Shown here piece by piece: positions 1 through 64,000 of a stretch of 64,000 nt of DNA (positions are counted from its first letter, which is position 1; every line of letters starts with the position of its first letter). Position numbers and translations under genes: made by a program. Under the pieces are notes generated by a model. That model was not told the DNA's origin, ran no database searches, and saw only the letters and a program-made list of their open reading frames with translations. The stretch covers positions 1 through 64,000 of the IMG/VR virus record IMGVR_UViG_3300047297_000301; one strand, written 5' to 3'. This stretch comes from a virus.

Positions 1-1508
1 CCGCAAATCAAAACACATTATTTAGTCTCTCTAAGTCGTTTGAAAACGACGAAGAATTTAAATCTTTCAAAATGCAGTTTGCACCCAAAAGCGAATCAGC
101 TAAAGGGCTAGAATCCTCTACGGAAGCAAGCAGCGAAGTCAAAAAGGAAATGGAAATGGATCCAAAACAATTAGAACAAATGTTAGCTGATGCAGCTAGC
201 AAAGCGGCTGAGCAAACTGCAAAAGCCATTGTCGAGTCACAAGCAAAAGCATTAGCTGACAAAGCTGCTGCTGATAAAGCCGAAGCTGAATTAGATGCAC
301 GCGTTAAAGCCGCTGTTGCTTCTATCTCTACTGTGGACACAGGTGCTGAGAAGCTCTTGGCCGAAGTTGAGAAGCGTTTAGCATCTGCTGAAGAGTCTAG
401 CAAATCAGTTATCGCTGGTTTAGAAGCCTCTTTAAAAGAGAAAGCTTCAGAAATCGAAGCAATCACAAAATCAAAAATGTCTTTCCAAGAAGCCAAAGAC
501 GGTATGTCTTATGGTGACAAAGAGAAGGCAGTTTTCTTAGCTAAAATGGCTGGCAAATCAATTGACGGTACACGTCTTGGCCGCGATTTAGTGCAAAAAT
601 ACGGTGCTCACGTGCCTTCAGCTACATGGGAACTCGAAGTTTCTTTGAACCTTGAATCTGAAGTTCGTCGTCGCTTAGTTGTTGCTCCTATTTTCCGCAA
701 CATTGCTATGCAAACCAACGTTATGACCATTCCAGTGAATCCAGAAGCAGGAACTGCTACTTGGGTTACTAACGCTGAGTTTGGCGCCGTTCCTGCTACC
801 CTTGGTGCAGCCGGTCCTTCAGCTGGTGGCAATGCTACCCACACCCTCAAAGAAATCACTTTGAATGCATATAAACTTGCCACAAACGAGTATACAGCAT
901 ACGAAGAAGAAGAAGATTCTTTGTTGGCTTTGATGCCAATCATTCGTGATGGTATGGTTCGTCGTGTTGCTCGCGCCGTTGACAAGGCTTTCTTGTTAGG
1001 TGCAGGTTCTGGTTCTGATCCCGTTAAAGGATTGAGCATCTGGGCTGCTAACACTACTGCTACTGGTAACACTGTTGCTGCTGGCATGAACGTTGCTAAG
1101 TTGCGCACATTGCGTCAAGGTTTGGGTGCTTGGGGTCTGGATCCCGCAGAAGTAATTTATATCATTAATACTGATACATATTACCAATTGCTGGAAGACA
1201 CAACCTTCCAAACCATGAACCAAGTTGGCTCACAAGCTACATTGTTGACTGGTCAAATCGGTCAAATCGGTGGAAGCCCAGTGTTGGTCTCTGCAGAGTT
1301 TGCTTCACCAGGTACTGGTATTGCAGGCGCTATTGCAGTCAACCCAGGCAACTTTATCGTTGGTAACCAGCGCGGTCTCCGCATCGATACCCAAGAATTA
1401 GTTGAAACACAACGTCGCGTTATGGTGGCTAGCCTCCGTACCGGTATGACACGTGTTACTACTAACTTAGGTAACGCTGTTACAGCACACAAGTACACAG
1501 CAACCTGA
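1..1508 (+). CDS. Major capsid protein, HK97 fold (5' partial)
   Basis: Forms the icosahedral shell of the head. The frame is open from base 3 through the ATG at 72 with no stop, and neither that ATG nor the one at 150 has a well-placed Shine-Dalgarno, so the true start is probably left of the window. Counting from the ATG at 72, residues 20-140 are Ala/Glu/Lys-rich and predicted coiled coil, like the scaffolding delta domain that HK97-type capsid precursors lose on maturation. Residues 180-478 carry the fold itself: an RRRLVVAPIFR-type helix, a glycine-rich loop, the AVDKAFLLGAGSG segment and a C-terminal MVASLRTGM strand, as in the Phage_capsid family. The connector gene follows, as expected in a head operon. 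The upstream extension could be a longer scaffold or the end of a fused protease; the window cannot decide. Confidence 0.9.
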   Translation, partial: ANQNTLFSLSKSFENDEEFKSFKMQFAPKSESAKGLESSTEASSEVKKEMEMDPKQLEQMLADAASKAAEQTAKAIVESQAKALADKAAADKAEAELDARVKAAVASISTVDTGAEKLLAEVEKRLASAEESSKSVIAGLEASLKEKASEIEAITKSKMSFQEAKDGMSYGDKEKAVFLAKMAGKSIDGTRLGRDLVQKYGAHVPSATWELEVSLNLESEVRRRLVVAPIFRNIAMQTNVMTIPVNPEAGTATWVTNAEFGAVPATLGAAGPSAGGNATHTLKEITLNAYKLATNEYTAYEEEEDSLLALMPIIRDGMVRRVARAVDKAFLLGAGSGSDPVKGLSIWAANTTATGNTVAAGMNVAKLRTLRQGLGAWGLDPAEVIYIINTDTYYQLLEDTTFQTMNQVGSQATLLTGQIGQIGGSPVLVSAEFASPGTGIAGAIAVNPGNFIVGNQRGLRIDTQELVETQRRVMVASLRTGMTRVTTNLGNAVTAHKYTAT

Positions 1509-1526
1509 TCTGCTAGTGTAATTGTT

Positions 1527-1552
1527 AACAAGACCCTTCGGGGTCTTGTTTT
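1527..1552 (+). terminator. Intrinsic terminator after capsid gene
   Basis: Perfect 10-bp stem (arms 1527-1536 and 1541-1550) with a TTCG tetraloop and a short T run. It lies 18 bases after the capsid stop and would reduce transcription into the neck genes, giving an excess of capsid mRNA. Confidence 0.85.
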
Positions 1553-1583
1553 ATAAAGGTATTATGTACCTTTATAAAACAAG
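1545..1583 (+). promoter_or_regulatory. 17-bp perfect inverted repeat overlapping the terminator
   Basis: Bases 1545-1561 are the exact reverse complement of 1567-1583, with a 5-base loop (TTATG). The left arm shares bases 1545-1550 with the right arm of the capsid terminator, so the two RNA hairpins exclude each other. The element ends just before the Shine-Dalgarno of the next gene. It may be an anti-terminator, an RNA-processing site or an mRNA-stabilising structure. Confidence 0.6.
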
Positions 1584-1593
1584 CGAGGTATTT

Positions 1594-2160
1594 ATGGCAA
1601 CAAATTTAGTAACAAAAGCAGAATACAAAGCTTACATGGGAATTAGTAGTACAAACTCTGACACAGAAATTGATTTCTTAATACCCAAAGTTAGCGATTT
1701 AGTAAAAACATATTGCCGTCGTACTTTCATTGATTTTTACGACGAGGCTAAAACAGAAGTGTTTGATGGTGGCTTCAAACAGATCATATTAAAAGAAACT
1801 CCAGTAGTTACAGTTAACTCAGTTGCTTATAGTGCTGACTACGGTAAGACATACACTAATCTAGTAAAGTTTACAGACTACGTAGCACGTGATGACTATG
1901 TACTTAGCTTAAGCCCAGCCGGATTCCCAGAACAAATTAACGGATACAAAGTAGTTTATTTTGCAGGTTACGAAGTAATCCCTAGTGATCTAAAATTAGC
2001 CGTATTAGATTTAGTAGAGTACTACTCACGCAATAATGGTGCTGTACACAGTACTCGTGACTTAAATCCTAATACAACACAAATTAATTATGTTGCTTCC
2101 AGTAACTTCCCAGCAGCGATCAAACGTGTGTTAGATCAATATATGGCGGACTTTACATGA
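1594..2160 (+). CDS. Head-tail connector protein (gp6-like)
   Basis: 188 residues. The N-terminus (VTKAEYKAYMGIS, then TEIDFLIPKVSDLVKTYCRR) matches the start of HK97 gp6-type connector adaptors, small mostly helical proteins that form a ring under the portal. The ATG at 1594 is chosen because a GAGG Shine-Dalgarno precedes it at 1585-1588. A longer frame from 1522 would translate through the terminator hairpin and is unlikely. Position between capsid and neck/tail genes agrees. The stop overlaps the ATG of the next gene (ATGA), suggesting coupled translation. Confidence 0.8.
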   Translation: MATNLVTKAEYKAYMGISSTNSDTEIDFLIPKVSDLVKTYCRRTFIDFYDEAKTEVFDGGFKQIILKETPVVTVNSVAYSADYGKTYTNLVKFTDYVARDDYVLSLSPAGFPEQINGYKVVYFAGYEVIPSDLKLAVLDLVEYYSRNNGAVHSTRDLNPNTTQINYVASSNFPAAIKRVLDQYMADFT

Positions 2161-3620
2161 GTATAGCAGACTTTAGTAAAACTATACAAAGTCAAATTTA
2201 TAAAAGCTGGTTGGAAAAGCTAGATAAGAATATTATTACTAACTCAGCAAGAAGTTTGCGCGCAAGCCAGCAAGTTTCAGGTAAGACTGATTTCTATCTT
2301 ACAGAACAGACTGTACAAAATATGTACAAGACTATTACTGGTAAAGAAATGGATAATGCAGAAGTAGATGTTTTACTATATAGCTTGAAACAAGGTGGAG
2401 CAGGATCAGTACCAGGTACATTTACTACAGTTAATGGAAGTAAAGCCGTAGTATTTAAGTCCATAGGATTTGATACTATTAGTTCTAGGTTAGTAGACGT
2501 TTTTGAAAATGACTACTTAGTACAAGAAGCATATCGTAAAGCTGAAGAAAAATATATTACTGGTGAAATAGCAGAGCTTAATAAACGTACCGATTTAAAA
2601 GGTAAGGCCAAACAAATTGAAATAGATAAGATTGAAGCAGAAGGTAAACGTAGAGCTTCTTTTGGATACTATTTTAACAAAGGTCACGTTATAGGTGTTG
2701 CCACTAATCTAACAAAAGAATTTAGAAATAACTTAGATAAAGCAGATGCATTGTCTAAAAAAGAACGTACTGCTTTAGTTAATGTACTAGATCAATATAT
2801 TGCTAAGTTGGAAGCAGACGATTTAAATAGTGCTAATCTACCTAATGCTGTTAATCAAGAATTTTATGCAGGGTATATAAAGTCTAGTAGTAAGTATCTT
2901 GTAGAAATACAATGTGCTGTTAAAAATCAAGGATCTGGTCGTGATCAAACATCGCCAGTATTAGATGAGCTAAGAAAAGTATTTTCAGTTAATACTAAAG
3001 ATATAACTGACATTCTAACTAAATCACCAACACTAGGTAAAGCACTAATAAATACCAAAGGTTCTTCTAGTTTTAAAGATCTAGTTGTAAAAGATATGTT
3101 AAATATCCTTACTGGTAGTAAGTTAGATACTAAACAATACAAACAACCTCCAAAACTTATTGGTAAAAAAACTACTCAGATAAATAAACCAAAAAGTAAT
3201 AAGACTAAAATACAGACTCTTAAAAAATTAAAGAGTAAGGTACAAGCAACAAAATCTGATACTAATAAAATCAGAGAAATGCCACAAATAACACAGACTG
3301 TACCTAATCTATTAGCCCTAATAAATACTCAACTTCAAGATGTAATTAGTGCAAATATGGGAGACGGCTCAAGCCGTAATGTTTTAAATTACCGTACAGG
3401 TAGATTTGCTAGTACTGTCAACGTAGAGTATTTAAGTACCAGCAGAGAAGGAATGATTAGTGCCTTTTATTCTTATATGAAAAATCCGTATGCAACGTTT
3501 AGTGCCGGAGGTCGTCAATCAGCACCTAGTAGCAGAGACCCTAAATTACTAATCTCTAGATCAATTAGACAGATTGCAGAACAAGTAGTAAGTAATAAAT
3601 TAAGGGCGGTAGCATTATGA
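2157..3620 (+). CDS. Neck/head-completion structural protein, uncharacterised
   Basis: 487 residues, rich in Lys, Asn, Thr and Ser, and not recognised as a whole. It sits where HK97-type phages encode head closure and gp10-like neck proteins, coupled by 4-base overlaps to the connector before and the tail terminator after. Residues 330-375 form a very Lys/Thr-rich linker. The C-terminal 90 residues contain an RTGRFASTV motif like the LRTGRL-type strand of gp10-like tail-completion proteins, followed by a conserved-looking end. It could therefore be a gp10-like domain with a long N-terminal extension. The role is inferred mainly from position. Confidence 0.5.
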   Translation: MSIADFSKTIQSQIYKSWLEKLDKNIITNSARSLRASQQVSGKTDFYLTEQTVQNMYKTITGKEMDNAEVDVLLYSLKQGGAGSVPGTFTTVNGSKAVVFKSIGFDTISSRLVDVFENDYLVQEAYRKAEEKYITGEIAELNKRTDLKGKAKQIEIDKIEAEGKRRASFGYYFNKGHVIGVATNLTKEFRNNLDKADALSKKERTALVNVLDQYIAKLEADDLNSANLPNAVNQEFYAGYIKSSSKYLVEIQCAVKNQGSGRDQTSPVLDELRKVFSVNTKDITDILTKSPTLGKALINTKGSSSFKDLVVKDMLNILTGSKLDTKQYKQPPKLIGKKTTQINKPKSNKTKIQTLKKLKSKVQATKSDTNKIREMPQITQTVPNLLALINTQLQDVISANMGDGSSRNVLNYRTGRFASTVNVEYLSTSREGMISAFYSYMKNPYATFSAGGRQSAPSSRDPKLLISRSIRQIAEQVVSNKLRAVAL

Positions 3621-4057
3621 CAAGAAGAATAAGCGTTGTAAAAGCCTTAGCTGAAAAGTTTAAAATAATTGACGGTACTGGTAGTTTCAAAACTAATTTA
3701 TTTGATAATAGCTACCCCAAGCTTAAATTTTGGGATGAAGTACAGGATTTTCCTTGCGTGTATCTTACCGCAGGTACAGAAATCAGAGAGTATATGCCCA
3801 GTGATTTTACATGGGGCTTTTTAAACGTAAGCATCAAGGTATATGTTCGCAGTGAAAGCGAAGCGCAGCAACTGTTAGAAGACTTACTTGACGACTTAGA
3901 AAAAGTAATTCACGACAACCGTGTATTAGTATATGATACTACTAATAACTTATCAACAACTGAAATATTAATTCAGTCAATAACTACCGATGAAGGGCTA
4001 CTAGCTCCTTATGGTGTCGGTGAAATCAACGTACAAGTGCGCTACGCATTGGTATAA
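3617..4057 (+). CDS. Tail terminator protein (lambda U-like)
   Basis: 146 residues. Size, location just before the tail tube gene and the alternating alpha/beta pattern fit the tail terminator ring that caps the tube and joins it to the head. Supporting segments are an N-terminal helix (VVKALAEKF), a central strand region (FPCVYLTAGTEIREY, then WGFLNVSIKVYVRSE), a long acidic helix (QQLLEDLLDDLEKVI) and a final INVQVRYAL strand, the usual order in U-like proteins. The start overlaps the previous stop (ATGA). Confidence 0.7.
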   Translation: MTRRISVVKALAEKFKIIDGTGSFKTNLFDNSYPKLKFWDEVQDFPCVYLTAGTEIREYMPSDFTWGFLNVSIKVYVRSESEAQQLLEDLLDDLEKVIHDNRVLVYDTTNNLSTTEILIQSITTDEGLLAPYGVGEINVQVRYALV

Positions 4058-4140
4058 CTCTCGGAATTAAGCAAGCACGACAACAGATAAATATCTAGTT
4101 AAGGTGCTTAAATATTTCCAAAAATCATAAAGGAAAGAGT

Positions 4141-5337
4141 ATGGCATTAAATTTACTACGTAATAGTCGAGTTTTTTACACGACTAATTTAAATAGCTCA
4201 GGACAGGTGGCTTTAAGTGGTCACACTGCCTCAACAACACGAGAACTCCAAGTTTTGGACGGCTTCTCTTTTTCACAAAACACAGGTCAAGAAACAGTTA
4301 CTGTTAATGAAGCAGGTGCTGCACCTATTCGTGGTCAACGTAGTTTTAATACTTCGTTAGAACCAGTAGATTGGAGTTTTAGTACCTATATTCGCCCTAA
4401 GTTTAACGAAGGCACTACAAGTTTGACAGCGCTTGACTCAGACGACAAAGTTGACGCAGAAGAATATGTAATGTGGAACTCGATGGCTAGCGCTACAGGT
4501 AATGGTTGGACACAAACTGCAGCCATTGCAGGATCACCAGGAACAGCGCCTTTTTCAACAGTAGCTTTCACAAATTCAAACGTACACCAACTCCAAGCTT
4601 TTGGCTTGATTATTCAGTTTGAAGATGTTACTTATGTAATCGATAATTGCGCGATTGATTCAGCAACTATCGACTTTGGTTTAGATGCTATTGCTGCTAT
4701 TGCATGGGCTGGAAAAGGCACTGAGATGCGTCAATTGCCTACAACTTTAACAATCTCAGGTGCGGGTTCAGTTACTGGTGGTGGATTTACAGGAACAAAT
4801 GATTTCCAGCAAAAAGATACCTCAGCACGTTACATTGCTAACAAACTGTCTACAATGACACTGGCGTCTCAGACTTTTGGTGGATTAACTGGAACAAGTT
4901 ATGGTAATATTGCTATCACTGGCGGTAATGTAACAATCAGTAATAACTTAACATATTTAACACCTGCAAATTTAGGTGTTGTTAATGTTCCTATTACTTA
5001 TTTTACAGGTACTCGTTCTGTTACGGCTAATGTAACTTGTTATTTAAAAACAGGTACAGGTACCAGTGCCGAATTGCTTAAAGATATGTTAGCAGCTAGT
5101 TCAAGCAGTACTTCTAACAAATTTGAAGCTATAATTAAAGTAGGCGGTAACAACGATACTCGCTTTGAAATTGCTATGCCAACCACTCAGTTGACTATTC
5201 CTGCAATTACTTCTGAGCAGATTATTTCTACTTCAATTACTATGACTGCTCAAGGTTCTACTACTGGAACTGCTACTGGCGGATACGATCTTGAAGCCAA
5301 GAACGAAGTTACACTTAAGTATTACGCAGCGGCTTAA
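4141..5337 (+). CDS. Major tail tube protein
   Basis: 398 residues, beta-rich with few charged residues, preceded by a strong Shine-Dalgarno (AAGGAAAG, 4130-4137) and followed by its own terminator, as expected for the most abundant tail protein. The N-terminal 200 residues carry a tube-like pattern: LNLLRNSRVFYTT, then ELQVLDGFSFSQNTGQE, then DWSFSTYIRPKF. The C-terminal half repeats the tube-fold style (TRSVTANVTCYLKTGTG, then ITMTAQG), suggesting two stacked beta-sandwich domains. It builds the tail lumen around the tape measure. Confidence 0.8.
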   Translation: MALNLLRNSRVFYTTNLNSSGQVALSGHTASTTRELQVLDGFSFSQNTGQETVTVNEAGAAPIRGQRSFNTSLEPVDWSFSTYIRPKFNEGTTSLTALDSDDKVDAEEYVMWNSMASATGNGWTQTAAIAGSPGTAPFSTVAFTNSNVHQLQAFGLIIQFEDVTYVIDNCAIDSATIDFGLDAIAAIAWAGKGTEMRQLPTTLTISGAGSVTGGGFTGTNDFQQKDTSARYIANKLSTMTLASQTFGGLTGTSYGNIAITGGNVTISNNLTYLTPANLGVVNVPITYFTGTRSVTANVTCYLKTGTGTSAELLKDMLAASSSSTSNKFEAIIKVGGNNDTRFEIAMPTTQLTIPAITSEQIISTSITMTAQGSTTGTATGGYDLEAKNEVTLKYYAAA

Positions 5338-5356
5338 TTAGCTACTGCATTTTCAC

Positions 5357-5388
5357 AGAGACTGGGTTGATCTCCAGTCTCTCTTTTT
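5357..5388 (+). terminator. Intrinsic terminator after tail tube gene
   Basis: Nine-base stem (5357-5365 with 5374-5382), 8-base loop, then a five-T run. It fits the need for more tube protein than chaperone. Confidence 0.85.
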
Positions 5389-5406
5389 CAAAAATATTAT
5401 TATAAA

Positions 5407-5826
5407 ATGACTACTCTCTCTTTAAAAACACTGTTAGTTCCTTCTAAATCAGTTCAGGTTGAATATCCTGGAATGCCTGGTTTTGTAGTTGATTTGGCAT
5501 TTTTATCTCGCGAAACGCTTTTGTCGATTCGTAAGAAATCTACAAAAACCAGCTTTAAAAACCGTCAAGCTTCTGAAGAATTCAACGAAGATTTATTTCT
5601 ACAACTTTATGTTGAAGCAGCTATAAAAGGCTGGAGTGGATTTAAATTATCTTATCTAGAGCAACTTGCTCCAGTTGATTTAACTGGTAAAGATCTCGAT
5701 TCCGAACTAGGATATACTGCTGAAAATGCACTGTACTTAATGAAAAATTCAAGTAACTTTGACGCTTTTATTAGTGAACAGGTATCTGACCTGGGAAACT
5801 TTTCAACGACCAACTCCACCAAGTAA
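5407..5826 (+). CDS. Tail assembly chaperone, short form (lambda G-like)
   Basis: 139 residues. Lies between the tube and tape measure genes, the invariant place of the G/GT pair that coats the tape measure during tail assembly. The N-terminus (LKTLLVPSKSVQVEYPGMPGFVVDLAFLSRE) resembles chaperones that open with a strand-rich lead followed by a helical domain. Near the 3' end the frame carries a -1 frameshift signal, so some ribosomes make a longer protein using the next frame. Function rests on synteny plus the frameshift. Confidence 0.8.
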   Translation: MTTLSLKTLLVPSKSVQVEYPGMPGFVVDLAFLSRETLLSIRKKSTKTSFKNRQASEEFNEDLFLQLYVEAAIKGWSGFKLSYLEQLAPVDLTGKDLDSELGYTAENALYLMKNSSNFDAFISEQVSDLGNFSTTNSTK

Positions 5827-5840
5827 ACGGGCAGTTGGTC
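5793..5840 (+). promoter_or_regulatory. Programmed -1 ribosomal frameshift signal
   Basis: Slippery heptamer G_GGA_AAC at 5793-5799 is in the correct phase of the chaperone frame and differs from lambda's G_GGA_AAG only at the last base. Eight bases downstream is a perfect 8-bp stem (5808-5815 with 5833-5840) whose 17-base loop contains the zero-frame stop. The -1 frame is open from 5790 to 6185. Slippage joins the first 131 residues to 128 more, giving a product of about 259 residues. Confidence 0.88.
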
Positions 5841-6185
5841 AACTACTTTCAAAATATGAGCGTTGGCATGACCAAAGACGCATATTTTGAAATGTGCGAA
5901 GCGCTAGGTAACGAACCGCTAGAGTCTGAAGTTCCAGTTGATTTTGAAGACTTTCCGCTAGAAGTACAACAGGCGTTTAACGCCTATAAAATGCTCCGTG
6001 ACGAATGGGATACCATGAGTGGTAGCTATTTAGGTAAATCCTTGATAGGTATTAAAGACATTTTAGAAGCAACAGAGATTGACGTTTCTGAACATAAACT
6101 TGTAATTATGCTTATACGTATAATTGATAATGTAAGATCAGAAGAGATCAATAATAAGAAAAAGATGCAAGAGCCCGCTAGCTAA
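5799..6185 (+). CDS. Tail assembly chaperone, T domain made by frameshift
   Basis: This is the -1 frame extension, equivalent to lambda T in gpGT, and has no credible start of its own: the only early candidate is a TTG at 5835 inside the frameshift hairpin, without a Shine-Dalgarno. The domain is acidic and helical (GMTKDAYFEMCEALG, then FPLEVQQAFNAYKMLRDEWD). In lambda the T domain recruits the tube protein to the chaperone-coated tape measure. Coordinates begin at the first codon read after slippage. The terminator for this transcript overlaps the last codons. Confidence 0.8.
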   Translation, partial: LFNDQLHQVNGQLVNYFQNMSVGMTKDAYFEMCEALGNEPLESEVPVDFEDFPLEVQQAFNAYKMLRDEWDTMSGSYLGKSLIGIKDILEATEIDVSEHKLVIMLIRIIDNVRSEEINNKKKMQEPAS

Positions 6186-6203
6186 AAATTAGCGGGCTTT
6201 TTT
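6172..6203 (+). terminator. Intrinsic terminator before tape measure promoter
   Basis: Nine-base stem (6172-6180 with 6190-6198) and a run of six T. The left arm lies in the last codons of the frameshift product. A closely related stem is reused on the other strand at 56042-56071. Confidence 0.88.
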
Positions 6204-6222
6204 GCGTTAAAAATTTTTTGGT

Positions 6223-6251
6223 TTGACAAAAGAGTGCTCACATGTTATAAT
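6223..6251 (+). promoter_or_regulatory. Consensus sigma-70 promoter for tape measure / tail tip operon
   Basis: TTGACA at 6223-6228 and TATAAT at 6246-6251 with a 17-base spacer, an exact match to the sigma-70 consensus, placed just after a terminator and about 54 bases before the tape measure start. Confidence 0.9.
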
Positions 6252-6264
6252 GGTCTCTAGTTAA

Positions 6265-6286
6265 ATTATCAAAAAATTTTGATAAT
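6265..6286. promoter_or_regulatory. 10-bp palindrome in tape measure leader
   Basis: Arms 6265-6274 and 6277-6286 are perfect reverse complements separated by two bases, beginning about 7 bases after the expected transcription start. It may be an operator or a 5' mRNA hairpin. No candidate repressor is in the window. Confidence 0.45.
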
Positions 6287-6304
6287 ATACGAATAGGAGT
6301 ATGC

Positions 6305-9300
6305 ATGGCTAATAATGATACCGCTGTATTATATATTAAACTATCCGACCTTGGCACTATTAGTGCCAGTCACAAGGATTTAAAGGCTTTCAAAGGAACT
6401 TTTGATTCACTTCAAAAGGATATGAATAGACCTGCTGGTAAAGGTAAAGGCGGTTGGAAAAACGCCATGATGGGTAGCAACGAATATGATGTTGCCAGGG
6501 GTAGTGCCGGGGCAACGGGTGCATCTGGCCGAGACTTTGCAAATCAAGCTCGAGGGCTTGATGGATTAGTGCGCTTATACGCTACTTATGCAGCTAATTT
6601 ATTTGCGGCTGGTGCTGCTTTTCGCGCATTAAGTAACGCAGCAGATACTACTAATATGATCAAAGGTATGGATCAGTTAGGTGCTTCAAGCGGGCAAGCT
6701 CTTGGTACTATTGCTAAAAGATTAGTAAGTGTTACTGATGGCGCTATTAGTATGCGCGAATCTATTGAAGCTACTACTAAAGGTACTGCTGCAGGACTGT
6801 CATCAAAGCAAATGGAACAGCTGGGTATGGTAGCGAATAAAGCCTCTAAAGCACTAGGCGTCGCCATGCCAGACGCTATTAGTCGTTTAACACGCGGTAT
6901 TAGTAAACTCGAGCCTGAACTGTTAGACGAACTGGGTTTGTTTACAAAAATAGGTCCTGCTACAGAAAACTATGCTCGTAGTATAGGTAAAACCGCTAAC
7001 AGCTTAAGTGATTTTGAAAGACGTCAAGCGTTTGCTACAGCAGTATTAAAAGAAGGCTTAGACAAGTTTAGTGCTATTGATGTAAGCGCAAATCCTTATG
7101 ATAGGCTGTTAGCTAGTTTACAGAACTTAGGCCAAGGGGCTTTAGAAGTAGTAAACAAAGTACTAACACCGTTAGTCAATGTATTAACACAAAACCCTAC
7201 CGCTTTGTTAGCGGTTATTGCAGCAATTGGAGCGTCAATACTTAAAAGCGCGATACCTGCATTGGGCCAGTATCGTCAAAATTTACAAAATGCAGCCAAC
7301 GAAAGCCGAATGGTTTTCACCAAGATATATAGTGATCAACAAGAAAAACTCGGAGCCTTAGCGGATAGTGCAGGCGCAGCAGCAGCTGAAGCGTATAAAA
7401 AAGGTGCACCTACAATAGCTAAAATTGCCGAATTAGAAAAGTCTGCCAAAGGTTTTTCTAAAGGACGTAAAGATTTTGCAGCACTAGCAGGAAAAGATCC
7501 GTTTGCTATTACGCCTGAAGAAATCAAATCTTTAGAAAATCGTGCAAGATACTTAAAAGGTAGAAATGACGCTGAAGCACAAGCGCTTACCTTACACCTT
7601 GGAAAATTAAAAGCAATACGTGCGGGGGCAGCCGCAGCTTTTGATACAGCTTCTGAAGGTCTTATTAAAGGTACTGAGCCAGGGTATACTACACCAGGCT
7701 CTAACGATATTATAAATAAACGCACATTAAATAAATTAGCCTCAGAAAGTATTAGATCTACAACTGCAGAAACTCAAGCTATCTATGGTTCTAGAGCCGC
7801 ATACGCTAAATTAAATGAACAGATTGCTCTTGCTCGTGATAACAAGTTAAAGATAATTACTCGTTATGATGAAGAAGGTAAAGCAGTAGTAGAGAGTACT
7901 GGCAAAATGGGTAAACTTCAAGCAGGCTATACTCGCGTTGCAGGTGTAGTTGGTATTGTTGGACAAAAGATAGGTTCCTTGATAAGTGCTTTTGGTATTT
8001 ACGGAATTGTAGCTGGTGTAGTACTTCAAGCTTTAAGCATGCTTGATTCTGCGTTCTCTAAGGTAGGTAAACAAACAGAAGACTTCAATAAAGCTTTAGA
8101 CGGTAGTAAAGATGCTGTAGATAATGTTACCAGAACTTTAGATACTTTAAATAGGAAAGGCTCTTCTTCTACAATAAGTGGAATTTCTGCCCTATCTAAC
8201 GCAATGAATGAACTTACGTCGGCTACAGATGGTTCTGTAGACGCTGCTGAAAAATTAAAACAAGCTATTGCAGCAGGTGGTTGGTATGACGAACTACGTG
8301 AGTCAGTTCTAGGAATATTTGGAAAAGACGTAGATACTCAGTTAGCAAAAACACTTGCAGCTAGTTTACAAAGTACCCGTACTATACTACGTAGAACTGA
8401 TATCGGCTCAGATACTGATCAAAAATTAAAAGATGTTCTAGGAGTTGAAGAACTAGATATAAAAAGTGTTACTGAAGCTTTTAAATCAGGCAAGATTACA
8501 GTAGATAAGTACTTACAAATTCAAAAGATGTTAAATACTGCTTTAGGCAACAGTAGTAGTAAATTAAACGCTTTTAAAACAGCTACTGAAAATTCTAATA
8601 AAGCATACCAAGAGTTTATTCAATCAACTGCTAACACTAATCCATTATTTAAATTGGGTTCAAGTTTACAAGAAGTATCTATTGCAATGGGTGATACGCT
8701 TAAAGGAGGTGTTGACAGTCTAAATGCTGCGTTTAATGACTTAACGAATAATCCAGAAAAAGCAGCTTTATTTGGCGAAGCTTTTGTTAATTCGTTTGTA
8801 GCAATACGTACAGAGTTTAAGAGTACTTTTGATGCAGTAGCCAAAAACAGAGACGTGATGGCACAGTACCAAGGCAAAATTGAAGATGCTCAAAAAGCTT
8901 TAAAAGATTTACAAGAAAATAGTAAAGGTATATTTGCACTGCCTGGTCGAAACCAAATACAACAAGAGAAAAAAGCAGAAAAAAATCTTGAAAACTTACT
9001 AAGATCTCAAACCGAAGATGCAATGGTTATAGATACCTCTGTGTTTATCAAAGCAAGAGCTTTATTTGTAAGTGGCGTAGGAGCCGCTTTTTCAGAAGGT
9101 GCAAAAATTATTGATAAAGCACTTGGTCAAGCCAGTGCTAAGGCTGCATTAACTTTAGCTCAGGCACGTTCTGGAGCACTAAGCGGCGAACGTGCAGCAC
9201 TTGAGTCTGCTAGACTAAAAGACGAAGAGTTAAAAATACAACTAGCGGCTGTAGACCTGAACATGGAGCTAATAGGTAGTCAGGAACGCTTGATAGCAAG

Positions 9301-11035
9301 TATAGATGCTGCTACTGTTGAGTCTGCTCTTGGTCGAGCCGAAACGCAAGACGAGATAGATAGCTTAACAGCACAAGGCAAAGCTCTCGCAGCATTTAGT
9401 GAAATACTGAGAAAGGGCCCTGATAAAACTGGTAGGCTGCCTTTTCAATCTACCGGTACTGAAGAAGGCGACGCATTTTTGCAGGCTAGATTGCAAAAAG
9501 TTGGTCTTAGTATGGCTACGCAACAAGCTACAAAAATAGGCCTACGAGCCCAACAGGGTGCTAATACAATTACTGGTGAAAGAGAAAGAATTGGTGGCAG
9601 ATTCCAAGACATATCAAAAATAAGTGGCCTAGAAGATAATATTTCACAGCAAAAATTAACTCAATTAAATACTCAAAACAGTCTTAACAATGCTAGTACT
9701 GAAAACTCTCTTAAAGCAGCAGCAAGTTTAGAAGCAGAAGCATTAAACAATAAACAATACTTAGAACGCTTAGAAATTCGAAACAAAATTAATGATGCAA
9801 GTAAACAAGAAGCTGCAAGTAGGGACGACGAAAAAGCAAGGTACACCGAAGAAATTGCTTTCCAAACAAAAGTATTAGATCTCACAGAAAAACGTCAAAA
9901 AATAGAAACAGACAACAAAACCGAGCAGGATAGGATCAAACTTATAGAGCTACAGTTTAATAAAGAAAAACTTGTTAGAGACACTAAATCGCAAGCTGAT
10001 GAAAATGCTTTAAAAATGACAGCAGCACTATTAGGTGCTGACCAAGAAATGTATAATGTTCAATTATCCTTAGGCATTGTATATGGTCAACAAGCTGAGT
10101 CTCAAAGAAAATACCTTGAATACGCTAAATTATCTAATGAAATATCTCAATCTGAGTTAACGCTACAAAAAGCACGATCTGATGCTTTAGCGACAATTGA
10201 TAACACACTAGCTAAGCTTGATCCTAAAGATAAATTCTACGAAGAAAGAAAATCACAGCTTGCTGAAGAAAAAACTGCAATAGAAGCTAAATTCACTTCT
10301 GAAAAAACAGCCTTACAAATAACTAATGATGGTCGCAGAAATGCTTTAAACCTAACGCAGTCTTTAACAGATCGCCAATTAGCTTATGGTGAAGTATTTA
10401 AGCAAAGCTTTGACCAAATGGGTAATGCACTAATTGAGTTTACTAAAACTGGTAAATTAAACTTCAAAGGTTTAATTGACTCAATGATTGAAGGGTTAAT
10501 TCGTTATGAAATGGCAGAACAGTCAAAAATGGTGTATGGTGCATTTAGACCAGCTTTAATGGCCGGTATTAGTAGTTTTTTCGGGCCTACAATGTCCCCA
10601 CAACAACTAGCTACTTCTGCAAATGCATTTAATATAAATGCCAAGGGTGGAGTTTATAATACTGGATTAACAACATTTGCCAAAGGCGGAATGTTTACTA
10701 ATTCAATAGTAAGTTCTCCTACTTTGTTTAAATTTGCTAAAGGTGCTGGCTTAATGGGTGAAGCAGGACCAGAAGCTATTATGCCCCTAAAGCGTGACGG
10801 CCAAGGAAACTTGGGAGTTCGTGCAGGTGGAGGCGGCGGTAGTGTTGATGTAGTTGTTAATAATTACGGTAATCAGCAAGCTACCACAAAAGAAACCACT
10901 GATTCACGCGGAAATCGTAAGATCGAAGTTATTATTGGCGATATGGTTGCAAGTGAAGTAGCCCGTCCAGGAAGTTCAGTTCAACAGTCGCTAGCAGGTA
11001 GTTTTAATAATAGGCCCGCATTAGCAAGGAGATAA
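6305..11035 (+). CDS. Tape measure protein
   Basis: 1576 residues; sets tail length and is threaded through the tube. Features seen: an Ala-rich N-terminal region with a lambda-type tape measure core (residues 90-330), hydrophobic segments near 295-320 and 550-575, long helical coiled-coil stretches (about 850-1350), and a C-terminal end with FAKGGMF, LMGEAGPEAIMPLKRDG and a Gly-rich turn. That end is the hallmark of lambda H-type tape measures. The start is supported by AGGAG at 6295-6299. If the lambda ratio of about 0.15 nm per residue holds, the tail would be near 230 nm; this is an estimate, not an observation. Confidence 0.93.
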   Translation: MANNDTAVLYIKLSDLGTISASHKDLKAFKGTFDSLQKDMNRPAGKGKGGWKNAMMGSNEYDVARGSAGATGASGRDFANQARGLDGLVRLYATYAANLFAAGAAFRALSNAADTTNMIKGMDQLGASSGQALGTIAKRLVSVTDGAISMRESIEATTKGTAAGLSSKQMEQLGMVANKASKALGVAMPDAISRLTRGISKLEPELLDELGLFTKIGPATENYARSIGKTANSLSDFERRQAFATAVLKEGLDKFSAIDVSANPYDRLLASLQNLGQGALEVVNKVLTPLVNVLTQNPTALLAVIAAIGASILKSAIPALGQYRQNLQNAANESRMVFTKIYSDQQEKLGALADSAGAAAAEAYKKGAPTIAKIAELEKSAKGFSKGRKDFAALAGKDPFAITPEEIKSLENRARYLKGRNDAEAQALTLHLGKLKAIRAGAAAAFDTASEGLIKGTEPGYTTPGSNDIINKRTLNKLASESIRSTTAETQAIYGSRAAYAKLNEQIALARDNKLKIITRYDEEGKAVVESTGKMGKLQAGYTRVAGVVGIVGQKIGSLISAFGIYGIVAGVVLQALSMLDSAFSKVGKQTEDFNKALDGSKDAVDNVTRTLDTLNRKGSSSTISGISALSNAMNELTSATDGSVDAAEKLKQAIAAGGWYDELRESVLGIFGKDVDTQLAKTLAASLQSTRTILRRTDIGSDTDQKLKDVLGVEELDIKSVTEAFKSGKITVDKYLQIQKMLNTALGNSSSKLNAFKTATENSNKAYQEFIQSTANTNPLFKLGSSLQEVSIAMGDTLKGGVDSLNAAFNDLTNNPEKAALFGEAFVNSFVAIRTEFKSTFDAVAKNRDVMAQYQGKIEDAQKALKDLQENSKGIFALPGRNQIQQEKKAEKNLENLLRSQTEDAMVIDTSVFIKARALFVSGVGAAFSEGAKIIDKALGQASAKAALTLAQARSGALSGERAALESARLKDEELKIQLAAVDLNMELIGSQERLIASIDAATVESALGRAETQDEIDSLTAQGKALAAFSEILRKGPDKTGRLPFQSTGTEEGDAFLQARLQKVGLSMATQQATKIGLRAQQGANTITGERERIGGRFQDISKISGLEDNISQQKLTQLNTQNSLNNASTENSLKAAASLEAEALNNKQYLERLEIRNKINDASKQEAASRDDEKARYTEEIAFQTKVLDLTEKRQKIETDNKTEQDRIKLIELQFNKEKLVRDTKSQADENALKMTAALLGADQEMYNVQLSLGIVYGQQAESQRKYLEYAKLSNEISQSELTLQKARSDALATIDNTLAKLDPKDKFYEERKSQLAEEKTAIEAKFTSEKTALQITNDGRRNALNLTQSLTDRQLAYGEVFKQSFDQMGNALIEFTKTGKLNFKGLIDSMIEGLIRYEMAEQSKMVYGAFRPALMAGISSFFGPTMSPQQLATSANAFNINAKGGVYNTGLTTFAKGGMFTNSIVSSPTLFKFAKGAGLMGEAGPEAIMPLKRDGQGNLGVRAGGGGGSVDVVVNNYGNQQATTKETTDSRGNRKIEVIIGDMVASEVARPGSSVQQSLAGSFNNRPALARR

Positions 11036-11037
11036 GT

Positions 11038-11403
11038 ATGCCAATTCCCTCATGGGCTAGTCAAGCACTACCACAAGTACCGCAAAAAGGATTTTCAGAG
11101 TCTTTGGGTTTGAACATTATACGTTCAAACCCGGACGCTGGTCCTGCAAAAATGCGTCGTAAAGGTACTCGCGTTAATACAATGGATTTATCCTTTATTA
11201 TGACAACTGCACAGTGTGCAACCTTAGAAACTTTTATTGAAGATACTTTACTGGGCGTTAAACGATTTACATTTCCACATCCACGTACTTTTACAAACGT
11301 AGAAGTACGTATAGTTCCTAGTTCTGATGGTGAGTTCTTTAAACTGCAGTACTTAGCACCAGGTTTCTGGAATACCTCCTTAAAGTTTGAAATACTACCA
11401 TAA
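11038..11403 (+). CDS. Distal tail protein (lambda M-like)
   Basis: 121 residues. Directly after the tape measure, in the position of lambda gpM. The sequence opens with a Pro-rich lead, then GLNIIRSNPDAGPAKMRRKGTR, and continues with a strand-rich body containing FPHPRTFTNVEVRIVP and ending in WNTSLKFEIL. This is the usual pattern of gpM-type minor tail proteins that recruit the tail tip. Stop and next start overlap (TAATG). Confidence 0.7.
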   Translation: MPIPSWASQALPQVPQKGFSESLGLNIIRSNPDAGPAKMRRKGTRVNTMDLSFIMTTAQCATLETFIEDTLLGVKRFTFPHPRTFTNVEVRIVPSSDGEFFKLQYLAPGFWNTSLKFEILP

Positions 11404-11945
11404 TGAGCAGATTAAGTAGACTATCACCACAAGCAATTCGTGCTATGTTTTCGTCTGAAACAGATGAACAGCTTATAATGTTGCTGACAATTTATGATCC
11501 AAACGGCAATACTAGCCCTACAGCCCCAACAACACCTATTAGACTAAGTGATAACTATACTCAAAGGTTATCTTCTACAACAGACGATGAAGTAGTTTAT
11601 GGAGTAGTAAGCCGATCTAATGAATATGTGTTTTTGCCAATGACCCTAAACTTGCCTAATGAAAATGACAGCGGTATGGGTGATTGCTCAATTTCTTTTA
11701 ACTTTGTTACGCCTGAGATGATTACTATTATTCGTAGTCACCTAATGTCACGAACAAAAGTTTTAATAGAACTAGTAGTTTCTAGTAATTTAGACTATGT
11801 AGAAGCTTCACTGCAGAACTTTTATATTACAACAGCAAGTTACAATGCTGAAAGCGTTACCTTAAACTTAAGTATGGTTAACTACAATACTGAGCCATTC
11901 CCTAGTTTTAGTTTTACACCTAACTATTTTCCAGGACTATTTTAA
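11403..11945 (+). CDS. Minor tail protein, DUF1833-like
   Basis: 180 residues. Sequence order (SPQAIRAMFSSETDEQLIMLLTIY, then RLSDNYTQRL, then a VYGVVSRSNEYVFLPMTLNLP segment) matches my recollection of the DUF1833 family, found between M-like and NlpC/P60 proteins in lambda-like tail modules and standing in place of lambda gpL. No catalytic motif is seen. It overlaps the next gene by one base (TAATG). Likely part of the tail tip hub. Confidence 0.65.
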   Translation: MSRLSRLSPQAIRAMFSSETDEQLIMLLTIYDPNGNTSPTAPTTPIRLSDNYTQRLSSTTDDEVVYGVVSRSNEYVFLPMTLNLPNENDSGMGDCSISFNFVTPEMITIIRSHLMSRTKVLIELVVSSNLDYVEASLQNFYITTASYNAESVTLNLSMVNYNTEPFPSFSFTPNYFPGLF

Positions 11946-14900
11946 TGAATTATGATAAATATATTGGATTACGATATTTAGACAATGGCAGAACTGAAAG
12001 TGGAGTTGACTGCTGGGGATTAGCTCGCCTATTTTATAAGGGTGAGTATGGTATAGACTTACCCAGCTATTCAGAAGAATACTCAGGCGGAACTGACCCA
12101 CGTATCCTACAAACGGTAGAGCTGTATAAGGATAACTGGGAAGAAAGTGCCCAACCAGAAGCGGGAGACTTGTGTCTTTTTAACATGCTTGGTGAGCCTA
12201 TGCATGTGGGTGTATATGTAGGCAACAACAAGTTTTTACACTGTCGTAGTGGCAGTGACTCAGTTATTGAATCGTTGTCTAACTTAAAGTGGAAAAACCG
12301 TTTTGTAGCTTTTTATAAGTATGCTCCGCAAGCACAAGTGCAAGCGGTTGGAGTTCCGCACCCATTAAAATTAAGCGTATATCGCGACTGGACAGTAGCA
12401 GGTACTACTGTTCAGGACTTTGTGGATTTTGTAAAATCCAAGTATACCGTAAGCAGTGAAATAGTTAGTAAAATAGTCATTATGTTAGATGGGGTAATTG
12501 TACCTAAAGCTAACTGGTCGACTACTGTGGTACAAGCTGGCCAAGAAATAGCTTATAAGAGCGTGGCCGAAGGTACGTCAACCAAGCGACTGCTGATAAC
12601 ACTTGCGGCAATTGCAATTACTGCTACCCTTGGACCTACAGGGTTAGAAAGTTTAGGTACTAGCATAGGTTCTTCCGTTGGAGTTACTGGTCTAACGGCA
12701 GGACAAGCAATTGCAGTAGCAAGTGTATCTATCCAAGTAGGCAGCATGGTTTTGCAAAATGTTATTGCACCTATTCGCCCACCCAGAACAAATGATCCTG
12801 GCAGTGCAAATGCCATGAACTTACTTAACGGACAAGCTAATCAAGCTAGTCCGTTTAACGCTATACCCGTTGTACTAGGAAAAGTACGATTTTCAGGAAT
12901 GTTAGGTGCTACTCCTTACGTAGAGTCACTAACAGAAACAAATATTTTAAACAGTGTTGTAGTGTGGGGGTTTGGCCCACTTTCAATTAAAGATGTTAAT
13001 ATTGGGTCAAAGCCTATAGATGATTTCTACTATGGTGAACCAGTTAGTGTACCCAGACCTATTACAATACAAGGTTTTGCCCGCGACTATGTACTTGGTG
13101 CCGCAGGAGGCATAGATGGGACTTTTAACAATCAATATGGTCGTGATGTTGAACAACGCCCAGTTAACCTAGAATTAACAAATAACGCTACTAATGTAAC
13201 TGCTAGTCATCCAGGCACAAGAAAATGGCAGCAGGTTAATCTTGTGCAAAATGCAGACGCTATTGATATTGTGCTATCTTTTCCCGAAGGTATGCGTAAG
13301 ATCAATACTAAAACTGGTGACATTGGCGTTACCACTTGCGGTGTAGAAATTCAGATGCGGCAGTATCAGGCAGGTGAGTGGGCCGAGGAAGACTCAAGCT
13401 CCTCGGTAAACGTATATAGTTTTAAACCAGGCGATACCCAAGCATTTCAATTGTTTACAATGAGTCCTCCTGGTGGTTTGGAAGTTCAGTTATACAGATA
13501 CACTACGTTCTGTTTATCACCCAGCGGTGGAATAAGCAGATTTGATGGGGCAGCTACCGAAACTCTAGGGCAAGATGCTAACCCGGAAATACAAGCAGAA
13601 TATGCTAAAACCAGCTATGCTTCGCTTGTGGGTACGTCCGGTACAAAAACCTACAAGCCACAAATAGCTCCTGGATACTTACCACTATATGAAGTATATC
13701 AAAGTTCAAACGGAACCATTACACCAGTAGGCACATCACAGCCCGTAGACTCCTATAGCGGTAAGTCAGGTTTACAGTACTCAGTGATTGAAACTCTAGA
13801 ATCTACTGGTAGTGGAATGGATACTGTTTGGGATACTTCTGCAATCAAAACTGTAAAAATAACATCAGGCAGAGTTTATGCTGATGCTAGCGGTGTTGAT
13901 TTAACAGCTGCTGCTGTAGAGGTGTGGAGCACTAAAACTTTATTTGGCGTAGCAGGAATAGACAGAAAAAGCAGTGGCGGAAAGTGGAGTCCATTTTTAC
14001 AAGACTTTGGTATCTGGGGTACTACAGATACAACTCCTGCTGCAACTCCTGAAAATCCTAATGCCTATGGAGGTAGTTGGTTATATAATGTACCCTCATT
14101 TTACTTTCCATATACAGGCTATTATGAAGTAACTGCTGCATGTGATGATCAAGGCGAAATTTTAATTGATGGTATACGTGCTGTACAGATTCCTAAATCT
14201 GGCGAAAAGAATACAATTGCAGCAATACAAGGCTTGATTAAACTAACAGCAGGTTTTCACAGTATTACTTTAAGTGGTGTTAATAATCAAGCCAATGATA
14301 AGGGTCTTGGCGCGCTGATTACCTATACAGCTAATAACGGTGTTAACATACAGCCTAGTCAAAACACTATTCTTACTTTTGGTACAGGTGCGTGGTTTGA
14401 AAGACGCAAAGACGCATTTAACTGGGTACACTCTGTAGAAAATCTACCAAGAGGTAGATATCAAGTACGTGTTCGTCGTACAAATTCAGACGAAACCGAA
14501 GATGAAGTCGATCAAAAGAAATTCCATAAAGCAATACTAGCAAACGTTACAGCATACGATAGCGAAAAGTTGCCTATGGTAAATCCACCAGGTACTTATC
14601 TAGCAAAAACAGGAATACGAGTCCAAAGCAGTAATAAAGTAAATGGACAGATTGATGGTATCAATGCACTGGTGCACACAATTACATGGGACTATGATAG
14701 AACCACAAGTAGTTGGGAAAACTTGCGCGAAACTAATAATCCTGCTAGTTTATTTGCATACGTATTAATGCATCCTGCAAATGCTTTTAGAGTTACTCCT
14801 TCAGAACTAGACATTCCTAGTTTAACAGCTTGGCATAACTTTTGCAATCCTGTAGCACAAACTGTAGCTACACCTAGTATGCAAAAAGGTCGTTATTATA

Positions 14901-16705
14901 CTATTAAAAGTTTAGGAACAACTACACAAGCATCCTGGAATATTTTAGCTGGAACTACTGGTGCGGTATACGTCGTTGGCAATTCATTTGAAGTAAAAGT
15001 TACTGGCGGACAGCCAGGAACTGGAACTGTAACCTATGCACCTAAATTTACTTATAACAGTGTTTTAAGTAGCACACAAAGTGTTATGGATACGCTGCGA
15101 GATATTTGCGCAGCAGGCAAAGCTAGCCCTACTTACATTGATGGTAAATGGGGTGTTGTAATTGATACCGAACGCACACATACAGTTCAGCATTTTACTG
15201 AGCATAATAGTTGGGGTTTTGAAGCTACGAAAATTTTACCAATATTACCACACGCTTTTCGTATTACTATTAGCGACGAAGATTTAGCTTATCAAACTAA
15301 TGAAATTATTGTCTACAACTATGGTTATGGGCCAACTACAGAAGGTGGTAAAATAGGTGCTACACTGTTTGAACAGCTTAACTTGCCTGGAGTTACAAAC
15401 GCAGATCAAGCTACTCGTTTAGCAAGATGGCACTTTGCTCAGTTAAAACTACGACCAGAAGTTTACACAATTAATGTAGATTTTGAACACTTGGTGTGTA
15501 CTCGTGGAGATAAGGTAAAGATTAGTCACAGTGTGCCTCAGTGGGGTATTGGCAGCGGACGCTTAGGTCTTGGAGTTGGAGATACGGTAACAGGTACTGC
15601 TCTAACACTAACAGAACCAGTACTTTTAACAAACAACACTAATTACAGTATTCTTATTCGTACAAATAATATAACTAGTACTCCTGGCACTGGTAGTGTT
15701 ATTAGAAACTTTTTATACACCGGAACTACTGGATATACTAGTACAATTACAGTGCCTGAAATATTAAGTACTGATGGTGTAAAAACTGATAACTTATTTA
15801 TGATAGGTTTAGCAAATATTAGTACGCAAGAATGTATTGTTACTGCTATTGAGCCTAGTAACGAATACAGCGCAAGGTTAACTCTTGTAGACTATTCTCC
15901 AGAAATATACACAGCAGACTTAACAGACTTACTGACATTTAATCCAAAAATGTCACTTAGTAATATTGCTATTGTTAAAACTACAATTACAAAATCGCCT
16001 ATTATTACAAGTATAAATAGTACAAGTGCTCAAAGTAATCAACTTGCCAGTGGAAATTATCAAAATAAAGCTATTGTAGCATTTACAAATCCGCAAGATT
16101 TACCAGCTGTTGCCTCCAAAGTACAGTTTGATATAATTGATGGAGATGTGTCTGCTTGGGATAGTAATCCTGGTACACTGTATGAGATTGATAAAAATAA
16201 CAGCACCTTTGAATTTGTTAACTTAACTTCTAACAAAAACTATAAAGTACGAGCCCGGTATACAAACGCTGATCGTACAATTTGTGGTCCTTGGTCACAA
16301 GATTTTGCTTTCAATAATGACGGTAAAAACAGAAACTTCCAAACTCCACCAGCAATTGCACTAGATTTAGAAAATACATATATTGTGGCAGATCCTACAA
16401 TAGTATCTAATTCTGCAGAAATTGCAGGATATGCTTACAGATTGTATAGAGATAGCGGTACTCTGGATTTATGGGACACTACACCTATTATTCCAGAAGT
16501 AATAAATAACGGACAAGGCAGGTTAAATCTACTCGACATACCAGTAACTTCGACTAGTCATCGAATCTCGGCAGACGGAGTAATTTACAGAGTAGCATGC
16601 AGAGTTGTAGATAAGCTCGGTAATTATAGTGACACAAGCAGTTATGGTACAACCGTAGCGAATAATGTTACCTATAACTACATAAAAATTAAAACAATTG
16701 TTTAA
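11945..16705 (+). CDS. Tail tip protein: NlpC/P60 peptidase + gpI-like + gpJ-like fusion
   Basis: 1586 residues apparently joining functions that lambda splits into K, I and J. Residues 1-125 are an NlpC/P60 cysteine peptidase with Cys23 (ESGVDCWGLAR), His87 (PMHVGVYVG) and a second conserved His99; it probably cuts peptidoglycan during DNA entry. Residues 139-207 look like the ubiquitin-like domain of gpI, followed by a Gly/Ala hydrophobic stretch (214-278). From about 290 the chain reads as a host-specificity protein J (SPFNAIPVVLGKVRFSG, then VVVWGFGPLSIKDVNIGS). A PA14-like segment lies near 710-800 (YYEVTAACDDQGEILIDG) and a fibronectin III-like domain near 1375-1460. The reading frame is uninterrupted. 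It should form the tail tip and contact the receptor. Confidence 0.85.
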   Translation: MNYDKYIGLRYLDNGRTESGVDCWGLARLFYKGEYGIDLPSYSEEYSGGTDPRILQTVELYKDNWEESAQPEAGDLCLFNMLGEPMHVGVYVGNNKFLHCRSGSDSVIESLSNLKWKNRFVAFYKYAPQAQVQAVGVPHPLKLSVYRDWTVAGTTVQDFVDFVKSKYTVSSEIVSKIVIMLDGVIVPKANWSTTVVQAGQEIAYKSVAEGTSTKRLLITLAAIAITATLGPTGLESLGTSIGSSVGVTGLTAGQAIAVASVSIQVGSMVLQNVIAPIRPPRTNDPGSANAMNLLNGQANQASPFNAIPVVLGKVRFSGMLGATPYVESLTETNILNSVVVWGFGPLSIKDVNIGSKPIDDFYYGEPVSVPRPITIQGFARDYVLGAAGGIDGTFNNQYGRDVEQRPVNLELTNNATNVTASHPGTRKWQQVNLVQNADAIDIVLSFPEGMRKINTKTGDIGVTTCGVEIQMRQYQAGEWAEEDSSSSVNVYSFKPGDTQAFQLFTMSPPGGLEVQLYRYTTFCLSPSGGISRFDGAATETLGQDANPEIQAEYAKTSYASLVGTSGTKTYKPQIAPGYLPLYEVYQSSNGTITPVGTSQPVDSYSGKSGLQYSVIETLESTGSGMDTVWDTSAIKTVKITSGRVYADASGVDLTAAAVEVWSTKTLFGVAGIDRKSSGGKWSPFLQDFGIWGTTDTTPAATPENPNAYGGSWLYNVPSFYFPYTGYYEVTAACDDQGEILIDGIRAVQIPKSGEKNTIAAIQGLIKLTAGFHSITLSGVNNQANDKGLGALITYTANNGVNIQPSQNTILTFGTGAWFERRKDAFNWVHSVENLPRGRYQVRVRRTNSDETEDEVDQKKFHKAILANVTAYDSEKLPMVNPPGTYLAKTGIRVQSSNKVNGQIDGINALVHTITWDYDRTTSSWENLRETNNPASLFAYVLMHPANAFRVTPSELDIPSLTAWHNFCNPVAQTVATPSMQKGRYYTIKSLGTTTQASWNILAGTTGAVYVVGNSFEVKVTGGQPGTGTVTYAPKFTYNSVLSSTQSVMDTLRDICAAGKASPTYIDGKWGVVIDTERTHTVQHFTEHNSWGFEATKILPILPHAFRITISDEDLAYQTNEIIVYNYGYGPTTEGGKIGATLFEQLNLPGVTNADQATRLARWHFAQLKLRPEVYTINVDFEHLVCTRGDKVKISHSVPQWGIGSGRLGLGVGDTVTGTALTLTEPVLLTNNTNYSILIRTNNITSTPGTGSVIRNFLYTGTTGYTSTITVPEILSTDGVKTDNLFMIGLANISTQECIVTAIEPSNEYSARLTLVDYSPEIYTADLTDLLTFNPKMSLSNIAIVKTTITKSPIITSINSTSAQSNQLASGNYQNKAIVAFTNPQDLPAVASKVQFDIIDGDVSAWDSNPGTLYEIDKNNSTFEFVNLTSNKNYKVRARYTNADRTICGPWSQDFAFNNDGKNRNFQTPPAIALDLENTYIVADPTIVSNSAEIAGYAYRLYRDSGTLDLWDTTPIIPEVINNGQGRLNLLDIPVTSTSHRISADGVIYRVACRVVDKLGNYSDTSSYGTTVANNVTYNYIKIKTIV

Positions 16706-16714
16706 GGGATAAAT

Positions 16715-19700
16715 ATGGCAGCAAGCTTATCCGCAGGTGTAAATTCCCTAATATTAAAATTAGATACTCCTTATGATAGTATCAGAACCTATGACATTAG
16801 GGATGACTTAGTCAAAGTAAAAGTATGGTGTTCTACTTCAGTAAGTTTTACTCCGTCAGATAGTAATCTAGTATTTGATGCTAGTGGCCTGTCTATTATT
16901 ATATCGTCTATACCCAATGGCACGCCTACACCAACTCCGTTGGTGGCAGGCACAACATACTATGTAAAGTATGCTTTTATTAGTGCTATTGAAGAATCTG
17001 AATATAGTATTTTATCACCAACTCCGGCCTTTGCAGCCCCTGTTCAAGGAGCTGCAGGCAGCAGTGTTGCTATAGTATTTAAACGTAGTGCTATTCAGCC
17101 ACAAACTCCTGAACCCAGTGCTAGTACACCTGGGGGCTGGTATCCTGACGTAACTAGTGTACCAGTTGGTACTGATGCCATTTGGGCCAGTGTTGGTTCA
17201 AAATCAAGTACTGCAACTTTATTTACTTGGCAAACTCCCGTTCGTATTGAAGGCGAAGGTGGGGTTCGTGGCGATAGTGCTCGTATTGCCTATAAAACTC
17301 AAGGTCAACAGTTAGCTGCACCAACAATCAGCGAACTAAATAGTCAAACTACAGGAAATACTACTTATCCATCTGGTTGGTCAGGAACTATTACTACACC
17401 ACTAGCAGGACAAAGTCTTTGGGCAGTAGACGGCATTTTTAATACTCCTTCAAATACTACAACGTGGGGCACACCTTATTTAACACAAGGTTTTCCTACT
17501 ACTATTCAAAGTGATAACTACAATGCTACAACATTAGGTTGGCAAATTCAACGAGATACTGGTAATGCTTTCTTTAATAATGTTACAGCACGTGGTAGTC
17601 TTATTACTGGCGATATTGCAGCTCAGCGCATTGAGATTAATAAAGTTGTTACACCTGGAACTGCAACCGTTCAACAAGTTGGCACTAATAGGCTAGAAGC
17701 TTTTTCCAGCAACAATATCCGATTCTTAACCTTAGGCGGCTCAGGCGGAACTACACAAGATACTGCAGTTATTGGTATTAGTGCAAATAACAATGTTATA
17801 AATCCTGTTTGGATTGAAAGCAGCGCTAATATTGGTTCCAATATCTTAAGTAACACTTTGGGTAAAGCTAATGCTATATCTTCAGTATCTAATAACGGCG
17901 GACGATTATTTTACGGGTATGTAACAGGACCAGGATCAGAGGCCCCTAAAGACGCTTTTCAAATTGACGTAAATAGCCCCAATCATACTGGGAACGCGGT
18001 TACCATAAATATGGGCACCAGTACAGGATCTGCTATTTCTGTTGGCGGTAGTGGGGATGGCTATGCAATTGACGCAGTTACAAACACTAGTGGAGTTGCA
18101 GGTAGTAAATCCGGTATTGCTTATTTTCGTGGAATAGACTTTCCTACAACTCAAGCCATACTTACTGGAAGCGGCTCACAAGCAAAGATTACAGTTAATT
18201 TTACTAATTTAAATACTGTTGTTGGACCACTACTATACTCATTTACACTAGAAAATATATCCTATAGTTTCCAACTAGAGTATGACGTTGAAACTTTCAA
18301 TGAATTACCATTATTTGTTAGTGCTATTGCTGCTGGCATAAATAATACGTGGCAAGTATCAACTCCAATTGGTGCAACACTTGCCTCTGGTAGCTTTATT
18401 CTTACAAAGCCAACAGTTGGTGTAGCTACTGGCACAAATTCTGGATCTATAGGTACTTTTACTGGAACGTTTAATAACGGTAGCGCCCCTACTTATACTA
18501 CAAGTAATACTAAAGTTAGGCTTACTCCCTTTCCAAACGAAATCACAAAAGTATTACGCGGAGACGGATCTTGGGGAACTGTTGCAGGTTCGGGTGGATA
18601 TGTAGATCTTCGATATAGTGTTCGTGACTATGGCGCCAAAGGCGATAATAGTACTGACGACACAGCAGCTATTCAAGCCACTATTAACATGGCAAGAACT
18701 ACAGGTGGAACAGTTTACTTCCCACGTGGAGTATATGTTATTACTACTAGTTTAACATATAGTGCTATTGCAGGAAATGATCCAATTTATAGGGTTCATT
18801 TTGCTGGAGATGGTATTGGGGCAAGTTTAATTCGTCAAATTAATACTGGCGATGGGTTGGTTATTACAGGATATACAGGTACACCAATAAATCCAAACCT
18901 TTATACGCACATTTCTGACCTTCAGTTTGTGGGTTCAGGTAGCGGACAAGGTTTAAGTATAACCAATGGTGCTTATGTATATGTTGAAGCCTGCCACTTT
19001 ACAAATTGGGCATATGGTTTTTATGGAGCTAACTTTTTAAGCTCTACATTTACAGCTTGCGCTTTCCGCTTTAATCAACGCGGATTTGTAATCGAACGTA
19101 TACCTGGAGGTAATTACGCTAGTAGTCCAAATGCTCTTACAATGTTAAATTGTGAGATAGGTGCTAATTCACTGTTTGGTGGATGGGTACTTGGTCCTGG
19201 TGTATTTACTATGCAGGGCGGGGCTATTGAAGGTAATGGTACTACATCAGGCAGTACTTCAAACTGGGGCTTAAAGATTAGCGAACCAAGTGGTTCTACT
19301 GCAATAGAAAGCGCTGTCGGTATTTCACTTGATGGTGTTTACTTTGAAGTTAACTCAGGTATTGCCGATCTATGGATTGAAAGTTCTTCTGCAAAGCCAG
19401 GCGTAACAAATAATATTAATGGTTGCAGTTTTGTACGAGTAGCCAGTAATTATCCAACATACAGTGTTCTAGTGTATGCCTCTACACCGGCTGACAGTTA
19501 TAATAACGTTATTAGTGGTTGTGGATTTAAAGGCATAGGAGGATATACTCCAAGCACTAGTCGCATGACTATTTCAAACTATAATACTAAAGTACAGTTA
19601 TTAGGTTGTAGTTTTGACAGTGTAGTAGATGCTTATGTTACCGGAGACGAAAATCAGTTTGAAAGCGCTTTGCGTGTACCAGATATTAAAGATCTTAGTG

Positions 19701-22093
19701 GCAACAAGTATATTGAAGCTGCTGCACAGTACAAAATACCTTTCTATTCTATTTCAGGAACTAAAGCTAATTTAAGTGGTGCTGAGTATTTAACTTATAG
19801 TGACAATGGTTTATATCTTAATCAATCGGGTGTAACTGATTTACGTTTAAGTTATAACTTGCCTACAGTAGGTGCTCCTGGTATAAGTAGCAAAGGTAAT
19901 GCCTTAGCTATTGCTAGTGGCTTTAATAACTCTACTGGCAGCTATACTGCAGGCATACTAGTATCTAGTATAACAGATTCAGCACCTAGTTTTAGCGGTA
20001 ACGCTAGCAGTGGTACTAAAATGAATTTAGGTACTAGTCTTGCTGCCTGGGATAAGTTCTACTGGGGTACTGCTGCAATTACTGCTCCTGCTGGATCAAC
20101 AACTACTTTTTTAAGAAATGATGGGACTTGGACAACAGCAGGTACGGGCACAGTTAATACTAGTACAGCAGCTAATCAATTAGCATACTACTCAACTGTA
20201 GGAACTGCAGTAAATGGAACTACTTATTTAACTTATGAAGATAATGCTTTATATGTTAACAAAGCTGGAGTTACAGATTTACGTTTAGGATATAGCTTAC
20301 CTAATGTAATAGCTCCTGGTATGACTACAACAGGCAGCGCATTAGCTATTGCTGTCGGCTTTAATAATAGTACTGGAGTATTTACTGCAGGACTATTGCT
20401 TAGTCGGAACGTTGACGGAGCAGCTAGTTTTAGCGGTACAGGAGATAACAATACTACTAAAATGAACTTAGGAACCAGCGCTAGTAGTTGGGGTAAGTTC
20501 TACTGGGGTACTGCAGCTATTATAGCACCTGCTGGAGACACTACAACCTTTCTAAGAAATGACGGTACTTGGGCTTCCCCAAGCTCTTCTGGAATTACTA
20601 CCATAACTGGTACTCTTCCTATAAGTGCCGTTACTACTAGCGGCAGCACCACAATTAGTATTTCCGCAGCTACTACTAGTGCTGCAGGTACTATGAGTAG
20701 TACAGATAAGACTAAACTTGACGGTATTGCCGCTGGTGCAACGAATGTAACAAATACTAATCAGCTAACGAATGGAGCTGGTTATATTACTACTGCTGTA
20801 ACTAGTGTTGGCGGCACAGGAACAGGGTTAGGATTTAGCTTAAGTGGTACCGTTACTTCAACAGGAAACCTAACTTTAGCAACACCAACAGCTTCAGCAT
20901 TACAAAGTAGCCTAGGCCTAGGTAGTTTAGCTTATGTAAATAGTCTTACATCGTTCCCAGAAATTAATAACACTGCTTTAGCAAGTAATACAGGAGCCAC
21001 AGGTAGTCGAATTTTAGCCACATATGATGGTGCTAGAACCTGGGCTACTATGGCAGAAACCAGAGCTGCTTTAGCTGATGGTGGAGGAACCGCAAGTAAT
21101 ACAACATTCTTACGTGGAGACGGTACTTGGTCAAGCGCAGTACAGTCTGTTAGTGCTACAGGCCCTGTAAGTTCTAGTGGTGGAAATAACCCTACTATTA
21201 GTATGGCAGCAGCTTCGTCTGGTGTAAACGGTTACATGACTGGTACGTATGCCACTAAACTTGATGGTATTGCAGCGGGTGCAACTAACGTTACAAACAC
21301 TAATCAGTTAACAAATGGGGCTGGTTATATCACTACTGCTGTAACTAGTGTTGGTGGTACAGGAAGTGGGTTAGGATTTAGTTTAAGTGGTACTGTTACT
21401 TCAACAGGAAATTTAAGTTTAACAACACCAACAGCTTCAGCATTACAAAGTAGCCTAGGCCTAGGCGCATTGGCTTATGTTAGTAGCTTAACCTCATTCT
21501 CGGAACTTAATAATACAGCTTTAGCAGGTAATCCTTCTAGTTCTGGTAGTAGAATACTTGGTACTTATAATGGTGCTAGAACTTGGGCTACTTCAGCAGA
21601 AGTACGATCAGTATTAGGCGAAAATGGCGGAACTGCTAGTTCTAGTACTTTTTTACGTGGAGATGGAACTTGGTCTACACCAACATTTACAGAAGCAGAT
21701 ACACTTGCAACTGTAACTTCGCGAGGTGCTTCAACTTCTTCAGCATTATCCACAGGATCACTAACAGTTACGGGCTCTGTTTACGCAACTCAAGATATTA
21801 CAGCATACTCCGATGTACGGCTAAAAACTAATATTAAAACTATCGCTGATCCTTTTAAAGGCTCAGACGATATTTACGGTGTAACATATGATCGTACCGA
21901 TACTGGTAATCGTGGTATGGGTTTTATTGCTCAAGAATTTGAAAAGCACTATCCTGATATTGTTAATAAAAACGAAGAAGGCCTGCTTTCCTTAAAATAC
22001 TTAAATATTATTGCTATTTTATGGGAACAAAATCGTGAGCTACACAATCGTGTTCAAGCTTTAGAGGATAAGCATGACTCTACCCGCAAGTAA
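16715..22093 (+). CDS. Tail fibre with pectate-lyase-like beta-helix and S74 chaperone
   Basis: 1792 residues. The N-terminal 250 residues are fibronectin-like and probably attach to the tail tip. Around residues 625-960 a right-handed beta-helix begins with the Pectate_lyase_3 signature (VRDYGAKGDNSTDDTAAIQA), typical of depolymerising or sugar-binding tailspikes. Two sets of internal repeats follow (about 1027-1290 and 1293-1680). The last 100 residues are a Peptidase_S74 intramolecular chaperone (AYSDVRLKTNIK, then GFIAQEFEKHYPDIV), whose Ser-Lys pair releases it after trimerisation. Start supported by a GGGATAA lead 7 bases upstream. The stop lies inside the next gene. Confidence 0.88.
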   Translation: MAASLSAGVNSLILKLDTPYDSIRTYDIRDDLVKVKVWCSTSVSFTPSDSNLVFDASGLSIIISSIPNGTPTPTPLVAGTTYYVKYAFISAIEESEYSILSPTPAFAAPVQGAAGSSVAIVFKRSAIQPQTPEPSASTPGGWYPDVTSVPVGTDAIWASVGSKSSTATLFTWQTPVRIEGEGGVRGDSARIAYKTQGQQLAAPTISELNSQTTGNTTYPSGWSGTITTPLAGQSLWAVDGIFNTPSNTTTWGTPYLTQGFPTTIQSDNYNATTLGWQIQRDTGNAFFNNVTARGSLITGDIAAQRIEINKVVTPGTATVQQVGTNRLEAFSSNNIRFLTLGGSGGTTQDTAVIGISANNNVINPVWIESSANIGSNILSNTLGKANAISSVSNNGGRLFYGYVTGPGSEAPKDAFQIDVNSPNHTGNAVTINMGTSTGSAISVGGSGDGYAIDAVTNTSGVAGSKSGIAYFRGIDFPTTQAILTGSGSQAKITVNFTNLNTVVGPLLYSFTLENISYSFQLEYDVETFNELPLFVSAIAAGINNTWQVSTPIGATLASGSFILTKPTVGVATGTNSGSIGTFTGTFNNGSAPTYTTSNTKVRLTPFPNEITKVLRGDGSWGTVAGSGGYVDLRYSVRDYGAKGDNSTDDTAAIQATINMARTTGGTVYFPRGVYVITTSLTYSAIAGNDPIYRVHFAGDGIGASLIRQINTGDGLVITGYTGTPINPNLYTHISDLQFVGSGSGQGLSITNGAYVYVEACHFTNWAYGFYGANFLSSTFTACAFRFNQRGFVIERIPGGNYASSPNALTMLNCEIGANSLFGGWVLGPGVFTMQGGAIEGNGTTSGSTSNWGLKISEPSGSTAIESAVGISLDGVYFEVNSGIADLWIESSSAKPGVTNNINGCSFVRVASNYPTYSVLVYASTPADSYNNVISGCGFKGIGGYTPSTSRMTISNYNTKVQLLGCSFDSVVDAYVTGDENQFESALRVPDIKDLSGNKYIEAAAQYKIPFYSISGTKANLSGAEYLTYSDNGLYLNQSGVTDLRLSYNLPTVGAPGISSKGNALAIASGFNNSTGSYTAGILVSSITDSAPSFSGNASSGTKMNLGTSLAAWDKFYWGTAAITAPAGSTTTFLRNDGTWTTAGTGTVNTSTAANQLAYYSTVGTAVNGTTYLTYEDNALYVNKAGVTDLRLGYSLPNVIAPGMTTTGSALAIAVGFNNSTGVFTAGLLLSRNVDGAASFSGTGDNNTTKMNLGTSASSWGKFYWGTAAIIAPAGDTTTFLRNDGTWASPSSSGITTITGTLPISAVTTSGSTTISISAATTSAAGTMSSTDKTKLDGIAAGATNVTNTNQLTNGAGYITTAVTSVGGTGTGLGFSLSGTVTSTGNLTLATPTASALQSSLGLGSLAYVNSLTSFPEINNTALASNTGATGSRILATYDGARTWATMAETRAALADGGGTASNTTFLRGDGTWSSAVQSVSATGPVSSSGGNNPTISMAAASSGVNGYMTGTYATKLDGIAAGATNVTNTNQLTNGAGYITTAVTSVGGTGSGLGFSLSGTVTSTGNLSLTTPTASALQSSLGLGALAYVSSLTSFSELNNTALAGNPSSSGSRILGTYNGARTWATSAEVRSVLGENGGTASSSTFLRGDGTWSTPTFTEADTLATVTSRGASTSSALSTGSLTVTGSVYATQDITAYSDVRLKTNIKTIADPFKGSDDIYGVTYDRTDTGNRGMGFIAQEFEKHYPDIVNKNEEGLLSLKYLNIIAILWEQNRELHNRVQALEDKHDSTRK
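19793..20580 (+). repeat. Duplicated fibre module (offset 438 bases)
   Basis: Two copies of a roughly 115-residue unit in frame, starting near 19793 and 20231. Each runs from a TYxDNxLYxN motif through VTDLRL, FNNSTG and KFYWGTAA to TTTFLRNDGTW. They are shaft or knob modules of the fibre. Confidence 0.85.
20711..21680 (+). repeat. Tandem 181-codon fibre repeat (offset 543 bases)
   Basis: Two in-frame copies sharing TKLDGIAAGATNVTN, GYITTAVTSVGGTG and ALQSSLGLG. Nucleotide identity stays high even at third positions, suggesting recent duplication or gene conversion. Confidence 0.88.
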
Positions 22094-22889
22094 TTTATCC
22101 TTTTCAGCTATTCAAACAGAGTTTGGTGGGAGCAATCCCATCTCTCTGAGTGAGTACTATAAATCAGGCGCATATGTTAGGGCTAACAGCACCGGTTCAA
22201 TTCCTACTTCTGGAGCAATTAGTTTAAGTCAGTTTTTAGGTGCAACTCAAGGAGTTATATATCCAGCAGCTGGAACTATCCTAAGTCAAGGTTGCGTTGC
22301 TTACGGTACAGCACCTTATACTTACCGAGTTACTAGAGCAAACGGTAGCGGTGGTAGCTATAATGAAGATACTCCAAATAGTCCAAGTTGTGGATATGTA
22401 GCACCTCCGGTTTATGGAACTATACTAAGTCAAGGTTGTGTTGCCTATGGTGTAGCGCCTTATACTTATAGGGTTACTAAAGCAGATGGTAGTGGCGGTA
22501 GTTTTAATGAAGATACCCCAAATAGCCCAAGTTGCGGTTATGTAGCACCACCAACACCTCCGTCATCGGCTACCTGGAGCGTTGGATATGGTAACAGTGG
22601 AACAGCAGGACCAATTAATGTGTTTGTACTTGTAACACTTAATAGACCCGCAACTGTATCAACTACATTTACCTTTACAGGAGTAGTGGTTGAGAATGGA
22701 GTAGCCTTTACAGTACCAAGCGTAACTATCCCAGTAGGATCAACTTCCGCAAATCCAAGTGCATACTCTGGAGTTAATAATGGAAGCGGACCTTATGTAA
22801 ATATTACGCTAAGAGCTACTCCAGCAAGCGCTCCTTATCCTCTGACACCTTCTGGGGCTATTAATACTACATACAGCTATAGCGCCTAA
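22074..22889 (+). CDS. Cysteine-containing repeat fibre/tip protein
   Basis: 271 residues, starting inside the last codons of the S74 fibre gene. The first 55 residues (LPASNLSFSAIQTEFGGSNPISLSEYY, ending ISLSQFLGA) are of the short N-terminal type common in aquatic phage fibre proteins. Residues 67-112 and 115-160 are a 46-residue tandem repeat, each with two cysteines (SQGCVAYG and SPSCGY), a Tyr-rich core and a YVAPP end. The C-terminal 110 residues form an immunoglobulin-like beta sandwich (INVFVLVTLNRPATVSTTFTFTG). No enzyme motif. A virion adhesin is the likely role; the exact function is unknown. A terminator follows. Confidence 0.6.
   Translation: MTLPASNLSFSAIQTEFGGSNPISLSEYYKSGAYVRANSTGSIPTSGAISLSQFLGATQGVIYPAAGTILSQGCVAYGTAPYTYRVTRANGSGGSYNEDTPNSPSCGYVAPPVYGTILSQGCVAYGVAPYTYRVTKADGSGGSFNEDTPNSPSCGYVAPPTPPSSATWSVGYGNSGTAGPINVFVLVTLNRPATVSTTFTFTGVVVENGVAFTVPSVTIPVGSTSANPSAYSGVNNGSGPYVNITLRATPASAPYPLTPSGAINTTYSYSA
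22272..22553 (+). repeat. Two 46-codon tandem repeats with paired cysteines
   Basis: Units at 22272-22409 and 22416-22553, differing at only a few residues (T/V, R/K, N/D, Y/F). Each holds two Cys about 32 residues apart. Confidence 0.85.
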
Positions 22890-22920
22890 GCTGGTAAAAT
22901 CCCCTAAATTGTGGTGTCCA

Positions 22921-22957
22921 AAATACCCTGTCCATTATATGGGCAGGGTATTTTTTT
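22921..22957 (+). terminator. Intrinsic terminator after first fibre block
   Basis: Ten-base perfect stem (22921-22930 with 22944-22953), extendable through one G-U pair, followed by a run of seven T. Confidence 0.9.
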
Positions 22958-22960
22958 GCA

Positions 22961-22989
22961 TTGACAACTATGCGCCCTTGTGGTATAAT
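22961..22989 (+). promoter_or_regulatory. Consensus sigma-70 promoter for fibre/bilin/lysis operon
   Basis: TTGACA at 22961-22966 and TATAAT at 22984-22989, spacer 17. It begins 4 bases after the terminator's T run. No other clear plus-strand promoter is seen until 42708, so this one probably drives about 19.7 kb of late genes. The 110-base leader carries TTGTCAA/TTGACAA half-sites (23008-23014, 23024-23030) that could be an operator. Confidence 0.9.
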
Positions 22990-23112
22990 ATATCAAATTG
23001 TCAGAGTTTGTCAACCTTTTTTCTTGACAAGCTTTTAACTAGATGTAAAGGGCGGACTTGCCGTTTAGATTATAATTAAATATGTAACCCCTGCTAATAA
23101 GGAGATCTGATT

Positions 23113-23469
23113 ATGGTGGAAATTGATAACCACAGCCTCATTCAGACAGTTTCACTAGTTGCGTTAGCAGTTGTTGCTTTCTCAGTTGGAATTCAGAAAC
23201 TGTTAAAAGACTGGAAAAGTACTAATGCGGAAACTAGCGTAATTACTTTAATGCACACAGAACTAGAGCGTATGAGTGAACAGAATGGTATACTTGCCAC
23301 TGAGTTAAATCGCTTGCAGCAAGAAATGATTCTGCTAAATACTCAACTAGCACAGTTGTGCGTTGAGAATCAGCAGCTACAAACAGAAGTTGTTGCACTA
23401 ACTGAAGAAGTTAACAAGTTTCGAGTATCGGCTACTATAGCAGCAGCTAAAAAGGTTAAGGTGGGTTAA
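23113..23469 (+). CDS. Membrane-anchored coiled-coil protein
   Basis: 118 residues, with a strong AAGGAG Shine-Dalgarno (23099-23104). One hydrophobic segment at residues 10-27 (TVSLVALAVVAFSVGIQKLL) is followed by a long coiled coil from about 45 to 105 with regular Leu/Gln heptads. The layout resembles an i-spanin or a membrane-tethered structural protein, but a better spanin pair exists at 39430-40106. It is the first gene of the promoter's operon. Function unknown. Confidence 0.5.
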   Translation: MVEIDNHSLIQTVSLVALAVVAFSVGIQKLLKDWKSTNAETSVITLMHTELERMSEQNGILATELNRLQQEMILLNTQLAQLCVENQQLQTEVVALTEEVNKFRVSATIAAAKKVKVG

Positions 23470-24065
23470 TGCAACCAGCAAAAATTAACTATAAAATCTA
23501 TCAAGGTAGTACTTTTCAAGAGACGTTTCGTTGGGAATCAGAAACAAAAGTTTATGTACCAATTGCCAGTATTGCAAAGTCGGCACCTTGTGTAGTTACC
23601 ACTACCACACCGCATAATCTACCAGTAGGTTGGAGATTTCGTGTAGTAGGTGCAGGCGGTATGAAAGAAATTAACTCAGTAGGCGATGATGCCTACTACT
23701 TATCTACTCTTATACCTACCACTACCACTGTAGAAATAAATCAAGTAAATAGTTTAGCATATACTGCGTATACAAGCGGTGGTGTAGTAGAGTTTAATCA
23801 ACCAGTTCCATTAACAGGTTATGCTGCACGTATGCAAATTCGTGAAGCAGTAGATAGTCCTACAGTTATTCACGAAGCAACAACGCAGAACTCACAAATT
23901 ATTTTGGACAACGTAAATAAAACAATACAGATTACGTTATTAGCAAATATAACACAAGCTTTTACTTTTTCAACAGCAGTATACAGTTTAGAACTATATA
24001 ATGGTTTCAATGTAATTCCGTTTATTTACGGAAATCTTACCTTAGTTCAGGAGGTTACACGATGA
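23469..24065 (+). CDS. Tail/baseplate-associated protein, BppU N-terminal-like
   Basis: 198 residues. The opening (YKIYQGSTFQETFRW) and the second half (PLTGYAARMQIRE, then IILDNVNKTIQITL, ending LTLVQEVTR) match a widespread small phage protein that begins with a gift-wrapped 'G(D/S)TF' strand and contains 'LTGYTARMQIR', like the N-terminal domain of BppU-type baseplate proteins. Residues 33-115 appear to be an inserted beta module (TTTTPHNLPVGWRFRVVG, then TTTTVEINQVN) absent from the minimal form. Probably an adaptor that joins appendages to the tail. Overlaps its neighbours at both ends. Confidence 0.55.
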   Translation: MQPAKINYKIYQGSTFQETFRWESETKVYVPIASIAKSAPCVVTTTTPHNLPVGWRFRVVGAGGMKEINSVGDDAYYLSTLIPTTTTVEINQVNSLAYTAYTSGGVVEFNQPVPLTGYAARMQIREAVDSPTVIHEATTQNSQIILDNVNKTIQITLLANITQAFTFSTAVYSLELYNGFNVIPFIYGNLTLVQEVTR

Positions 24066-24331
24066 CAACTGAAGTAATTGTAACACAAAGTAACAATACT
24101 AGTGTAGTTCAAGAACAACTAGTAAATCGTGTTGTTGTAGACGATAAACCTGCTAGAATTATTACTAGCGGTATGATGCCTCCACCTGCTGTTAATTCAA
24201 TAGCAGCTTCAGGAGATGTAGACCTTAGTCAACTACAAGACGGGGGAGTGTTAATCTATAACACAGCAACAAATATGTGGAAAGCTACTAATTTGCTAGA
24301 TAAGCAAATTTTTGAAGCTGGTCAATTTTAA
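24062..24331 (+). CDS. Small fibre-module protein
   Basis: 89 residues, coupled to the preceding gene by an ATGA overlap. The C-terminal motif (LQDGGVLIYNTATNMWKATN) is of the 'DGxVLxYNxxxxxW' kind seen in fibre proteins of aquatic phages. No catalytic residues are evident. Probably a short adaptor or a piece of a split fibre. Confidence 0.45.
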   Translation: MTTEVIVTQSNNTSVVQEQLVNRVVVDDKPARIITSGMMPPPAVNSIAASGDVDLSQLQDGGVLIYNTATNMWKATNLLDKQIFEAGQF

Positions 24332-24342
24332 AGGATTAAGCT

Positions 24343-25674
24343 ATGGCTTCTATTTTAAGAATTAAACGAAGTGAAACGTCAGGTAATCCTGGGGTACTAG
24401 GTGCAGGCGAGTTAGCCTACTCTGGTTTAACAGACAATGGCTCAAATGGCGGTGACCGACTCTATATTGGTCTAGGACTTGAAACTGCAGGAAATGCGGT
24501 AAATCACATTATTATTGGTGGTAAGCGTTATACCGACATGGTTGATGCGGCTACTAATTTAAACACAATCGGCACTCTAGTAAAGCGCGATTCAAATGGT
24601 GACTTTACAGCACGTCGTGTTACAGCAGATTTAATTGGTAATGCCGATACTGCTACCAAATGGTTAAATGCTCGTAACTTGTCGTTAACAGGTGACGCAA
24701 CTGCTACCTTATCAGCAATTGATGGTTCAGCAAACGTATCAGCAGCATTAACACTAGCAAATACTGGAGTTACTGCAGGTAGTTACGGTTCGGCAACGGC
24801 AATACCTACTTTTACAGTGGACACAAAAGGTCGTTTAACGGCTGCAGGAACTATAGCAGTTGCAACAAACTTGTCAATTGCTGGTAACAGCGGTACAGAC
24901 ACAGTTAGTTTGCTAACAGATACATTAACAATTACAGGTGGAACTGGGGTTTTAACAGCAGTTACAGACAACACAGTTACAATCAGCTTACCACAAGCGC
25001 TTGCACCTACATCAAATGTTACCTTTAACGACGTAACAGTCAACGGAGTCTTATACTCTAACGACATTACAGCTACCAGCATTAATATTGACGGCAATGC
25101 CTCTATTACTGGTAACTTAACAGTACTAGGTACGGTTACAACAGTTAATTCAACTACTGTGTCAATTGGTGACAAAAACATTGAGTTAGCCAAAGACGCT
25201 ACTTCAGCAGCAATGGCAGATGGTGGCGGTATTACTGTTCGGGGACCTACAGTTCCTGCTACAATTTTGTACAACAGTGGTGATGACCGCTGGGTACTAA
25301 ACAAAGATTTAACAGTAACAAATGTTTATGCTGAATTAGTTGGTAATGCTTCAACAGCTACCAAGTGGAAAACAGCTCGCGACTTGTCATTAACAGGTGA
25401 TGCAACCACCACACTAACAGCAGTTGATGGAAGTGCAGCAGTTTCAGCAGCTATTACACTAGCAACAGTTAACTCAAACGTTGGCACTTTTGGTGACTCC
25501 GTTACTGTACCAACCCTAGCAGTTAATGCAAAAGGTTTAGTAACTGCGGTTTCACATACAGTTATTCCAACTGCTACTACACTAATCAAAGGCTTATCAA
25601 AGTTCCTTGCAACTCAATTTACTGTAACCGATGGTTTAGTAGAACTTGTGCAAGTTGATGGCGGAAGTTATTAA
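24343..25674 (+). CDS. Tail fibre protein with Mtd-like N-terminus and repeats
   Basis: 443 residues. The start (ILRIKRSETSGNPGVLGAGE, then AYSGLTD and GDRLYIGLG) resembles the N-terminal domain of major tropism determinant-type and cyanophage fibre proteins. Two copies of a 'NADTATKW..AR.LSLTGDAT.TL.A.DGSA.VSAA.TLA' module lie near residues 100-150 and 335-385, separated by a beta-rich shaft (TSNVTFNDVTVNGVLYSND) typical of trimeric fibres. No chaperone domain is visible. Likely a virion appendage. Confidence 0.65.
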   Translation: MASILRIKRSETSGNPGVLGAGELAYSGLTDNGSNGGDRLYIGLGLETAGNAVNHIIIGGKRYTDMVDAATNLNTIGTLVKRDSNGDFTARRVTADLIGNADTATKWLNARNLSLTGDATATLSAIDGSANVSAALTLANTGVTAGSYGSATAIPTFTVDTKGRLTAAGTIAVATNLSIAGNSGTDTVSLLTDTLTITGGTGVLTAVTDNTVTISLPQALAPTSNVTFNDVTVNGVLYSNDITATSINIDGNASITGNLTVLGTVTTVNSTTVSIGDKNIELAKDATSAAMADGGGITVRGPTVPATILYNSGDDRWVLNKDLTVTNVYAELVGNASTATKWKTARDLSLTGDATTTLTAVDGSAAVSAAITLATVNSNVGTFGDSVTVPTLAVNAKGLVTAVSHTVIPTATTLIKGLSKFLATQFTVTDGLVELVQVDGGSY

Positions 25675-25691
25675 TATTAAAAGGAACTGTT

Positions 25692-26135
25692 ATGCCAATA
25701 CTTAGCGGATCTATTATTTCAGCTGTGCAATATGACTCACTTGTAGCTTTTAATGGACAAACAGATATAGTTGTAAATGGCGGAAATGGTGATGGCCGAA
25801 TCAGTATTAGTAATAGTGTTATAACAGTAACTAATCCAGGTACTAGCTATCCTGAAGGTATTGCAATTATAGGCGGTGGTACAAGGATTGTATTAACTGT
25901 TGATCCAGTACTTAAAATACAACTTAAAAGAAGTTCTGTAACTGGAAAAATTCCTACCGCAGCTGATTTAGAGGATGGTGAATTAGCATTAAATACTGCA
26001 GATGGTATCTTGTATTATAAAAATAATCAAGGTAATATCTCGTCACTATCTAGTGGCGGTGGCGGTGGTAGTACCGCTCTAACAGAACAAATAGCAACAG
26101 AAAAAGCCATTATTATGGCAATTGCATTGGGGTAA
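25692..26135 (+). CDS. Small fibre/appendage protein
   Basis: 147 residues. Residues 80-125 carry an Mtd-like motif (KRSSVTGKIPTAADLEDGE, then LNTADGILYYKN) shared with phage fibre N-termini; the first 70 residues are strand-rich (ITVTNPGTSYPEG). That TNPG.SY sequence resembles the ten-fold repeat in the giant fibre at 26691. A Gly run precedes a short C-terminal helix. Role inferred as a fibre adaptor. Confidence 0.5.
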   Translation: MPILSGSIISAVQYDSLVAFNGQTDIVVNGGNGDGRISISNSVITVTNPGTSYPEGIAIIGGGTRIVLTVDPVLKIQLKRSSVTGKIPTAADLEDGELALNTADGILYYKNNQGNISSLSSGGGGGSTALTEQIATEKAIIMAIALG

Positions 26136-26138
26136 CAT

Positions 26139-26459
26139 ATGGCAACAGTATTTGTAAACGCAATATCACGTGCCGTAGGTACTACTGAAGTAGAAGCTTT
26201 TAGTGCGATTGATAAATCAATTATAATTGGATGTTCAATAACTAATTTGTTATCTACAACAGTTCCAGTTACAATTAAAATTCGAAGAGGTGGAGTAGAT
26301 ACTTACATCCACAAAGATAAACGAATAGAGAGTGGTGAGCCTTTTGAGCTCATGAAAGGCAACAAACTGGTACTTGCAACTAGCGATAAACTAATTGTTT
26401 CATCAAAAGTAAATAGTAGCCTAGATGTTGTATTTTCAATACTACAAGGAGTCTCATAA
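26139..26459 (+). CDS. Small beta-rich appendage-cluster protein, uncharacterised
   Basis: 106 residues. Compact and beta-rich (KSIIIGCSITNLLSTTVPVTIKI, ending SLDVVFSILQGVS). Not recognised as a named family. Translationally coupled to the next gene (stop TAA and ATG share a base). Location inside the fibre cluster suggests a virion role. Confidence 0.45.
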   Translation: MATVFVNAISRAVGTTEVEAFSAIDKSIIIGCSITNLLSTTVPVTIKIRRGGVDTYIHKDKRIESGEPFELMKGNKLVLATSDKLIVSSKVNSSLDVVFSILQGVS

Positions 26460-26689
26460 TGGGTGGATTTTATGAAGGCACAGATTTAGCCGATAAGGTG
26501 TTATACGGGTTTCGTCTAGACCCCGACACAGGCAATCTAAACATTGAAGTTTTAGACGGAGACACTCCAGTCTCGCTACCACAAGATGGTACAATTGATA
26601 AGTATGACTACAAACAATGGGTTTGGTCAAAAGATACTATTCAGTTTGAATGGGGTAACAAAGGACACTTACTTATGAGGCTAATATAA
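26459..26689 (+). CDS. Small appendage-cluster protein, uncharacterised
   Basis: 76 residues, acidic, with an aromatic-rich C-terminus (YKQWVWSKDTIQFEWGNKG). No signal peptide or membrane segment. It starts on the stop codon of the gene before and ends one base before the giant fibre gene, so it is probably made in step with them. Function unknown. Confidence 0.4.
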   Translation: MGGFYEGTDLADKVLYGFRLDPDTGNLNIEVLDGDTPVSLPQDGTIDKYDYKQWVWSKDTIQFEWGNKGHLLMRLI

Positions 26690-26690
26690 T

Positions 26691-29600
26691 ATGAGTCAAC
26701 TAATTGATCTAGGAAAATTACGCTTCCACTTTGCTGGTCAGTGGAGCAATGCCACTACATACGAATCTAATGATATCGTTAAGTACGGTGGTAATGTATA
26801 TGTATATACATTTGCGTTAAAAACAGCTGGCGTATTGCCAACAGACACAGCTTATTGGGCTTTAATGGTAGAGGGTTTTAACTTTACCGGCATATTTAGC
26901 ACAAGCGGCAACTACAAGATTGGCGATGGCGTTGCACACGGTGGTGTTGTATATGTAGCCGTCAAAGACTCTGTAAATATTACTCCTCCTAATGCTACAT
27001 ACTGGTCTAGATTCTTAGACGGTATTCAGTATGAAGGTACATACTCGCCTACAACTTCTTATCAGAAAAATGACGTTGTTAAGTACGGCGGATCTATTTT
27101 TGTTGCAAAACAAGATGGAACAAATAATTTACCTACAAATACAGTTTACTGGGATAAATTTGTAGAAGGTGTTAGCCCTAGTGGTATTTATAATGAAGCT
27201 ACTGCATACAAACCAAATGACTTGGTTGCATACGGTGCTAACATTTACCGTGCTAAAGTTGAAACTACTAATAATGCTCCAAGTAACACTGGTTTTTGGG
27301 AACTATATGTAGGCGGTATTAAGTTTAATGGTAACTTTAATGCTGTAACTGAATACTACGTAAATGATATTGTTGTTTATGGTAATAACATTTATCGTAG
27401 CAAATTAACACAATCTAACACACTGCCTACAGTTGCTGCAAATTGGGAATTGTTAACAGCAGGTAATAGTTACAAAGGTACCTATGTTAACGCTACTGGA
27501 TACTTCCAGGGCGATATTGTTAGTTATGGGGGTAATGTTTATATTGCACTTGGCGTAACAACTGGTAACTTACCTACTGATGCTACTAAGTGGCAAGTAT
27601 ATAGTTCGGGATTCTCTTATCAAGGCAACTGGTCTAGCGCAACTTCTTATAAAATTAATGAAGTTATTGGTTATGGTGGTTCACTGTATCGCGCAAAATC
27701 AGACAATCAAAACGTTAACCCTACAGTTACAGCTACTTGGGATAAAATTGTTGCTGGATTTAAAGTTAGCGGACCTTGGTCTACTACAACACAATACGCA
27801 ACAGATGAAGTTGTTACCTACGGTGGTAATACTTATATCTCTATTCTTCCACACGCTTCCACAGTATTTGCTACAGACTTAGCTGCTAATAAATGGCAAA
27901 AGTTTAACTCAGGTATTCGTTGGATGGGTCCTTGGAACAGTACCACACAGTACTACAAAGACGACGTTGTAAAAGCAGGCGCTAGTTCATTCATTGCAAA
28001 TGTAGATAGTTTAGGCGGTAGTAACCCAGCTGGCGGAACAAATACAGACTGGAGCAGTTTTGCTACTGGTGCTGAAGGATTCTTGTCTAAAGATGGCGAC
28101 GCAATGTTGGGTATGCTTACCTTGTTTGCAGCTCCTACAGATCCGTTACACGCAGCTACTAAAGCTTATGCAGACTTATTTTTAAGTCGTACTGCAGGCG
28201 GTACAGTTACTGGACCAATAGTTGCTAGTGGTGTTACTGCTACTTATACTGCACAAAATGGTGCTACTGTTAATATCAATGCTGGTAGTTTAAATCTTAC
28301 AAACGGTTCAACTATCACAACTGACGGAAGCTCAACATTAGGAAATACCCGCGTTTCGGGTACACTAGATGTTGATGGAGATCTTAACGTTGACGGCGGC
28401 GATTTAACTGTTTCGGGAACTACATTCAATTTAGCCAATACTACGGTTACTACAGTTAATTTGGCAGGTGCTGCTACTACAGTTAATGTTGGTGCCACAA
28501 CTGGTACAACTACTGTTAAGAACAACTTAACAATTGATGGTGATGTGCAGGTTAAAGGCGGTGATCTTACTACCAATCAAACAACTTTCAACTTATTAAA
28601 CAATACAGCTACTACCGTAAATATTGCTGGAGCTGCTACTACTGTTGAAATCGGTGCTGCAACTGGTACAACTAATATTAATAACAACGTAGTTATTGAT
28701 GGTGTATTAGATGTTATCTCTGGTTCTACAGTTACAAATACAACTGTTGATCCTACTGGTTTCGATAACCAACATCCTGATACTCGCGGTGTAGTAGAAT
28801 TTAGTGATAACGGTACACGAGTTTATTCAATCGACAAAAACGGTGACGTTACTGTTCGCGAAGATGGTAAGTTTGCTACTGGCACAGCATATCAAACAAA
28901 CGCAATAGCAAAAACTCTTGCCATTTATCCCGTAGTTGGACAAACAAAGTTTGTGTACTGGATTAGCGGCGTACGTTACGAGAAAACTACTTTAGTAACT
29001 AGTACAGCATCAAATATTAATGGTTATAACTATTTCTACTTTAGTGGTGCATCATTAACAAATGGTACTACACGTAACGACGAGATTTTGACTACAAAAG
29101 CAAATGTTGCTGCTGTTCGCGGAACTAGCCAAAACAATCGCTCAATATCAGTTGAAGATCAACGACACGGCATTTCAATTGATGGAGCTACATTAGCTTA
29201 TATCAAACGTGCTGAAGGTATTAAATTAGTAAGTGGTCATGGTGTTACACCAGGAACTGTTGGTACAGGTACTTATACTAATACTAAAGCGGGCGAATTA
29301 CGCGACGCAGATTTAACTATTACTAGTCCTGTAAAAACAGGTAATAAATTCTTAGTACGCGATGTTAATGACTGGAAACTGGCCGATAATAATGATAATT
29401 TATTAAGCTATAAATTAGGTGTTTTAAGTGCTGTAACAGTTACTGCTCAAGGTAGCGGATATTCAGGATTATCAACTTCATTAAGTGTTCAAGGTGATGG
29501 CGAAGGTGCCACAGTAACTCCAATTTTGGCAGGTGCTGCACTACAATCAATTACACTTAATAATGGTGGATATAACTACGCTAATAATTCTACTGTTACC

Positions 29601-32600
29601 CTTTTAGGCGACGGTACTGGTGCTACGGCAACTATTGTTGTACCACCAGGTAAGAACGTTGCAAGCGCAACTCTTGATACCCTTGGTTCACGTTATACTA
29701 GTGTTAGCGGAGCAGTTGTTGGTGGTGGTGGTACAGGAGCTACAGTTGCTGTAACTCTTAATTTGGGTACTCCAGTTGCTGCTGTACACATGGATAGTCT
29801 AGGAAGTGGTTACACAACTGCTAGTGCTACAATTAATGGTGATGGTACTGGTGCTACTGCAACAGTAACAATTGTTGCTGGAGCAATCACAGATATTAAC
29901 CTAGTAAATTCAGGTACTGGATACACTTACGCAACAGTAATAATTAACGGTAATGGTACTGGTGCGACTGCAACAGTACATACTCGTAAAAGTACAATTT
30001 TTGATTACCAAATTACCAATGTGGGTAGCGATTATACAAGCAATCCTATAGTAACTATTACTGGTGATGGCCACGAAGCTACAGCAACTGCTATAATAAC
30101 TGCTGGTGGTGTAACTGATATTTTAATTACTAATCAAGGTCACGGATATACTTATGCTACTATGACCATTACTGGTGGTGGTGGCACAGGAGCAACAGCC
30201 AATGCAATTCTTAGTGGTTATCCGCTAGGCACTATAACTGTTACAAATCCTGGTAAGAATTATACTAGTCAACCAACGATAGAATTAACTGGTAATCAAT
30301 ACGCTATTGCAGGTTCTGCTTCTGTAACACTAGCTCAAGGTAATACTATTGAAAGTATTACTTTAAATAACACTGGTACAAATTATACGTACGCAACAGT
30401 ACAAGTTAATAGTTCTACAGCAGGCACGGGAGCTAACTTTACAGTTGCTGCCACACCAAGCGGTATTTTAGGTGTTACAGTTACTAATGGTGGGCGTCAC
30501 TATAGTTATGCAAATATTGTTGCAACTGATACTGGTGGGGCTTCTGGATTTACGGCAACTACAACATTGACTCCTGTTCCACAGTATAACAATTATGTTA
30601 ATGTTGGTACAGGATATGACACAAACAATATTCCGGCCGGAAAATTTACTAATACTTACTTTATGGCAGTATCCAGTACTGACCGGGTTGTTAAGATTCC
30701 TAGTTCGTATTTATTTGATACAATACGCGAAGCTTTTCAGTACGCTGAAAAAGAAGTAAAAGAACTACAAACATACGGAATACCTTATACTAATTATAAA
30801 TTTTTAGGTGTGTCAGTTATTAATAGTTCAGGCGAATTGCAAACTATACCTGATACAAATACTGGAAGTGTGCTATACTATGATTTATTAAATAATAGTA
30901 TTAATTCAGCTCCTTTAAATCCTAACGGCGCTAAAGTTGGCAGGTCGTTAACAACAGATGCAACCGGAAATGCTTTAGCATGGTTAGGTGCTACAGAATC
31001 TGCAAAAGTTTATTATGTTGCACCACACGGCCGTGACGCAGTAACTAGTGGTAGTAATATAGCTACTCCGTTTGCAACTATTAAATATGCTTGCCAACGT
31101 GCAGAAGAAGGTTCTACAATTTTTGTTAAAACTGGTACTTATAATGAAAAGTTACCAATTGTTGTTCCACCACATGTAGCTATTGTTGGTGATAATCAGC
31201 GTACAGTAAATATTCAGCCAACTACTGGTTTGAGTGACGATGGCGTTACACCAAATAATCAATCATCAATGTTTTTAATGAGCAACGGCTCAATTATAAA
31301 CAAAGTGACTATGAAAGGTATGACTGGTTGGGTGCCTGGTAGTATTCCTAGTGATATTACTACTTCTACAATTAAAGGTGTAGTAGTTAGGTTGAATCCT
31401 GCTTCTCCTGTGCTTACTAAATCTCCTTATGTTTTGGAATGTTCATTTATTGGTTCAGGTGCTATTGGTGCTTTAATTGATGGTACAGTTCATAACACTG
31501 GTGCTAAAACCATGATTTTCCATGGCTATACTATTATTAATGATAATGGTGTTGGCTACTGGGTTAAAGATGAAGGTAAGTCAGAGATTGTAAGTTGCTT
31601 TACTTATTATAATTATTTTGGTTACATAGCAACCGGTGGCGGATTTATTCGTGCGCTGAATGGCAACAATAGTTATGGTACTTGGGGTGCAACATCGCAA
31701 GGATTTGGAGCATCTGAAACAGCAATAACTGGATCATTGATAGGTAGACAACTTAATTTTGTTTATACTGGTGGTACAATTAATGTAGGCGACACGTGTA
31801 CAAGTAGTGGTGGTGGTACTGGTATTGTTACTAATGTACAGTACAGTGCTAATAAAATATATTTAAAGAATACTACTGGTAACTTTACTTTTGGTAATAG
31901 TTTAACCTTTCCTAATGGAGGTACTGGCACTATCAGTGCAGGTGCATTAGAGGATCAAAAAGGTTTTGTATTAGTATTAAATAATTTAACAGCTGCACCT
32001 ATACCAGGACAAAGTATTCAGCTAGCTGGTGATACGTATGCTTATGTTATACAGAGTACAACAGGAACATACGTAAATAGTGCTAGCGAAGTAGCTGTAA
32101 TTTTAGCACAAGAAAAACCAAGCGGTAGTGCTAGTGGTACCGTAGCTACTTTACGCAGCAAGTACTCGCAAATTCGTTTAACTGGTCACGACTTCTTGTC
32201 AATTGGTACAGGTGGTATTACTACTACAAATTATCCAGGTACGCCAATACAAGCGGCTGCTCAAGGTAATGAAACAAATGAAGTTTTTCCAGGACGTGTC
32301 TATTACGTAAGTACAGACCAAGACGGTAACTTCCGTGTTGGTGAATATTTCCGTATTGATCAAGCAACTGGACGTGCTACTTTAAATGCTAACGCATTTG
32401 ACTTAAGTGGTTTGACTAGTTTGAAGTTGGGTTCGATTGGCGCACAGCTGGGCGAAACTATTAATGAGTTCTCCAGCGATATTACTTTAAGTGGTAACTC
32501 AAATACTGCTGTTCCAACAGAGTATGCAGTTAAAAATTATGTTGATAATAATAATGAAATATACTTATCTAACACAATTAGTTTTGATAAATCATTACCG

Positions 32601-32720
32601 CCTAACAAGTTAGCGTTTAGTATGGGTTCACTTACATTAAGTGGTACGACTACGTATACGATACAAGATGGTGCTTACCATACGATTATGAATCCTACTG
32701 GATTTGCACTTTCAAAATAA
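26691..32720 (+). CDS. Giant tail fibre: nine carbohydrate-binding-like modules, ten Gly repeats, beta-helix
   Basis: 2009 residues. Residues 8-460 hold nine copies of a roughly 48-residue module (W/Y-x-TTxY-xxNDVVxYGGxxYxA-x-PTxxxxWxxxxxG), the pattern of chitin-binding type 3 / CBM5-12 domains. Next comes a shaft with two similar TTVNxAGAATTVxxGAxTGTT units (about 580-670). Residues 910-1300 hold ten copies of a 37-40-residue unit (ITVxNxGxxYTxxxxxITGxGTGATATA). From about 1435 a pectate-lyase-like beta-helix begins with KVYYVAPHGRDAVTSGSN and FATIKYACQRA. The C-terminal part is beta-rich with no recognisable chaperone. Together these suggest a long adhesive appendage for surface polysaccharide. 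Confidence 0.8.
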   Translation: MSQLIDLGKLRFHFAGQWSNATTYESNDIVKYGGNVYVYTFALKTAGVLPTDTAYWALMVEGFNFTGIFSTSGNYKIGDGVAHGGVVYVAVKDSVNITPPNATYWSRFLDGIQYEGTYSPTTSYQKNDVVKYGGSIFVAKQDGTNNLPTNTVYWDKFVEGVSPSGIYNEATAYKPNDLVAYGANIYRAKVETTNNAPSNTGFWELYVGGIKFNGNFNAVTEYYVNDIVVYGNNIYRSKLTQSNTLPTVAANWELLTAGNSYKGTYVNATGYFQGDIVSYGGNVYIALGVTTGNLPTDATKWQVYSSGFSYQGNWSSATSYKINEVIGYGGSLYRAKSDNQNVNPTVTATWDKIVAGFKVSGPWSTTTQYATDEVVTYGGNTYISILPHASTVFATDLAANKWQKFNSGIRWMGPWNSTTQYYKDDVVKAGASSFIANVDSLGGSNPAGGTNTDWSSFATGAEGFLSKDGDAMLGMLTLFAAPTDPLHAATKAYADLFLSRTAGGTVTGPIVASGVTATYTAQNGATVNINAGSLNLTNGSTITTDGSSTLGNTRVSGTLDVDGDLNVDGGDLTVSGTTFNLANTTVTTVNLAGAATTVNVGATTGTTTVKNNLTIDGDVQVKGGDLTTNQTTFNLLNNTATTVNIAGAATTVEIGAATGTTNINNNVVIDGVLDVISGSTVTNTTVDPTGFDNQHPDTRGVVEFSDNGTRVYSIDKNGDVTVREDGKFATGTAYQTNAIAKTLAIYPVVGQTKFVYWISGVRYEKTTLVTSTASNINGYNYFYFSGASLTNGTTRNDEILTTKANVAAVRGTSQNNRSISVEDQRHGISIDGATLAYIKRAEGIKLVSGHGVTPGTVGTGTYTNTKAGELRDADLTITSPVKTGNKFLVRDVNDWKLADNNDNLLSYKLGVLSAVTVTAQGSGYSGLSTSLSVQGDGEGATVTPILAGAALQSITLNNGGYNYANNSTVTLLGDGTGATATIVVPPGKNVASATLDTLGSRYTSVSGAVVGGGGTGATVAVTLNLGTPVAAVHMDSLGSGYTTASATINGDGTGATATVTIVAGAITDINLVNSGTGYTYATVIINGNGTGATATVHTRKSTIFDYQITNVGSDYTSNPIVTITGDGHEATATAIITAGGVTDILITNQGHGYTYATMTITGGGGTGATANAILSGYPLGTITVTNPGKNYTSQPTIELTGNQYAIAGSASVTLAQGNTIESITLNNTGTNYTYATVQVNSSTAGTGANFTVAATPSGILGVTVTNGGRHYSYANIVATDTGGASGFTATTTLTPVPQYNNYVNVGTGYDTNNIPAGKFTNTYFMAVSSTDRVVKIPSSYLFDTIREAFQYAEKEVKELQTYGIPYTNYKFLGVSVINSSGELQTIPDTNTGSVLYYDLLNNSINSAPLNPNGAKVGRSLTTDATGNALAWLGATESAKVYYVAPHGRDAVTSGSNIATPFATIKYACQRAEEGSTIFVKTGTYNEKLPIVVPPHVAIVGDNQRTVNIQPTTGLSDDGVTPNNQSSMFLMSNGSIINKVTMKGMTGWVPGSIPSDITTSTIKGVVVRLNPASPVLTKSPYVLECSFIGSGAIGALIDGTVHNTGAKTMIFHGYTIINDNGVGYWVKDEGKSEIVSCFTYYNYFGYIATGGGFIRALNGNNSYGTWGATSQGFGASETAITGSLIGRQLNFVYTGGTINVGDTCTSSGGGTGIVTNVQYSANKIYLKNTTGNFTFGNSLTFPNGGTGTISAGALEDQKGFVLVLNNLTAAPIPGQSIQLAGDTYAYVIQSTTGTYVNSASEVAVILAQEKPSGSASGTVATLRSKYSQIRLTGHDFLSIGTGGITTTNYPGTPIQAAAQGNETNEVFPGRVYYVSTDQDGNFRVGEYFRIDQATGRATLNANAFDLSGLTSLKLGSIGAQLGETINEFSSDITLSGNSNTAVPTEYAVKNYVDNNNEIYLSNTISFDKSLPPNKLAFSMGSLTLSGTTTYTIQDGAYHTIMNPTGFALSK
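26712..28070 (+). repeat. Nine tandem CBM5/12-like modules
   Basis: Nine units of 48-52 codons, each with an aromatic near the start, ND(I/V)V or similar, YGG, a (Y/F)xA strand and a closing W. The eighth and ninth units have short insertions. Confidence 0.82.
29419..30585 (+). repeat. Ten tandem Gly/Thr-rich beta units
   Basis: Ten units of about 37-40 codons with consensus xITVTNxGxxYT...VxITGxGTGATATAxI. The units vary, so this is an old expansion. A single similar motif occurs in the gene at 25692. Confidence 0.8.
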
Positions 32721-32732
32721 GGATAATATTAA

Positions 32733-33704
32733 ATGTCAAAACTTGTAGTAGATACAATTCAAAGACCAGGGGGAGCGGCAGTGTCGTTCCCCGTTGCTGA
32801 CGGCACAGCAGGTCAATTTTTAAAAACAGATGCCGCAGGTAACCTAACATTCAGTAATAGTTACAGTTTTCCAAGCGTACCTTTACCAATAATTGCCCAA
32901 GAAGCTAAAGGTATAGTTGGTTCTGTATCCAGTTATACTGATCGTGCTAATACTTATAGTTCGCCCTCATGGTCCTCATCGGGGCCTAGTGGCAGTACTT
33001 ATACAAATTATACTGCTCATGATGACCCTAGTTTAATACAATTTATTAATATGGCATTAGGTGACGGAGTACCCCAAGGTACTACCGAGTGGTTTATAGG
33101 TGATGACGATCGTGGTAGCGGTTCTAGAACTTTAATGTTTGCTAATGGTGACCGTTTAGGGTATAAACGAGATAGATTACAGTGGTCAAATAGTACAGGT
33201 AACGCGGGACATACTTTTAGAATTATGCCTATTCGTAATAATTCAGCATCAGCTATAAGCGTTCCTTTTTATGCAAGAATGAGTGACTATTATTCTTCTG
33301 GATATGAAGGCTGTTGCATGTTTGTATTAACGCCAAATACTAGTACATATAGTACTGTGACTACAGTATCTTCTACTCGACTTGCTTATTCGCAAAGTAG
33401 TGGTGATACAAACGGCCCTCAAGCTTTTAGTGGTACTCATAGTATTCCTGCTAATACTACAGTATTAGTATGTTTAGCAAGTACTAATTCATATCAAACT
33501 ACTTATAGATTTAAAGATACAAATTATTTTTATTATTTAAATACTAGCTATACTTTTGCTGATGCAAATATTGTGTGTGATATGCGGATGTTAAGCTCAT
33601 TATACACAAGTAACTTTAACCTGCCTAATTCAGGAACCTGTAATGGCACCGGTATTTTAGCACCTCTTTGGACTAAAACTGCCACTAATTTTGGAGATAG
33701 ATAA
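32733..33704 (+). CDS. Tail fibre paralogue 1
   Basis: 323 residues, first of three related genes (with 34112 and 35393). The N-terminal 50 residues (KLVVDTIQRPGG, then GTAGQFLKTDAAGNLTFS) are a fibre attachment module. The body shares with its paralogues SYTDRANTYSS, QFINMALGDG, LGYKRDRLQW, HTFRIMPIRN and TTYRFKDTNYFYYL, and it ends in FGDR. It is probably a receptor-binding tip. The codons for Gly-Asp-Arg-stop include GGAG, which serves as Shine-Dalgarno for the next gene. Confidence 0.6.
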   Translation: MSKLVVDTIQRPGGAAVSFPVADGTAGQFLKTDAAGNLTFSNSYSFPSVPLPIIAQEAKGIVGSVSSYTDRANTYSSPSWSSSGPSGSTYTNYTAHDDPSLIQFINMALGDGVPQGTTEWFIGDDDRGSGSRTLMFANGDRLGYKRDRLQWSNSTGNAGHTFRIMPIRNNSASAISVPFYARMSDYYSSGYEGCCMFVLTPNTSTYSTVTTVSSTRLAYSQSSGDTNGPQAFSGTHSIPANTTVLVCLASTNSYQTTYRFKDTNYFYYLNTSYTFADANIVCDMRMLSSLYTSNFNLPNSGTCNGTGILAPLWTKTATNFGDR

Positions 33705-33705
33705 A

Positions 33706-34098
33706 ATGTTTGTAAAATTCAATGAACAAAATATGGCAAAAGAAGTTTTGGGACTATTGCCACCTGGAGAAAATCCAGCAGACTGGACAGTTTGCAGCGA
33801 TGAACTAATGTCTGCTCGTCGTATTATTAAAGATGGTGCTACTGTACGTGCTGCAACAGATGCTGAATGTGATGCTGAATTAGCTACACTTCGCGTTGCG
33901 GCTGCTGCAAATAAAATGCGTTGGGAACGTGACCAAGCCTTAGCACTTTCGGATAGTTTAGTACTACCAGATCGTTTTGCCAAATTTACTGCTGCTCAAC
34001 AAGCTAGTATTACTACTTATAGAGAAGCTTTGCGTAATCTTCCAAATCAAACAGGGTTTCCACTTGAGGTTACAATTCCTGCTGCACCAGTACTATAA
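33706..34098 (+). CDS. Tail fibre assembly chaperone-like protein
   Basis: 130 residues. The C-terminal half (RWERDQALALSDSLVLPD, then TYREALRNLPNQTGFP) matches the Phage_tail_APC / fibre-assembly pattern 'RDxLLxxSD...YRxALRxLPxQ..FP'. Such proteins help fold or attach fibres and usually follow a fibre gene, as here. The ATG at 33706 is preferred over an in-frame TTG at 33691 because GGAG at 33693-33696 lies 9 bases before it. A second copy of the family is at 37694. Confidence 0.6.
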   Translation: MFVKFNEQNMAKEVLGLLPPGENPADWTVCSDELMSARRIIKDGATVRAATDAECDAELATLRVAAAANKMRWERDQALALSDSLVLPDRFAKFTAAQQASITTYREALRNLPNQTGFPLEVTIPAAPVL

Positions 34099-34111
34099 TA
34101 GGAGTTAAAAC

Positions 34112-35392
34112 ATGTCAAAGATTATAGTAGACCAAATACAAAAACTAACAGTGCCTAGTAGTCCTAGTGTGCTTGCGGTTACTAATTCGGGTTCAGGCTC
34201 TTATACTATTAATACAGCAACTAACCCAACACTAACCTTAGTTAGAGGTTCTACTTATACCTTTAACGTGAATGCCGTTGGACACCCTTTTCATATACAA
34301 ACAGTAAACAGTGCTTACAGCTCTGGAGACGTGTATACTAGCGGGGTAACAAATCCAGGAGCATCTTCAGGTACTATAACTTTTACAGTACCTAACGGTG
34401 CCCCGAATACTTTATATTATGTTTGCCAATTTCACTCAGCAATGCGTGGAACAATTAACATAATTGATAATACTGCGGCAGCTTTTAATATTCCTGCAAC
34501 AGATGGAACTATTGGTCAGTATATGACAACTGATGGTAGTCGGAATCTGGGTTGGTCTACTATGGATTATACAGGCCCCCAATCTCTAACAGCAATACCT
34601 ATGCAAGAAGGTAAAGGTATTATAGGCAGTATTGTTACTCATAGCGATCGTCAAAATACATATTCTAGTGAAGAGTGGACAACTGGTCCTTGGACTACTT
34701 TTTATAACTATGCTATTAGCTCAGATAACCATGCTATTCAATTCTGGAATATGGTTTTAGGGGATGGTTTTGCTAATAGGACTGATACTACTACCCAACG
34801 TATGATGGGTAGTGATTCAGAACATCAATTTGCAAGAACATTACAGTTTGCCGCAGGTAGACGCCTTGGTTATGCCAGGGATTTCTTTCACTATGATAAT
34901 GCTACTGGCTATGCTGGTCATAGCTGGAGAGTTATGCCAGTACGTAATACTACCGCATCACCAATTACAATTACTATTAGTGGACGAGCTAGTGATTATA
35001 CTGAAAACGGGCATGAGGGTGCTTGTATAGCAGTTTTTGAACCTAATACTACTAAGTATAGTACAGTAACAGCCGTTACAGGGACTCAGGTTGCGTACAG
35101 TACTACCAGTAGTCAAAGTTTAAATCTAACTGGCAGTTATACTATACCAGCAGGTAAAACTGTGTTAGTATGCTTAACTAGTACTGATCATTATATGACT
35201 ACATATAGATTCCGTGACACAAATTTCTTTTATAACCTAGAAACAATCTTTCCTACAGGCGTTATTTGTGATTTACGTATGTTGCATAATTTACATAGTA
35301 GTAGATTTGTAGATTTAGCTTATACAGGTAGTTTTACACCACAAATTTCAGCTATTTGGAAACAATGTGCAGTTAACTATGGAGACAGATAA
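34112..35392 (+). CDS. Tail fibre paralogue 2 with cupredoxin-like domain
   Basis: 426 residues. The first 10 and last 270 residues parallel the paralogues at 32733 and 35393 (SHSDRQNTYSS, then QFWNMVLGDG, HSWRVMPVRN, TTYRFRDTNFFYNL and a YGDR end). Residues 15-118 are an extra beta-sandwich with YTFNVNAVGHPFHI and YYVCQFHSAMRG. His58 (or His61), Cys105, His108 and Met111 reproduce the type-1 copper ligand set with the Cys-x2-His-x2-Met spacing of amicyanin. Copper binding is inferred, not shown. I recall similar HPF...YYxCxxHSxM segments in marine phage virion proteins. Good Shine-Dalgarno (AGGAG) upstream. Confidence 0.65.
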   Translation: MSKIIVDQIQKLTVPSSPSVLAVTNSGSGSYTINTATNPTLTLVRGSTYTFNVNAVGHPFHIQTVNSAYSSGDVYTSGVTNPGASSGTITFTVPNGAPNTLYYVCQFHSAMRGTINIIDNTAAAFNIPATDGTIGQYMTTDGSRNLGWSTMDYTGPQSLTAIPMQEGKGIIGSIVTHSDRQNTYSSEEWTTGPWTTFYNYAISSDNHAIQFWNMVLGDGFANRTDTTTQRMMGSDSEHQFARTLQFAAGRRLGYARDFFHYDNATGYAGHSWRVMPVRNTTASPITITISGRASDYTENGHEGACIAVFEPNTTKYSTVTAVTGTQVAYSTTSSQSLNLTGSYTIPAGKTVLVCLTSTDHYMTTYRFRDTNFFYNLETIFPTGVICDLRMLHNLHSSRFVDLAYTGSFTPQISAIWKQCAVNYGDR

Positions 35393-36352
35393 ATGTCAAG
35401 AATTTTTGCTGATCAAATACAAAAACCTAGTGGAACTGCATTTAGTTTACCAATAGGTAACGGAGCCCTCAATCAATTTATTCAAACTGATGGGCAAGGA
35501 AACTTGTCTTTTGAAAATCCTGTAATTTATCAACCAGGAGAAACTTACTTAGTTGCTCCTGAAAGTGCTTATAACGTCGGTACAGTATCTTCGCATACTG
35601 ACCGTCAAAATATTTATTCAACAGGTGAATGGGGCTCAAGTAGTTCTTGGACTACTTATACAAATTATTCAGTACACACTGATAATACTGCTATTCAATT
35701 TTGGAATATGTTAATGGGCGACGGGTATAGTAACGCTAGTGCTACCACTGAGCGTATGCAAGGAGCTGACTCAGAAAATGAGTTACCCCGTAGATTACAA
35801 TTTGCAAGCGGTAATCGTGTAGGGTATATGCGCGACGTATTTCACTATGATAATAGTCAAGGCGAACCAGGACATACTCTTAGATGTCTGCCCATTCGTA
35901 ATACTAATTCAGGTAGTGTTTCGGTAAGTGTAAGTGGTGTTGTATCTAATTATTGGAGTAGTGGCCAAGAGGGTGCTCAAATAGCTTACTTTACTCCTAA
36001 TGCTGGTAAATATAGTACAGTTACTGCTGTAACTGGAACAAGTGTGGCTAACTTAACTAGTAATAATATTAGAGCAAAAGAACTAACAGGATCAGTAACT
36101 ATTCCTGGAAATACAACCGTACTAGTTACCTTAACTAGTACTGACTGGTATGAAACTACGTATCGATTTAAAGACTGCAACTATTTTTATAAGTTACACG
36201 AAACTTTTACGGGAACTAATGGAGTAATTTGTGATATGCGTATGTTATCACATTTAGCTCGCGGAAGACCTTATTTACCATATACAGGAAGTTTAGCTAC
36301 TGCTTTAGCTCCATTATGGACAACTTGCGCAACGCAGTATGGAGATAGATAA
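35393..36352 (+). CDS. Tail fibre paralogue 3
   Basis: 319 residues. Closest in build to paralogue 2 without the cupredoxin insert: attachment lead (RIFADQIQKPSGTAFSLPIG), then SHTDRQNIYSTGEWG, QFWNMLMGDG, GADSENELPRRLQFASG, HTLRCLPIRN and a C-terminal QYGDR. Its start depends on GGAG inside the last codons of the preceding gene, and its own last codons supply GGAG (36341-36344) for the gene after it. Likely an alternative or co-assembled receptor-binding protein. Confidence 0.6.
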   Translation: MSRIFADQIQKPSGTAFSLPIGNGALNQFIQTDGQGNLSFENPVIYQPGETYLVAPESAYNVGTVSSHTDRQNIYSTGEWGSSSSWTTYTNYSVHTDNTAIQFWNMLMGDGYSNASATTERMQGADSENELPRRLQFASGNRVGYMRDVFHYDNSQGEPGHTLRCLPIRNTNSGSVSVSVSGVVSNYWSSGQEGAQIAYFTPNAGKYSTVTAVTGTSVANLTSNNIRAKELTGSVTIPGNTTVLVTLTSTDWYETTYRFKDCNYFYKLHETFTGTNGVICDMRMLSHLARGRPYLPYTGSLATALAPLWTTCATQYGDR

Positions 36353-36729
36353 TGAGTGCAAATATAATTGAAAACTTAACAGTATGTGAAATAAAGGAGA
36401 TCATTAGTACTCCTACATTTCAAACAAATACTTTTTCACTAACAGATTCTTGTACTTTTTACATAACTAGTAATCCTGGTAGTACTGTAAATCTAACTAA
36501 TGTTAGCTTAACTTCAAATGGTGTAATAACAGTTACTTTTATTAGCCCTAATGGAAGTATGGTAATACCTAGTACACTAACTGTTAACGGTACTGGAGTA
36601 AGTATTAAATGGCAAGGCGGCACCGCTCCTAGCCAAAGCAGTAATCAAATTCAACTAGTAGTATTTTCTATAATTACTTTGAATAATGCTGTAGCACATG
36701 TAATTGGTGCAAAATCAAACTATAATTAA
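36352..36729 (+). CDS. Small beta-rich fibre-cluster protein
   Basis: 125 residues, strand-rich, ending with WQGGTAPSQSSNQIQLVVFSI, a motif type common near the C-terminus of phage fibre or tip proteins that close a beta barrel. Overlaps the previous stop by one base (TAATG). Probably an accessory of the paralogous fibres; function not recognised. Confidence 0.45.
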   Translation: MSANIIENLTVCEIKEIISTPTFQTNTFSLTDSCTFYITSNPGSTVNLTNVSLTSNGVITVTFISPNGSMVIPSTLTVNGTGVSIKWQGGTAPSQSSNQIQLVVFSIITLNNAVAHVIGAKSNYN

Positions 36730-36737
36730 GGTATAAC

Positions 36738-37673
36738 ATGACAATTCTAAACAGAGTTTCTTCTGGAGTTATACTAAGCTCTGCTGCTGGAGGGGCTGCT
36801 GCTGCTGAAGTAGTAGCAGCCCCTGGACAAGCCTTGTTTGGCACTAATGTTGGTCCTGGTACTTATAGCTGGACGGTTCCCGCTAATGTTAAAACAATTA
36901 GCGCAGTGGCCGTAGGCGGTGGAGGCGGTGGTCCATATATTTGGGACAATGGCGGTGGCGGTGGAGGGGGCTTAGGGTGGAAAAATAGTATTCCAGTTCA
37001 ACCTGGTCAATCAATTACCGTTGAAGTAGGTAGTGGAGGCGGCTGGTGGAGTTTTGGGGCTAGTCCAGGTACCTTAAGTTATGTACTAAGTAGTTCTGTC
37101 GTACGAGGCGGTCCTGGTCAGCCAGGGCGTAGCGGTGCAGGTGGTAGCTACACAGGCGATGGTGGTGGCAATGGCGGTGCTGGAGGCAACTTTGGTGGAG
37201 ACAATAGCGGTGGCGGCGCTGGTGGTTACACTGCTCAAGGCGGTAATTACAACCAACCTAGTTTTGGTTGGGGCGGCGGTGGTGGTGGTTATTACTCAAG
37301 TTTTGGTGGTACAGCTGCAGGCGGAGGCGTTGGTTTACGTGGCACTCAAGTACTTCCTAATGGATTCGGCAGTGCTACTGTTTATTGTTATAGCCCTTGG
37401 CAAGGATACAATACTACTTTTAGCTTTGGTGCTGGTGGTGGTGGTGGTGCTGGTGGTGGAGGCAATGGTGACTATGGTCAAACACCCTGGACTAGTTTTG
37501 GACCATGGAATGGTATTAGTGCCAAAGGCGGTACTTATGGTGGTGGCGGAGGTGGTAGTGGTACTCACGGATTTAATGGTTATACTGGCGGCCCAGGTGC
37601 TCAAGGCGGTTGCCGTATTATTTGGGGCAAAGGCAGAGAATTTCCAGGTACCTTAACAGACGATGTATTATAA
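36738..37673 (+). CDS. Glycine-rich adhesin
   Basis: 311 residues. A short Ala-rich lead is followed by PGTYSWTVPANVKTISAVAVG, then many Gly runs interleaved with aromatic residues (WDNGGGGGG, YYSSFGGTAAGGG, FGAGGGGGAGGG). This is the composition of polyglycine-II adhesin tips such as T-even gp38 and related distal fibre proteins that recognise outer-membrane receptors. The variable loops between Gly runs would set specificity. It is the last adhesin before the chaperone-like gene at 37694. Confidence 0.7.
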   Translation: MTILNRVSSGVILSSAAGGAAAAEVVAAPGQALFGTNVGPGTYSWTVPANVKTISAVAVGGGGGGPYIWDNGGGGGGGLGWKNSIPVQPGQSITVEVGSGGGWWSFGASPGTLSYVLSSSVVRGGPGQPGRSGAGGSYTGDGGGNGGAGGNFGGDNSGGGAGGYTAQGGNYNQPSFGWGGGGGGYYSSFGGTAAGGGVGLRGTQVLPNGFGSATVYCYSPWQGYNTTFSFGAGGGGGAGGGGNGDYGQTPWTSFGPWNGISAKGGTYGGGGGGSGTHGFNGYTGGPGAQGGCRIIWGKGREFPGTLTDDVL

Positions 37674-37693
37674 CATTGGTTAACTAATAAAAT

Positions 37694-38179
37694 ATGAAAT
37701 TATATATAAAAATAGACGGACAAGGTGGCACTATAGATCACCCTATGCAATTTGATTCTGCGCAAGTTACTATAAGTTTTCTATTAAACAAAGAAGCTGA
37801 ATCAGTTAGCGAACAAGAAATATTAGCAAATGGTTTTGCAATTTTTGAAAATTTTCAAGTTGGTATTGCTGAGCAGATTATATCTGATAATGGGTATAAA
37901 CAATTACCAAACGGTAATTGGACTAGAAATTATGTGCTAAAAGAATTAACTCAGGAAGAAAAATTAGATAAATGGATACGCGGACGCAGAGACAAAATGC
38001 TTTTTATGAGTGATTGGTCACAGTTAACAGATAATGAATTAACTGATGCAGAACGTGCAAAATGGTTAGAGCACAGGCGGTATTTAAGAAAAATGCCAGA
38101 AATATATGCAAATATAACACATCCTGAAGAAGCTGTGTGGCCCGAACCTCCATTGCGAAAACCGTTACCCAAAGTTTAA
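37694..38179 (+). CDS. Tail fibre assembly chaperone-like protein, second copy
   Basis: 161 residues. The C-terminal 70 residues (RGRRDKMLFMSDWSQL, then ERAKWLEHRRYLRKMPE and PEEAVWPEPP) are a clear match to the Phage_tail_APC pattern, better than the copy at 33706. The N-terminal 90 residues are a separate alpha/beta domain (LYIKIDGQGGTIDHPM). It follows the glycine-rich adhesin, as T-even-like fibre chaperones follow their client. No Shine-Dalgarno is obvious. The heme oxygenase gene starts 2 bases after its stop. Confidence 0.65.
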   Translation: MKLYIKIDGQGGTIDHPMQFDSAQVTISFLLNKEAESVSEQEILANGFAIFENFQVGIAEQIISDNGYKQLPNGNWTRNYVLKELTQEEKLDKWIRGRRDKMLFMSDWSQLTDNELTDAERAKWLEHRRYLRKMPEIYANITHPEEAVWPEPPLRKPLPKV

Positions 38180-38180
38180 A

Positions 38181-38717
38181 ATGACTACATTAAAAGAGTT
38201 AACTCATGAAATTCATGAACAAGCAGAATTCCATCCATTTACTAAACTAGTTTTATCAAAAAATATTACTAATCAGATATACGGGGATTTTTTATATAAT
38301 CAGCACGCAGTATACCATACACTGGAAACAGTAGCTGGTATACGTGGATTATTAACAGACTTGCCAGGATTATGTCGAGCTGACTTAATACGTGAAGATT
38401 TAGACGACCTAAGTATAACAACCGTCAAACTATATACTAGCACTCACAAGTATACTCACTATGTGGCATGCAATCTAACAGATGATCAATTACTAGCGCA
38501 CCTATACGTACGACATATGGGCGATATGTATGGCGGTCAAATGATTAAAAAATGTGTTCCTGGCAATGGCCGTATGTATAAGTTTGAAAATCGCAAAGAA
38601 TTAATTCAAGCTTTGCGAAACAAATTAGATACCTCAATGGCTTCTGAAGCCATTCATTGTTTTGGTTATGCTATTCAACTATTTACAGAGTTAGCCAATG
38701 AGCACAATATTCAGTAA
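38181..38717 (+). CDS. ho1: Biliverdin-producing heme oxygenase
   Basis: 178 residues. Opens heme to biliverdin, releasing Fe(II) and CO. The proximal heme ligand is His12 in THEIHEQAEFHPF, matching the TKEVHxQAENxxF motif of HO-1. The distal helix is VRHMGDMYGGQMIKK (residues 110-124), matching the YxRYLGDLSGGQ signature, with the flexible glycines kept. FLYNQHAVYHTLE fits helix 2. It is slightly shorter than most bacterial and cyanophage HO1 proteins. It overlaps the bilin reductase gene by 20 bases, so the two are co-expressed. No ferredoxin gene is in the window, so electrons would come from the host. Identity is firm; activity is inferred. Confidence 0.9.
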   Translation: MTTLKELTHEIHEQAEFHPFTKLVLSKNITNQIYGDFLYNQHAVYHTLETVAGIRGLLTDLPGLCRADLIREDLDDLSITTVKLYTSTHKYTHYVACNLTDDQLLAHLYVRHMGDMYGGQMIKKCVPGNGRMYKFENRKELIQALRNKLDTSMASEAIHCFGYAIQLFTELANEHNIQ

Positions 38718-39384
38718 ACTAAAAGCTCATGCAGCGGAATTGGAAACAATTCTTGCTGCACGAGCTTTTCCTTTGCCAACAGAGTACGATTCTGGTTGGT
38801 ACACTAAGAATTTTTCTAGTGCTTGGATCCGACGTGGTAACTTAGATGTTATTGACGTGTCAGAATCCAAAAAACTTTATATGATGCACTTGTGTATATT
38901 CCCGCACGTTTACGATGCAGCCCCTATTTACGGCTTTGACATTGTAGCAGGAACAAATAAAATCACAGGAGCGTTTTTAGATTTTTCACCTACAGGCGAC
39001 CCTGAGCACCCAATGTGCAAATGGTTTCAAGAGTTTGTAGAACCTACTTCGTGGGCAAAACCACGAGAGCTGCCTGAATGGGCACGAAATATATTTTCAA
39101 ACCGCATGGTTGCAGCAGGTAATATTAATACTGATTTTGAACTTGCAGTTATACTAGAGATTTCAAAGAAGTCGTTAATTTACTACTTGGACAGTATATC
39201 AAAATATCGTCCAGCACTAAAATACGAAGATATGGTAGCACAACATAATTTTACTGAAAAGCAAAATTATTACTGTCAGCAACAAAAATGTAACCCACAT
39301 ACTCCACGAGTATTGAAAACACTAGGATTTAACGATGATCAAGTACATGAGTACATACATAAAGAACTATTTCCTGAAGTATGA
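38698..39384 (+). CDS. Ferredoxin-dependent bilin reductase (PcyA/PebS/PcyX family)
   Basis: 228 residues. Reduces biliverdin with electrons from ferredoxin to a phytobilin. Family hallmarks are MHLCIFP and IYGFDIVAGTNKITGAFLDFSPT in the centre, WARNIFSNRMV, and a C-terminal NYYCQQQKCNPHTPRVLKTLG block ending ELFP. His64 aligns with PcyA His88 and Asp81 with PcyA Asp105, the residues around the bilin. From family knowledge, cyanophage PebS makes phycoerythrobilin and phage PcyX is a PcyA relative with similar output; which class this belongs to cannot be settled by eye. Lies directly after heme oxygenase, forming a two-gene bilin pathway between fibre and lysis genes. Confidence 0.9.
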   Translation: MSTIFSKLKAHAAELETILAARAFPLPTEYDSGWYTKNFSSAWIRRGNLDVIDVSESKKLYMMHLCIFPHVYDAAPIYGFDIVAGTNKITGAFLDFSPTGDPEHPMCKWFQEFVEPTSWAKPRELPEWARNIFSNRMVAAGNINTDFELAVILEISKKSLIYYLDSISKYRPALKYEDMVAQHNFTEKQNYYCQQQKCNPHTPRVLKTLGFNDDQVHEYIHKELFPEV

Positions 39385-39429
39385 ACAACAATGGATAGAT
39401 TATTGGTATCATTACGGAGGACCTAAATA

Positions 39430-39846
39430 ATGTGGATACTACAATTTTTACCCAACTGGATATTTTACTTAGCATTAATAGCAGGCATAGCCGCCCTTTT
39501 AATCACACATTTTGTTAAAGTATTACCTAACGCGCAGTTAATTAAATTAGCAAGCGTTGCAGTAGTTTTGTTTAGCATTTTTATGATAGGTGCTATATCA
39601 AATAATGATGCTTGGCTAGCCAAAATCAAAGACTTAGAAGTTAAGGTTGCACAAGCAGAAGCTAAGTCAGCTGCAACAAATACTGATATTGTAGAAAAAA
39701 CTGTTGTAAAAACGCAAATTGTTAAACAACGTGGTCAAGACATTGTTAAGTATGTAGACCGCGAAGTTGTTAAGTATGACACAACTTGTGTTATTCCCAA
39801 AGAATTTGTACTTGTACACAACCGTGCAGCAGAGGCACCAAAATGA
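39430..39846 (+). CDS. i-spanin (Rz-like inner membrane spanin)
   Basis: 138 residues. Two hydrophobic helices (about 11-28 and 39-57), then a coiled coil (WLAKIKDLEVKVAQAEAKSA) and a charged periplasmic part with the EKTVVKTQIVKQRGQDIVKYVDREV motif common in phage i-spanins. Strong Shine-Dalgarno (GGAGG near 39416). The stop overlaps the start of a lipoprotein gene (ATGA), the classic Rz/Rz1 arrangement. It acts at the last lysis step by bridging inner and outer membranes. Confidence 0.75.
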   Translation: MWILQFLPNWIFYLALIAGIAALLITHFVKVLPNAQLIKLASVAVVLFSIFMIGAISNNDAWLAKIKDLEVKVAQAEAKSAATNTDIVEKTVVKTQIVKQRGQDIVKYVDREVVKYDTTCVIPKEFVLVHNRAAEAPK

Positions 39847-40106
39847 AATTGTTAATATTATCATTAGTTTTGTTACTTAGTGCCTGCACAACTGTTCCAG
39901 TGGTCGCAAAGTTTCCACAAGCACCAGGTGCACTAGTACAAGAGCCTTGCCCTAACTTGCAAAAACTGCAAGACGAAGCCAAATTATCAGATGTTGCAAA
40001 AATTGTAACGGTTAATTATACCGAATACTATATGTGCGCTGTGAAATTAGAAGCCTGGCAGCGTTGGTATCGTGAACAAAAAACCATTTATGAAAGCGTG
40101 AAGTAA
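39843..40106 (+). CDS. o-spanin (Rz1-like lipoprotein)
   Basis: 87 residues. Starts with a lipoprotein signal (KLLILSLVLLLSACTT): the lipobox LLSAC places the lipidated Cys at residue 15. The mature part is short, with Pro residues and two more Cys. The ATG at 39843 is chosen; the same frame is open upstream but the signal peptide fixes the start. It overlaps the i-spanin stop by 4 bases and abuts the endolysin. Partner of the i-spanin; requires a host with an outer membrane. Confidence 0.78.
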   Translation: MKLLILSLVLLLSACTTVPVVAKFPQAPGALVQEPCPNLQKLQDEAKLSDVAKIVTVNYTEYYMCAVKLEAWQRWYREQKTIYESVK

Positions 40107-40720
40107 TGGAATTAACACTTGCTCAACTAAAACAAATTGTTGATAAAAATCCACATATAGAGTACTGGCATCGTGCATTAGTACAACTATTACCAGAATA
40201 CGAAATTAACACTCCACAACGCATGGCAGCTTTTTTAGCGCAATGCGCACACGAGTCAGGCGGGTTTCGTGCAATCAAAGAAAACTTAAACTATCGTGCA
40301 GTTACGCTCAGGAAGATTTTTGGCAAATACTTTCCCACTGATGAAATGGCTCAACAATATGCAAACAAACCAGAAAAAATTGCTAACTTAGTTTATGCTA
40401 ATAGGATGGGTAATGGCGGACCTGAAACAGGCGATGGCTATCGTTATTCGGGTCGTGGACTGATTCAGCTAACTGGCAAAGACAATTACTTTTGGTTTGC
40501 CGCTTCAATAAACTTAACAGCTGAAGCTGCTAGTGAATATATGGAAACCTTTGAAGGTGCAGCACAATCGGCGTGCTGGTTCTGGGAAACAAACAACTTA
40601 AATCAGTGGGCAGATAAAGACGATATCTTAACACTAACTAAACGTATCAATGGCGGTACTATTGGCCTAGAAGATCGTATAAAACATTATGAACATGCCA
40701 AGCATGTACTAGGAGCCTAA
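40106..40720 (+). CDS. Endolysin, glycoside hydrolase family 19
   Basis: 204 residues. Degrades peptidoglycan at lysis. GH19 features: FLAQCAHESGGF with the catalytic Glu at about residue 50, then LVYANRMGNGG and YRYSGRGLIQLTGKDNY, the conserved substrate-binding block, and LTKRINGGTIGLEDR near the C-terminus. No signal peptide or membrane anchor, so it needs a holin to cross the membrane. The start codon shares a base with the o-spanin stop (TAATG). Confidence 0.92.
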   Translation: MELTLAQLKQIVDKNPHIEYWHRALVQLLPEYEINTPQRMAAFLAQCAHESGGFRAIKENLNYRAVTLRKIFGKYFPTDEMAQQYANKPEKIANLVYANRMGNGGPETGDGYRYSGRGLIQLTGKDNYFWFAASINLTAEAASEYMETFEGAAQSACWFWETNNLNQWADKDDILTLTKRINGGTIGLEDRIKHYEHAKHVLGA

Positions 40721-40723
40721 GCG

Positions 40724-40861
40724 GTGCTTGCCGCTTGGTTAGTTTCATTAACATTAAGTTATGCCAAACCTGAAGAATATGAATGTGTTAGGTGGGCATG
40801 GACTGGAGACGTATATAATCGAAAAGTAATTTGTTTAGAATGGCGTAAAAAACGCCGATAG
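40724..40861 (+). CDS. 45-residue secreted small protein of the lysis region
   Basis: A GTG start at 40724 has a perfect AGGAG (40711-40715) 8 bases upstream, inside the end of the endolysin gene. The product has a hydrophobic lead (LAAWLVSLTLSYA) like a short signal peptide, then a Trp/Cys-containing core (EYECVRWAWTGDVYNRKV, ICLEW) and a basic tail (RKKRR). I recall similar CVxWxWxGDVYNRxVxCLEW peptides near lysis genes of proteobacterial phages. Function unknown; the spacing and composition make it a real gene. Confidence 0.72.
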   Translation: MLAAWLVSLTLSYAKPEEYECVRWAWTGDVYNRKVICLEWRKKRR

Positions 40862-40870
40862 GGGGTAAGT

Positions 40871-41368
40871 ATGATAGATCCAATGACCGCACTAGCGGGG
40901 ATACAAACGGCCATTTCTATGGTTAAAAAAGCCAGCGCAGTTGCTAACGATTTAGGGTCGTTAGCACCAATGATTGGCAAAATGTTTGATGCTAAAAGCA
41001 CGGCAACTAAAGCTTTAATGGAAGCAAAGAAGTCTGGCAAAGGCAACAACATGGGCACTGCCTTACAAATTGAGATGGCCCTAGAACAAGCCAGAGCATT
41101 TGAAGAAGAACTAAAAATGTTGTTTATGCAAACAGGCAAAATTGATGTTTGGAACAAGATTAAAGCACGTCAGGCTGAAATGGATGCCAATGATGCTAAT
41201 GAACTAAGACTTTTTAATGCTCAAGAACGAGCACGTAAACAAAAAGAAGAAGAATTAAACGAATGGGCTATGATACTTGGTGGAGCTGCTTTTGTTTTAT
41301 TTATAATGTTTATTGGCGGATACGAACTAATGCAATACTGCCAAACAGGTAATAGGTGTGGCCGATGA
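40871..41368 (+). CDS. Membrane-anchored helical protein of the lysis region
   Basis: 165 residues. Residues 1-130 are helical and rich in Ala, Met, Lys and Glu (TALAGIQTAISMVKKASAVA, then ARQAEMDANDANELRLFNAQ and RKQKEEEL). One membrane helix at 133-152 (AMILGGAAFVLFIMFIGGYEL) is followed by a short Cys-containing tail. The frame continues up to the next gene with an ATGA overlap. No enzyme motif. It may be a virion-associated or lysis accessory protein. Confidence 0.6.
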   Translation: MIDPMTALAGIQTAISMVKKASAVANDLGSLAPMIGKMFDAKSTATKALMEAKKSGKGNNMGTALQIEMALEQARAFEEELKMLFMQTGKIDVWNKIKARQAEMDANDANELRLFNAQERARKQKEEELNEWAMILGGAAFVLFIMFIGGYELMQYCQTGNRCGR

Positions 41369-41514
41369 ATGAGTACCAAAAAACAGCGGATTTGTGTTTT
41401 AAAATATTCACTTACGGATGTGTAGCACTTTATGCTTTAGGGTTTTTAAAATTTTTACCAGACGATCTATCAGATAAAATTGTTAATTTATTATTAGGAA
41501 AAATAGGGCTATAA
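41365..41514 (+). CDS. 49-residue membrane protein
   Basis: ATG at 41365 overlaps the stop of the previous gene (ATGA) and its own stop abuts the next ATG, so the frame fits exactly between neighbours. The product has one amphipathic/hydrophobic helix (KIFTYGCVALYALGFLKFL) and a second short hydrophobic end (KIVNLLLGKIGL). A holin accessory or antiholin is possible but not shown. Confidence 0.65.
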   Translation: MNEYQKTADLCFKIFTYGCVALYALGFLKFLPDDLSDKIVNLLLGKIGL

Positions 41515-41820
41515 ATGCACAATGATTTAAAACTATTTAAATGGGCAATACTTTTGTTATCAATACCTTTAGCTTTAGCATTTTTTGGTAAAGACAGCTA
41601 TCGCTACCCATGTCAAGACCCTGCAAACTGGGAAAAAGATTACTGTAAAGTACCTATCTGTGACGTTAACAGAACTTGCCCAGAGCATATTTTCAAAGGC
41701 CAACGCGATCCAAGACTAGGACCTCCCAAAGATGGACAAACTCAAACAACTAATCAGTCATTTGCAGCAACAACTGCGTGCACACCTCAGCAAACACAAG
41801 GAGCTACCCGTGGAAAGTAA
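41515..41820 (+). CDS. Exported cysteine-rich protein
   Basis: 101 residues. N-terminal membrane or signal segment (LFKWAILLLSIPLALAFFG, residues 7-25), then a Cys-rich stretch with five cysteines (YPCQDPANW, DYCKVPICD, NRTCPEH and a late Cys) and a Thr/Gln-rich tail. Probably a periplasmic-facing protein with disulphides. It starts on the base after the previous stop. Function unknown. Confidence 0.6.
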   Translation: MHNDLKLFKWAILLLSIPLALAFFGKDSYRYPCQDPANWEKDYCKVPICDVNRTCPEHIFKGQRDPRLGPPKDGQTQTTNQSFAATTACTPQQTQGATRGK

Positions 41821-42268
41821 CCCAATTATTTATACTGAAGATCAGCTAATGGCGCGCCTAAAATTCTTTATTGGGATTTGTTTGGCCCTTACATTAACTG
41901 GCATTGTGTTTGTAGTTTTGTACTCCATTATTTTTATTACTCAACCGCTAAACGCTATTAGCCCGATTGACCAAAAGTTCTTTGAGATGATTATTCCTAT
42001 TGCTACCTTTTTAACAGGTACATTATCAGGAATTATGTTAGCAGGTGGTAGCAAAGAAGAAATGGAAATGAAACGTGACATGATTAAACAAGCGCAAGAA
42101 AATTCAAATACTTATGCTAAAGCTAATCCTGTAAAGATTGAACCAACCTTTTCGCCAGGATTCTCAACAACTGCAGGGTTTAATGGAACTAGTGCTGCTC
42201 CTGTTACTAATATTACTTATATTAACGGAAAGCCCGCTCCACAACAAGCACCACATCCAGAGATTTAA
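41810..42268 (+). CDS. Two-helix membrane protein of the lysis region
   Basis: 152 residues from the GTG at 41810, preferred because AAGGAG (41798-41803) lies 6 bases upstream; a longer frame from an ATG at 41732 lacks a ribosome site and would overlap the previous gene by 89 bases. Two hydrophobic helices (FFIGICLALTLTGIVFVVLYSIIFI and MIIPIATFLTGTLSGIML) are followed by a charged segment (GGSKEEMEMKRDM) and a Pro/Asn-rich tail. Possible holin partner; its length is greater than usual for a holin. Confidence 0.6.
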   Translation: MESNPIIYTEDQLMARLKFFIGICLALTLTGIVFVVLYSIIFITQPLNAISPIDQKFFEMIIPIATFLTGTLSGIMLAGGSKEEMEMKRDMIKQAQENSNTYAKANPVKIEPTFSPGFSTTAGFNGTSAAPVTNITYINGKPAPQQAPHPEI

Positions 42269-42487
42269 ATGGATAACGTAAAAATTATGTTATCAGAAGA
42301 CTCAGCCGTTAGTAGTAAACGAGTAATTACTTTTTTAGCTTTTTTACTATGTGCTGGTGCTTTTATAGCTATGATACTTGGTTATCCCATAGACGCAAAA
42401 CTATTTGATTCTATGATGTTTATTGTAATTGCAGGATTAGGATTTACAGCAAGCGAAAAGTTTGCATCAACTAAGGAAAAGAAATGA
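42269..42487 (+). CDS. Holin-like protein, two membrane helices
   Basis: 72 residues. A short N-terminal charged part is followed by helix 1 (VITFLAFLLCAGAFIAMILG) and helix 2 (MMFIVIAGLGFTASEKF), with a Lys-rich C-terminus: the size and topology of class II holins. It would release the GH19 endolysin. It starts on the base after the preceding stop and shares ATGA with the next gene. The call rests on topology and context, not on a family signature. Confidence 0.6.
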   Translation: MDNVKIMLSEDSAVSSKRVITFLAFLLCAGAFIAMILGYPIDAKLFDSMMFIVIAGLGFTASEKFASTKEKK

Positions 42488-42699
42488 AAAAATTTATTGT
42501 AGCTGTTATTGCTAGTTTCGCACTTGTGTCAGCATTAGCTTGCGAAGCCGCAGAAACCAAAAAAGTCTGTAAAGAAAAAACAGATAAAGCTGGAAAGCCT
42601 GTACTAGACAAAGCAGGCAAACCTCAAGAAGAATGCAAAACTATTAAAGTACACCAAAAACTTGAAGGTACTAAAGTTGAAGACGCTAAGAAGAAGTAA
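42484..42699 (+). CDS. Small secreted lysine-rich protein
   Basis: 71 residues. Clear signal peptide (KKFIVAVIASFALVSALA) with cleavage likely near residue 19-23, then a very Lys-rich mature part with three Cys and an internal repeat of DKAGKP (KTDKAGKPVLDKAGKPQEE). Last gene before the next promoter. Function unknown; periplasmic location inferred. Confidence 0.55.
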   Translation: MKKFIVAVIASFALVSALACEAAETKKVCKEKTDKAGKPVLDKAGKPQEECKTIKVHQKLEGTKVEDAKKK

Positions 42700-42707
42700 A
42701 TTTATAT

Positions 42708-42736
42708 TTGACAGACACATCTAGGTCTGCTATAAT
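42708..42736 (+). promoter_or_regulatory. Consensus sigma-70 promoter before phoH
   Basis: TTGACA at 42708-42713 and TATAAT at 42731-42736, spacer 17. The spacer contains AGAC...GTCT half-sites. No hairpin terminator separates it from the lysis genes. Confidence 0.9.
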
Positions 42737-42778
42737 ATAAATAGGCAGATCAATTTTATCAACCTTACAAGGAAGTTT

Positions 42779-43465
42779 ATGGCAAGTGGTAAAAGAGCAA
42801 GACGCGACAATGTAATTCAATTGGAACGTAACCCAGTAGAGTATGGATTTACAGATGTAAAACCTTTAAACTTTATACAAGCAGAATATCTAAGAGCAAT
42901 TCAATCTAATCAAATAGTATTTGGTGTAGGAAGTGCTGGAACAGGTAAGACGTATGTAGCAGCAACATATGCTGCGGGAGAACTCTTTCATAGACGTATT
43001 CAGAAGATAGTTCTGACTAGACCCAACGTAGAAACAGGTCGTGGGCTAGGATTTTTACCAGGTACACTAGAGGAGAAATACGCTCCCTATCTAGAACCTT
43101 TTGATAATGTGTTTGCTCGTAGCCTTGGCAAAGGTTTTTATGAGTATGCACTAAAAGCAAAAACAATTGAGCCTAAACCACTGGGTTTTATGCGGGGTGC
43201 AACTTTTGACAATTGCATCGTTCTCTTAGATGAAGCACAAAATGCTACAAAAGAAGAGATGAAAATGCTGTTATCACGTATTGGTAAAAATTGTAAAATG
43301 ATTATCTCAGGAGATGTAGATCAATCTGATATTCCTGATTCAGGACTATCAGACGCAATTCATCGTTTAGACTGTATTCCAGATATTGAAGTTGTCAGAT
43401 TCATGGATGATGATATTGTACGATCTAAAATGTGTAAACAAATTATATTAGCTTATAGAGATTAA
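42779..43465 (+). CDS. phoH: PhoH-like ATPase
   Basis: 228 residues. P-loop NTPase of the PhoH family, common in aquatic phages; its true function is unresolved (ATPase or RNA-handling roles have been proposed). Walker A is GSAGTGKT at 51-58; the family-specific TRPNVETGRGLGFLPG block follows at 80-95; Walker B is CIVLLDEAQN with Asp151 and Glu152; a late ISGDVDQSD motif fits sensor I. Shine-Dalgarno AAGGAAG lies just upstream and the consensus promoter 43 bases before the ATG, so it may be made early and strongly. Confidence 0.92.
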   Translation: MASGKRARRDNVIQLERNPVEYGFTDVKPLNFIQAEYLRAIQSNQIVFGVGSAGTGKTYVAATYAAGELFHRRIQKIVLTRPNVETGRGLGFLPGTLEEKYAPYLEPFDNVFARSLGKGFYEYALKAKTIEPKPLGFMRGATFDNCIVLLDEAQNATKEEMKMLLSRIGKNCKMIISGDVDQSDIPDSGLSDAIHRLDCIPDIEVVRFMDDDIVRSKMCKQIILAYRD

Positions 43466-43468
43466 ATT

Positions 43469-44107
43469 ATGGCAACAACTTATAAGCCTACATCAGGCAT
43501 GGCAAGCGCAGCCAAACGCGCACTAAAATGGCGAGCGGATGGTAAGCCGGGAGGTACACTGGTAGGATTAGCACGGGCAAATCAACTAAAAGATCGTGAT
43601 CCTCTTACAGCTTCAACTGTGCTCAGAATGTTCTCCTTTTTTAGCCGACACGAAGTAGACAAACGTGCTACTGGATTTAACAGTGGTGAAGAAGGTTTTC
43701 CAAGCAAAGGTCGAGTAGCCTGGGACTTGTGGGGCGGAGATGGTGGATACTCTTGGAGTACTGCTAAACGCAATCAAATTATGCGTGCACGAGAAGGCAA
43801 AGCACTTCACCTAGTAAAACTAAGTGAAAAAGGTATTGTACCTAAAATGGCACGTATGGTAGCTGCTCAGGTACTTGAAAACTACGCAAATGAGTATATC
43901 AGCGAAGAGCTGGAAGCATTTGGTCAGTTTATGTATCACGCAGAACTCTTACGAAATGATCATTTAGACGTTTACCTAGTAGACTTACACATGGTAGACC
44001 AACCTTATCGTGATATGCTTGTTAACGTATTTGGTAATTTACACAGTATGCATGACGAAGATGAGACTGTTGATGACGAAGATTCAGACGAAGATACTCC
44101 CACTTAA
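43469..44107 (+). CDS. Uncharacterised protein with acidic tail
   Basis: 212 residues. The N-terminal 110 residues contain a distinctive block (ASAAKRALKWRADGKPGGT, then STVLRMFSFFSRHEVDKR and KGRVAWDLWGGDGG). I have seen comparable 'FFARHEVDK...WLLWGGDxG' segments in other phage proteins but cannot name the function. The middle is helical; the last 20 residues are almost all Asp/Glu (HDEDETVDDEDSDED). It lies 3 bases after phoH and shares its promoter. An acidic tail could mimic DNA or bind a basic partner. Confidence 0.55.
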   Translation: MATTYKPTSGMASAAKRALKWRADGKPGGTLVGLARANQLKDRDPLTASTVLRMFSFFSRHEVDKRATGFNSGEEGFPSKGRVAWDLWGGDGGYSWSTAKRNQIMRAREGKALHLVKLSEKGIVPKMARMVAAQVLENYANEYISEELEAFGQFMYHAELLRNDHLDVYLVDLHMVDQPYRDMLVNVFGNLHSMHDEDETVDDEDSDEDTPT

Positions 44108-44127
44108 CAATTATATAGAAAGCGATT

Positions 44128-44199
44128 ATGGCAACTAAACCCAAAACTCCTCCAAAAATGCCAAAAGTTCCTGGTAAGAAACCAAAACCTGCGTACTAA
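44128..44199 (+). CDS. 23-residue Lys/Pro-rich peptide
   Basis: An ATG at 44128 opens a 24-codon frame ending just before the terminator. The product is Lys/Pro-only in character (TPPKMPKVPGKKPKPAY). The ribosome site is weak (AGAAAG). It could be a real micro-protein, a charge partner of the acidic-tailed neighbour, or chance; position in the same transcript supports it modestly. Confidence 0.4.
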   Translation: MATKPKTPPKMPKVPGKKPKPAY

Positions 44200-44201
44200 A
44201 T

Positions 44202-44239
44202 AAAAAAGCCCCTATAGAGCAATCTATAGGGGCTTTTTT
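44202..44239. terminator. Bidirectional terminator between convergent arms
   Basis: Perfect 16-base stem including flanking A/T runs (44202-44217 with 44224-44239), loop AGCAAT. It ends the phoH transcript on the plus strand and the dps-like transcript on the minus strand. The same hairpin, loop included, recurs at 47677-47713. Confidence 0.92.
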
Positions 44240-44676
44240 CATTCTTGCAATGTCGAGTATAATTTCCAACCGTGTTCACGGTGTTCTTCTATACGTTCAC
44301 TTAAAAATGCACATAAGTCTGGCATTTTATACATTTCAGCTAATTGATATGCTGTTAGTAGTGTTTCATGTACTTTGACGTTATCTATATACAATGTGCG
44401 TACCATCTCTTTTGGAGGAAGAATTTCTAGTGTATCTTGTATATCGGACATTTCTTTTAAGTGTTGAAAACTTGCATGCACATAAATGTTTTGACCACGT
44501 AAAGTTTCAGCAAAGTCGTCTAACTCGTCTTGAACTTCGTCGTATATATCTCCAAACAACTTATGGTACTGTACAAAGTTAACACCAGTTACATTCCAGT
44601 GAAAGTTTTCTGCTTTTACTAAAAACGCATAGGTTGTTGCAAAAGCCCGTTTAAGGGCCATGTGTAGTTCTTCCAT
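44239..44676 (-). CDS. Dps-like ferritin
   Basis: 145 residues. Dps proteins form 12-subunit shells that oxidise and store iron and protect DNA. The ferroxidase signature is clear: NFHWNVTG near residues 24-31, HKLFGDIYDEVQDELDDFAETLR at 38-60 with the conserved His, Asp and Glu, and a C-terminal helix with the family's usual length. No Lys-rich DNA-binding tail is seen at either end. Its ATG overlaps the stop of the upstream virion-like gene (TAATG), so it is translated with it. Iron handling fits the heme oxygenase elsewhere in this genome. Confidence 0.88.
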   Translation of the reverse strand: MEELHMALKRAFATTYAFLVKAENFHWNVTGVNFVQYHKLFGDIYDEVQDELDDFAETLRGQNIYVHASFQHLKEMSDIQDTLEILPPKEMVRTLYIDNVKVHETLLTAYQLAEMYKMPDLCAFLSERIEEHREHGWKLYSTLQE

Positions 44677-45080
44677 TATACAACATTCCAGTTAGTGCCG
44701 CTAAATATTAGTGTAACTGCACCATCTGTTGCGGCTAAAACGGTATAGCTTGCTGCATTTTCAACAGTTTCTGCTCCGTTTGGAGTAATTGTAAAATCAC
44801 TGGTTTGACCAGCTTCTGATTTTACTACTACTACACGACCTTCTGTGCCTGCTGTTAATAATATACTAATTGCAGCACCTGTGCCAACTACTCCAAGATA
44901 GTAGTTAGGTGTTGCGCCAGCGCTATCAAGAGTATAAGGACTTGCTGCATTGTTTACTAATTTAGTGTTAACTGTGCCGTTGCCAACAACAGAAATAACG
45001 CCGTTGGTTACGTTTACACCGCTTCCAACTTTAACTACACCATAGTTGGTGGTTGAACTTAAGGGGCTATTAAATGCCAT
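44676..45080 (-). CDS. Small fibre-like protein with shared C-terminal domain
   Basis: 134 residues. N-terminus (PLSSTTNYGVVKVGSGVNVTNGVISV) is a fibre motif shared with the next gene upstream (PLASTADYGVMKVGGGLSVTDG). The C-terminal 75 residues (YYLGVVGTG, then GRVVVVKSEAG and TLIFSGTNWNVV) repeat the C-terminal domain of the collagen-like protein at 45641. This shows domain shuffling within the operon. Shine-Dalgarno GGAAA. Probably a virion decoration or short fibre. Confidence 0.55.
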   Translation of the reverse strand: MAFNSPLSSTTNYGVVKVGSGVNVTNGVISVVGNGTVNTKLVNNAASPYTLDSAGATPNYYLGVVGTGAAISILLTAGTEGRVVVVKSEAGQTSDFTITPNGAETVENAASYTVLAATDGAVTLIFSGTNWNVV

Positions 45081-45092
45081 GATTTTTCCTTT

Positions 45093-45644
45093 TTAACTAA
45101 TTCTAGTCATTGTAACTTTTAAACTACTGCCTGTGGGTCGCGTAGGCGTAACTCCAGCAGGTAGTGCACTGAGATTTACTGTTGTGTCTGCACTAGACCA
45201 ACAAAACTGTAGATCGCTGTTAGCAGCCATTGGCAGAGTAAAGTTGCCGCTGGTAAATATTATTGAAAGTGTGTTTATTAACTCTAAGTCTTGTCGTGAG
45301 CCAGGTACGTCAACACCATTATATCGCAACCAAATACTCATTGAGCTAGTACCTCCACTGGTTTTTGCCATTGTGGTAGTAAATAGCACTGTGTACACAC
45401 CAGCATTGGTTACTCGCAAAATGTCACTACCTATTAGTGTAACACCATTGTTAGGCCCTGCAGTGCTAAATGTACCTATGTTAACTTGATTTGCAACTGG
45501 ATTGGTTTGTGTTCCGTTGCTGTAGAATCCGTAATTTAACAGACCACTTCCTGCACTAACTACTCCATCTGTAACACTTAAGCCACCTCCAACTTTCATT
45601 ACTCCATAGTCTGCGGTAGAGGCTAGGGGTTGATTATAACTCAT
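45093..45644 (-). CDS. Fibre-like protein with C1q/TNF-like jelly roll
   Basis: 183 residues. The ATG at 45644 (ATGA overlap with the upstream stop) is preferred over an in-frame ATG 12 bases earlier. N-terminal fibre motif PLASTADYGVMKVGGG; residues 60-183 look like a C1q/TNF-type trimeric jelly roll (GVYTVLFTTTMAKTSGGTSSMS, then WLRYNGVDVPGS, then NFTLPMAANSDLQFCWSS and LKVTMTRIS). Such domains cap collagen-like and other fibres. Likely a small receptor-binding or head-decoration protein. Confidence 0.55.
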   Translation of the reverse strand: MSYNQPLASTADYGVMKVGGGLSVTDGVVSAGSGLLNYGFYSNGTQTNPVANQVNIGTFSTAGPNNGVTLIGSDILRVTNAGVYTVLFTTTMAKTSGGTSSMSIWLRYNGVDVPGSRQDLELINTLSIIFTSGNFTLPMAANSDLQFCWSSADTTVNLSALPAGVTPTRPTGSSLKVTMTRIS

Positions 45645-46135
45645 ACTACATTCCATTCTATGCCGTTATAGATTAGGCTAATTGAGCCCCAGTCTGTGTT
45701 TAGTAGGTAGTTTGGTTGTGAGTCAATTGTTGACCCAGTAGTTACCACAGTAATCGGATTCGTGTTAGCGTCTCCAACAGCATCCTTGATAACATAAACT
45801 TTGCCCACAGTACCCGCAGGTAAAGTAATCGTAACTGAGCCATCATAAATAACACCTAAAAAATATTCTGTTGTTGTTGCCGCATAAGCAGTTTCATCTA
45901 TTAATGTAACAGGTACGTCCGCTAGGCTACCTGGCTCACCTTGTGGTCCTTGTGGACCAGGTGGACCTGGTGGACCAGGTGGACCTGGTGGACCTATAAC
46001 ATTACTGTTTATAACTAGGTCAAGATCGTCGAATTTAGGAGGACAAAAAGGTACTATAGGAGCAGGTAATATTGGTGGTATAAATCCAACCATAGGCCAA
46101 CCAAAAGGCATACTCTGCTTTTGTCGTTGATCCAT
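45641..46135 (-). CDS. Collagen-like protein
   Basis: 164 residues. A Pro-rich lead (GFIPPILPAPIVPFCPP) precedes a Gly-X-Y collagen tract of eight triplets (GPP repeated, then GPQGPQGEPG, about residues 48-70), then a beta domain (YFLGVIYDG, then GKVYVIKDAVG and SLIYNGIEWNVV) homologous to that at 44676. Collagen tracts in phages form trimeric stems of fibres. First gene of the coupled three-gene fibre/Dps operon. AAGGAA ribosome site. Confidence 0.7.
   Translation of the reverse strand: MDQRQKQSMPFGWPMVGFIPPILPAPIVPFCPPKFDDLDLVINSNVIGPPGPPGPPGPPGPQGPQGEPGSLADVPVTLIDETAYAATTTEYFLGVIYDGSVTITLPAGTVGKVYVIKDAVGDANTNPITVVTTGSTIDSQPNYLLNTDWGSISLIYNGIEWNVV
45943..45996 (-). repeat. Collagen GPP-coding tandem repeat
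   Basis: Alternating GGACCAGGT and GGACCTGGT units on the plus strand encode Gly-Pro-Pro on the minus strand. Such arrays change length easily by slippage. Confidence 0.85.
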
Positions 46136-46148
46136 ATTTATTCCTTAT

Positions 46149-46181
46149 AAAAAAGCCCCACAACTTGTGGCTGCGGGGCTT
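46149..46181 (-). terminator. Intrinsic terminator, minus strand
   Basis: Stem AAGCCCC/GGGGCTT (left arm on the plus strand 46153-46159, right arm 46175-46181) with a T run on the minus strand (A run at 46149-46154). It ends the transcript of the glycine-rich gene before the collagen operon. Confidence 0.75.
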
Positions 46182-46198
46182 GTTAAACACATTAAATA

Positions 46199-47116
46199 TT
46201 AACGGATGCTAGTATTTGTGTTAGTTGGGTTAGCAGTCAATGTGCCGCTTCCAACATTAATTGCACCATTTGTGATGTTTTGGCCTAATCCATAGATTAA
46301 GTTTGCCAAGTGTGCATACTGAGCTTGTTGTTGTGATTGTTGTTGCATTTGATTGATGTTATTGGTATTTGTAAGAGTAATACCGCTAGTAGCACTATCT
46401 AAAGCTGCACGATTTTTTAGTGCAATAATTTCTGCATTTGCATCGCCAAGTTGACGATTTAATGTAGCTTCGTATTGTGCAACAATTAAAGCACGAGTCT
46501 TTTCACCATCAGCTGCAATGTCTTTGCTTAACTCATAGCGATTTTCCATGATGTTTTGGTTAATTGCAGCTTGCCCTTGCATTAAGGAAACTGCATTTTG
46601 GTTAACCACATCTTTTAAACCACTAATGTTATTTGTAAGCGAACTAGCTACACTTGCTAATTGGGTTGTAATGCCCAATGATTGTGTAGCTTGTGATGCT
46701 TCAAATGCTGCTGTTGAAACAGCAACTGACTTATCAACAGCACCAATTGCTGCCATTAAACTCATATTAGCTTGAGTTTGTTCTGGAGGACTACGAAGAA
46801 CTGCACCTGCTGCTGCACCGCCACCATCTCCGCCTAAAAGGTTACCGTTGTTGCGAAGCAAACTTCCCAAGATCAATCCACCGATTAAACCGCCACCGCC
46901 ACCGCCGCCAAATAACCCATCACCACCGCTACCGCCGCCCATAATCATACCTGGAGTCATAATTTCTGCCATGTTTTTATCCTTTAGTTTTGTAATCTCA
47001 CCCATAACTTTTGAATAGTAGTTATTAGCTTGATCAATTTTAGTTTGAAGCGCACTCATATCATATCCAACGTTATTTGTTGAATTTAATTCTGGTACGC
47101 CAGTTTCATCCGCCAT
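46199..47116 (-). CDS. Glycine-rich, helical protein, uncharacterised
   Basis: 305 residues from the ATG at 47116, chosen for its AAGGAAT ribosome site; the longer frame from 47155 has none. Residues 30-55 are helical, 60-100 are a Gly/Met/Leu hydrophobic patch with GGGGGGG runs (like a flexible membrane-active segment), and 120-260 are a long coiled coil (VSTAAFEASQATQSLG, then YEATLNRQLGDANAEIIALK). The C-terminus is Asn/Thr/Gln-rich. Preceded by a promoter in the duplicated regulatory element. Possibly a virion or ejection protein; not recognised. Confidence 0.5.
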   Translation of the reverse strand: MADETGVPELNSTNNVGYDMSALQTKIDQANNYYSKVMGEITKLKDKNMAEIMTPGMIMGGGSGGDGLFGGGGGGGLIGGLILGSLLRNNGNLLGGDGGGAAAGAVLRSPPEQTQANMSLMAAIGAVDKSVAVSTAAFEASQATQSLGITTQLASVASSLTNNISGLKDVVNQNAVSLMQGQAAINQNIMENRYELSKDIAADGEKTRALIVAQYEATLNRQLGDANAEIIALKNRAALDSATSGITLTNTNNINQMQQQSQQQAQYAHLANLIYGLGQNITNGAINVGSGTLTANPTNTNTSIR

Positions 47117-47187
47117 AGAAATTCCTTTTAGAGCAGAAATGATACTGCGTATCACGCGCAGTTACCAAAACCTTGGCAACTGCAGTA

Positions 47188-47216
47188 ATTATAACATGAT
47201 TGATATATGAGAGCAA
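47188..47216 (-). promoter_or_regulatory. Minus-strand promoter, copy 1 of duplicated element
   Basis: On the minus strand: TTGCTC (47216-47211), 17-base spacer, TATAAT (47193-47188), 72 bases ahead of the glycine-rich gene. The -35 box is weak. Confidence 0.55.
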
Positions 47217-47271
47217 CCTTAATTTTCTGGCTACAGGAGTAGAAATGCAAGTTACTAAGAAATTATGTTCC
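47188..47271. repeat. 84-bp regulatory direct repeat, copy 1
   Basis: Matches 47588-47671 at 73 of 84 positions without gaps, exactly 400 bases apart. It contains the minus-strand TATAAT and, on the plus strand, AGGAG followed 5 bases later by ATG (47245). Confidence 0.85.
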
Positions 47272-47299
47272 GCTAACAACAATCCACTAAACCAAAAAA

Positions 47300-47554
47300 T
47301 CAATATAGCTCTTTTTTACTACGTTGTTTTGATTGCATATACTCTGATACACTAACCAGCATTGACTTAGTTACAGCAATTTTTTCTTGTACCCATTCAG
47401 GCACATTGTCTTTGTCGTTGATTACCTCATCTATATTTTCTATAGCACGTCTCATGGTTCTTAGATTACTTTCAACCATAGTAGCTTCATCATTGTATTC
47501 TTTACTATTACTATAAGGCGTTTCATTGTACTTATATACCCAGTATGTTCTCAT
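47300..47554 (-). CDS. Small helical phage protein, uncharacterised
   Basis: 84 residues, helical and charged, with a core (DEVINDKDNVPEWVQEKIAVTKSMLVSVSEYMQ) of a kind I recall from small conserved proteins of aquatic phages. AAGGAA lies 7 bases ahead of the ATG. Its own promoter is in copy 2 of the duplicated element. No membrane segment. Function unknown. Confidence 0.6.
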   Translation of the reverse strand: MRTYWVYKYNETPYSNSKEYNDEATMVESNLRTMRRAIENIDEVINDKDNVPEWVQEKIAVTKSMLVSVSEYMQSKQRSKKELY

Positions 47555-47587
47555 AATTTATTCCTTTAAAGTTTATTAACCGTAAGT

Positions 47588-47616
47588 ATTATAACATGAT
47601 TGATATGTCACAACAA
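47588..47616 (-). promoter_or_regulatory. Minus-strand promoter, copy 2 of duplicated element
   Basis: On the minus strand: TTGTTG (47616-47611), 17-base spacer, TATAAT (47593-47588), 34 bases ahead of the gene at 47554. Confidence 0.55.
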
Positions 47617-47671
47617 CCTTAATTTTCTGGTTACAGGAGTCAAAATGCACGTTACTATAAAATTCTGTTCC
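47588..47671. repeat. 84-bp regulatory direct repeat, copy 2
   Basis: Second copy of 47188-47271 at exactly 400 bases distance. It directly abuts the duplicated terminator hairpin at 47677-47713. Confidence 0.85.
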
Positions 47672-47676
47672 AAAAG

Positions 47677-47713
47677 AAAAAGCCCCTATAGAGCAATCTA
47701 TAGGGGCTTTTTT
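47677..47713 (-). terminator. Duplicate of the 44202 terminator
   Basis: Same stem and same AGCAAT loop as 44202-44239 (arms 47677-47691 and 47698-47713). It ends the minus-strand nucleotide-metabolism transcript just after the stop of the gene at 47715. Confidence 0.9.
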
Positions 47714-47714
47714 G

Positions 47715-48443
47715 TTAGCTAAATAGTTTCTTTTTCAGAAGTCTATATCGGCCGTGAAATTTACTAGAATAAGCAAATTTATTGGCCATATCCTTAAACT
47801 CTTTTGGGTCAATTAAATGAGTTTTTAATATAACTTTTCGCTCAGTTAAGGGTAAGATATTAAGCAAAGGTTCTCCTGCATATAAGTTAATGTCTGCATT
47901 AACTTTTTTAGGTAGCCACATATTACAATTTGCACCACATTGGTATTTATAATTTAAAACACCACCAGGGATTCTAAACTTAAACATATCACTAGGCTTG
48001 TTCCAGTCGGAATAAAATAATTGAAAATTTATTCCTGATTTTTCTTGTAATTGCCAAGGTACTGTAATTTTCATATGTATTAAATCATTAAACTCTTCGT
48101 GTTCAAACTGAGCAGAAGGATGATGACCAATCTTTGTGTCTTCAGCGGAACTTTTCCACGCAAAATTGCCGTGCTCATCATACTTTAGTATTAAATCAGT
48201 CCACAGCGGTATAGTAAACATATTTTTATACATGTCTAATAAACCTTCGCATACTTTAGCAGTAGCCATTGGTGTAATGATTGGGCTATTTTCAGTAGCT
48301 ACTTCGCAGTGAGATTTTAAAGATTTCCACCAGTTAGGGTATATTTCGGTAGCCTTTACAACAGGGTTATGATGATATACTCCTGCATGATCAGTAAATG
48401 CATCTAAAGTAATAGGACGCAATCGTGAAATAATATCAAACAT
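47715..48443 (-). CDS. Uncharacterised beta-rich protein, DUF6065-like pattern
   Basis: 242 residues from the ATG at 48443; an in-frame TTG at 48458 is less likely. The order of motifs (PNWWKSL, then PLWTDLIL, ITVPWQLQEKSG, FKFRIPGGVLNYK and YAGEPLLNILPLTER) resembles the single-domain jelly-roll pattern of DUF6065-type proteins, but this is recollection, not a search. Two close Cys (YQCGANCNMW) could bind metal. The tail is basic (GRYRLLKKKLFS). Last gene of the RNR transcript. Function unknown. Confidence 0.5.
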   Translation of the reverse strand: MFDIISRLRPITLDAFTDHAGVYHHNPVVKATEIYPNWWKSLKSHCEVATENSPIITPMATAKVCEGLLDMYKNMFTIPLWTDLILKYDEHGNFAWKSSAEDTKIGHHPSAQFEHEEFNDLIHMKITVPWQLQEKSGINFQLFYSDWNKPSDMFKFRIPGGVLNYKYQCGANCNMWLPKKVNADINLYAGEPLLNILPLTERKVILKTHLIDPKEFKDMANKFAYSSKFHGRYRLLKKKLFS

Positions 48444-48621
48444 TTTTAGTTTCTTCAACAGCGGGTTCTTTTATAGAAAGTTGCTCTTGGGCTTGTCTTA
48501 CTAACTTATTAGTTAGTGGGTTAGAAACTTTAGCAGGTAATTCTTGTAGTCCTGCTAAAATTGTATTTGCTTCTTCCACCGTAAGTTTTAGTGTTATAAG
48601 TGTATCTTTTTCTTGTTCCAT
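48436..48621 (-). CDS. Small conserved phage protein
   Basis: 61 residues. One helical domain (LKLTVEEANTILAGLQELPA, then NPLTNKLVRQAQEQL) of a type common next to RNR or replication genes in phages, followed by an acidic tail. Starts 3 bases after the RNR stop and overlaps the next gene by 8 bases. Function unknown. Confidence 0.6.
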   Translation of the reverse strand: MEQEKDTLITLKLTVEEANTILAGLQELPAKVSNPLTNKLVRQAQEQLSIKEPAVEETKNV

Positions 48622-48624
48622 ATA

Positions 48625-50589
48625 TTACCTAATTGGGCAGGCTCCTGTAGCACAATCTTCGCCCATAATTTCATCAAAACTATTGGCATTTTCTAGCGAT
48701 ACTGGAGTAAGTTGTTGCACATAATTTCGGAATGTGTGCTCATCCACAACTTCTTGTGGTAAGTACAAATATCCTAAATCTTTTGCTGTTTTAGTTGGAT
48801 CGGTGCGGTAGATGAATGAAACACCTACATAACAATCCCAGTTGTCTAACAACCAATCAATGATTGCTGGAACTTCTGTAGGATCATAACTAATTGTTAC
48901 TGAAGTATTTTGCTGCGTCCAACTGGTCTGAATTAATTTATATTTTTCGAGTTGTTCGATTGCTGTGTCAAGGTTAACTTCTTTTCCATTAGTTTTGTGG
49001 AAAGGTACATCAATCCACTCAACAGGGAATGTAATAAGTACACCACTATCATCAGTGGGGTGATTAACAACGTTATAATTAGCATCGCGCAGTACTTCAA
49101 CAATAGGGTCAAATTTACTAAATTGAACATTATTAAATATATACTTTCCTAGAGGCTTATGAATTCCTTCTGTGGTATCCATAATTTTGGATAGCGTTCC
49201 TGAAGGTTTAACACAAGTAATATTTTTAGGACTAGGTAAATCAAGTTCTTGAGCCATACCAATAGCAGCACCAGTTGCAGTACGCTTTAGATACTCATAG
49301 TCATAACCATTCATATCAGGGCGTTTAGCAATACCTGTTAAACCAACTCCGCATAATCGCATAAAATAGTTGTTTAAATGCCAGGACTCTTGTAAAATAC
49401 CGTCTTGTAAGTTTACACAAGTTTGGCGATAGTTAGCGCGAGCTGCAAGCCTAATGGCGTTGTGAAGTCCGGCGGTATCGCCTTTAAATTTAGCAATGTC
49501 TGTTTCGGTAAGATTACAAAATGATTTATTACCGAGTAAGATTTCCACGCAAGGGTTTGCACCTTTGAACCATGGAGCGCGACGGAGAGCTTCAACTTCA
49601 TTGATAAATCCTGGTTCTGATCCACCAGCTTCTAGCATTAGATCAAAAATCTTTTGCAAGTCAGCTTTTAAGGGTTTTTCTTTAAATACTAGTGAATTGT
49701 TTGATTGTTGACGATGTGAATTGTTATACAACCACCAATCTTTCTTTGCTACGGCAAATTCTTCCCATTCGGGTTGCCCATAATCAAACAAAGCAATTTC
49801 TGCACTACGGCGGCTGCTAAGAATAGTGCCAAGATGATTAATAATGTCGAGAATATCCATCCTAGTAAGTAAACTATCAGCACGGCCATTGAGGATGTTT
49901 GCAATAGCCACATATGCAGTTGATATAGCGCTATCGCCACTTGAGATCCATCCATAGCCTTTTAACCTTTCCCCAGCAGGGCGTAACTGACTAAAGTCGA
50001 GTACGAGAGTATCAGCAGCGTACTTACCAGCAATAAGCTTACCGATAGATTTTGCCCAGGCTTCCGCAGAATCCCCAACTTGAATAGTCCAAGTCTTAGT
50101 TTCTTGATCAAATGTTTCAACATTATGCTCCAATCCACCTTTAGCTGTACGGGTCGATCTTACTACTCGAATATTTTTAATTGGCTTTGAAAAGCCATTT
50201 AGTGTACCAACAATTGGTTTAAATCCTACTCCGCATCCTTGTAGTAAAAGCCATAAGCAGTCTACTACATCATATACAGTTTCTACGTGTGTAAATGAGC
50301 AGTTAAATTGTGAAGCCTCGCGAGTTTTAGCTACATCTGTACCGCCTAACCATAATGTACGACCACTCATGGCAACTTTACGATCCAGCATTAGCTGTTC
50401 AAGATCATACAGTTCTCCGTATTCTACATCTGTTAGATCACGTTTAGCTGCACGTTGCCACAGCCATTCTTGGTGATCAATAACTCGGGCTACTGTTTCT
50501 TGCCACGTTTCAAATTGTTTTCCGTCGTCTGAAGTGGGCCTATTATATGTACGACGTGTTATTACTTGTGCTCTAGTGCTTACTGCCAT
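48625..50589 (-). CDS. nrdJ: Class II (B12-dependent) ribonucleotide reductase, monomeric type
   Basis: 654 residues. Reduces ribonucleoside triphosphates to deoxy forms using adenosylcobalamin. Key residues seen: Cys97 (SQFNCSF) and Cys358 (KSFCNL) as the redox pair, Cys347 and Glu349 (NPCVEI) in the radical site, and a C-terminal Cys646-x4-Cys651 shuttle (DCATGACPIR), the same spacing as in Lactobacillus leichmannii RTPR. The loop VKPSGTLSKI is also present. The ATG at 50589 has AAGGAA 5 bases upstream and lies 9 bases after the dUTPase stop; a longer frame would overlap dUTPase. B12 would come from the host. Glutaredoxin at 54813 is a plausible reductant. Confidence 0.93.
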   Translation of the reverse strand: MAVSTRAQVITRRTYNRPTSDDGKQFETWQETVARVIDHQEWLWQRAAKRDLTDVEYGELYDLEQLMLDRKVAMSGRTLWLGGTDVAKTREASQFNCSFTHVETVYDVVDCLWLLLQGCGVGFKPIVGTLNGFSKPIKNIRVVRSTRTAKGGLEHNVETFDQETKTWTIQVGDSAEAWAKSIGKLIAGKYAADTLVLDFSQLRPAGERLKGYGWISSGDSAISTAYVAIANILNGRADSLLTRMDILDIINHLGTILSSRRSAEIALFDYGQPEWEEFAVAKKDWWLYNNSHRQQSNNSLVFKEKPLKADLQKIFDLMLEAGGSEPGFINEVEALRRAPWFKGANPCVEILLGNKSFCNLTETDIAKFKGDTAGLHNAIRLAARANYRQTCVNLQDGILQESWHLNNYFMRLCGVGLTGIAKRPDMNGYDYEYLKRTATGAAIGMAQELDLPSPKNITCVKPSGTLSKIMDTTEGIHKPLGKYIFNNVQFSKFDPIVEVLRDANYNVVNHPTDDSGVLITFPVEWIDVPFHKTNGKEVNLDTAIEQLEKYKLIQTSWTQQNTSVTISYDPTEVPAIIDWLLDNWDCYVGVSFIYRTDPTKTAKDLGYLYLPQEVVDEHTFRNYVQQLTPVSLENANSFDEIMGEDCATGACPIR

Positions 50590-50597
50590 GATTTCCT

Positions 50598-51074
50598 TTA
50601 TGTTCCTGTTGAACCGAAGCCTCCTGTGCCTCGGGTAGAGTCGTTCCAAATATCTTTAAAGCCTACTAGTTCAACCTTCTGAATAACCAACTGAGCAATT
50701 CTATCACCAGCCGTAATTTTATAAGGGTCATCACCGATATTTTTTAACAAAACTTTAATTGTGTCACGATAACCACTATCTATCACGCCTACGCTGTGAG
50801 GGATAGTAATTCCCTTTTTTCCTTGAGAGCTTCTATTATACACAAAGCCTGCAAAGCCTTGTGAAATTTTAATTGCTATACCCGTATCAACAAGTTTTTG
50901 CTCATTTGGATAAATTTCCAAACTTTCGTACGCAAATAAATCTGCTCCAGCATCGCTATGATGTGCACGTTCAGGAAGTTTAGCTCCTGGCTTTAACATA
51001 CATTCTAATACTGAACCGTATGTCATAGTATTTGCATTATAAGCGCCTGCTGTAATAAGTGTTGTTCCGTTCAT
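50598..51074 (-). CDS. dut: dUTPase (trimeric)
   Basis: 158 residues. Hydrolyses dUTP to dUMP and pyrophosphate, keeping uracil out of DNA. All five motifs are present: DAGADLFA, NRSSQGKKG, GVIDSGYRD with the catalytic Asp, GDRIAQLVI and the C-terminal RGTGGFGSTG arm. There is a roughly 25-residue N-terminal extension before the fold. ATGA overlap with the exonuclease gene; RNR follows 9 bases later, so nucleotide supply genes are clustered. Confidence 0.95.
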   Translation of the reverse strand: MNGTTLITAGAYNANTMTYGSVLECMLKPGAKLPERAHHSDAGADLFAYESLEIYPNEQKLVDTGIAIKISQGFAGFVYNRSSQGKKGITIPHSVGVIDSGYRDTIKVLLKNIGDDPYKITAGDRIAQLVIQKVELVGFKDIWNDSTRGTGGFGSTGT

Positions 51075-51916
51075 TTTAAATATAACTCTAAGGTTTCATC
51101 AATTTGTTTACAATTTTCAGTACCAATTGCTTCTTCGCAAAAGGTAACTAAATCCATTAATTTATAGTTTAAAGCCAATGTATCTTTACATTCGTTTAGG
51201 GCTTGGATGTATTTATATTTACCGCTAAGAGGGATGCTTGCAATAATGTCATAGGTACTGCCATATTCATTAACCAAGCCAACTGCTCTTTTAGGTCCAA
51301 TGCCTGGCACACCAAAAACATTATCGCCAGTATCGCCAGTAAGACACTTAATACTAATGTAATCTTCGGGATTAAAGTCATAATGGTCATTCCAGTTATC
51401 GACTGTAACTTCTTTGCGTGTAACATATGAGAATCTTGATACGTTAGGTTGAACTAATAAGTCCCAATCTTTATCTGAGCTAACAAGCCAAATATCATCA
51501 ACTGGGAGTTTTGATTTTTTTGATACAATATATGCTGCAATATCGTCGGCTTCAACGCCTTGAAAACGTAAAATTGGAAATTCGGTATTTTCAGCAATAT
51601 GTTCTAGTGTTTTTGTAAAATCTTCAAAGAACAATTCAAATGCTGCTTTTTCAGCGTCAGTTTGTTCAGCGAATTTATCTTTACGATTTTGTTTATACTC
51701 AGGATAAATAGCTTTACGATAAGAACTAGAGCCCATATCGCCAGCAATAATTACATGAGATGCTTTATATGATTTTTTAAGACTTTGAACTGTGCGTAAG
51801 TAATCTTCGGCAAAATCTGTAGCACCGCTATGTTTATAGCGAAATGCAAGATTAAGTGAGTCAACAACTAACAGAGTATTGTTTGTTTCGGTAATTTTTG
51901 AGAATGTTTTTGACAT
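51071..51916 (-). CDS. 5'-3' exonuclease / flap endonuclease
   Basis: 281 residues. PIN/FEN fold nuclease like the 5' exonuclease of DNA polymerase I, T4 RNase H or T5 FEN. Metal-binding acids lie in LLVVDSLNLAFR, GVEADDIAAYIV and VSSDKDWDLL, then TGDTGDNVFGVPGIGPKRA forms the H3TH DNA-binding motif. The polymerase at 58946 lacks this domain, so this gene supplies it for primer removal. It has its own consensus promoter, and the ATG follows a short leader with no Shine-Dalgarno. Confidence 0.9.
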   Translation of the reverse strand: MSKTFSKITETNNTLLVVDSLNLAFRYKHSGATDFAEDYLRTVQSLKKSYKASHVIIAGDMGSSSYRKAIYPEYKQNRKDKFAEQTDAEKAAFELFFEDFTKTLEHIAENTEFPILRFQGVEADDIAAYIVSKKSKLPVDDIWLVSSDKDWDLLVQPNVSRFSYVTRKEVTVDNWNDHYDFNPEDYISIKCLTGDTGDNVFGVPGIGPKRAVGLVNEYGSTYDIIASIPLSGKYKYIQALNECKDTLALNYKLMDLVTFCEEAIGTENCKQIDETLELYLK

Positions 51917-51938
51917 ATTATTTGTGTGTTAATCTGTT

Positions 51939-51967
51939 ATTATACCACTGTTAAGTTGTTTTGTCAA
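51939..51967 (-). promoter_or_regulatory. Consensus sigma-70 promoter, minus strand
   Basis: TTGACA (51967-51962) and TATAAT (51944-51939) on the minus strand with a 17-base spacer; the -35 box overlaps the end of the preceding gene. Expected start is about 16 bases before the exonuclease ATG, giving a very short leader. Confidence 0.9.
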
Positions 51968-52422
51968 GTTACAAATACTGGCTGCTCCCACTTTAACCAA
52001 TCTTCTAGCAGTGCTGCATAGAATTCATGATCTTCGTGGTTATAGTAAAGGCAACGATAGTTTTGTGAATTAGGCATTTCATCAAAAGCAACAAATACTT
52101 TGCTGCGATCAAATTTAAAAATCAGTAAAGGTTTTTTGCCTACTTGCTTACCCTGACGAGTAGTCTGTTGCCAGAATTCTACTAGTTGCGGAGTCTTGGA
52201 TGTTAGTAAGTGTGAAGTAAGGTGGTCTTCCGCATAGCCTTTAACTTCTACACACCAAAGGTTGGTTCGCCCAGGAACGTATAAATCGCCCTTAAGCTGA
52301 TGTTTAGGGTCAAGAGCACCTGATCCAGGTACTCTTTCCCAAGCTAGACCAGTGTGCTTTTTGAGTAGATCACGAACTGTGGTCTCTGTTCTAGCACCTT
52401 TGGCTCTAGGATCCACTGCCAT
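51964..52422 (-). CDS. PD-(D/E)XK nuclease, Holliday-junction-resolvase-like
   Basis: 152 residues. Motif order fits the restriction-endonuclease/resolvase fold: Glu12 in KGARTETTVRDLL, Asp46 in LKGDLYVP, then Glu59-Val-Lys61 (CVEVKGY). Preceded by WERVPGSGALD, common in RecU/VRR-type phage nucleases. The ATG at 52422 shares a base with the upstream stop (TAATG) and is preferred over an in-frame TTG at 52437. Probably resolves branched DNA with the gp46/47 pair. The substrate is not shown by sequence. Confidence 0.75.
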   Translation of the reverse strand: MAVDPRAKGARTETTVRDLLKKHTGLAWERVPGSGALDPKHQLKGDLYVPGRTNLWCVEVKGYAEDHLTSHLLTSKTPQLVEFWQQTTRQGKQVGKKPLLIFKFDRSKVFVAFDEMPNSQNYRCLYYNHEDHEFYAALLEDWLKWEQPVFVT

Positions 52423-52748
52423 TAATTGGTAATCCAAGGTAGTGGAGTTGGTATTAACCCACCCTGAGCTATTTGTTTATCTAACATAAACTCTACGTGT
52501 GTTTTTGTTCCTTCTAAATTATCATAGTTAGCAGTAATCCAATTAATAACGTCTGTTTCAACTACACTGGAAAGTGCTTTAAACGTATCTGGTGCAGGAT
52601 TTGCTAAACTCACACTTTCTGGTATTTCATATACGTGATTTTCTTTTGTTCCACGAACTACAAAATCAACACGCTTTATTACTCCATCCAGTCCGTTAAT
52701 TGTACTTGTAGCAATAGCTGTTACTTTTATTTCATATTCTGTTGTCAT
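52422..52748 (-). CDS. Uncharacterised conserved phage protein
   Basis: 108 residues. Beta-rich first half (EYEIKVTAIATSTINGLDGVI) and helical second half with PAPDTFKALSSVVETDVINWI and a LPW end. I recall this pattern (VxW/VDFV... PAPxxFxxxxxLxEExVxxWV ... PLPW) from aquatic phages, sometimes labelled DUF7936. Function unknown. Confidence 0.5.
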   Translation of the reverse strand: MTTEYEIKVTAIATSTINGLDGVIKRVDFVVRGTKENHVYEIPESVSLANPAPDTFKALSSVVETDVINWITANYDNLEGTKTHVEFMLDKQIAQGGLIPTPLPWITN

Positions 52749-52749
52749 A

Positions 52750-53046
52750 TTATGCCTCTGGCGGAGTAGGCTCTTTTACAGCTTCTGGTGTTGGAGCTGG
52801 TGTTGGAGCTGGAGCTGGTGCAGGAATAGGTGCAGGAATAGGTGCAGGAATAGGTGCAGCTTCTGAATAACTCTCACCTTCTACGCCTTTAACTTCAAAT
52901 GTAGAACTAGGGTCTACACGAAAAATTGCTTTACCCGCACCTACTACAAATACGCCCTTACTATAATCATCAGCAGAATCACCTACAGACAATACTTTTC
53001 CAGCATACATAATACGTACACTACCTTCAATTTCTTCTAAAATCAT
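52750..53046 (-). CDS. Small protein with Pro-Ala tandem tail
   Basis: 98 residues. The first 60 residues form a compact beta domain (EEIEGSVRIMYAGKVLSVG, then GVFVVGAGKAIFRVDPSS). The last 38 are a PIPA/PAPA repeat ending in PTPPEA, an extended rigid linker with no partner domain after it. The tail is encoded by three exact 12-base repeats. Possibly a virion or scaffold peptide, out of place among replication genes. Function unknown. Confidence 0.5.
   Translation of the reverse strand: MILEEIEGSVRIMYAGKVLSVGDSADDYSKGVFVVGAGKAIFRVDPSSTFEVKGVEGESYSEAAPIPAPIPAPIPAPAPAPTPAPTPEAVKEPTPPEA
52820..52855 (-). repeat. Three exact 12-bp repeats coding Pro-Ala-Pro-Ile
   Basis: GCAGGAATAGGT occurs three times in a row on the plus strand, in frame with the minus-strand gene. 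It is prone to length change. Confidence 0.9.
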
Positions 53047-53047
53047 A

Positions 53048-54844
53048 TTATACCTCTATTTGGGATATGTTGTTACGTTTAATAACATTAATCTTTTCTA
53101 GTAATGGGTGGCTAAAGCCATGGCTTACTAGAAAAGTATTTAAATGTTCTTCTTGCAGTAACACTTCTACTAATTTTTCTTTACCATCAGTATCAAGTGT
53201 TTCTACAGTTTCATCCAGTATTAATAGATTGATTCTAGAACTGGACAATGTTTGCATTAGTTTTCTAATAGCTAATAATGTAGCTACATTAACTCTTGCT
53301 TTCTCGCCACCACTAAGAGCCAGTATTTCAATATCTCTGCCATTATCAGTAATAACAACATTTAATTTGTCGCTAGCACTTATTTTAAAACCGATTTGAA
53401 ATCTGCCATCACTTAGATCAACCAAATATTTATTTGTAATCTCTTCTAAGTCTTTTACTAAACTCTCAATTTTATATGCTACTAAACCTGTTGTACTAAA
53501 CGTTTTTGTTAAAACATTTAAAATACTCATTCTTTCGCTTAATTCATGTAATTTACCACTATAAGTTTCCAATTCTTGGTTCATTTCAACCAATTGTTTA
53601 GATACTAAATCTACTTTAGTGTTGTGTGCAGTTACTTCTTTGTTGTGTTGCTCTGCTTCAACAATTTTACGTTTAGTGGCTGCAATTGAGTTTTGCAACT
53701 CTGTAAATTGTTGCTGTAATGTTTGTTTATCTAGTAAAGTTTCAGGTAATTCCGTATCAATTAAAGCATGATACTTTTCCCAGTCTTCTTGCGCTTTTTG
53801 AGCTTCTTGCCAAGCAGTTCTTTGCTGTTTAATTTGAACTATTTGTTGAGTATAACCCATAGTTTCTATAGCAGCTATTTCAGCTTCTTCAGTTTTTTGA
53901 TTAATTAATTCAGATACTTTTTCTTCGTCAATATCACTTAAACAAGTAGGGCAAGTTCCATGTAACGCTTTCATTTTTAAAACAAAACTTTGAGCATCAC
54001 TTACTGTTTTAGATAGTTTTGCTACTTCTGCTTGATACCCTTCTACACCTTCTTCAGGTTTTTCAGGAATCGGCAATAGTTTAATTTTGGACTGTAGCTG
54101 CTTATAAGTATTATTTTGAAAAATCTTTTTATTAGTAGACTCAATAGTATTTATACTAGATTCAAGTGTAGACGCTGTAGTTATTAGATTTGTATCTAGC
54201 TCAGGAGTTGGGACAGCTTCTTTTAGTGTTAAATCAGTCTTTTCGTACTTGTTTAACCAACTAGAAACAGTATTTACTTGAGACTGTACTGCTGCAATGT
54301 CTTTGGTAAGCAGAGTACTTACTTCTTTGAATACTTCAGCAGCTTTGGTATATTTACCTAAATTAAGAATCTCAATAAGAAACTTTTTACGAGCAGTATC
54401 AGGAGCTGTTAAAAACTCTAGGCTTGAAGCATTTGATTGGTAAACAATTTGAGCAAAACTTTTGTGATCAAAGCCTAATATATCTTCAATCATTTTATAA
54501 GTTGCGGTAGCAGTATGAGCACTTATGTCTACACCCGACTTAAATAATTTAACAGTTTGAGCAGTACCACGACTAGATTTAATTGTATAATCTACATCAT
54601 CACGATTAAAGTCTAGTTCAATCGTATAAGTTTTATCTTTGATATGGCGATTAAGAATATCTGCTTTCTTAATACCTTTTGAGTTCTTATTAAATAATAC
54701 TTCTTCTAAGATAAGGGCAATAGAACTTTTACCATGCCCATTACGGCCTACTAATTGTGTAAGCGGAGCTGCTATAAAATCAATGCTGTTATCTTTTCCG
54801 TAACTAAAGGCGTTAGCCCATCGTAGTTGTTTTATAGTTATCAT
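53048..54844 (-). CDS. SbcC/Rad50-like ATPase, T4 gp46-like
   Basis: 598 residues. ATPase subunit of a recombination nuclease that processes DNA ends. Walker A is GRNGHGKS (33-40); coiled-coil arms run 165-295 and 310-460; a zinc-hook CPTC lies at 298-301, the point where two complexes join; then an LSGGEKAR signature and Walker B LLILDETVETLD near the C-terminus. Its start overlaps glutaredoxin, and the nuclease partner gp47 lies just beyond. Confidence 0.92.
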   Translation of the reverse strand: MITIKQLRWANAFSYGKDNSIDFIAAPLTQLVGRNGHGKSSIALILEEVLFNKNSKGIKKADILNRHIKDKTYTIELDFNRDDVDYTIKSSRGTAQTVKLFKSGVDISAHTATATYKMIEDILGFDHKSFAQIVYQSNASSLEFLTAPDTARKKFLIEILNLGKYTKAAEVFKEVSTLLTKDIAAVQSQVNTVSSWLNKYEKTDLTLKEAVPTPELDTNLITTASTLESSINTIESTNKKIFQNNTYKQLQSKIKLLPIPEKPEEGVEGYQAEVAKLSKTVSDAQSFVLKMKALHGTCPTCLSDIDEEKVSELINQKTEEAEIAAIETMGYTQQIVQIKQQRTAWQEAQKAQEDWEKYHALIDTELPETLLDKQTLQQQFTELQNSIAATKRKIVEAEQHNKEVTAHNTKVDLVSKQLVEMNQELETYSGKLHELSERMSILNVLTKTFSTTGLVAYKIESLVKDLEEITNKYLVDLSDGRFQIGFKISASDKLNVVITDNGRDIEILALSGGEKARVNVATLLAIRKLMQTLSSSRINLLILDETVETLDTDGKEKLVEVLLQEEHLNTFLVSHGFSHPLLEKINVIKRNNISQIEV

Positions 54845-55091
54845 GTACGGCTAGTCTCTTTTTTAGTTCTTGTAAGCCACCAACATATTCACCATCAAGG
54901 AAAATTTGTGGAACGCTGCGAGCGTTAGGCACTTTTTCAATTAAATCTTTTTTTGTATATGTACCAACACCAATCATACATTCTGTATACTCAATAGCGT
55001 ATGATGTTAGTAAACGTTTGGCTTCTTGGCAAGCAGGACAATTAGTTTGTGACCAAACTTCTGCTTTATTCCGATTCAATTTTGTCTGCAT
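54813..55091 (-). CDS. Glutaredoxin
   Basis: 92 residues. Thiol-disulphide oxidoreductase. Active site CPAC at about residues 18-21 (SQTNCPACQEAK), cis-Pro in SVPQIFLDGEYVGG, the usual glutathione-binding region. Probably re-reduces the C-terminal cysteine pair of the class II ribonucleotide reductase. It is inserted between gp47 and gp46 with overlaps at both ends (26 and 32 bases), an odd place that keeps all three in one translation unit. Confidence 0.9.
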   Translation of the reverse strand: MQTKLNRNKAEVWSQTNCPACQEAKRLLTSYAIEYTECMIGVGTYTKKDLIEKVPNARSVPQIFLDGEYVGGLQELKKRLAVHDNYKTTTMG

Positions 55092-56022
55092 GATTTTGAA
55101 ATTCCTTTAATACGTTTTCAATAGTATCTTCTGGCAACTCTAGGATATATGCAAGATACTCACGAATTTCTTCACTCATAGACATTTCTTTGTCTAAGAT
55201 TAGTGCGCTATCTGTATCACGCTTAATTACTTTGCGATCAATTAACTCTGAATCCTCGAGTTCGCCAAGTTCTTGCATATCGCCTTCAACTTGATAGATT
55301 GTATGATCGTAGTCAGTTTGAGGTTTAGGGTCGTGTACAGCTACTGTCTTACGAATAAGTTGTGGTAATTGTAGTTTACGCCACTCGTGAGTTAAAGACT
55401 CGGTATCCAGTATAACTACACCAGTATCCACATTATGACGATGAAAACTAGTAGTAACGGGACTGCCAGGATAAATGATATTTTTCTGACAGTTTTCATA
55501 GCTGTGTAAGTCACCTGCTAAAACAACATCATAACTAGCAAATAACTCTAGATCCATTTCAGGTTTTACGTGTGGAGGGATCTCTCCTCGAACGTGTGTA
55601 AAGCAAATGTTTCCACGAATTTGGAAAGGATTCTTTTCAAATTCTTTTAATTTATTATATGGTATAAAATCCATATTTTCCACTTTACAGTAGTCATCAA
55701 TAATTTCTACTTGTGGATTTAGGCGATTGGTTACTTGTTTTAGGTTAGTAAGGAAAGTTGTATCCTTTTTAACTGCTTCATGATTTCCTGCATAAATAAT
55801 AGTAGGAATCTTGCATGAATTAACCAAATCAAAATATGTTTCTAATTCTTCCATGTTAGGAAGCTTGTCAAAAACATCTCCGCCAATAACAAAAAGATCA
55901 CATTCTGTTTGCATATCTTCTAGTTGTTGCCAAAGCATATTAAACCTATTTTTAGCCCATTCAATAGGTACGTTCTTCTGACCCAATTTAATATGGACGT
56001 CAGCTGTAAATAATACTTTCAT
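55066..56022 (-). CDS. SbcD/Mre11-like nuclease, T4 gp47-like
   Basis: 318 residues. Metallophosphoesterase-fold nuclease, partner of the gp46-like ATPase. Motifs: FTADVHIK (metal site I), IGGDVFDK (II), YAGNHEA (III), CFTHVRGE and LAGDLHSYE (later His ligands). It should have 3'-5' exonuclease and endonuclease activity on DNA ends, feeding recombination-dependent replication. The last 26 bases overlap glutaredoxin. Confidence 0.92.
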   Translation of the reverse strand: MKVLFTADVHIKLGQKNVPIEWAKNRFNMLWQQLEDMQTECDLFVIGGDVFDKLPNMEELETYFDLVNSCKIPTIIYAGNHEAVKKDTTFLTNLKQVTNRLNPQVEIIDDYCKVENMDFIPYNKLKEFEKNPFQIRGNICFTHVRGEIPPHVKPEMDLELFASYDVVLAGDLHSYENCQKNIIYPGSPVTTSFHRHNVDTGVVILDTESLTHEWRKLQLPQLIRKTVAVHDPKPQTDYDHTIYQVEGDMQELGELEDSELIDRKVIKRDTDSALILDKEMSMSEEIREYLAYILELPEDTIENVLKEFQNHADKIESE

Positions 56023-56041
56023 AGTGCCTTATGAGACAGAA

Positions 56042-56071
56042 AAGCCCGCTAAGCATTTCGTTTAGCGGGCT
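56042..56071 (-). terminator. Hairpin terminator after SSB gene
   Basis: Eleven-base perfect stem (56042-56052 with 56061-56071), loop GCATTTCG. The minus-strand T run after it is short, so it may only partly stop transcription and set the SSB to gp47 ratio. The stem core matches that at 6172-6198. Confidence 0.7.
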
Positions 56072-56079
56072 TAAGTTTT

Positions 56080-56718
56080 TTAACCAAGTTCTTTGACTGC
56101 TTCTTGCTCAGAAGTTTCGGCTTCGCCGTCTTCTGCGTTGGTAGTAATTTTCTCCAACAAGGCTTTTACATCTGCTTCTGTAGGACGAGGAAATTTCTCA
56201 TCAATGTTTTTAGCAGCATCTGCCAAGGCACGCTCTTCAGTAGTTAGTGGGCGGGCTTTGCAACGCAAAACTTGTAGGGTATATTCAACATTAAAAGGCA
56301 GAGGGCCTGTCTTTACACGCTTGAATACAACATCCCAACCTGTATCATGGTCAGTGGGGTCTCCTAAATCTTCAGCCGCTGTAACAATTTGCTCAAACAA
56401 CTTCTTTTTCAAGTTAAGTGCAACAACTTTTTGCGACTTAGGGTCAATACAATTTACAGAATAACTCCAAGAGCATTTTGCTTCTGGAAAGTATTCGTTA
56501 ACATGATCTTTCTCAATGTTGTCAAACTTCTCCTTTTCACGACTAAACGCTAAACATTCAACTGGAATATCTTTGTTATTAGTGCCTTTCAGCCAATAAA
56601 TGTATCGTGGAAGAACTCCGCCAATTAAGCGGACTGTATTTTCGCCGTCTTTGTATTCGTAAGATTCGACTTTGTTTGATTGTGCTTTACCTTTGGTATT
56701 TTTAAAACTAAGTGCCAT
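56080..56718 (-). CDS. Single-stranded DNA-binding protein, gp32-like
   Basis: 212 residues. Core pattern (ENTVRLIGGVLPRYIYWLKG, then CSWSYSVNCIDP, VALNLKKKLFEQIV, DHDTGWDVVFKRVKTGP and NVEYTLQVL) matches the gp32-like OB-fold of phage SSBs, with an aromatic-rich DNA path. The tail after residue 180 is acidic (EDGEAETSEQEAVKELG), the usual docking arm for replication partners. No obvious zinc site is present, unlike T4 gp32. A partial terminator follows it. Confidence 0.8.
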   Translation of the reverse strand: MALSFKNTKGKAQSNKVESYEYKDGENTVRLIGGVLPRYIYWLKGTNNKDIPVECLAFSREKEKFDNIEKDHVNEYFPEAKCSWSYSVNCIDPKSQKVVALNLKKKLFEQIVTAAEDLGDPTDHDTGWDVVFKRVKTGPLPFNVEYTLQVLRCKARPLTTEERALADAAKNIDEKFPRPTEADVKALLEKITTNAEDGEAETSEQEAVKELG

Positions 56719-56722
56719 TTTT

Positions 56723-57106
56723 TTATTTTTCCTCGTATTTGAAGTGAATTTTGTTTTCTGTTATTTTTAGTAGCGGATTTGATTTTAGTGCGTTTAAGTC
56801 AATATCTGAATAAAAAGATAGGTCTAGATATGTGTAACCGTAATGCTTATATATGGCGTAATTTCTACGCCCCGCTAATCTTATGTATTGTGCTTTATGT
56901 ACAATATCTGTGCTGGTATCAGTAAATAAACGAGCAGGGTTTATTAGAAAACTATTACCCTTTAAGTTAAAAATCGGTTTGATTTTACTGTATTGGTTTT
57001 TAGGAATAGATTTTCTAATAAAATGCAATCTTAAAATTTCAACTAATTTTGTAGAGTCACATTGTGTTTCGGACTCAAGCAATCCAAGGTTGAAGAAAAG
57101 GGTCAT
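56723..57106 (-). CDS. Uncharacterised small protein
   Basis: 127 residues, basic and aromatic (LRLHFIRKSIPKNQYSKIKPIF, then GRRNYAIYKHYGYTYLDLSFY). First gene after the minus-strand promoter at 57126-57154, with a leader of only about 13 bases and no Shine-Dalgarno. Not recognised. Its place ahead of the SSB suggests a replication-linked role. Confidence 0.5.
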   Translation of the reverse strand: MTLFFNLGLLESETQCDSTKLVEILRLHFIRKSIPKNQYSKIKPIFNLKGNSFLINPARLFTDTSTDIVHKAQYIRLAGRRNYAIYKHYGYTYLDLSFYSDIDLNALKSNPLLKITENKIHFKYEEK

Positions 57107-57125
57107 ATACTGAAACTTAATAAAT

Positions 57126-57154
57126 ATTATACCATTTTAGATATCATTTGACAA
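57126..57154 (-). promoter_or_regulatory. Near-consensus sigma-70 promoter, minus strand
   Basis: TTGTCA (57154-57149), 17-base spacer, TATAAT (57131-57126). It would drive the 57106 gene, SSB and, past the weak terminator, gp47/glutaredoxin/gp46. Confidence 0.82.
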
Positions 57155-57166
57155 GTGAAATTTTAT

Positions 57167-58459
57167 CTACGCTAATACTTTCCAGCCTTTGCGGAGATAA
57201 AGCCCTAACCTATCTGTATTTTGCTTCTTATCAGCGTATCCAGCAAATTGAATGTCTACTATAATTGGGTCTAGTTTACCGTCATGCATTCGCATAATCC
57301 TACCAGCAATTTGTTCTAGTAAACTATCGTTTGACATAGGAACTGCTAAAATTACGCAACTTAGGATGTTGATTGAAATTCCCTCTGAAAATATTTGCCT
57401 ACTACCAGCAATGCACATTTTTTCTTTGGCAAGGATTTGCTCTTTTGCTCGTTGTCTATCTTCAAAACTGGTTCCCCCAGTAACCAACAAACACGTTTCA
57501 CCGACATACTCTTTTACCTTTTCTAAGAATTCTACTCGATCAGCAATAACTAATACACTATGCCCATCAGCAATGTGCATTTTAGCTATATCTGAAATAA
57601 ACTGTCTGTATTTGTCATCTTGAGTAAGATCAGTAATCTTATCTACCCAAGTAGCATTTGGTTTAAGTGTAATTCCACTTTTAACCATGTGTATAGTAGG
57701 TGGTATAGTATTAGAAGCAGGTGGCTTTAGTACTGTTGTACCAAAATAATCTTTGAATAAGATATGTTTACCGTCTTTTCTGATCATAGTACCACTAAGA
57801 GCTATTCTATAACGTGCATGAAAAGCATCAATTGTTGCTGCAAATGTAGTCGCAGGACAGTGATGTGCTTCGTCTAAGATAACTGTTCCAAACTCTTTGG
57901 AAAGTTCAACAGTATGCTTAACTAAAGTCTGTATATTTGCAACTGTAATAAAATGATCTTCATAGTCTAAATCACCGCCGCCTATAATCCCGCACTCACA
58001 ACCAAATAGAGTTTCAACTTCCTCAACCCACTGATCTCGTAAGGCAGCAGTGTGAGTAATAACCAAGGTCTTCTGTCCAAACTTTCTAGCAAGATGTAAT
58101 GCCGTAAAAGTCTTTCCCCAACCTGGTAAAGCATTAATAAAACAAGTACCCTCTACTTCATTGTAGATTGTTTGTTGATCTTCATATAACTCAAATTTAG
58201 GGACAGGAAAAGGAGCAGGAACTAAAACTCGTTTATCTATTACTTCGTAATCTTTAGGAATTAAATCTAATCGACCTTGTGGAATAGAAAGAATACCCTT
58301 GATTAGCGACTTATAATTTTTTATTGTTTCGATACTAGCAAATTTCTTTGAGCCAGTATCTTTGTGTATTTTGTAGGTAAGAGACTTAATTACGTGTTTT
58401 GTATGTTCTACGCCTGGATTATCTAAGTATATTCTATTTGATATAACTGCTTTTGCCAC
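57167..58459 (-). CDS. SF2 DNA helicase (UvsW-like)
   Basis: 430 residues. DExH-box helicase: motif I ALPGWGKTFTALHLA, motif Ia VITHTAALRDQW, motif II VILDEAHHCPA, motif III ALSGTMIRKDG, and a C-terminal helicase half with SRQIFSEGISI and EQIAGRIMRMHDG (motif VI). In T4, UvsW remodels forks and recombination intermediates. The GTG at 58459 is preferred (GGAG 9 bases ahead, TAGTG overlap with the preceding stop); an in-frame TTG at 58474 would lack a ribosome site. Confidence 0.9.
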   Translation of the reverse strand: MAKAVISNRIYLDNPGVEHTKHVIKSLTYKIHKDTGSKKFASIETIKNYKSLIKGILSIPQGRLDLIPKDYEVIDKRVLVPAPFPVPKFELYEDQQTIYNEVEGTCFINALPGWGKTFTALHLARKFGQKTLVITHTAALRDQWVEEVETLFGCECGIIGGGDLDYEDHFITVANIQTLVKHTVELSKEFGTVILDEAHHCPATTFAATIDAFHARYRIALSGTMIRKDGKHILFKDYFGTTVLKPPASNTIPPTIHMVKSGITLKPNATWVDKITDLTQDDKYRQFISDIAKMHIADGHSVLVIADRVEFLEKVKEYVGETCLLVTGGTSFEDRQRAKEQILAKEKMCIAGSRQIFSEGISINILSCVILAVPMSNDSLLEQIAGRIMRMHDGKLDPIIVDIQFAGYADKKQNTDRLGLYLRKGWKVLA

Positions 58460-58989
58460 TATACTAATCTCCAAGTATCTTTTTGTGGATACTCATAGTA
58501 TCCGTAGAATAGATAGCTATTATCCATATATAAAACTCCTGCATATTGATGGTAGCTTTCAGGCTGTATCATAGTTTTGAATCGGTGACTTACACCTTCT
58601 AATTCTAATACACACCCTATGCCATCCGCAGGTAAAACTTTAATAATCTTCTTTGTTGTTAGTTTGGCGCGCGTAGATTTTTTATGTTGAAAAACCTGTC
58701 CGTGGCTATCAATAAACCATGTTGTTGATTTTGCTAACTTAATAATATCTACAAGAAAGTATACTGCTGAACTTATAGGAAACAACGTTGCTTTACCTTG
58801 TAAAGCGAGTCTTCGTAAACCTAATGTGGGCTTATTGATGGACTTATCGTCTACAAACCTATAGTTTGTTGTGTGTTCAGCAGTATCCTTATCACTATAT
58901 TCTGATTTATAGTATACTATGCCATTATCTTGTTCAGGTTGTTTCTCACCCAGCCTGAACACGGGAAATACGATCTCCTGCAACTTCAT
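58459..58989 (-). CDS. Uncharacterised beta-rich phage protein
   Basis: 176 residues from the ATG at 58989 (GGAAG ribosome site inside the polymerase gene). Contains TWFIDSHGQVFQHKKSTRAKL, GVSHRFKTMIQP and YAGVLYMDNSYLFYGY, a layout I recall from a small protein next to replication genes of aquatic phages. Overlaps the polymerase 3' end by 44 bases and the helicase start by one. Function unknown. Confidence 0.6.
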   Translation of the reverse strand: MKLQEIVFPVFRLGEKQPEQDNGIVYYKSEYSDKDTAEHTTNYRFVDDKSINKPTLGLRRLALQGKATLFPISSAVYFLVDIIKLAKSTTWFIDSHGQVFQHKKSTRAKLTTKKIIKVLPADGIGCVLELEGVSHRFKTMIQPESYHQYAGVLYMDNSYLFYGYYEYPQKDTWRLV

Positions 58990-61237
58990 AGTAATCTTCC
59001 CAATCGCCAAAACTATAATCACTACCAATATCTTGGTCAACGCCAATAGGGAATCCAGGTATACCGCAACCCCAATCGTGCTGAGTATTACGCTTTAGTA
59101 TTTCACAATATTGATCTACGTGCTCTTCTTTAACCAATGCCACGATTGAGTCGTGGACAAGCATGAAGATTTTTGCGTCAATGTTTTTTGTTGCAATTTC
59201 GTTTGCAGTTCGCATAGCTCCAAGTAAGTTAACGTCACTTGCAAGCGACTGCACTTCTGCATTAATACCACTTCGTACTTCGTGGGCGGCAATTCCTTTG
59301 TCGCTGGAAAATACATTAGGAAGGCGTCTTTTTCTTCCAAAAAAGCTGTAAGTATATCCATTTTGTTCAATAAATGATTTTCTGGTATCTAACCACTGCT
59401 TTAGTTTGCTAAATTTCTTAAAGTATTGCTTAATATCTTCTCTGGCTCTGTCAACTGGATATTCTTCACCAGTAGCTTTAGATACAGTCTGAGATACTTT
59501 GTTAGCGCCTGAACCATACAAGATACCGAATGAAATAGCTTTAGCACTTTGACGCTTGCCGCCATACTTCTTTTTAACTTCTTCTACAGGACAGGTCAAA
59601 TCAAACACCATTTTAGCAATAGTTGAGTGAAAATCTCCGCCACTAGAGAATACTTCTTGTAAGTTCTTGTCGCCTGACAACACAGCTGCATAATACATTT
59701 CAGCTGTGGTCAAGTCTTGCGAAACGATCTTAAAACCCTCTGGAGCCTTGATGCAACCTTTGATAATAGGATTGTCGCGAGGTATTTGCTGAGCGTTGAA
59801 CTTCCCAGAACTACTAAGCCTACCGCTAGTAGTAAATATAAGATTAAAATTTGTACGTATGCGACCATCACGGTCAAGCTCTGGTAAAATCTTTGAAATA
59901 TAGGTGTTTTGGATTTTTCCAAGTTGTCGAACCTTTAAAATCGCCGCAGGGAGTGGGTGCTCTTCTGACAACTGGTCGAGTACCTCAGCATCTGTTGAGA
60001 TTGCACCTGTAGCAGTTTTCTTTCCAGTGGGGGATAAACCAAGATAGTCAAAAAGAACAACGCGTAACTGCATAACACTGTTGGGATTAAATATCTTTCC
60101 TGTATCCTGTTCAAAACGCTTAACAGCTTCAAAACCATATACCACCTGCTTAGCTTTCTCAATTTCTTCGTCAAGATACAAATTAGCTGCTGCCATTCGT
60201 TCTTGACTAATAGGGATTCCTACTTCTTCCATGTCCATTAAGAACAGTGTACCAGGAACAAGTATAGTTTCGTATACAAAACGTAATTTATCATTAGCCT
60301 GTACTATAGGCCAAAATTTCATAAATAAGTCGTATGTTACGGCAGTATCAATACTAGCATAACGACTAATAGTGTTAAAAGGAATAAGGTCATAAGTAAA
60401 GTCATCTTGCAAGACGCCATTCTTAGCACAGTATTCTTTTTTGAAGTCGTCTAACTCTGAGTCATAGTCACCATAGTCTGTATATTTAAGTGCAAGTGAC
60501 TTTAGACCATGTGAGTCAGTTTCGTCTAATACATAATGCATAACCATTGTATCATGTACTCGGCTACGATTAAATGTTAAACCTAAGTGATAGGCTAGCA
60601 TTTTATAGTCAAATTTCATGTTATGGAATACAATATAAAAAGTATTACAAATCTTTTGCAGTAATTCTATGCACTCTTCATCCATAGCATCACATAAAAT
60701 GTATCTGCCATGTTTAGATTTATAACTAATGGAAACACCAAGCACATATCCATCACGAGGATAAAGCCCAGTTGTTTCTGTGTCTAGTGCAACATAGCCT
60801 TGAGCATTTTCAAGAACTTCCAATAAGAACTCACGGGCTTCTTGAGTATTATCAATACCTTTGAAGTCACCTTCAGTTGCTGGACGTAGTGTGCCTTCCA
60901 TATATTTATGGATACGATCACAAGCACGTTGAAAGTCTGGTTTACCTTCTGGCTTAAAAGCTAACATTGCAGGATTTGAAATAGCAATAAACTTATCTGC
61001 AACTAATTGGCCAGCCATATTAGTTACTGATGTAATTTTAGCATATTCTTTAGCAGCTTCTGCACCTACAAGAATAACGTAGTCATAAGGCTCTAAGTCT
61101 ACTTCTAAGTCTACATCTTTTTTAAGTAGTTTAGTAATAGGAACTGAACTCATGTGGTAATGGTCAAAATCAAAGTTAAAGTATTCACGATACTTTGTAC
61201 GATTTGGGGCTTTGTCAATTAATGCAATTTTTTTCAT
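58946..61237 (-). CDS. polA: Family A DNA polymerase with unusual N-terminal domain
   Basis: 763 residues. Residues 1-113 form an extra domain (DYVILVGAEAAKEY, then AISNPAMLAFKPEG) that looks like a degenerate uracil-DNA-glycosylase-type fold, not the 5' nuclease of PolI. Residues 145-310 are the 3'-5' exonuclease with Asp152/Glu154 (LDTETTG), FHNMKFD and YASIDTAVTYDL. The polymerase domain has motif A VSQDLTTAEMYY (Asp508), motif B KRQSAKAISFGILYG (Phe570 equals E. coli Phe762) and motif C LVHDSIVAL (His695-Asp696), with Ser in place of the usual Glu. It is the replicative polymerase. Confidence 0.93.
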   Translation of the reverse strand: MKKIALIDKAPNRTKYREYFNFDFDHYHMSSVPITKLLKKDVDLEVDLEPYDYVILVGAEAAKEYAKITSVTNMAGQLVADKFIAISNPAMLAFKPEGKPDFQRACDRIHKYMEGTLRPATEGDFKGIDNTQEAREFLLEVLENAQGYVALDTETTGLYPRDGYVLGVSISYKSKHGRYILCDAMDEECIELLQKICNTFYIVFHNMKFDYKMLAYHLGLTFNRSRVHDTMVMHYVLDETDSHGLKSLALKYTDYGDYDSELDDFKKEYCAKNGVLQDDFTYDLIPFNTISRYASIDTAVTYDLFMKFWPIVQANDKLRFVYETILVPGTLFLMDMEEVGIPISQERMAAANLYLDEEIEKAKQVVYGFEAVKRFEQDTGKIFNPNSVMQLRVVLFDYLGLSPTGKKTATGAISTDAEVLDQLSEEHPLPAAILKVRQLGKIQNTYISKILPELDRDGRIRTNFNLIFTTSGRLSSSGKFNAQQIPRDNPIIKGCIKAPEGFKIVSQDLTTAEMYYAAVLSGDKNLQEVFSSGGDFHSTIAKMVFDLTCPVEEVKKKYGGKRQSAKAISFGILYGSGANKVSQTVSKATGEEYPVDRAREDIKQYFKKFSKLKQWLDTRKSFIEQNGYTYSFFGRKRRLPNVFSSDKGIAAHEVRSGINAEVQSLASDVNLLGAMRTANEIATKNIDAKIFMLVHDSIVALVKEEHVDQYCEILKRNTQHDWGCGIPGFPIGVDQDIGSDYSFGDWEDYYEVAGDRISRVQAG

Positions 61238-61265
61238 TTTAATACTTTCTTATAGCGTATTGTGG

Positions 61266-62120
61266 CTATTTGGTTATATATTCGGCAATCGAACGAACTT
61301 TAAATACATCAAGCTCACCTGGATCTTTGTCATCAGGTAGTTTGATAATTTCTACAATAAAGTTCTCTGCTTCAATTAGAGGTTTTAGGGCTTTGGCAGC
61401 TTTATCGCCTGCCTCGTCACCATCAAATAAAAGATATATATGAGTAATACCTTGTGCTTTAAACGGCAAAAGTTTTTGTTTTGTGTCATTTTGTAATGTG
61501 TTTGTGCCAAAAGCACATACTACGTTTTCTAAACCTTTATCATAAAGATTTAGCATATCAAACACCCCTTCTACAATTACCATTGATTGATAACCGCTTG
61601 GAAGATGTGCAGGAAATACTGGCATACGAACACCGCTAGGGTAGTTAATATATCTTGGATTTCCGTTTGACAGAGTATGTCTACCAACAAACACTACTAT
61701 TTTACCAGTAATGTCTTTAACAGGAAATATAATTCTGTCTTGTAGTTTTTCAACTACGTTTGTGTAAAATGCTCCAAAGTATTTTAAAGTTTGGGGACTC
61801 ACTCCACGGAACTGCTTTAGGTAAGGAGTGTGCCCGTTAGGTAACTCTAGTCCTAAGTGGCTTGTTTTTAGCTCATTTAATTTTTCCTTGAGAGCCGCAA
61901 TCTTCATAGGTACAGGATTAGTAAAAACCCCATAATATTTAAATAAGTTTGTTTTAAAGCCACAACTAAAGCAATGAGCAACACCAGTAACTCGATCAAC
62001 ACGAAAACTAGGATTGGAATCCTCGTGATCTGGGTTTAAGCATTTAATAAGGTAGTCGCGGCCCGACACGCTAAATGTTAAACTGTTTTTATTAATTAGT
62101 TCTAGTACTGGATCGCTCAT
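61266..62120 (-). CDS. DNA primase (CHC2 zinc finger + Toprim)
   Basis: 284 residues. Makes RNA primers on the lagging strand. Zinc ribbon with Cys27, His32, Cys50 and Cys53 (KCLNPDH, HCFSCG). The Toprim catalytic acids lie in MVIVEGVFDML and YLLFDGDEAGDKA. Lacks a helicase half, so it works with the separate DnaB-like helicase encoded one base away, as opposed to fused T7 gp4. Confidence 0.92.
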   Translation of the reverse strand: MSDPVLELINKNSLTFSVSGRDYLIKCLNPDHEDSNPSFRVDRVTGVAHCFSCGFKTNLFKYYGVFTNPVPMKIAALKEKLNELKTSHLGLELPNGHTPYLKQFRGVSPQTLKYFGAFYTNVVEKLQDRIIFPVKDITGKIVVFVGRHTLSNGNPRYINYPSGVRMPVFPAHLPSGYQSMVIVEGVFDMLNLYDKGLENVVCAFGTNTLQNDTKQKLLPFKAQGITHIYLLFDGDEAGDKAAKALKPLIEAENFIVEIIKLPDDKDPGELDVFKVRSIAEYITK

Positions 62121-62121
62121 T

Positions 62122-63510
62122 TTAATTCCATGGTAAGTCAGCGTTTGTGTCGTCTTGTTTTAGATCTTGAGATTGTGTTTTCTTGCCAGCTTTTTTAACA
62201 ACTTCCTTAGCGGCAGGTTTATCCACTGACTGTGGGCTAATGCGTAAGGTATCCCAGTCGATCGGGCACGTAAATGCCATTTCCTTGCCCCCGCGAATCT
62301 TAGTGGTCTCAAACGAGATTGCATTAGTTTCTTTGTCATGCGCTTCCATTGTAAGGGCGATATCTGCTGCGTCCAAGATGCCCTTGGCAAATCGCGCCTC
62401 ACCACTTGCGTCGATTTGGTACGGAGATACAAGGACGATCTCGTACTTTCGCGCAAGGTTTTTGAGCTTTTTGGATATTTCAATTTGAGGTTTCCAGTCA
62501 TATTGATCCGTGCCTTCTAGTACAATTTGGTTAATGTAATCTACAACTACAACTTTTAGTTTATCGCCAAACTTTGCTTTGGCTTTACCAATATGCAGGT
62601 CAATACTGCTTAGGGTAAGATCACGATCGTCAACAATAATCATTTGATTATCTACTTTAAGTGTATGATTTCGTACTAGATGTTCTTCAAATTTAAATCT
62701 ATCTCTGTGACGCATAAATTCTGTAATAGTAGGATCAGCATCTTGGAACATTCCTGCTCGGGCTTTTACTACTCGAAGAACTTCATCGTCAGTTAGTTTG
62801 TGTTGTTTGAGATTCTGCAGGTTCACATTGGCTAAAATAGCCATGTTACGCTCCATTGTCTCTTGAGCCGTCATTTCTATTGAGAAGTAAATGCTGCTAT
62901 TACCAGATTCATACTGATTAACAAAGATATTACTACTAGTAATAGATTTGCCAGATCCACGCTTTCCTCCGACGAGGATGAGTTCCTGGCGAGCCACTCC
63001 GCCAAGCACAGCGTCAAAAGTATTATTAAGACCCAAATAAACACGTTCTTTCTCCAAATCATCAGGATGACGAAACATCATCATGTCAGCCATTGTAAAT
63101 ACTTTCTCACTGGTGTGAGTCTTTTCTTCGATTGTTAATGCTAGGCTTGCTAAGTTATCTTTTATTTCGTTTGAATCGTAAAGCGGTAGTTTGTCTACAA
63201 ATTTGTCTAATAATTTTACTGTTTCATTTTGTGTATACTGATCTATTAGCGCATCTAGCGCTACTTCAGCTGAAACGTCAGGCACCTCGGTTAACCGAAG
63301 GGTTGCTAACGTCTTGGACGCTGGACCCTCCCTTAAGGTTAGCTCAAGATCGTCAAATGACGGAACGGCACTGTATTTCTCGTAATACTTATTTATAGCA
63401 CCGTACAAGGAAGAGTACGCAGCGTCCAAAAATACTAACTTAAGTTTAGCCCAGATATCTAGGTTTCGCTCAGTTAGCAATTTATTTAAGACTACTGCTG
63501 ATGTATCCAA
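62122..63510 (-). CDS. DnaB-like replicative helicase
   Basis: 462 residues. Hexameric 5'-3' helicase. N-terminal helical domain (1-140), then a RecA-like core: Walker A VGGKRGSGKS (180-189), FSIEMTAQETMERN (motif H1a), Walker B LKVVVVDYINQI and VSPYQIDASGEARFAKGIL (H3). The C-terminal 30 residues are Lys/Asp/Gln-rich and end in ADLPWN, a tail type that may bind partners. Primase and polymerase follow in one operon. Confidence 0.92.
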   Translation of the reverse strand: MDTSAVVLNKLLTERNLDIWAKLKLVFLDAAYSSLYGAINKYYEKYSAVPSFDDLELTLREGPASKTLATLRLTEVPDVSAEVALDALIDQYTQNETVKLLDKFVDKLPLYDSNEIKDNLASLALTIEEKTHTSEKVFTMADMMMFRHPDDLEKERVYLGLNNTFDAVLGGVARQELILVGGKRGSGKSITSSNIFVNQYESGNSSIYFSIEMTAQETMERNMAILANVNLQNLKQHKLTDDEVLRVVKARAGMFQDADPTITEFMRHRDRFKFEEHLVRNHTLKVDNQMIIVDDRDLTLSSIDLHIGKAKAKFGDKLKVVVVDYINQIVLEGTDQYDWKPQIEISKKLKNLARKYEIVLVSPYQIDASGEARFAKGILDAADIALTMEAHDKETNAISFETTKIRGGKEMAFTCPIDWDTLRISPQSVDKPAAKEVVKKAGKKTQSQDLKQDDTNADLPWN

Positions 63511-63512
63511 GA

Positions 63513-63812
63513 TTACCCTACTTTCGATTCGTTATCAATAATAACTTGGTCAATAATTTCTGTGACTTTATAGAGAACAGACTCTCTTAATTTTTTAATA
63601 TCTTGTTGATAAGCAGTATCTTTGTCATATAGTAGACTCAACTGCTCATGCGTAATTAGTTGTTGTAATCCAAAATAGATATGGTCATATGCCATAGTCG
63701 ATTCAGGCATAATTTCTATTTGTACAGCTTTGCCATAGTTGTGAACGGCTTGTTTGACAACTTCTTCTATTGTAAAGGAGTCGTTGTCATGATATGTAAG
63801 TTTAACTTTCAT
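63513..63812 (-). CDS. Small uncharacterised protein upstream of helicase
   Basis: 99 residues from the ATG at 63812; the longer frame from 63866 would run through a terminator hairpin. Sequence (VKLTYHDNDSFTIEEVVKQA, then YDHIYFGLQQLITHEQLSLLYDKD) is helical and acidic. Not recognised. Its stop is 2 bases from the helicase ATG, so a helicase-loading or accessory role is possible but unproven. Confidence 0.55.
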   Translation of the reverse strand: MKVKLTYHDNDSFTIEEVVKQAVHNYGKAVQIEIMPESTMAYDHIYFGLQQLITHEQLSLLYDKDTAYQQDIKKLRESVLYKVTEIIDQVIIDNESKVG

Positions 63813-63828
63813 ACTCGACTCTCTAAAG

Positions 63829-63864
63829 TAAAAAAGGTCGGGAGCTCTTTGAAAACTCCCGACC
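63829..63864 (-). terminator. Intrinsic terminator, minus strand
   Basis: Nine-base stem (63836-63844 with 63856-63864) and, on the minus strand, a seven-T run (63835-63829). It ends the transcript of the partial gene at the window edge. Confidence 0.88.
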
Positions 63865-63884
63865 AATCGTTTTATAAAACTAGA

Positions 63885-64000
63885 TTAAGCAGCAGCTTTG
63901 GCTTCTGCTTTGGCTTTCTTAGCAGCACCATCATAGTCAGCAACTTTGATGCCACGACGTGTCAACAATGTACGAAGACCACGTTCTGTTTTGTCAACAG
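63885..64000 (-). CDS. C-terminal end of a Lys/Ala-rich protein (partial)
   Basis: The minus-strand frame ends at the TAA at 63887-63885 and is open to the window edge. The visible 38 residues include TERGLRTLLTRRGIKV, DYDGAA and a KKAKAEAKAAA tail. Likely a small basic nucleic-acid-binding or abundant early protein; the start is outside the window. Confidence 0.6.
   Translation of the reverse strand, partial: VDKTERGLRTLLTRRGIKVADYDGAAKKAKAEAKAAA

Follow-up and report, generated by a model that had tools for sequence, protein, structure and literature searches.

Why would one tail fibre among three paralogues carry a predicted type-1 copper site? The question is raised by a gene on the plus strand at 34112-35392 of a 64,000-nucleotide stretch of viral DNA (positions 1 to 64,000 of IMG/VR record IMGVR_UViG_3300047297_000301, hereafter the window), in whose product the initial annotation had recognised a cupredoxin-like N-terminal domain with a complete set of type-1 ligands. 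The open reading frame, its coordinates and the residue numbers given there for His58, His61, Cys105, His108 and Met111 are all correct, and the central claim is now supported by the predicted fold, the ligand alignment and family-wide conservation.

The fibre gene and its paralogues

In the list of open reading frames, the gene (fibre B, 426 residues) is accompanied by two paralogues on the same strand, fibre A (32733-33704) and fibre C (35393-36352). All three products start with the same 11 residues (MSKIIVDQIQK), within a common tag of 11-13 residues (MSKIIVDQIQKLT in fibre B, 34112-34150, plus strand; helical at residues 3-10 in the AlphaFold2 model) that precedes the cupredoxin domain, and residues ~120-426 of fibre B are 47-50% identical to both A and C. 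The alignment further contains a stretch of about 110 residues of fibre B that is a gap in both paralogues, exactly at the cupredoxin domain (residues ~20-119, about 100 residues; 34169-34468, plus strand), which bears out the earlier claim that neither paralogue has it. No second copy was found in the window with a domain profile, and when the 99.7-kb record was searched with the domain as it stands in the window, only the self-match came up.

The assignment of 34112-35392 as a tail fibre, a well-founded one as far as gene context can tell, comes from its neighbours on the plus strand: the tail-fibre assembly chaperone (Phage_tail_APC) at 33706-34098 (PF16778, E=8.8e-13; tail fibre assembly in PHROGs) and, further upstream, the gene of a long tail fibre of 2009 residues at 26691-32720 (phrog_9851 tail fiber, E=4e-228). 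Fibre B very probably belongs to the virion. The long fibre itself combines five carbohydrate-binding CBM_5_12 stretches with glycine-rich repeats. The major tail protein of the window phage shares 34-35% identity with its counterparts in Vibrio siphophages, phages that we take to be T5-like, and the same phage encodes a heme oxygenase (38181-38717; PF01126, E 1e-15) whose sole annotated phage relative, at 39% identity, is found in Pelagibacter phage Mosig. The photosystem D1/D2 family, sought in the record as a clue to the host, is absent.

The body of fibre B has no match among annotated phages. A structure model of the full-length protein was unusable (pLDDT 39), so that where the domain sits along the fibre had to be deduced. 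Tail fibres are usually attached to the tail by their N-terminus and contact the host with their C-terminus. The extra domain therefore probably lies close to the fibre base, next to the tail, a place that makes it an improbable receptor-binding tip.

Fold and ligands of the extra domain

Template-free AlphaFold2, run with 53 relatives, gave a confident model of the domain (mean pLDDT 90.2, pTM 0.82; pLDDT about 95-98 across most of residues 31-120), which is predicted to be all-beta, with eight strands of at least three residues, in keeping with the Greek-key sandwich of 7-8 strands that typifies type-1 cupredoxins. In a Foldseek comparison of this model with the PDB, rusticyanin came first, followed by AcoP, the purple cupredoxin of Nitrosopumilus, plastocyanin, auracyanin and amicyanin; further matches were azurin with a CAAHAAM loop (3fs9, 2xv2), nitrite reductases and multicopper oxidases. 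All of the PDB matches listed are cupredoxin-fold proteins, and the structural comparison thus upholds the cupredoxin reading. The TM-scores are moderate (0.41-0.57 over a query that includes the floppy N-terminus), and set the domain apart as a distinct cupredoxin subfamily. In the model, His58 directly precedes strand 60-63, Cys105 is the end of strand 100-105, and His108 and Met111 lie in the loop ahead of strand 112-118; such a layout, with a Cys ending the penultimate strand, a His and a Met in the next loop and a His before a strand, is the cupredoxin arrangement as predicted.

Sequence comparison gives E-values to known cupredoxins that are weak on their own. The window protein has nothing above cut-off in Pfam and gives no match at all to Copper-bind (PF00127) or Cupredoxin_1 (PF13473), which its relatives match weakly (best E 0.026 and 0.034, respectively), and neither it nor its relatives reach an NCBIfam cut-off. 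When a profile was compared with PDB sequences, the best eight matches were rusticyanin, at weak E-values of 0.04-0.18 and with the four ligands in register. A PDB search with the single sequence was discarded, its matches being at chance level (Auracyanin B at E 0.64). Two other weak Pfam matches recur, to DUF4352 and to the plant At5g54830-like domain (PF25489); the latter matches the region 34112-34483 weakly over its full length in 24 of the 53 family members (best E 4e-5), and the plant domain is possibly related to cupredoxins at a distance. The superfamily may already be marked in structure-based databases.

Ligand conservation was measured across 87 aligned distinct domains, taken from phage contigs as well as from annotated phages, with 85 letters at the ligand columns. 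All positions that follow are on the plus strand. The N-terminal predicted ligand, His58 (34283-34285), lies in a GHPF motif, is His in 82/85 and aligns with rusticyanin His85; the predicted thiolate ligand Cys105 (34424-34426) is kept in 84/85 and aligns with Cys138; the predicted C-terminal His ligand, His108 (34433-34435), is invariant (85/85) and aligns with His143; and the predicted axial ligand Met111 (34442-34444), which aligns with Met148, is Met in 83/85, with one Gln. The initial annotation had also listed His61 (34292-34294) as part of the site. Here it went astray, for position 61 is W, Y, H, R or L elsewhere (W 37, Y 10, H 10 and R 8 among 85 letters), and His61 was ruled out as an alternative ligand, the residue being mostly Trp in other domains. 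Among about 96 columns, His108 ranks first in conservation, Cys105 third, Met111 fourth and His58 fifth, and the naive probability that four given columns fall in the top five is near 1.5e-6 (5 in 3.3 million). The conservation of the ligands is not due to chance.

Since the peptide seeds of the first search held three of the ligands, the search was redone with a ligand-free seed, an alignment of the stretch 62-101. It returned 52 distinct domains, with His58 in 52/52 and Cys, His and Met in register in 51; the exception (L184) is a one-residue shift that leaves all ligands intact, so that they are present in 52/52. A further set, collected by tblastn from annotated phages, is free of ligand-seed bias as well. 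One single-residue exception is the Asn at position 58 in S-H9-2.

By both profile and fold, the closest known protein is rusticyanin (PDB 1rcy, 2cak and others), which shares the His-Cys-His-Met ligands but has a longer Cys-Met loop (C-x4-H-x4-M) and is a periplasmic electron carrier rather than a virion domain. The loop of the fibre domain is instead identical to the C-x2-H-x2-M of amicyanin, as had been remarked from the sequence: amicyanin's ligands are His53, Cys92, His95 and Met98, and the spacing equals that of the last three (PMC12723479). The amicyanin model TIGR02657 gives weak matches in 14/53 members and none for the window protein, and the fibre domain, unlike amicyanin, has no methylamine dehydrogenase partner. 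The CAAHAAM entries 3fs9 and 2xv2 found by Foldseek are azurin into which the short amicyanin-type loop was grafted. Residue 59, next to the first His ligand, is Pro in 79/85 domains and in 52/52 of the ligand-free set, whereas amicyanin has Asn54 and rusticyanin Ser86 at this place, indicating a second shell unlike either; the position is one that tunes redox potential and stability (PMC12723479).

Distribution and modularity

The domain is by no means confined to this one fibre. A search for it in other phages by tblastn found it in 354 phage records, nearly all of them phages of Synechococcus or Prochlorococcus. The majority of these matches fall in the terminal part of the "baseplate wedge tail fiber connector" (phrog_677), which thus has the same domain with the same ligands at its C-terminus: window residues 15-119 match positions 302-410 of the 412 in phrog_677 (E=3.5e-25), and the domain makes up its last 110 positions, which are without a label in PHROGs. 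The start of the connector is T4 gp9/10-like in Syn19 (PF07880, E 5e-10, in gp9) and forms its N-terminal half, in contrast to the window, where an unrelated fibre with no PF07880 match has the domain at its N-terminal end. Most of the connector's first 300 residues is found in 287 records and most of the domain in 322, which are similar counts. The domain is also present in a fibre-like protein of P-SSM2 and in fibres of podoviruses (P-SCSP2 and P-GSP1), and four loci (L029, L031, L061 and L064) have two copies within a single long protein. It may be N-terminal, central or C-terminal in unrelated proteins.

Beyond phages, exported lipoproteins of Flavobacteriia and Myxococcales have the domain, ligands included, at one terminus, where it is joined to Lipoprotein_15 or CHRD in cellular, membrane-anchored proteins rather than in virions. 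The bacterial carriers comprise Flavobacteriia, Myxococcales, Neomarinimicrobiota and others, and several have an apparent lipoprotein signal. These cellular loci were found with ligand-containing seeds, and their ligand conservation is therefore partly built in, except for Met111. No copy was found in the plasmid collection searched.

Three further groups of proteins were observed alongside this family. A second phage subfamily (GHPIKFSTTNG...YYYCQNHSGMGA; L073-L076) has the same ligand pattern in other proteins of phage contigs. The cyanophage gene that follows the connector (L083:3253-6237, L082:3328-6363) encodes more divergent cupredoxin-like stretches, only some of which have the ligands. 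In BFVD, two small stand-alone proteins of giant viruses, A0A481Z6J5 and A0A481YVH3 (Pithovirus LCPAC302 and Marseillevirus LCMAC201), have the same predicted fold.

Relatives show that the domain can be dropped. The loci L002-L011 have the same gene order, with the domain in the middle paralogue only (L007 ends before the third paralogue). L201 also has this gene order, and its middle paralogue reads MSKIIVDQIQKLT-GGV-AAFNIP, that is, the tag leads on without the domain. This syntenic fibre without the domain marks the latter as a swappable module. In the tree of fibre bodies, L201 lies within the domain-bearing group with moderate support (92/93), which slightly favours a loss over a second gain; the domain-bearing rows require two changes on the tree. 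A similar difference is seen between cyanophages, the domain being absent from the baseplate region of S-CREM2 and present in S-N03 of the same cluster. The virion proteome of S-CREM2, the one such proteome checked, was considered as direct proof of a virion location and set aside because its baseplate proteins are without the domain. To judge from these sequences, the module may be present or absent, and the metal site is kept almost whenever the module is there.

This pattern bears on the proposal that the domain is a metal-free beta-sandwich spacer whose ligand residues are kept for folding. The shuffling of the domain into many tail proteins does resemble the use of a generic spacer, and single-residue exceptions exist, such as the Asn at 58 in S-H9-2 and the Gln at 111 in one domain. 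However, hardly any glycine or core residue of the 87-domain alignment is conserved as strictly as the four ligands, which the cellular proteins keep as well. We consider a metal-free spacer very improbable, the lowest-ranked of the explanations discussed here.

Possible roles of a copper site in phage tails

The computations establish the fold, the positions of the ligands, the almost complete retention of these residues in relatives from both phages and cells, and the modular presence and absence of the domain. These results are best accommodated, in our opinion, by a mobile, virion-exposed cupredoxin module with a copper-loaded type-1 (His-Cys-His-Met) site that serves stability or adhesion, a reading that we hold with fair confidence. 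In one of the three paralogues, such a module would form an insertion that separates the attachment tag at the N-terminus from the fibre body, and it would recur, as Ig-like domains do, in many unrelated structural proteins of phages. The domain very likely binds one copper ion. Loading could take place inside the cell, during assembly, or after release; of the two, scavenging of copper from the water after lysis seems slightly more plausible. The domain can be dropped and yet almost never loses its ligands when present, which is best read as a copper-dependent use. As to what that use is, we see an even chance that a rigid, copper-locked beta-sandwich serves the tail as a side module that stabilises it or aids adhesion, with no part in electron transfer or sensing; this function is favoured by the lack of an identified partner and by the start, middle and end positions of the domain in unrelated structural proteins. 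A structural role alone would leave the strict retention of all four ligands unexplained, as many proteins of this fold are copper-free. We infer that a stabilising or weakly anchoring beta-sandwich ranks first, ahead of a copper bait, redox sensing and a metal-free spacer.

The type-1 sites of known cupredoxins are electron-transfer centres (PMC12723479, PMC4059628), and the PDB neighbours listed above are redox copper proteins, both of which would suit a redox device in which copper, alternating between Cu(I) and Cu(II) at the host surface, would either report contact or shield the virion from oxidants. Against such a device, a redox partner domain was found neither in the fibre of the window nor in its neighbours, the domain occupies N-terminal, middle and C-terminal positions in unrelated proteins, and no conserved docking patch emerged; we therefore regard it as quite unlikely.

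A bait or bridge, in which a copper-uptake or copper-binding component of the host surface recognises the copper of the virion and aids adsorption, would do with copper what the "Ferrojan horse" is proposed to do with iron. Most phages that have the domain are those of picocyanobacteria, whose plastocyanin needs copper, and the strict conservation of the ligands implies that the metal matters. Metal in fibres also has a precedent in the iron bound by HxH in T4 gp37 and predicted for the fibre of Alteromonas phage R22Y (PMC11705849). These fibres share with that of the window, as predicted, the presence of a metal in a phage tail fibre, and differ from it in metal, fold and ligands; the His-x-His repeats of the iron-binding motif are absent from the window domain, where His58 and His61 form only an HxxH with an unconserved His61. 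A bait would nevertheless be poorly placed at the tail-proximal N-terminus seen here, or in baseplate connectors elsewhere, rather than at fibre tips. The metal of a type-1 site is buried, the domain is missing from the syntenic L201 and from the S-CREM2 baseplate, and the phages that have it apparently infect different hosts. The bait is thus unlikely, if less so than the redox device. More broadly, functional copper centres in the tails of marine and freshwater phages might take part in infection, as bait or as contact redox switch, which we think doubtful; equally doubtful is that they represent a counterpart of the iron Trojan-horse idea common to myo-, podo- and siphovirus lineages.

Returning to the stabilising module, the fold and the site are known, and what is new is their place in virion tails of several phage lineages; the literature searched, the coverage of which is incomplete, held no earlier report of a cupredoxin in a phage tail. 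Judging from the predicted sites, aquatic phage particles probably bear copper. Should the sites be loaded, several copper ions would reside in each virion of a large fraction of cyanophages, with a bearing on phage attachment, on virion stability in sunlit water and on the holders of dissolved marine copper. The C-terminus of phrog_677, for which there is no Pfam or NCBIfam model above cut-off, becomes a candidate metalloprotein that can be tested in the isolates Syn19, S-RIM2 and P-SSM2. A natural test of the copper reading is provided by L040, where the domain at residues 310-404 of the open reading frame from 3934 has its axial Met replaced by Gln (C-x2-H-x2-Q), a variant that resembles stellacyanin-type sites.
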